Source: Roseovarius sp. SCSIO 43702
GTDB taxonomy: Bacteria > Pseudomonadota > Alphaproteobacteria > Rhodobacterales > Rhodobacteraceae
Reading direction: 5' to 3'
Assembly: GCF_019599045.1 (NCBI RefSeq)
Contig: NZ_CP080623.1
Span: 1 to 20,000, forward strand
DNA: 20,000 nucleotides
Positions 1-20,000 of the stretch are shown one piece after another. Made by a program: the position numbers and the translations under genes. Position 1 is the first letter of the stretch, and every line of letters begins with the position of its first letter. The notes under the pieces are model-generated. The model worked only from the letters and a program-made list of their open reading frames with translations. It did no database searches and had not been told where the DNA came from.

Positions 1-885
1 ATGAAAACCCTCTCGCCGACCCTGCAATCCCATCTTGAGGGTGGCACGACCACCTTGTCGTGGTGCTGGCGGATCACGCGCGCGGATGGGCTTTCATTCG
101 GGTTCACCGACCACGACCTGGCGCTCAGCTTCGATGGCACCGATTTCGAACCGGAAAGCGGGCTGACGGCCTCAGAGATCCGCTCTGGCTCGGACCTGTC
201 GGTCGATGCGCAGGATGCCGAGGGCGTGCTGACCTCTGACCGGATCACCGAGACCGATATTCTGGATGGCCGCTGGGACAACGCAGAAGTCGAGGTTTGG
301 CGGGTAAACTGGGCCGAGACCAGCCAGCGCGTGTTGATGCGGCGCGGGGCCATCGGCCAGATCCGGCGCGGGCGGTTGGCATTCGTGGCCGAGGTTCGGT
401 CGCTCGCGCATGTATTGGGCCAGGCTGTGGGGCGGACGTTCCAGGCGACCTGCGATGCCGCGCTGGGCGATGCGCGCTGCGGCGTTGATCTTGATGATCC
501 GGCCTTCGAAGGGCCGGGCACCGTCCTCGATCTCTTGCGCGACCGCGCCTTCACCGCCTCGGGGCTCGGCGACTTCTCTTCCGGCTGGTTCACCTTCGGC
601 ACGGTCGAATGGACCAGCGGGGTCAATGCCGGGCGACTGGCTGAAATCATCGCGCATGACGTTACAGACGGCATCGCGGTGCTGACACTGCTCGAAGCGC
701 CCGTACGCGCCATCACCGAGGCTGATACGTTCAACATCCGCGCGGGCTGCGACAAGCGCATCGAGACCTGCGCCGCGAAGTTCGCCAACATCGCCAATTT
801 CCGGGGCTTTCCGCACATCCCTGGCCAGGATGCGGTGCTTCGCTACGCCACGAAGGATGGCGGGCACGAGGGTGGTGTGCTGTGA
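1..885 (+). CDS. DUF2163 phage/GTA tail protein
   Basis: A 294-aa protein of the DUF2163 (phage BR0599-like) family, equivalent to the gene just before the NlpC/P60 peptidase in Rhodobacter GTA-type tail clusters. It is probably a distal tail or hub component. The N-terminal half (about 20-130) carries the family's beta-rich region. The mid-protein cysteine motif is visible at C151 and C160 (LGDARCGVDL), and the C-terminal signature has C250 and C257 followed by FANIANFRGFPHIPG. The ATG is the first base of the window, so its ribosome site cannot be seen, but length and N-terminus fit a complete gene. The stop codon overlaps the GTG start of the next gene (GTGA), which implies translational coupling. 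Family call is firm; the exact structural role is inferred from GTA synteny. Confidence 0.9.
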   Translation: MKTLSPTLQSHLEGGTTTLSWCWRITRADGLSFGFTDHDLALSFDGTDFEPESGLTASEIRSGSDLSVDAQDAEGVLTSDRITETDILDGRWDNAEVEVWRVNWAETSQRVLMRRGAIGQIRRGRLAFVAEVRSLAHVLGQAVGRTFQATCDAALGDARCGVDLDDPAFEGPGTVLDLLRDRAFTASGLGDFSSGWFTFGTVEWTSGVNAGRLAEIIAHDVTDGIAVLTLLEAPVRAITEADTFNIRAGCDKRIETCAAKFANIANFRGFPHIPGQDAVLRYATKDGGHEGGVL

Positions 886-1316
886 AGGTGGCCGATCCCA
901 TGTGCGTCATCGCCGTTGCGCGGTCCTGGCTCGGCACGCCGTACCACGATCAGGCCAGCCTGCGCGGCGTCGGCTGCGATTGCCTTGGGCTGGCTCGCGG
1001 GGTCTGGCGGGAGGTGGTGGGGCCAGAGCCGTTCCCGATCCCGCCTTATAGTCGAGATTGGGGCGAGACCGGGCCGCGCGAGGTGCTGGCAGAGGGCGCA
1101 CGGCGCATGATGATCGAAGTGGAACCGGCGGCAGCTGCTCCCGGTGCGCTGGTTCTGTTCCGCATGACGCCTCGCGCCATCGCCAAGCATGTCGGGATCC
1201 TGACCGGGCCCGATACCTTCATCCACGCCTATGAGCGGCTCGGGGTGATCGAGGAACCGCTCACGCCGTCCTGGCGGCGGCGCATCGCCTTTGCCTATCT
1301 GTTTCCGCAACGCTGA
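882..1316 (+). CDS. NlpC/P60-family tail peptidase
   Basis: A 144-aa cysteine peptidase of the NlpC/P60 superfamily (phage cell-wall peptidase, GTA orfg14-like). It probably trims peptidoglycan so that the tail can cross the cell wall. The catalytic cysteine is C34 in GCDCLGL, just after the family's ARSWLGTPY start. H103 (KHVGI) and H115 (FIHAY) are the expected histidine and third polar residue. The GTG at 882 overlaps the previous stop. An alternative in-frame ATG at 900 has a good ribosome site (GAAGGTGG, 8 nt away), so the true start may be 18 bases downstream. Neighbours on both sides are the same as in GTA tail clusters. Confidence 0.9.
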   Translation: MKVADPMCVIAVARSWLGTPYHDQASLRGVGCDCLGLARGVWREVVGPEPFPIPPYSRDWGETGPREVLAEGARRMMIEVEPAAAAPGALVLFRMTPRAIAKHVGILTGPDTFIHAYERLGVIEEPLTPSWRRRIAFAYLFPQR

Positions 1317-1325
1317 GATTTAGAC

Positions 1326-4300
1326 ATGGCCACACTTGTTCTGGGTGCCGCTGGCGCTGCCATTGGCGGCAGCATCGGCGGCGCGATCCTCGGCGTCAGC
1401 GCTGTGACGATCGGCGGATATATCGGCTCCGCCATCGGATCGGTGGTCGACAGCTGGATCATCTCGTCGATGGCGCCGACGCAACGGATCGAAGGCGCGC
1501 GGATGGACAACCTGCGCATCACTTCGGCCACCGAAGGTGCGGTGATCCCGCGCCTCTATGGCCGGATGCGGATCGGCGGCAATATCATCTGGGCCACGGA
1601 TTTCCGCGAAGAGTCCAAGACGACCACCCAGGGCGGTGGCAAGGGCGGCGGGGGTGGCGGCAAGGTGAAGACCACCGAGTATCTGTACTATGCATCCTTC
1701 GCTGTCGCGCTCTGCGAGGGTCCTATCACCGGGATTGGCCGCGTCTGGGCCGACGGCAAGCCGATGGACCTCTCCAGCGTCACCTGGCGCTGGTATCCGG
1801 GCGACGAGGCGCAAACGGCGGACCCGTTCATTTCCGCGAAGATGGGTGCGGTCAGCACGCCAGCCTATCGCGGCACTGCCTATGTCGTCTTTGAAGATCT
1901 GGCGCTCGCGAATTTCGGAAACCGTCTCCCGCAGCTTTCCTTCGAGGTGTTCCGCCCGCTGGCCGATCCCGACACCGCGGAAGGGCTGACCCGCGCGGTC
2001 ACCATGATCCCGGCATCCGGCGAGTTTGCCTATGCCACGGGCACAATCCGCAAGGGCGGCAGCGGGGCGACGCAGGCGGAAAACCTGAACGCCCGGGCCG
2101 ATGTGCCAGATATGGTGGTGGCGCTGGATCGATTGCAGGCGTCCGCGCCGAAGGTCGAAAGCGTCAGCCTCGTGGTGTCCTGGTTCGGCGATGATCTGCG
2201 CGCCGGGCATTGTCAGGTCCGGCCGAAAGTCGAACTGGCCGCCAAAAACACGACGCCGCAGGCATGGTCGGTCAACGGCGTGACCCGAGCCTCGGCATCT
2301 CTGGTCAGCCGCGACGATCAGAATCGGGCGAATTTCGGTGGTACCCCGGCGGATTTCACAGTGGTGCAGGCGATCCGGGAGATGAAAGACCGAGGCCTGC
2401 GCGTCACCTTCTATCCGTTCCTGATGATGGATGTGCCGCAGGGCAACACCCTGCCGAACCCGTATTCCGACAACGCGGCCGGGACAGGCCAGCCCGCCTT
2501 TCCATGGCGCGGGCGGATCACCTGTTCACCTGCAGCGGACTATATCGGGACCATTGACAAAACCGGTTCTGCAGCCACGCAAGTGTCGGCGCTGTTTGGC
2601 TCGGCGACACCCGCTAGCTTCAGCGTCGCGGGCGAAAGCGTCAGTTGGACCGGCGCGTTCGGTGACTGGGGCCTGCGCCGGATGGTGCTGCACTACGCCC
2701 ATCTCTGCGCCGCTGCAGGCGGGGTCGATGCCTTCCTGATCGGCTCGGAGATGCGCGGGCTGACGACGATCCGTTCCGGGGCGAGCACCTATCCCGCAGT
2801 GCAGGCGTTGCGTGATCTGGCGGCGGATGTGCGGGCGATCCTCGGGGCGTCGACAAAGATTGGCTATGCCGCCGACTGGTCGGAGTATTTCGGGCACCAG
2901 CCCAGCAACGGCAGCGGCGATGTCTATTTCCACCTCGACGCGCTCTGGGCTGATCCGGAGATCGATTTCATCGGGATCGACAATTACATGCCGCTCTCGG
3001 ATTGGCGCGACGGATTTGATCATGCGGATGCCGCTGAGGGATGGCCTGCGATTTACGACCGGTCCTACCTGCAGGCAAATATCGCAGGCGGAGAAGGGTT
3101 TGAGTGGTTCTACAGCTCCGAGGCTGATCGCGCCGCGCAGGTCCGCACTCCGATCACCGATGGGTCCGCCAGCAAGCCGTGGGTTTTCCGCACCAAGGAT
3201 CTGCGAAGCTGGTGGTCGAACCCGCATTATAACCGCCCGGGTGGGGTGGAGAGCGGTAGCCCGACGGCATGGGTGCCACAGTCGAAGCCGATCTGGTTCA
3301 CCGAACTCGGCTGCCCGGCCATCGACCGGGGTACAAACCAGCCGAACGTGTTCTTCGACCCGAAATCGTCCGAGAGTGTCACGCCGTATTTCTCGCGCGG
3401 CTGGCGGGACGATGCGATCCAGCGCGCCTATCTTGAGGCAACCTATCTCTGGTGGGGCGACGCCGCGAACAACCCGGTGTCATCGATCTACAGTGACCGG
3501 ATGGTCCACGTCCCGGAATGCGCCGCCTGGACCTGGGACGCGCGGCCCTATCCGTTCTTTCCCGAACTGACCGATGTCTGGGCCGATGGGCCGAACTGGC
3601 GATTGGGGCACTGGCTGACAGGGCGACTAGGGGCGGTGTCGCTGGCGGCACTTGTGCGGCATCTCTGCCTGCGCGCTGGCATGCCTGCGGAGCGGATCGA
3701 TGTTACCGGCCTCTGGGGTGCGATCGAAGGCTACGTCATCGGCGCGCTGGAAAGCCCGCGCGCGTCCATCACCACGCTGTCGCGCCACTTTGGGTTCGAC
3801 GCGGTCGAGACAGAGGGCATGATCCGGTTTGTTATGCGCGGCCGGGCGGCCGTGGCAAGCGTGACGCACGACGATCTGGTCGCCCCGAACGCGGGGAGCG
3901 GTGGCCGCGAGGGCGATGTGCTGGAACTGACGCGCGGCCAGGAAACGGAATTACCACAGGCCCTGAAATGGCAGGTGGCGCGCGCGGACGAGGACTACGA
4001 CGCAGCGCTTGTCGAGGCACGGCGCATCACGGTCGACACGACGCGGATTGCGTCCGAGTCCTTTCCCATGGCGGTCCCACCAGAGGAGGCCGAACGCCGC
4101 TGTCGCCGCGCGCTGATGGAAGCCTGGACAGGCCGTGAAACGGCAGCGTTTCGCTTGCCTCCCTCGCGGCTCGGCTTCGATCCGGCGGATGTCGTGACGC
4201 TGGAACATGATGGGCGGCAGATGGAACTGCGGCTCATTTCCATTGCCGACGCAGAGGCGCGAGGCATCGAGGCGGTGTATCAAGACCGGGCAGCCTACGA

Positions 4301-5312
4301 TATGCCGCCCGGATCGCCACGTCCGTCGTCACTCTTGAGTCCGGTCGTGTTTGGCGCGCCCGAGGTCGTGTTGATGGACCTGCCGCAACTCACCGAGGAT
4401 CAGCCCGTGCATCGGCCGCTCATCGCAGCGCATGCGGTTCCCTGGCCGGGGGAAATGGCAGTGTTTCGCAGCCCATCGACGGACGGGTTCGAGCTGCTGA
4501 CCACGTTTGGCAGCCGGGCAAGAATCGGGGAGTTGGTCTCGGACTTCTATGCAGGCCCCACGTCACGGTTTGATCTCGGCAATGAATTGGTCGTCGATCT
4601 GCTGACCGGAACGCTGGAAAGTGTCACCGACCTGACCCTGTTCGCCGGTGCCAATGCAATCGCCGTCGAGAGTTCGCCCGGCACATGGGAGGTCGTGCAG
4701 GCAGGCACGGCAGACCTGATCGCGCCATGCCGCTATCGCCTGACGCGTCTGCTGCGCGGCCAGCGGGGCACGGAAGCGGCAATGGCCAATCCGGCGCCCG
4801 CTGGCGCGCGAATTGTGGTGCTGGACGCAAGCCTTGCCTCGCTGCCGATCGCCGAGGCCGATCTCGAGCTGCCGTGGAACTGGCGCATCGGCCCCGCAAG
4901 CCGCTCTGTCAGCGACGAGACCTATGTTGCCGTTCCTTTCACGTCCGAAGGCGCTGGGCTGCGACCCTTTTCGGTCGTCCATGTCGAGCAGCCGTGGCGA
5001 CGACCGCGTACGCCAGGCGATCTGACGATCCGCTGGACGCGGCGGTCCCGCGCGCTCTCGGCCGACAGCTGGGGGGCGGTGGACGTGCCGCTGATCGAGG
5101 AGGTCGAAGCCTATGAGCTCGAGATCCTCGATGGGGTGGCTGTCAAACGCACGCTGACCGCAACCACGACCAACGCCATCTACTCGGCCGCCGAGCAAAC
5201 CAGCGACTGGGGCGCTCTGCTGGGCCCCCGCGACACCCTGGTCGTCCGCATATTTCAGCTCTCCGCCCTGATCGGCCGGGGCGCGGCCAAGATCGTCACA
5301 CTGAAATTCTGA
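1326..5312 (+). CDS. GTA-type TIM-barrel tail-tip (megatron) protein
   Basis: A 1328-aa tail-tip/host-specificity protein of the GTA orfg15 type. Its N-terminus (about 1-50) is glycine/alanine rich and hydrophobic. Residues around 100-110 form a Gly/Lys-rich linker. The central part (about 350-720) is a glycosidase-like TIM barrel (GTA_TIM family), with stretches such as FPWRGRIT, ADWSEYFGHQ and FIGIDNYMPLSDW. Next comes a phage-tail-3/baseplate-like region (about 770-980) and a beta-rich C-terminal receptor-binding region. It starts 9 bases after the NlpC/P60 stop; only a weak ribosome site is seen, consistent with coupled translation. In this family the barrel is thought to engage cell-envelope polysaccharide. 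Whether it is catalytic cannot be judged from the sequence. Confidence 0.9.
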   Translation: MATLVLGAAGAAIGGSIGGAILGVSAVTIGGYIGSAIGSVVDSWIISSMAPTQRIEGARMDNLRITSATEGAVIPRLYGRMRIGGNIIWATDFREESKTTTQGGGKGGGGGGKVKTTEYLYYASFAVALCEGPITGIGRVWADGKPMDLSSVTWRWYPGDEAQTADPFISAKMGAVSTPAYRGTAYVVFEDLALANFGNRLPQLSFEVFRPLADPDTAEGLTRAVTMIPASGEFAYATGTIRKGGSGATQAENLNARADVPDMVVALDRLQASAPKVESVSLVVSWFGDDLRAGHCQVRPKVELAAKNTTPQAWSVNGVTRASASLVSRDDQNRANFGGTPADFTVVQAIREMKDRGLRVTFYPFLMMDVPQGNTLPNPYSDNAAGTGQPAFPWRGRITCSPAADYIGTIDKTGSAATQVSALFGSATPASFSVAGESVSWTGAFGDWGLRRMVLHYAHLCAAAGGVDAFLIGSEMRGLTTIRSGASTYPAVQALRDLAADVRAILGASTKIGYAADWSEYFGHQPSNGSGDVYFHLDALWADPEIDFIGIDNYMPLSDWRDGFDHADAAEGWPAIYDRSYLQANIAGGEGFEWFYSSEADRAAQVRTPITDGSASKPWVFRTKDLRSWWSNPHYNRPGGVESGSPTAWVPQSKPIWFTELGCPAIDRGTNQPNVFFDPKSSESVTPYFSRGWRDDAIQRAYLEATYLWWGDAANNPVSSIYSDRMVHVPECAAWTWDARPYPFFPELTDVWADGPNWRLGHWLTGRLGAVSLAALVRHLCLRAGMPAERIDVTGLWGAIEGYVIGALESPRASITTLSRHFGFDAVETEGMIRFVMRGRAAVASVTHDDLVAPNAGSGGREGDVLELTRGQETELPQALKWQVARADEDYDAALVEARRITVDTTRIASESFPMAVPPEEAERRCRRALMEAWTGRETAAFRLPPSRLGFDPADVVTLEHDGRQMELRLISIADAEARGIEAVYQDRAAYDMPPGSPRPSSLLSPVVFGAPEVVLMDLPQLTEDQPVHRPLIAAHAVPWPGEMAVFRSPSTDGFELLTTFGSRARIGELVSDFYAGPTSRFDLGNELVVDLLTGTLESVTDLTLFAGANAIAVESSPGTWEVVQAGTADLIAPCRYRLTRLLRGQRGTEAAMANPAPAGARIVVLDASLASLPIAEADLELPWNWRIGPASRSVSDETYVAVPFTSEGAGLRPFSVVHVEQPWRRPRTPGDLTIRWTRRSRALSADSWGAVDVPLIEEVEAYELEILDGVAVKRTLTATTTNAIYSAAEQTSDWGALLGPRDTLVVRIFQLSALIGRGAAKIVTLKF

Positions 5313-5322
5313 AAGGACCGCC

Positions 5323-6399
5323 ATGTCCGATACCACGAACAACCTGGCTCTGCCCTACATCCTGGCGGCGCAGGCCCAGAAGCACGTCACCCACAATGAG
5401 GCGCTGCGGCTGCTCGACGGGCTCGTCCAGCTTTCCGTCCTCGACCGTGATCTGACCGCACCACCCGGTTCTCCAGCCGATGGCGACCGCTACATCGTTG
5501 CCAGCGGCGGCACCGGCGACTGGGCGGGCTGGGATCTGAACGTGGCACTGTTCACCGATGGTGCCTGGCTCCGGCTGCCGCCGCGCAACGGCTGGCGCGC
5601 ATGGGTTGAGGACGAGGGAATTCTGCTGGTCTACGACGGGGCGGCGTGGATCGGGACGACTCCCGAGGCGCTGCAGAGTCTCGCGCTGCTGGGCTTGGGT
5701 ACCACCGCCGATCCCGCCAACCCGTTCTCGGCCAAGCTCAACACGGCGCTCTGGACGGCGAAGACGGTGGCCGAAGGCGGAAGTGGTGATCTGTTCTACA
5801 CCATGAACAAGGAGGTTGCGGGCGACGATCTCGGGCTGACGCTGCAGACCGGCTTCGTGACAAAGGCGCTGCTGGGGTTGTTCGGGTCGGACAAGTTCCG
5901 ACTCGCCGTCTCGCCCGACGGCAGCACGTTCTTCGATGGCCTGACCGTTGATAATACGAGTGGCATTGTCGATCAGCCACGGCTCCCGCGCTTCAAGGCG
6001 TATACCGATTACGACAACTATGTCGGCGTCGGCACCTGGACAAAGATCGGCCTGAACAACACCGACTACAATGATCAGGGTGGGTTCGATGCCGGGACCA
6101 GCCTCTTCACCGCACCCGTCGACGGGACATACCTCCTCGGCGCGACGTTGCTCTTCAAGGTCAATTCCAGCACCTCGGCCCGGATGCGGGCGCGGCTGGT
6201 GCTGAACGGCAGCACGGAAATCCGGGGCTCCTTCGGCGAGAGTTCCGCCACCCATGTCTCGCTGGCCACCGCCATCTGGCTGCAGACCATGGTTCCGCTG
6301 ACGACGGGCGACACCGTGGAATTGCAAGGGTATTTCCGGGCGCAGGACGGCTACTTTGCGGCCGACCACACGTCCTTCTGGGGCGCGAAGATCGGCTGA
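5323..6399 (+). CDS. DUF2793 tail fibre with C1q-like C-terminus
   Basis: A 358-aa protein with two parts. Residues 1-115 are a DUF2793 domain (NLALPYILAAQAQKHVTHNEAL opening, then ADGDRYIVA and WAWVEDEG-type blocks), a domain common behind GTA/phage tail-tip genes in Rhodobacterales. Residues about 225-358 form a C1q/TNF-like jelly roll: FTAPVDGTYLLGATLLFK, LVLNG, GDTVELQGYF and the terminal SFWGAKIG are typical. The middle (about 150-220) looks like a trimeric fibre shaft. The start has GAAAGGA upstream and lies 10 bases after the tail-tip gene. The likely role is a trimeric receptor-binding fibre or tip; the receptor is unknown. Confidence 0.85.
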   Translation: MSDTTNNLALPYILAAQAQKHVTHNEALRLLDGLVQLSVLDRDLTAPPGSPADGDRYIVASGGTGDWAGWDLNVALFTDGAWLRLPPRNGWRAWVEDEGILLVYDGAAWIGTTPEALQSLALLGLGTTADPANPFSAKLNTALWTAKTVAEGGSGDLFYTMNKEVAGDDLGLTLQTGFVTKALLGLFGSDKFRLAVSPDGSTFFDGLTVDNTSGIVDQPRLPRFKAYTDYDNYVGVGTWTKIGLNNTDYNDQGGFDAGTSLFTAPVDGTYLLGATLLFKVNSSTSARMRARLVLNGSTEIRGSFGESSATHVSLATAIWLQTMVPLTTGDTVELQGYFRAQDGYFAADHTSFWGAKIG

Positions 6400-6460
6400 A
6401 TGACTGCAACCAGCCGCCATTTCGCAGGCGAATCAGGATCGATCATTCAAGGAAATCACC

Positions 6461-6769
6461 ATGCCGAACCACACCACCGTCCTGCAGGAGGTTGGTCAAG
6501 CCTTCCGCGATCACGGCATCACCGCGGCCATCACCGCGCTGATCGGTGGCACCATCGCCCTGCTGGCCGCCGTTTCGCGCAGGGCGTTCACCAATGACGC
6601 CATGCTGTCCCGGCTGGACCGGGAGCTTCTGGCTGAGCGCGACCGCGTAGATCGACAGCGCGCCGAGGACCGCAAGAGCGACGCCGACCGACTGAACCGC
6701 ATCGAGACCGATATCCGCGCCATGCGCAATCTGATGTTCGAAGCGTTCCAGCGCGGTCACAGCGACTGA
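6461..6769 (+). CDS. Small single-TM coiled-coil protein, possible holin
   Basis: A 102-aa protein with one predicted membrane helix (about residues 19-38, ITAAITALIGGTIALLAAVS) followed by a highly charged heptad-like region (about 46-95, rich in R, D, E) that should form a coiled coil. The start has AAGGAAA seven bases upstream. Its position just before an M15 endolysin and a spanin pair makes a holin or holin-like lysis protein the best guess, similar in layout to small XhlA-type haemolysins. No family signature is recognised with certainty, so the function is inferred from topology and context only. Confidence 0.65.
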   Translation: MPNHTTVLQEVGQAFRDHGITAAITALIGGTIALLAAVSRRAFTNDAMLSRLDRELLAERDRVDRQRAEDRKSDADRLNRIETDIRAMRNLMFEAFQRGHSD

Positions 6770-6803
6770 CCGATATATCCCCACCACGACGCCGACCCAA
6801 CCG

Positions 6804-6832
6804 ACCCGCCCCGGAGGCGGGTTTTGCATTTT
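6804..6832 (+). terminator. Rho-independent terminator before the endolysin gene
   Basis: A 6-bp GC stem (CCCGCC at 6805-6810, GGCGGG at 6816-6821, extended by an A-T pair) with loop CCGGA is followed by TTTTGCATTTT. It sits between the putative holin and the endolysin gene, only about 12 bases before the endolysin ribosome site. Readthrough or antitermination would therefore affect lysis gene expression. Confidence 0.75.
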
Positions 6833-6843
6833 CGGAGACCGAC

Positions 6844-7518
6844 ATGCCAACAACGACTTATGCCCATTTCCGCGACGTGCCCGAGAGCGCCTGGCGCTGG
6901 CCGAGCTTTTCGCCCGCCGAGATCGCCAGTCGCCGCGAGGGCGCGCTCAAAATCAATACCGAGGCCATGGACAAGCTGCAGACCCTGCGCAACCAGCTTG
7001 GCAAGCCGCTGATTGTGCGCTCGGGCTACCGCAGTCCCGCCCATAACCGCGCCGTGGGCGGGGCACCGCGCTCCAAACACATGCTGGGCACAGCGTTCGA
7101 TATCGCCATGTCGAACCATGATCCGGCAACCTTCGCAGAAGCTGCCCGTGACGTAGGTTTCCTTGGCTTCGGCACCTATCCCCGCTCGGGCTTCATGCAC
7201 ATTGACCTCGGCCCCGCCCGGTCCTGGGGTGAACCGTTTCCCGCACGCCCCACGCCATTCGTGGCGGAGGTGGCGCCCGCGCGTGAGGTTCTGGCCGAGA
7301 GCCGCACCATGAAAGGCGGCGGTGCGGCCGGGGTGGCGACAATCGGTGCCGCCGGTGTCGAGGTCGCTCAAGAGGTCCTGTCCGAGACCCAATCCGCCAT
7401 CCTGCCGCTCGTGCCCTACCTCGACACCCTGCGCTGGGTCTTCATTGCCGTGGCGCTGATCGGCATTGCCGTCGCCATCCACGCCCGGATCGATGACTGG
7501 AAGCGAGGCCAGCGGTGA
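6844..7518 (+). CDS. M15-family peptidase endolysin with C-terminal TM
   Basis: A 224-aa zinc peptidase of the M15 (peptidase_M15_3, D-Ala-D-Ala carboxypeptidase-like) type, the usual endolysin of many Rhodobacterales phages. The zinc ligands are visible as H79 and D86 (SKHMLGTAFDIAM) and H119 (FMHIDLGPARSWG). The sequence RSGYRSPAHN (59-68) is the family's substrate-side motif. Residues 1-130 are the catalytic domain. After a low-complexity linker a membrane helix follows at about 197-213, then a short basic tail. The start has GGAG six bases upstream. The C-terminal helix is not typical of a soluble endolysin and suggests membrane tethering. Confidence 0.9.
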   Translation: MPTTTYAHFRDVPESAWRWPSFSPAEIASRREGALKINTEAMDKLQTLRNQLGKPLIVRSGYRSPAHNRAVGGAPRSKHMLGTAFDIAMSNHDPATFAEAARDVGFLGFGTYPRSGFMHIDLGPARSWGEPFPARPTPFVAEVAPAREVLAESRTMKGGGAAGVATIGAAGVEVAQEVLSETQSAILPLVPYLDTLRWVFIAVALIGIAVAIHARIDDWKRGQR

Positions 7519-7769
7519 TGAGATGGATCACCGCGATCCTCACCAGCGGCCCGGCGCGCAAGGCGCTGGGCCTGATACTGGCCGCCATCACCATCGCCCT
7601 GTTCCTGCTGAACCTCCGCCGCGCGGGTGAGCGTGCCGGGCGGCTGGCGGAACGCTTGCAAACATCGGAGACAACCCATGACATCCAACGCCAGATGCTG
7701 GATGCCGCCAGCCGTCGCCCTGCTGATCGCGATGCTCTGGCTCAACGCCTGCGCGACGGTCAATTCTGA
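7518..7769 (+). CDS. Rz-like inner-membrane spanin
   Basis: An 83-aa protein from the ATG at 7518, whose A is the last base of the preceding TGA (TGATG), so translation is coupled to the endolysin. A GTG three bases earlier is also possible; GAGG lies at 7505-7508. It has a short N-terminal cytoplasmic part, one membrane helix (about 17-33, LGLILAAITIALFLLNL) and a charged helical periplasmic tail, the topology of phage i-spanins. Its 3' part overlaps the lipoprotein gene in another frame, which is the classical Rz/Rz1 arrangement. Sequence similarity between spanins is weak, so the call rests on topology and gene layout. Confidence 0.75.
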   Translation: MRWITAILTSGPARKALGLILAAITIALFLLNLRRAGERAGRLAERLQTSETTHDIQRQMLDAASRRPADRDALAQRLRDGQF

Positions 7770-7923
7770 CGCAGGCGCGCCATGTCCGCCTGTTGTGCCC
7801 TACAGCGCCGCCGACCAGGCGCGCGCTGCGGCCGAGGTGGCCGCCCTGCCGGAGGGCGCGATAGTGATCCGGATGCTCAGCGACTACGCCGTGATGCGCG
7901 ATCAGGCGCGGGCCTGCAGGTGA
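7678..7923 (+). CDS. Rz1-like outer-membrane lipoprotein spanin
   Basis: An 81-aa lipoprotein that starts inside the Rz-like gene in another frame and runs past its end. The longer open frame begins with a GTG at 7627, but the ATG at 7678 has GGAG seven bases upstream and gives a proper signal peptide. The signal is hydrophobic (PPAVALLIAMLWL) and ends in the lipobox LNAC, so the mature protein should begin at that cysteine. The mature part is short, with proline residues (CPPVVP) and a helical end. O-spanins link to the i-spanin and fuse the membranes in the last lysis step. No gene follows on this strand. Confidence 0.75.
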   Translation: MTSNARCWMPPAVALLIAMLWLNACATVNSDAGAPCPPVVPYSAADQARAAAEVAALPEGAIVIRMLSDYAVMRDQARACR

Positions 7924-7926
7924 AAA

Positions 7927-7988
7927 GGGCCGGACAATTGCCTGCGGGAAACGCCTGACGCCTCGACCCCAAACGTCAAGCCCGGCCC
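7927..7988 (+). terminator. Possible end-of-phage-operon hairpin
   Basis: GGGCCGG at 7927-7933 is an exact complement of CCGGCCC at 7982-7988. It sits four bases after the spanin stop and is followed by GTTTCT. The loop is long (48 nt) and the T-run weak, so this is only a candidate terminator. Confidence 0.35.
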
Positions 7989-8080
7989 GTTTCTCGGATT
8001 CACGGTTTCAAAGAACGGCAGCGGGATCTCCACGCGGGGATAGTGGCATACGGTGGCGCCGTTTGCCGGGGCCAAAAGGC

Positions 8081-8092
8081 GCACAATTGTGC
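8081..8092. promoter_or_regulatory. 12-bp perfect palindrome
   Basis: GCACAATTGTGC is its own reverse complement. It lies in the gap between two convergent operons, so it is not in an obvious promoter for either. It may be an operator for an undetected transcript or chance; no regulator is assigned. Confidence 0.3.
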
Positions 8093-8163
8093 ACCTATAG
8101 CGGATCGAGAGGGGTGACTGGCAATCTTGGAATTGATAGTGGATAAAGCAATTGCCGAACTTC

Positions 8164-8235
8164 GCTGCGCCAGACAGCAAGGTTTGCTATGCGGGACTTT
8201 CCCGACTTTGGATTTTCTATGTTTGCTGTCGCAGC
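8164..8235. repeat. Nested inverted repeat
   Basis: Outer arms are GCTGC (8164-8168) plus GACAGCAA (8173-8180), against TTGCTGTC (8223-8230) plus GCAGC (8231-8235); the two parts join with a 4-nt bulge. Inside is a second perfect hairpin, CGGGA (8192-8196) and TCCCG (8200-8204). The whole could fold as one structured RNA or be a remnant of a small palindromic repeat. Confidence 0.45.
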
Positions 8236-8240
8236 ATTGC

Positions 8241-8260
8241 TTTGCGAGCGTTTGCGAGCG
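8241..8260. repeat. 10-bp tandem duplication
   Basis: TTTGCGAGCG occurs twice in direct succession in noncoding DNA. Two copies only; significance unknown. Confidence 0.6.
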
Positions 8261-8360
8261 CAGCACGACCATCGAGACGCGGGACTTTTCGGTCGTCCAC
8301 TGCACGTATGATGCAAGTGTAATTGGAGAACGGGTCGCTCGCAGCGGCGCTATCGGAGGT

Positions 8361-10934
8361 TCAGGTCAATCGACGCCGCCATTGCAGACCCATGATCAGT
8401 AGCATCGCCAAATAAGCCGGAACGAAGAACCATTCCTTGTCCATTCGGGAGTTTGATTTCTGCAGTCCGATCACTTTCCAGCCGAAATCGATACCCCATT
8501 TCTGGGCCGGGCTGTCGAAGCGGATATCCTCCACCACGACGCTTCTCTGGTCGAGGCGTAGTGTCATGCCAGTCTCGCCCTCCAACCGCTCGGGGCCGGA
8601 TCGGCCCTCGGCTGCGCCAAGGGGTACATTTATCACCCGCTCTATTGGGTCGCCGCTGAAGTTCTCACCCTCGAACGTCATCCGCAGACGACCACCGTCC
8701 GGCGTTGCGCGTGCGACGTCAAAGACCGTGGCGGGATCGACCTCGGTAAAGGGCGGGTCGATCTGATCGAGCCAGAATCCGGGGCGCACCAATGTAAAGG
8801 CAATGAGAAGGAGGGCCGCCGATTCCCAGCGATAACTGCGTATGAGGAAAAAGCCCATGGTTGCCGCCCCGAACAGGCACATCGCGACGGTCGAGGAGGC
8901 GATGATCAACAGCGCGTGGGAAACGCTGTTCACGCCGATCAGCAAGAGCTCTGGATTGAAGACGAAGATGAAGGGCAGGACGGACGTTCTCAAACTGTAG
9001 AAGAACGCCATGATAGAGGTTCGCAACGGATCCGAGCGGGCGACAGCCGCCCCGGCGAAGCTGTCGACCGCCACGGGCGGCGTCGTGCCGGAAATGAGGC
9101 CGAAATAGAAGACGAACAGATGCACGGCGAACAGCGGGATAATGAGGCCGTTCTGGGCGGCCATCGTCATCAACGGGCCGGCCATCACGCTGGCGACGAC
9201 GATGTAATTGGCCGTTGTGGGCAGACCCATGCCCAGAATGATGCACATCAGAGCCGTGAAGAGTAACATGATCATGAGGCTGCCACCGGAAATCGCGCCG
9301 ATGATCTCGGTCATCAGCAAGCCGAGACCTGTGAGCGACACCACCCCGACGATGATCCCCGCGGCGGCCATCGCGAGGGCGACGCCGATCATGTTGCGTG
9401 ACCCGGACACCATACCAGCAAGAAGGTCCGCGCCACCTGCGCGCAACTCGGAGTGAACCTGCGGCGAAGGTTCGGCCCGCAGCCATGCCATGAGCGGGCG
9501 CTGCGTGATGAGGATCACCGCCAGCGCGCCAATCGCCCAAGTGACCGCCAGGCCGGGCGAGAAGCGCAGGATCATGAGGCACCAGACCAGCACACCGATG
9601 GGCAGGATGTAGTGCAAGCCGGCCAGCAAGGTCGGACGCAACTCGGGGATCGTCGTCAGCGCGGCTTCGGGGTCGTCGGTCTCGAGTGGCGGCTGGCTCG
9701 CGGCGGTCTTCAGCAGCATGACGTAAAGTGCGGCCAGCAGGACCGCGGCCAGCGGTGTTGCTGCCGGACCGGCGATGACGGCGAGGCCGGACGCAACGAG
9801 ATAGACCGCCCCCGCCACCACGGCGACCAGACCGAAGCCGAATAGGAACCGCCCGATGGACTGCAGCAGGGTAGATTCGCGCAGCTTGTCCAGGACAGGC
9901 ATGTTCGCCTTCACCGCTTCGAGATGCACGATATAGAACAGGCCGACATAGCTGATGATGGCCGGAACGAAGGCATGCAGCACAACCTCGAAATAGGAGA
10001 TCCCGACGAATTCGGTCATCAGGAATGCTGCCGCGCCCATCACCGGCGGCATGATCTGCCCGTTTATGGACGAACTGACCTCGATCGCCGCAGCCTTTTC
10101 ACCTGAAAAACCGATGCGCTTCATGAGAGGGATGGTGAAGGTGCCGGTCGTCACAACGTTGGCGATGGCAGAGCCCGAAATCAGACCGGTCAGGCCGGAC
10201 GACACGACAGCCGCCTTGGCCGGCCCGCCGCGCAAATGGCCCAGCATCGAAAACGACAGCTTGATAAAGTAATTTCCCGCTCCGGCCTTGTCCAGCAATG
10301 CGCCGAAGAGGACGTAAAGGAAGATAAAGCTGTTCGAGACACCCAGAGGCAGGCCGAAAACCCCCTCGGTCGTCAGCCACATGTGATCGATATAGCGGTT
10401 TAGGGAGTGTCCGCGATGCGCGATCAGATCAGGCAGCTGAGGCCCGAGAAACACATAGGCCGAGAACATCCCGGCCACGATGACGAGCGCGATGCCCAGC
10501 GTGCGCCGTGTCAGTTCGGCCAGCAGCAAGAGGCCGCCAATGGACACGATGGTTTCGGCAGTCGTGCGACGTCCACCGGCATTGCCCAGGATTTCGTGGT
10601 AGAAGGCGATGATGTAAAGGCAGCATGCCGCCGCGAGCAGCGCTAGCAGCCAATCGGCGAGCGGAATGTAGCGACGTGGCGAGCGGGCGAAAGCGGGAAA
10701 CAGCATGAAACCCAGAAACATCGCGAAGGCGAGGTGGATGGCGCGTTGCTGGGTGTCATCGATCAACCCGATGCCAAGAATGAAGGGCAGCGGGGACGTG
10801 ACGTATAGTTGGTAGATAGGCCAGGCAAGGCAGATCAGGACGATCAGGCGGCTGGTAAGCCCCGACGGGCTCCGCGCTCCCAGATCGTTCTCTGCGATAA
10901 GATCATCGAGGTCGCGCCGCGTCTCAGTCGCCAT
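8361..10934 (-). CDS. Fused TRAP transporter permease (TAXI type)
   Basis: An 857-aa integral membrane protein with the small (DctQ-like) and large (DctM-like) TRAP permease subunits fused, as is usual for TAXI-TRAP systems. It uses an ion gradient to import the ligand delivered by the periplasmic protein encoded just upstream. Helices begin near residue 28. The DctM core shows SGSAIANVVTTGTFTIPLM and SINGQIMPPVMGAAAFLM in the middle and LGMGLPTTANYIVVASVMAGP later, all strongly conserved in the family. The last 190 residues or so are a periplasmic DUF3394-like domain (from about WLDQIDPPFTEV to DFGWKVIGLQ) followed by a final helix. The ATG has AGGGG about 10 bases upstream. It lies 76 bases after the binding-protein gene, with a strong hairpin between them. 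Confidence 0.93.
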   Translation of the reverse strand: MATETRRDLDDLIAENDLGARSPSGLTSRLIVLICLAWPIYQLYVTSPLPFILGIGLIDDTQQRAIHLAFAMFLGFMLFPAFARSPRRYIPLADWLLALLAAACCLYIIAFYHEILGNAGGRRTTAETIVSIGGLLLLAELTRRTLGIALVIVAGMFSAYVFLGPQLPDLIAHRGHSLNRYIDHMWLTTEGVFGLPLGVSNSFIFLYVLFGALLDKAGAGNYFIKLSFSMLGHLRGGPAKAAVVSSGLTGLISGSAIANVVTTGTFTIPLMKRIGFSGEKAAAIEVSSSINGQIMPPVMGAAAFLMTEFVGISYFEVVLHAFVPAIISYVGLFYIVHLEAVKANMPVLDKLRESTLLQSIGRFLFGFGLVAVVAGAVYLVASGLAVIAGPAATPLAAVLLAALYVMLLKTAASQPPLETDDPEAALTTIPELRPTLLAGLHYILPIGVLVWCLMILRFSPGLAVTWAIGALAVILITQRPLMAWLRAEPSPQVHSELRAGGADLLAGMVSGSRNMIGVALAMAAAGIIVGVVSLTGLGLLMTEIIGAISGGSLMIMLLFTALMCIILGMGLPTTANYIVVASVMAGPLMTMAAQNGLIIPLFAVHLFVFYFGLISGTTPPVAVDSFAGAAVARSDPLRTSIMAFFYSLRTSVLPFIFVFNPELLLIGVNSVSHALLIIASSTVAMCLFGAATMGFFLIRSYRWESAALLLIAFTLVRPGFWLDQIDPPFTEVDPATVFDVARATPDGGRLRMTFEGENFSGDPIERVINVPLGAAEGRSGPERLEGETGMTLRLDQRSVVVEDIRFDSPAQKWGIDFGWKVIGLQKSNSRMDKEWFFVPAYLAMLLIMGLQWRRRLT

Positions 10935-10953
10935 GTGATTGGGCCCCTATGCG

Positions 10954-10980
10954 GACAGGGGCGAATGCATCGCCCCTGTC
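10954..10980 (-). promoter_or_regulatory. Intercistronic 11-bp perfect stem-loop
   Basis: GACAGGGGCGA (10954-10964) pairs without a mismatch with TCGCCCCTGTC (10970-10980) around a 5-nt loop. It lies between the solute-binding-protein stop and the permease start on the minus strand and has no T-run after it. Such hairpins between a binding protein and a permease gene commonly protect the upstream mRNA or reduce readthrough, giving more binding protein than permease. That role is inferred here. Confidence 0.7.
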
Positions 10981-11010
10981 GGTTCTCATGTTTGGCTATC
11001 GATCAACCGA

Positions 11011-11994
11011 TCACTCGATCAGGCCGGTCTCGCGGAAGTACCGCTCGGCTCCGGGATGGTAGGGAATGCTGCGCCCGTTCACGGCTGCACCTTCGCGCGT
11101 CACCAGCGTGTAGAGGCTCGATTGCGACTTGAGATCTTCAAAGTTGTCAAAGACCGCCTTGACCATGTTGTAAACCGTATCCTCGTCGGTATCTGCCGTG
11201 GCAACGACGGTGGCGACGAGGCCCCAGGTGTTCACTTCCTCCTCTTGCCCCGCGTAGGTGCCCGCGGGGATGTCGGACGCCACCAGATATGGGTAATCCG
11301 CGATCATCTGCTTGATCGTTTCGTCGTACCAGTTGAGGATGCTTGCATCGCAGGTGTTCACCGCTTCGGTGATGCTGGAGGCCGAGATGCCCGTCGTATA
11401 GTAGAAGGCATCAATCTTGCCGTCGCAGAGCGCTTGTGCCTGTTCGCGCGACGTCAGGCGCGTTGCCTGCCCGAAGAAGCTGTCCGGATCCGTTCCATAT
11501 TGCTCTAGGGCAAATATCATCGAGGCCGCCTGTCCCGAGCCGGCGTTGCCGATGTTAACGACCTTGCCCTCCAGTTCGGAAAAATCGCTCAGACCCAGCT
11601 CAGCCCGCGCGACGACATGGCTCGTGTCCTTGTGCAACGAGAACAAAAAGCGCAGATCTTCATTTGGTCCGGCGTCCTCGAAAGCTGACGATCCGTTGTA
11701 TGCGTGATATTGCCAGTCGGACTGAGCTATGGCGATGTTCATCTCGCCCGCCGCCATGGACCGCAGGTTGGCGACCGAGCCGCCGGTGCTTTCGACGGTG
11801 CAACGGATGTTGTGCCCTTGAGCTTCGCGGCTCTTGTTCACGGCGTTGCAGATGAAGCCGCCGGTGGGGTAATACCCGCCGCCGATCCCGGCTGTTCCAA
11901 TGTTGACGAATTGCTGGTCCTGCGCGAAGGCCGCGCCCGAAAGCGCAGTTCCGGCGCAGATTGCAATCGCCGCGATGGTGAGTTTGTTGGTCAT
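11011..11994 (-). CDS. TAXI-family TRAP solute-binding protein
   Basis: A 327-aa periplasmic substrate-binding protein of the TAXI family. A Sec signal peptide covers residues 1-24 and ends AAFA before QDQQ. The mature start FVNIGTAGIGGGYYPTGG and the motif VESTGGSVANLRSMAAGEMNIAIAQSDW (68-94) are diagnostic of TAXI proteins. It should capture the ligand and hand it to the fused permease downstream. Known TAXI ligands are small organic acids and amino acids such as glutamate, but the ligand here cannot be read from the sequence. The ATG has a strong GGGAGGAA site. It begins 15 bases after the gntR stop, so the three minus-strand genes form one operon. Confidence 0.93.
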   Translation of the reverse strand: MTNKLTIAAIAICAGTALSGAAFAQDQQFVNIGTAGIGGGYYPTGGFICNAVNKSREAQGHNIRCTVESTGGSVANLRSMAAGEMNIAIAQSDWQYHAYNGSSAFEDAGPNEDLRFLFSLHKDTSHVVARAELGLSDFSELEGKVVNIGNAGSGQAASMIFALEQYGTDPDSFFGQATRLTSREQAQALCDGKIDAFYYTTGISASSITEAVNTCDASILNWYDETIKQMIADYPYLVASDIPAGTYAGQEEEVNTWGLVATVVATADTDEDTVYNMVKAVFDNFEDLKSQSSLYTLVTREGAAVNGRSIPYHPGAERYFRETGLIE

Positions 11995-12009
11995 GGTTCC
12001 TCCCTTGAG

Positions 12010-12684
12010 TTAGCTGTCGTGGCCTTCCTGCCGGCGAAGGCTGGCGGCCGTTTCCTTCTTGGTGGTTTCGATATGCGCTCGTAACAGCGCGACGGCCTCG
12101 GCTGCCTCGCCCCGCTGGCAGGCATCGAGGATCTGGTCATGTTCCCGCGCGGGCCGCTCGAGCCCGGCTGCCTGCGACACGAACTTGCGCAGATACGGTC
12201 CGATGCGTTGCTGCATGTCCGCGATAAGTTGCAGAAGCTGCGGATTGCCGCTCGGCTCGTAGAGCGTTTCGTGAAAGCGGATGTTCAGCTCGCTCCAGCC
12301 TTCACTGTTCGTCTCGCGGGAATAGGTTGTCAGAATCTCCCTTGCCGCAGCAAAATCCCTATCGATCATGTTTGGCAGCGCCAATTCCAGCGCCCTGCAC
12401 TCCAGTGCGATGCGGATATCCAGAATTTGGAGGATTTCCGCAGACGAGAGATGACGCACGATTGCACCGCGGTTCTTCCGAAACTGCACGAACCCGTCGA
12501 CTTCGAGCTTCAGAAGCGCCTCGCGCACCGGAACCTTGCTTACGCCGAAGCTCCGCGCGATTTCATCCTGGCGCAACGGCGCGCCGGGGGAGAGAGAGCC
12601 CGCAATGATGCTCTCCTTCAGGCTGTCATAGACCGAGTCCGCCATCGGCTTGGTCGCGGCTAGTGGTGTCGTTTCAGATTTCAT
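12010..12684 (-). CDS. GntR-family regulator, FCD (FadR-type) subfamily
   Basis: A 224-aa transcription factor. Residues about 13-75 form a winged helix (LRQDEIARSFGVSKVPVREALLKLEVDGFV), and residues about 80-210 an FCD ligand-binding domain whose likely metal-binding histidines are visible in RFHETLY, REHDQILDA and LRAHIE. The frame also offers an ATG six bases upstream (12690), but AGAGG directly abuts that codon; it is 6 nt from the ATG at 12684, which is therefore chosen. The gene heads the minus-strand operon with the TAXI and TRAP genes and faces two oxidoreductase genes. It most likely controls both directions in response to the transported compound or a product of it. Confidence 0.92.
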   Translation of the reverse strand: MKSETTPLAATKPMADSVYDSLKESIIAGSLSPGAPLRQDEIARSFGVSKVPVREALLKLEVDGFVQFRKNRGAIVRHLSSAEILQILDIRIALECRALELALPNMIDRDFAAAREILTTYSRETNSEGWSELNIRFHETLYEPSGNPQLLQLIADMQQRIGPYLRKFVSQAAGLERPAREHDQILDACQRGEAAEAVALLRAHIETTKKETAASLRRQEGHDS

Positions 12685-12713
12685 AAGCATCCTCTTGGAC
12701 CATCCTTGCAGAT

Positions 12714-12743
12714 CGTATACGTTTATGTCAATTCGAATACGAA
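12714..12743. promoter_or_regulatory. Candidate GntR operators in divergent promoter
   Basis: The 80-bp gap between gntR and the first oxidoreductase gene holds two palindromic sites. CGTATACG (12714-12721, context ATCGTATACGTT) resembles the GTATAC-centred operators of FCD-type GntR proteins. TTCGAATACGAA (12732-12743) shares the ATACG half-site and has TTCG/CGAA arms. The two centres are 20 bp apart, about two helical turns, which would allow two dimers to bind the same face. Operator function is inferred. Confidence 0.6.
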
Positions 12744-12764
12744 AATGCAGACAGGGAAGACCGC

Positions 12765-13934
12765 ATGACGGACACGGTTGTTATCATCGGAGGCGGCATC
12801 ATCGGGTCGGCCGCGGCTTTCTTTCTTGCGCGCGCCGGTGCCGACGTCATGGTAGTCGAGGCCGATTCGACCTACGCGAAAGCCACGTCGCCGCAAGGGG
12901 CGGGCGGCGTGCGTCAGCAGTTCAGCGTGCCGGAAAATATCGAACAGTCGCTGTTCAGCATTGATTTCTACCGAAACTTCAAACGGCACATGAACGGTGT
13001 GCCCGACTTGCCGAATCTGGACTTTCGCGAGCAGGGATACCTTTTCGTCGTCGGGGCGGATGGCGAAGACACATTGCGCGCCAATGCCGCGCGGCAACGC
13101 TCGATGGGTGTCACGACCCAGTTGATGGACCGCGATGCGTTGCGGCGAAAGTTCCCCTCCATCCTGCGCGACGATATCACCCTGGCGTGCCATACGCCCG
13201 ATGACGGCTGGGTCGATCCGAACGCCGCCCTTTGGGGGTTCCGTCGCGCGGCGCTACATCATGGTGCGATCTACAAAGAGGCCCGCGTATCGGCGATTGA
13301 AACGACTGCGCACAAGGCCGAGGCAGTCATCCTATCAAACGGTGATCGGATCGAGGCCGGTTACGTGGTCAACTGCGCCGGGCCGTGGGTCAATGACATC
13401 GCGCAGATGACCGGCGCGTCACTCCCCGTGGCGCCAATGTGTCGGGTCCAGCATTTCTGGCACTGCCCGAAGCCGATGGAGGCCTTGCCGCTGGTCAAGG
13501 ATGAAAGCGGCCTTTTCTTTCGTCCCGAAGGTGACGGGTTCGCCGGGGGACGGCCCAGTTTTGAGATCGACCCGGGCTTTGTCGATGATATATATCGCGG
13601 CTTTTTTGCAAACTATTTCGAAAACACTGTATGGCCGATGCTCGCTGCGCTGGTGCCGAGTTTCGAGAGCCTGCGCCTGAAGCGCAGCTGGGCGGGGCAT
13701 TACGCACAGAACCTGCTCGACGGAAACATGATTATCGGACCATATTCCGAGCGGCATGAAAACCTGATCACCGCCTGCGGTTTTTCCGGTCATGGCCTGA
13801 TGCATGCCCCGGCCGTCGGACGCGCCATTTCAGAGCTTGTGCTGCATGGCGCCTACCAATCCATCGACCTGAGCGGGTTGGGGATGGTGCGTGTCCAGCG
13901 CAATGAGCCATATCCGGAAATTGGGATCACGTAG
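12765..13934 (+). CDS. FAD-dependent oxidoreductase (DAO family) 1
   Basis: A 389-aa flavoenzyme of the DAO family (D-amino acid oxidase, sarcosine and glycine oxidase, amine dehydrogenase types). The N-terminal dinucleotide fold is VVIIGGGIIGSAAAFFLARAGADVMVVEAD, with the glycine motif G9-x-G11-xx-G14 and E32 for the FAD ribose. VVNCAGPWVNDIA and the C-terminal TACGFSGHGLMHAPAVGRAISELV are the other FAD-binding motifs of the family. Such enzymes oxidise a C-N bond of an amino compound. GGGAAG lies before the ATG. It is divergent from gntR and 15 bases before a second DAO enzyme, which implies a two-gene operon. The exact substrate is unknown. Confidence 0.9.
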   Translation: MTDTVVIIGGGIIGSAAAFFLARAGADVMVVEADSTYAKATSPQGAGGVRQQFSVPENIEQSLFSIDFYRNFKRHMNGVPDLPNLDFREQGYLFVVGADGEDTLRANAARQRSMGVTTQLMDRDALRRKFPSILRDDITLACHTPDDGWVDPNAALWGFRRAALHHGAIYKEARVSAIETTAHKAEAVILSNGDRIEAGYVVNCAGPWVNDIAQMTGASLPVAPMCRVQHFWHCPKPMEALPLVKDESGLFFRPEGDGFAGGRPSFEIDPGFVDDIYRGFFANYFENTVWPMLAALVPSFESLRLKRSWAGHYAQNLLDGNMIIGPYSERHENLITACGFSGHGLMHAPAVGRAISELVLHGAYQSIDLSGLGMVRVQRNEPYPEIGIT

Positions 13935-13949
13935 GAAAGGGGCAGAAGC

Positions 13950-15317
13950 ATGGCAGATAATCACGCGCGGATCGCTGTGATTGGAGCAGGGTCCATAGGT
14001 ATCGCGACCGCCTATTACCTGATGAAGAACCACGGCATTCGCGATATCGCCCTGATCGATCTGGGGCAGCCGATGGCCTTTACCTCGGCCCAATCGGGCG
14101 AGAACTATCGCAACTGGTGGCCGCATCCCGCGATGGTCGCATTCACGAACCGTTCCATTGACCTGATGGAAGATATTTCGCGCGAGAGCGACAACCGGAT
14201 TGCCATGACACGGCGGGGTTACGCGCTGACCACGCGCGACGCGAATATCGACGCCATTGTGGCGCAAATCCATGATGGGCTTGGCGATGCGGCGGATCGC
14301 CTGGTCCGCTATCACACCGGGGCGCGCTCGGACAGCTATCAGCCCTTCGATGACGCAGATTGGCAAAGCGCGCCGTCCGGCATCGATATCGTGCAGAACC
14401 GGGCGCTGATCCGGGACCGCTTTTTCAGCTATGCGCCGGATATCGAGACGGTCGTACACATAAGGCGCGGTGGCGACATAAGTGGGCAGCAATTGGGTAT
14501 GCACATGCTGGACAAGCTGCGTGCGGCCGGTGCCCGGCGTATCACCGGCGAGGTTCGCGGCATCACTGTGCGGGACGGCTTCCGGATCGAGATCGCCACG
14601 CCGGTCGGTACCGAAACCCTGGTGGCTGACCAGATGGTAAACGCCGCAGGCCCCTTTGCCAACGAGATTGCGGGGATGTTGGGTGTGGAATTGCCCATCT
14701 TCAACACCTTCCAGCAGAAGATCGCCTTCGAGGATCGCGAAGCCGCGATTCCGCGCGCGTTGCCGTTCTCCATCGACCTTGACAGCCAGCATATCGACTG
14801 GACCGAGGAAGAGCGTCATCTGCTTCTCGATGATCCAGACCTCGCTTGGCTGGCCGAGGAGATGCCGGGCGCCATTCACTGTCGCCCCGACGGTGGAGAC
14901 TTCGGAAGCTGGCTCAAGCTGGGCTGGGCCTACAATGAAACGCCGGCCCCTGCCACGTGGGAGCCGCCGCTCGACGACAAGTTTCCCGAGATCGTACTGC
15001 GCGGCGCGGCGCGCCTGAACCCTTCTCTCAAGACCTACTACGGGCAACTGCCTCGCACCATGCACCATTATGGCGGTTGGTACACGATGACCGAGGAAAA
15101 CTGGCCGCTGATCGGCAAGATGGGCCCCGAGGATGCATTCATGAATTGCGCGATGTCGGGTTTCGGCACGATGGCGGCCTGCGCGAGCGGAGAATTGTGC
15201 GCAGCATGGATTGCCGGCACCGGATTGCCGGATTACGCGCGTGAGTTCTCGATTGAGCGGTATGAGAACACTGAGTTGCTCACGTTTCTGCGTGCGTCGA
15301 GCAAAGGGGTTCTCTGA
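13950..15317 (+). CDS. FAD-dependent oxidoreductase (DAO family) 2
   Basis: A 455-aa DAO-family flavoprotein, distinct from and longer than its upstream neighbour. The dinucleotide fold is IAVIGAGSIGIATAYYL with G12, G14 and G17, and D37 at the end of the second strand. SGENYRNWWPHPAMVAF (about 49-65) is a conserved block of a subgroup often seen in Rhodobacterales. MVNAAGPFANEIAGMLG and the C-terminal NCAMSGFGTMAACASGELCAAWI complete the FAD-binding pattern. AAAGGGG precedes the ATG. The two oxidoreductases may be subunits of one enzyme, or act on successive steps or on different stereoisomers; the sequence does not decide. Confidence 0.9.
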   Translation: MADNHARIAVIGAGSIGIATAYYLMKNHGIRDIALIDLGQPMAFTSAQSGENYRNWWPHPAMVAFTNRSIDLMEDISRESDNRIAMTRRGYALTTRDANIDAIVAQIHDGLGDAADRLVRYHTGARSDSYQPFDDADWQSAPSGIDIVQNRALIRDRFFSYAPDIETVVHIRRGGDISGQQLGMHMLDKLRAAGARRITGEVRGITVRDGFRIEIATPVGTETLVADQMVNAAGPFANEIAGMLGVELPIFNTFQQKIAFEDREAAIPRALPFSIDLDSQHIDWTEEERHLLLDDPDLAWLAEEMPGAIHCRPDGGDFGSWLKLGWAYNETPAPATWEPPLDDKFPEIVLRGAARLNPSLKTYYGQLPRTMHHYGGWYTMTEENWPLIGKMGPEDAFMNCAMSGFGTMAACASGELCAAWIAGTGLPDYAREFSIERYENTELLTFLRASSKGVL

Positions 15318-15504
15318 ACTGCTCCTATAACGGTTGGACCTGGCAACGCGCTTAGCGAGGCATGTTCCTGCGATGTGATTGAATGGTAGCTATGAATCAG
15401 CTTCGCTGACGTGTCAAATCGACCTGCGAACGGCGGCCGGGCTCGGCACCAACCTTCGCTGCATCGGTCTCGAAAGCCGGCTCTCGGCAGTGCACGCGGT
15501 TTCC
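15318..15504. other. Short intergenic gap between convergent genes
   Basis: A 187-bp gap with no gene, no clear terminator with a T-run, and no repeat longer than about 8 bp recognised. The text from about 15415 to 15490 looks like degraded GC-rich sequence, but no parent gene could be identified. Confidence 0.4.
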
Positions 15505-16233
15505 TTACTGAACTGAAACCGGCTGTAGCATGTCGTCGGTCTCCAGTTTCAGTGCGCTGCGCCAGAGCTGCGTCTTGAAGACGTCGTGCACATGCTTGCC
15601 CTTGCGCTCTTCACGGGTCTGGACGAGCAACCCCGCCCACTCAAGCGGGTGCAAGACGCAGGATGAGAACGCGGCCATCTCTCGCCATCCGGCGTTGTCC
15701 CAGTCCCAGTCATGGTCCTCGCCATAGAACGACGCGAATAGCGTCCGTTCTGTGGTGCCGTGGTGGGCCTCGACGTTGATCACGTTCATCCAGACATTCC
15801 AATTGCCAAACGGGCGCTCGTTGAGGCGCGAGTAGGAGGCGTGGTCAATCTCGAGAAGGAAGAACGGGATCAGTTCTGCAAACAGCTTCCCCGGAGTTTG
15901 TGCCAGTGTAGCGCCACGCTTGGTCAGCCGGAATTCACCTTTGAAGTGCCGTCCCAGGCGCAAGCTGATCAACAGGAAGTGCAGCACCTCGAGCGGCGGA
16001 AATTCGTATTCGTTGATGACCTTGCTGTAGCGGAACATATCTTCCGCACTGCTTCCAGGCCAATCAAAATGCTCGACCGCCCAGTGGACGAAGACGCGCT
16101 TGAACGCCTTTGTCTTGGTCAAACCGATTGCCCCGTGGTCCTGCGCGTATTGAAGCGTCAACAGCGCAGCGCGCAACAGCGGTGAATGCGCGAGGTCGGG
16201 ATGGTCATCGGAAAGGGTGCGGAATTCGATCAT
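15505..16233 (-). CDS. Hypothetical protein, unassigned
   Basis: A 242-aa protein that I do not recognise with confidence. The open frame extends to a TTG at 16287, but no ribosome site supports it, and the ATG at 16233 (MIEFRTLSDD) fits better; even there the ribosome site is weak. It is soluble, rich in aromatic residues and helical, with no signal peptide. The stretch LLRAALLTLQYAQ..GLTKTKAFKRVFVHWAVEHFDWPG and then FKGEFRLTKRGATLAQTPGKLFAELIPFFL resembles the helical/winged C-terminal domain found in pRiA4b ORF-3-like proteins, a weak impression only. It is convergent with the oxidoreductase operon and is shielded from the rRNA operon by a terminator. A 7-bp hairpin (15497-15503 with 15515-15521) spans its stop codon. 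Confidence 0.7.
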   Translation of the reverse strand: MIEFRTLSDDHPDLAHSPLLRAALLTLQYAQDHGAIGLTKTKAFKRVFVHWAVEHFDWPGSSAEDMFRYSKVINEYEFPPLEVLHFLLISLRLGRHFKGEFRLTKRGATLAQTPGKLFAELIPFFLLEIDHASYSRLNERPFGNWNVWMNVINVEAHHGTTERTLFASFYGEDHDWDWDNAGWREMAAFSSCVLHPLEWAGLLVQTREERKGKHVHDVFKTQLWRSALKLETDDMLQPVSVQ

Positions 16234-16337
16234 GGCGTGATTCTGCCACGAGGCGTCTGCCGGGGCCAGAATCAATAAATCCCCCAAGCTGAAGGACTCG
16301 CCAAACGTTGAGGTGGTGTTGATGTAAACCGCCCAAG

Positions 16338-16362
16338 CAAAAGCCCGACTGATTAGGTCGGG
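16338..16362 (-). terminator. rRNA operon terminator
   Basis: On the minus strand CCCGAC (16362-16357) pairs with GTCGGG (16349-16344) around a 7-nt loop, followed by CTTTTGCTT. It sits about 30 bases after the tRNA-fMet CCA end and closes the rRNA operon. Confidence 0.8.
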
Positions 16363-16391
16363 GTTTAAGCGTTTGATGGTATGTGGTTTTT

Positions 16392-16468
<77 letters not shown>

Positions 16469-16476
16469 CCAATTGG

Positions 16477-16548
16477 CGCCTCACGGGCCAGGAATTCGGT
16501 CTTGTGAGGCGAACATCGAAAGAGAGATACATCTCAGAGGTCTTACTA
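16477..16548 (-). other. 5S to tRNA-fMet spacer with processing stem
   Basis: CGCCTCAC (16477-16484) pairs with GTGAGGCG (16504-16511), an 8-bp perfect stem that probably guides precursor processing. TCAGAGGTCTT (16534-16544) is complementary to AAGACCTCTGA on the other side of the 5S gene (16671-16681), giving an 11-bp stem that would enclose the 5S precursor. Confidence 0.65.
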
Positions 16549-16549
16549 G

Positions 16550-16664
16550 GTTTGGCAGCGACCTACTCTCCCACGTCTTGAGACGCAGTACCATCGGCGC
16601 TAAGGCACTTAACGACCGGGTTCGGGATGGGACCGGGTGTTTTGCTCTTGCTATGACCACCAAA
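16550..16664 (-). rRNA. rrf: 5S ribosomal RNA
   Basis: About 115 nt, recognised by conserved text: the sense strand begins TTTGGTGGTCATAGC, contains ACCCGGTCCCATCCCGAAC, and ends GGGAGAGTAGGTCGCTGCCAAA, with 5' and 3' ends complementary. Ends are placed to within a few bases. Confidence 0.95.
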
Positions 16665-16783
16665 CCGAGAAAGACCTCTGAATTCCAAGTCAGCACACAA
16701 GGTGTGTATGCTTCCGATCAGTTTCAGCACGCTCGCCTGTGCCACGTTGGCACATGCGAAGTCTGGCTTCTACTGGATCAAAT
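16665..16783 (-). other. 23S to 5S internal spacer
   Basis: About 119 bases with three foldable parts: the 5S-flanking arm (16671-16681), CACAC/GTGTG around 16694-16706, and a perfect 7-bp hairpin TGTGCCA/TGGCACA (16738-16754). These are ordinary rRNA-precursor processing structures. Confidence 0.6.
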
Positions 16784-17204
16784 CAAGCCTATCGGACAAT
16801 TAGTACCGGTCAACTGAACGCATTGCTGCGCTTACATCTCCGGCCTATCGACGTGGTGGTCTACCACGGTCCTCAGGGATACCTTGTTTTGAGGGGGGCT
16901 TCCCGCTTAGATGCCTTCAGCGGTTATCCTTTCCGATCATAGCTACCCAGCACTGCCGTTGGCACGACAACTGGTCCACCAGTGGATCGTTCACCCCGGT
17001 CCTCTCGTACTAGGGGCAACTCCTCTCAAGTATCCTACACCCACGGCAGATAGGGACCGAACTGTCTCACGACGTTCTAAACCCAGCTCACGTACCTCTT
17101 TAAACGGCGAACAGCCGTACCCTTGGGACCTGCTCCAGCCCCAGGATGAGATGAGCCGACATCGAGGTGCCAAACACTGCCGTCGATATGGACTCTTGGG
17201 CAGT

Positions 17205-17258
<54 letters not shown>

Positions 17259-17395
17259 TCGGGACCACCGGATCACTATGGCCGTCTTTCGACTCTGCTC
17301 GACTTGTCAGTCTCGCAGTCAGGCTGGCTTCTGCCATTGCACTCAACGAGCGATTTCCGACCGCTCTGAGCCAACCTTCGCGCGCCTCCGTTACC

Positions 17396-17431
<36 letters not shown>

Positions 17432-17686
17432 ACGCAGGGTCCCGGATCCGGATAACGGACCGCGGTTAGACTTCAAGCAAAACAAGAGTGGTATCTCAAG
17501 GGCGGCTCCACAGAGACTGGCGTCCCTGCTTCAAAGCCTACCACCTATCCTGCACAAGTTGTGCCTGAAGCCAGTGCGAAGCTGTAGTAAAGGTGCACGG
17601 GGTCTTTCCGTCTAACCGCGGGAAGCCTGCATCTTGACAGGCAATTCAATTTCGCTGAGTCGATGTTGGAGACAGCGGGGAAGTCG

Positions 17687-17769
<83 letters not shown>

Positions 17770-18503
17770 TGGGCTTCAATTCAGAGCTCTCACCCCTCCT
17801 TTTAACCTTCAGGCACCGGGCAGGCGTCAGACCCTATACGTCGTCTTGCGACTTCGCAGAGCCCTGTGTTTTTAGTAAACAGTCGCCACCCCCTGGTTTG
17901 TGCCCCCAGCCAATACTTGCGTAGAAACTGGGCCTCCTTCTCGCGAACTTACGGAGGTATTTTGCCGAGTTCCTTCAACATCGTTCTCTCAAGCGCCTTG
18001 GTATTCTCTACCAGTCCACCTGTGTCGGTTTAGGGTACGATCTCATGATGGAGCTATTTCCAGGGACTGATTAACGGCCAACCCAATCCAATAAGGGCTG
18101 ACAATCTTCACAATCCGTCACTTCCATCTGGCCCAGGAATATTAACCTGGTTCCCATCGACTACGCCTTTCGGCCTCGCCTTAGGGGTCGGCTTACCCTG
18201 CTCAGATTAGCTTTAAGCAGGAACCCTTGGACTTTCGGCGACAGTGTCTCTCACACTGTTTGTCGCTACTCATGTCATCATTCTCACTAGTGATCTCTCC
18301 ACCGGATGGCTCACGCCCCGGCTTCATCGAAAGCCTCTCTCCTCCAATGCAGGCGAACCCGCTAAGGAGGAACGAGACTATGTCACACTACGCTCTGCTA
18401 CCAGTGCATACGCACTCCTCGGCTTCGGCTCATGGCTTGAGCCCCGTTACATCTTCGCCGCAGGACAACTTGTTTAGACCAGTGAGCTGTTACGCTATCT
18501 TTA

Positions 18504-18534
<31 letters not shown>

Positions 18535-19036
18535 TTGTTTTGGTCGTCCCACCTGCTTTCCCACTTAGCCATGAATTGGGGGCCTTAGCCGGAGGTCAGG
18601 GTTGTTTCCCTCTCCACTACGGACGTTAGCATCCGCAGTGTGTCTGCCATCTAGTACTTCTCGGTATTCGGAGTTTGGTTAGGATCAGTAAGCCTGTGGG
18701 GCCCCATTACCCATCCAGTGCTCTACCCCCGAGGGTATTCGGATGACGCTCTACCTAAATAGATTTCGCAGAGAACCAGCTATCTCCGAGTTTGATTGGC
18801 CTTTCACCCCTAGGCACAGCTCATCCCGATCCTTTTCAACGGATGTGGGTTCGGTCCTCCATTGAGTGTTACCTCAACTTCAACCTGGCCATGCCTAGAT
18901 CACTCGGTTTCGGGTCTGATCCATCTAACTCATTCGCCCTATTAAGACTCGCTTTCGCTGCGCCTACACCTAACGGCTTAAGCTTGCTAGATAGACCAAG
19001 TCGATGACCCATTATACAAAAGGTACGCCGTCACAA

Positions 19037-19057
19037 GACTGGACACTAATAACAATC
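19037..19057 (+). repeat. IVS terminal inverted repeat, 3' arm in rRNA sense
   Basis: This 21-bp arm begins GACTGGAC and ends GACAATC-like (AACAATC). Reverse-complemented, it matches 19635-19655 at 19 of 21 positions: one mismatch is A/T and the other would be a G-U pair in RNA. The stop codon of the internal ORF (19058-19056) overlaps its inner end by two bases. Confidence 0.92.
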
Positions 19058-19592
19058 ACTTGGTTGGGATCGACACCCGAAACTGCACGGTCTCGAGGCC
19101 CGGGTTGCTGCTGTAGATCCCCGCGTTCGAGCGGTGATCCACCGACAGGCCCATGCGGATCCCGCTTCGGTTGGTGTAACCGACCTCGATACCCGATCTG
19201 AACTGGATCGGTCCGCCCAGCCCGACATCGCCGCCCTTCGAGTAAAGTCCGGGCATCGCGTGGAATTGTGCGTACCACCGTTCATTCGGTGTCGTGTATG
19301 TCGTTGTATTGCCGAGCCCGATCCAGAACCCGCCGTCTTCGGTGATCGAAGCGCCGTAGGTGAACTGAAAAGGCCCGCGTGCCATCGAGGTCTGCCGCCG
19401 CAGGTAAATCTCTTCACCTATGGTGCCATCCTGGAAGACAACATCGCCGATCGAGGCCGCGAAATACGGCTGACGCTCGTTCTTCGCGAGGCACCCTTCG
19501 TTCGGACAGTGGTTCACGCCCATGTTGATGAGCCCGAGAACCAATCCGATAACGGCAAAGGTGCCATCCGTGGCGATTGCAATATCAGACAT
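19056..19592 (-). CDS. PagL-like lipid A 3-O-deacylase within 23S rRNA IVS
   Basis: A 178-aa intact ORF resembling acyloxyacyl hydrolases of the PagL family, outer-membrane barrels that remove the 3-O acyl chain of lipid A. The catalytic signature is visible near the C-terminus: H153 and S155 in DHRSNAG, then E167 in NPGLETVQ. The spacing (2 and 12) equals that of H126, S128 and E140 in Pseudomonas PagL. The alternating pattern from about 43 to the end (FQFTYGASI, FWIGLG, GIEVGYT, GIRMGLSVD, QFRVSIP) fits beta strands. Residues 12-27 are hydrophobic, but the N-terminus is acidic with no basic n-region, so export is uncertain; C29 and C34 follow. GGGAG lies 9 nt before the ATG, with an in-frame TAG 30 bases before the start codon. 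Codon use is host-like (GC-rich third positions), so the frame is probably under selection. Translation would have to occur on the rRNA precursor or the excised IVS. Confidence 0.8.
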   Translation of the reverse strand: MSDIAIATDGTFAVIGLVLGLINMGVNHCPNEGCLAKNERQPYFAASIGDVVFQDGTIGEEIYLRRQTSMARGPFQFTYGASITEDGGFWIGLGNTTTYTTPNERWYAQFHAMPGLYSKGGDVGLGGPIQFRSGIEVGYTNRSGIRMGLSVDHRSNAGIYSSNPGLETVQFRVSIPTK

Positions 19593-19601
19593 TCGATCAT
19601 G

Positions 19602-19624
19602 CTCCCGTTCAGGTCCTCCGACCT
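19602..19624 (-). promoter_or_regulatory. Ribosome site and small hairpin before the IVS ORF
   Basis: In the rRNA sense, AGGTC-GGAG-GACCT forms a 5-bp hairpin (19624-19611) with GGAG in the loop, followed by the likely ribosome site GGGAG (19606-19602), 9 nt before the ATG. The hairpin lies between the IVS closing stem and the start codon and could affect ribosome loading; that is inferred. Confidence 0.5.
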
Positions 19625-19634
19625 AAATGAAGCA

Positions 19635-19655
19635 GATTGTCATTAGAGTCCAGTC
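19635..19655 (-). repeat. IVS terminal inverted repeat, 5' arm in rRNA sense
   Basis: The partner of 19037-19057, reading GATTGTCATTAGAGTCCAG and two further bases on the plus strand. It lies directly against the helix-25 flank AAGCTCCGACTG. Confidence 0.92.
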
Positions 19656-20000
19656 AAGCTCCGACTGATTGTAGGCGTCCGGTTTCAGGTACTGTTTCAC
19701 TCCCCTCGTCGGGGTGCTTTTCACCTTTCCCTCACGGTACTGGTTCGCTATCGGTCAGTAAGGAGTACTTAGCCTTCGAAGGTGGTCCTCCGATCTTCAG
19801 ACAGGATTTCACGTGTCCCGCCCTACTTAATACGTCCAATCATGCTTCATATACGGGGCTGTCACCCTCTATGGCCGCGCTTCCCAACGCGTTCTATTCA
19901 CAATCATGGCTCGGCTGGTCCCCGTTCGCTCGCCGCTACTAGGGAAGTATCAATTGATGTCCTTTCCTCCGGGTACTTAGATGTTTCAGTTCTCCGGGTT

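Follow-up and report, generated by a model that had tools for sequence, protein, structure and literature searches.

The 23S rRNA gene of Roseovarius sp. SCSIO 43702 is interrupted at helix 25 by a 619-nt insert that is probably an intervening sequence (IVS) of the RNase III type, housing a working gene for a PagL-type lipid A deacylase together with a promoter-like element of that gene's own. The insert was found in a 20,000-nt stretch of the genome (hereafter, the window), with the coordinates of its features being listed in Table 1. The arrangement is widespread, is under selection and is interchangeable with a version of the gene that lies outside the 23S rRNA gene (hereafter, a free copy, as distinct from an inserted copy). 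A broader reading, for and against which we see equal weight, is that one stretch of sequence is doubly coding, serving as the upstream half of a promoter in DNA and as one strand of an RNase III stem in RNA, and that the 23S rRNA gene is an interchangeable address, with many moves in and out across the family, for a functional gene that often has no second copy of its kind.

IVSs are usually held to be silent or selfish. Here, a conserved enzyme gene resides in an IVS, with no further close copy outside the 23S rRNA gene in the genomes of the genus that were searched. Moreover, annotation pipelines usually drop ORFs that overlap rRNA and, if so, genes inside rRNA may be systematically missed.

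Table 1. Features of the insert and its surroundings, in window coordinates.
Feature	Position	Strand	Basis
tRNA gene after the 5S rRNA gene (context)	16395..16468	minus	Rfam
5S rRNA gene (context)	16550..16664	minus	Rfam
23S rRNA gene	16779..20000, runs on past the window end	minus	Rfam RF02541
619-nt insert in place of the helix 25 tip	19037..19655	minus	Sequence and comparison with free-copy relatives
3′ arm of the terminal stem, GATTGTTATTAGTGTCCAGTC (rRNA strand)	19037..19057	minus	Sequence; covaries with the 5′ arm
178-residue PagL-type ORF, the TGA of which shares 2 nt with the 3′ arm	19056..19592	minus	ORF list, Pfam, comparison
Glu167 codon, aligned with the PagL catalytic Glu	19092..19094	minus	Alignment to 2erv; conservation
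Ser155 codon, aligned with the PagL catalytic Ser	19128..19130	minus	Alignment to 2erv; conservation
His153 codon, aligned with the PagL catalytic His	19134..19136	minus	Alignment to 2erv; conservation
Shine-Dalgarno-like GGGAG, 9 nt upstream of the ATG	19602..19606	minus	Sequence
Promoter-like element CTGGAC-N18-CAT, also present before many free copies	19627..19653	minus	Exact match located; comparison
5′ arm of the terminal stem, GACTGGACTCTAATGACAATC (rRNA strand)	19635..19655	minus	Sequence; compared over 45 inserts

The insert and its site in the 23S rRNA gene

The 3.61-Mb, single-contig genome contains one 23S rRNA match in all, namely, the interrupted gene. When read on the rRNA strand, GGAGCTT and TTGTGACGG border the insert, with 619 nt between the two, and the junctions are ...CAGTCGGAGCTT followed by GACTGGACTCTAATGACAATC and, at the far end, GATTGTTATTAGTGTCCAGTC followed by TTGTGACGGCG.... 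In relatives with free copies, the uninterrupted site is an 11-nt tip in 20/20 readable loci, as in the example GGAGC-TTCCTTGCGAA-GTGACGG. As this tip is found at the same place, the insertion site corresponds to helix 25, a known IVS site according to the excerpted text of PMC4990558. For 31 of the 37 free loci described below, the corresponding genomes were checked for 23S rRNA genes, and 16 gave a match; helix 25 was empty in all 16 readable genomes, with two further 23S copies being unreadable. Within the genus, a 23S match was obtained for ten of the 35 genomes that lack the protein, and the five of these with a readable helix 25 presented a tip of 0-17 nt. At one locus (L115, genome G059), helix 25 seemingly lacks even a short tip, with GGAGC being directly joined to GTGACGG. 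A preliminary description of the window had proposed an ORF-bearing insert of 619 bp that breaks the 23S rRNA gene at helix 25. Both proposals hold, the former given the coordinates of the insert and its recurrence in dozens of genomes, and the latter given the tip and the empty sites seen in the uninterrupted 23S rRNA genes of relatives.

Folding of the insert together with its flanks yielded -296 kcal/mol (z -5.4, relative to a reference of only 20 shuffles). A scan of the window returned no intron family at Rfam gathering scores and the ORF contains no endonuclease domain, such that an intron or homing element was rejected. A shortened Rfam alignment had also raised the suspicion of a second oddity at the 5′ end of the 23S rRNA gene. 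This was not supported: A motif at the 5′ end of 23S lies 537-589 nt from the insert in 12/12 insert-bearing loci examined and 549-621 nt from the helix 25 anchor in eight of nine empty-site loci, with the motif not being found in the ninth.

Distribution of the insert

Among 59 other genomes of the genus that were searched, 24 encode the protein, 22 at the same 23S site and two (G028 and G046) as free copies. Of the 22 inserts, 21 were placed by applying the rRNA model to the fetched locus and one (G035) by adjacency to 23S sequence; G009 and G035 are partial protein matches beside masked stretches. Among named genomes, the best 80 of 99 loci comprised 43 at this 23S site (42 with both flanks matched and one partly masked) and 37 free loci. 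In all 43, the ORF is found on the rRNA strand. Insert-bearing named genera include Roseovarius, Salipiger, Roseivivax, Marinovum, Thalassococcus, and Aquicoccus. When 394 genomes of the family, drawn from 393 genera, were considered, an arm at no more than three mismatches was detected in 17, as compared to none with a reversed-pattern control, and the ORF adjoined the arm in 17/17, as judged by coordinates rather than by 23S locus-by-locus placement. The value of 17/394 is a lower bound, with rRNA being masked or unassembled in places. No arms without the gene were seen in these 394 genomes at the same threshold, while a PagL-type match at an E-value of 0.001 was obtained in 101/394, many of these being distant.

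Of 28 insert-bearing genomes, 25 contain one 23S rRNA gene, two contain two and one contains three. In the genus draw, insert-bearing genomes contain as many protein matches as 23S copies and none extra; in the family draw, genome G277 contains an additional distant PagL match (24% identity). One scan of viral contigs for a viral source gave 36 pattern matches, none of which was confirmed. As masked runs occur in many loci, unreadable 23S rRNA genes were left out of the empty-site counts. Two loci that are further operons of genomes already included (L099 and L105) were left out of the tree, arm and element counts, whereas L061, with a partly masked insert, was kept for the tree and omitted from the arm counts. 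The set used for comparing arms and insert heads thus comprised 45 inserts, namely, the 42 readable inserts less L099 and L105, four inserts from the same genus and the insert of the window.

Several loci merit separate mention. L078 lies on a contig titled Enemella evansiae (Actinomycetota), yet the 23S sequence is more than 91% identical to the flanks in the window and the insert is present. This locus, with its alphaproteobacterial-like 23S sequence, probably reflects assembly contamination and stays in the counts. In Phaeobacter sp. J2-8, which contains three 23S copies, the proteins encoded by L096 and L098 are identical, yet the 3′ tails differ (729 nt in L096 and 687 nt in L098), with L099 being of the same length as L098. 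As such, the portion past the stop codon seems to undergo rapid turnover. Finally, a hairpin of the pattern gCCTCAAGTAGC-GCGGTAGGc is found in the 3′ tail of eight longer inserts (L035, L039, L041, L042, L057, L079, L084, and L085) and also 3′ of the 23S end in L088 (678-705), possibly as a repeat characteristic of rRNA operons in Roseobacteraceae.

The insert encodes a PagL-type protein

The window ORF matched the Pfam PagL family (PF09411) with an E-value of 2.9e-14 and a score of 53.8 bits, relative to a cut-off of 23. PagL is the only domain found in the ORF, no NCBIfam match was obtained, and the same Pfam family was matched by 54/54 members scanned (E 0.01). A profile built from 17 relatives detected 2erv, which we take to be PagL of Pseudomonas aeruginosa, among PDB sequences with an E-value of 0.003, aligning the motif H-x-S-N-A-G ... 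N-x-G-x-E. Assuming the residue identities and numbering that we attribute to the Pseudomonas PagL catalytic triad, the alignment to 2erv reveals His, Ser, and Glu at PagL spacing in the window ORF. An AlphaFold2 model based on 54 sequences (mean pLDDT 90.8) comprises an N-terminal helix (residues 11-28) and a beta barrel. When this predicted model was used in a Foldseek search, the best two matches were both chains of 2erv (E 1e-7 and 1.6e-6; TM-score 0.60 by query), with 21% identity over the structural alignment. Hence, the earlier suggestion of an envelope-enzyme gene on the rRNA strand finds support in both Pfam and the predicted fold, which point to a PagL-type protein. Given the fold and the catalytic residues, the protein would be a barrel of the outer-membrane kind and a lipid A deacylase.

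As read from the sequence and the model, nothing basic precedes the N-terminal helix and the N-terminus is unlike a standard signal peptide, such that export to the outer membrane is putative. The family can be described as a PagL subfamily with an invariant Cys pair (residues 29 and 34) and a helix where the usual signal peptide would be expected.

A Shine-Dalgarno-like match of at least 4 nt precedes the start codon in 38/45 inserts, as compared to 32% of shuffles, while the stop codon overlaps the 3′ arm in 18/45. In the inserts compared, the start codon lies 26-82 nt past the 5′ arm, as assigned by a script that did not reach a start codon in four of the 45 inserts and misplaced one stop codon.

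Pairing and covariation of the arms of the insert

In the window, each arm is 21 nt long, with 20/21 positions being paired, including one G.U pair, and one U.U mismatch, as read from the sequence. This agrees with the 21-bp terminal inverted repeat noted at the outset. A repeat finder gave no report of the terminal repeat, presumably because of its two interruptions.

The 45 inserts compared comprise 39 distinct arm pairs. Across these, stem pairs 1-8 are invariant, while pair 9 is unpaired in 39/39 and U.U in 38/39. At pairs 9-21, 442/507 cells are paired; 2000 re-pairings averaged 425 paired cells and never exceeded 432. Two-sided changes were seen at pair 12 (A-U to U-A in five) and at pair 17 (C-G to U-A in three), with pair 12 being unpaired in nine of the 39. 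The compensatory changes support, short of proof, the formation of an RNA helix by the arms, bearing in mind that re-pairing keeps relatedness in. The U.U mismatch at pair 9, flanked by invariant pairs, is possibly the mark of a cutting site.

A promoter-like element is shared by inserted and free copies

The pattern TGGAC-(16-19 nt)-CAT was found no more than 130 nt upstream of 18/38 free copies, and the spacer is exactly 18 nt in all 18. By comparison, the pattern was found in 112/15187 random windows of the same loci and in 69/11400 shuffles (0.6-0.7%). Positions that the pattern did not specify are also kept, with C preceding TGGAC in 18/18, T occupying element position 19 in 15/18 and G occupying position 20 in 16/18. 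With a relaxed pattern, the element was detected before 23/38 free copies; even so, it is absent before the other 15. In the inserts, CTGGAC sits within the 5′ arm. At insert positions 29-30, C and A reach 1.57 and 1.28 bits, with no other column of positions 26-45 exceeding 0.52 bits. Among 43 distinct insert heads, the strict TGGAC-N18-CAT is present in 24 and TGGAC-N18-CA in 36. Because the CA lies outside the stem and because the element is also present where there is no stem, a role in DNA, most simply that of a promoter, is suggested. The best reading of this comparison is, therefore, that of a promoter-like element that is the gene's own.

A scan of the Roseovarius sp. SCSIO 43702 genome allowing up to two mismatches gave seven matches, as compared to three for a reversed control, with only that of the insert being exact. 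A set of other genes preceded by the element was not found in this genome upon inspection of the best of the six further matches (one mismatch), which lies inside a 714-residue ORF. The conserved TTG at -35 in RpoH logos (PMC3441632, as excerpted) has no consistent counterpart in the free-copy element, which reads CTGGAC, making an RpoH-type promoter unlikely.

The presence of the element before many free copies speaks against simple coupling of the gene to the rRNA promoters; rather, transcription of the gene may be independent. Still, expression could proceed solely via the rRNA transcript, with short-lived RNA freed by RNase III acting as mRNA and the enzyme being tied to ribosome synthesis and rrn dosage. 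This would fit with the ORF being on the rRNA strand in 43/43 inserted loci, with a start 26-82 nt past the 5′ arm, such that the Shine-Dalgarno sequence and the start codon would survive stem cutting, and with every 23S rRNA gene bearing the insert in the three multi-operon genomes (2/2, 3/3, and 2/2). It is at odds with the conserved CA(T) beyond the stem and with the element upstream of many free copies, which suggest separate transcription, as well as with the half-life of 3.9 min given for excised IVS RNA in Coxiella in the excerpted part of PMC4990558. On balance, we regard expression solely from rRNA transcripts as possible, albeit with the weight of the evidence leaning the other way.

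The gene has occupied different addresses

Some free copies are found close to the 3′ end of an rRNA operon, with a 5S match being detected within the fetched locus in 8/38 free copies and tRNA-Met in two more. A tree of 92 proteins calls for at least 12 changes of the inserted label, at least five of which are forced by starred branches. In AU tests, placement of the inserted copies as one clade was rejected (p 1e-46), as was placement of the free copies as one clade (p 3e-4). The tree and the AU test thus rule out a single insertion with no later moves. As the basal forks are low in SH-aLRT support, the tree gives no direction for the first move.

These address changes, together with the near-identical arms that surround ORFs with as little as 48% identity to that of the window, would be in line with a mobile cassette that ends in the arms and that is moved by some enzyme or by recombination of rRNA genes between species. 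However, with PagL being the only domain found in the window ORF, no known mobility enzyme is brought along, no free copy with both arms was seen in the upstream sequences (the search having addressed the upstream side), and the identity of the arms may stem from the dual constraint of stem and promoter rather than from recent spread. A mobile cassette is accordingly considered rather unlikely.

The ORF is under purifying selection

Among inserted pairs that are not identical, the 25 closest gave dN/dS values from 0.029 to 0.122, with third codon positions taking most of the changes (for example, 6, 4, and 51 changes at codon positions one, two and three, respectively, between L018 and L020). 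For the window ORF and its closest relative, dN/dS is 0.115 (dS 0.82). Across 288 inserted pairs with dS of 0.2-1.5, distances at which the method is crude, the median dN/dS is 0.26 (5-95%: 0.08-0.49), while 240 free pairs gave a median of 0.32 (0.12-0.49), above that of the inserted pairs and well below 1. No internal stop codons occur in 50/50 inserted ORFs. His153, Ser155, and Glu167 are invariant in 50/50 inserted and 38/38 free copies, and both N-terminal Cys residues are kept in all readable copies (49 inserted and 38 free), with the caveat that shared ancestry raises such counts. Such a combination of purifying selection, intact ORFs and an invariant triad would hardly be expected of an untranslated ORF, and so we infer that the ORF is translated.

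The same data bear on the possibility that the insert is a selfish IVS with an unexpressed passenger ORF, as has been suggested in Coxiella for the ORF encoding S23p. The site and architecture of the insert are those of classic IVSs, and its distribution is patchy and polyphyletic, as would be expected of such an entity. Nevertheless, dN/dS is far below 1 in close pairs, the reading frame and the active site are retained throughout, and relatives outside the rRNA are similarly constrained. A dead passenger ORF is thus ruled out, and a selfish IVS as a whole is highly improbable. As to an assembly chimera or pseudogene debris, no point in support was found, the same structure recurs at this site in dozens of further genomes, some of them in few- or single-contig assemblies, and no 23S copy other than the insert-bearing one was detected in the genome, so that chance and a one-off chimera are excluded and the chance of debris is negligible.

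Proposed course of processing, expression and movement

Returning to an RNase III-type IVS that carries a working PagL-type gene, the following course of events can be envisaged. The arms would pair with each other within the pre-23S transcript, forming a helix atop helix 25. RNase III would cut this helix, leaving the 23S rRNA in two pieces yet functional. The ORF, with its Shine-Dalgarno sequence inside the loop, would be translated, as selection suggests, into a protein comprising an N-terminal helix and an outer-membrane-type beta barrel that, judging from its fold and catalytic residues, would remove one acyl chain from lipid A. At the DNA level, the 5′ arm would double as the -35-like half of the promoter-like element of the gene. 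A transcript begun at this element would lack the 5′ arm, would escape cutting at the terminal stem and could be regulated as in relatives with free genes, while translation from rrn-derived RNA may contribute as well. Over evolution, the gene would have moved repeatedly between helix 25 and other locations, some near 5S rRNA.

This scheme raises the questions of whether pre-rRNA can give rise to a protein from its interior, of whether rRNA synthesis would be disturbed by an active internal promoter and of why an envelope enzyme should be retained in an rrn operon.

Comparison with known systems

No report of a PagL-type envelope-enzyme gene in a 23S IVS was found in the openly licensed literature searched, in agreement with the preliminary description, which knew of no envelope enzyme in this position. 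Relative to RNase III-excised 23S IVSs (helices 9, 25, and 45), the insert is alike in terms of its site, its terminal inverted repeat and a stem able to serve RNase III, yet differs in containing a conserved enzyme gene under purifying selection. The IVSs of Coxiella, Leptospira, Brucella, and Xanthomonas that encode S23p likewise carry an ORF on the rRNA strand (PMC4990558, as excerpted). S23p is a four-helix protein and, according to the same excerpt, the Coxiella ORF is said to be in decay, with its Shine-Dalgarno sequence being removed upon excision. The present insert does not encode the four-helix protein, given that Pfam detects only PagL and that the model is a beta barrel; instead, its product is a predicted PagL-type barrel that is under selection, with the Shine-Dalgarno sequence kept inside the loop.

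In the excerpted text on rRNA inserts of CPR bacteria (PMC11270868), homing endonucleases account for most ORFs with known domains. Group I introns and homing-endonuclease inserts resemble the insert described here in being protein-coding inserts in rRNA, whereas the latter matches no intron family at Rfam gathering scores and contains no endonuclease domain. Finally, the encoded protein shares with P. aeruginosa PagL (2erv) the same predicted fold, the C-terminal motif and the His/Ser/Glu spacing, and differs from it in presenting an N-terminal helix and two invariant Cys residues, and in being encoded by a gene that lies within rRNA.
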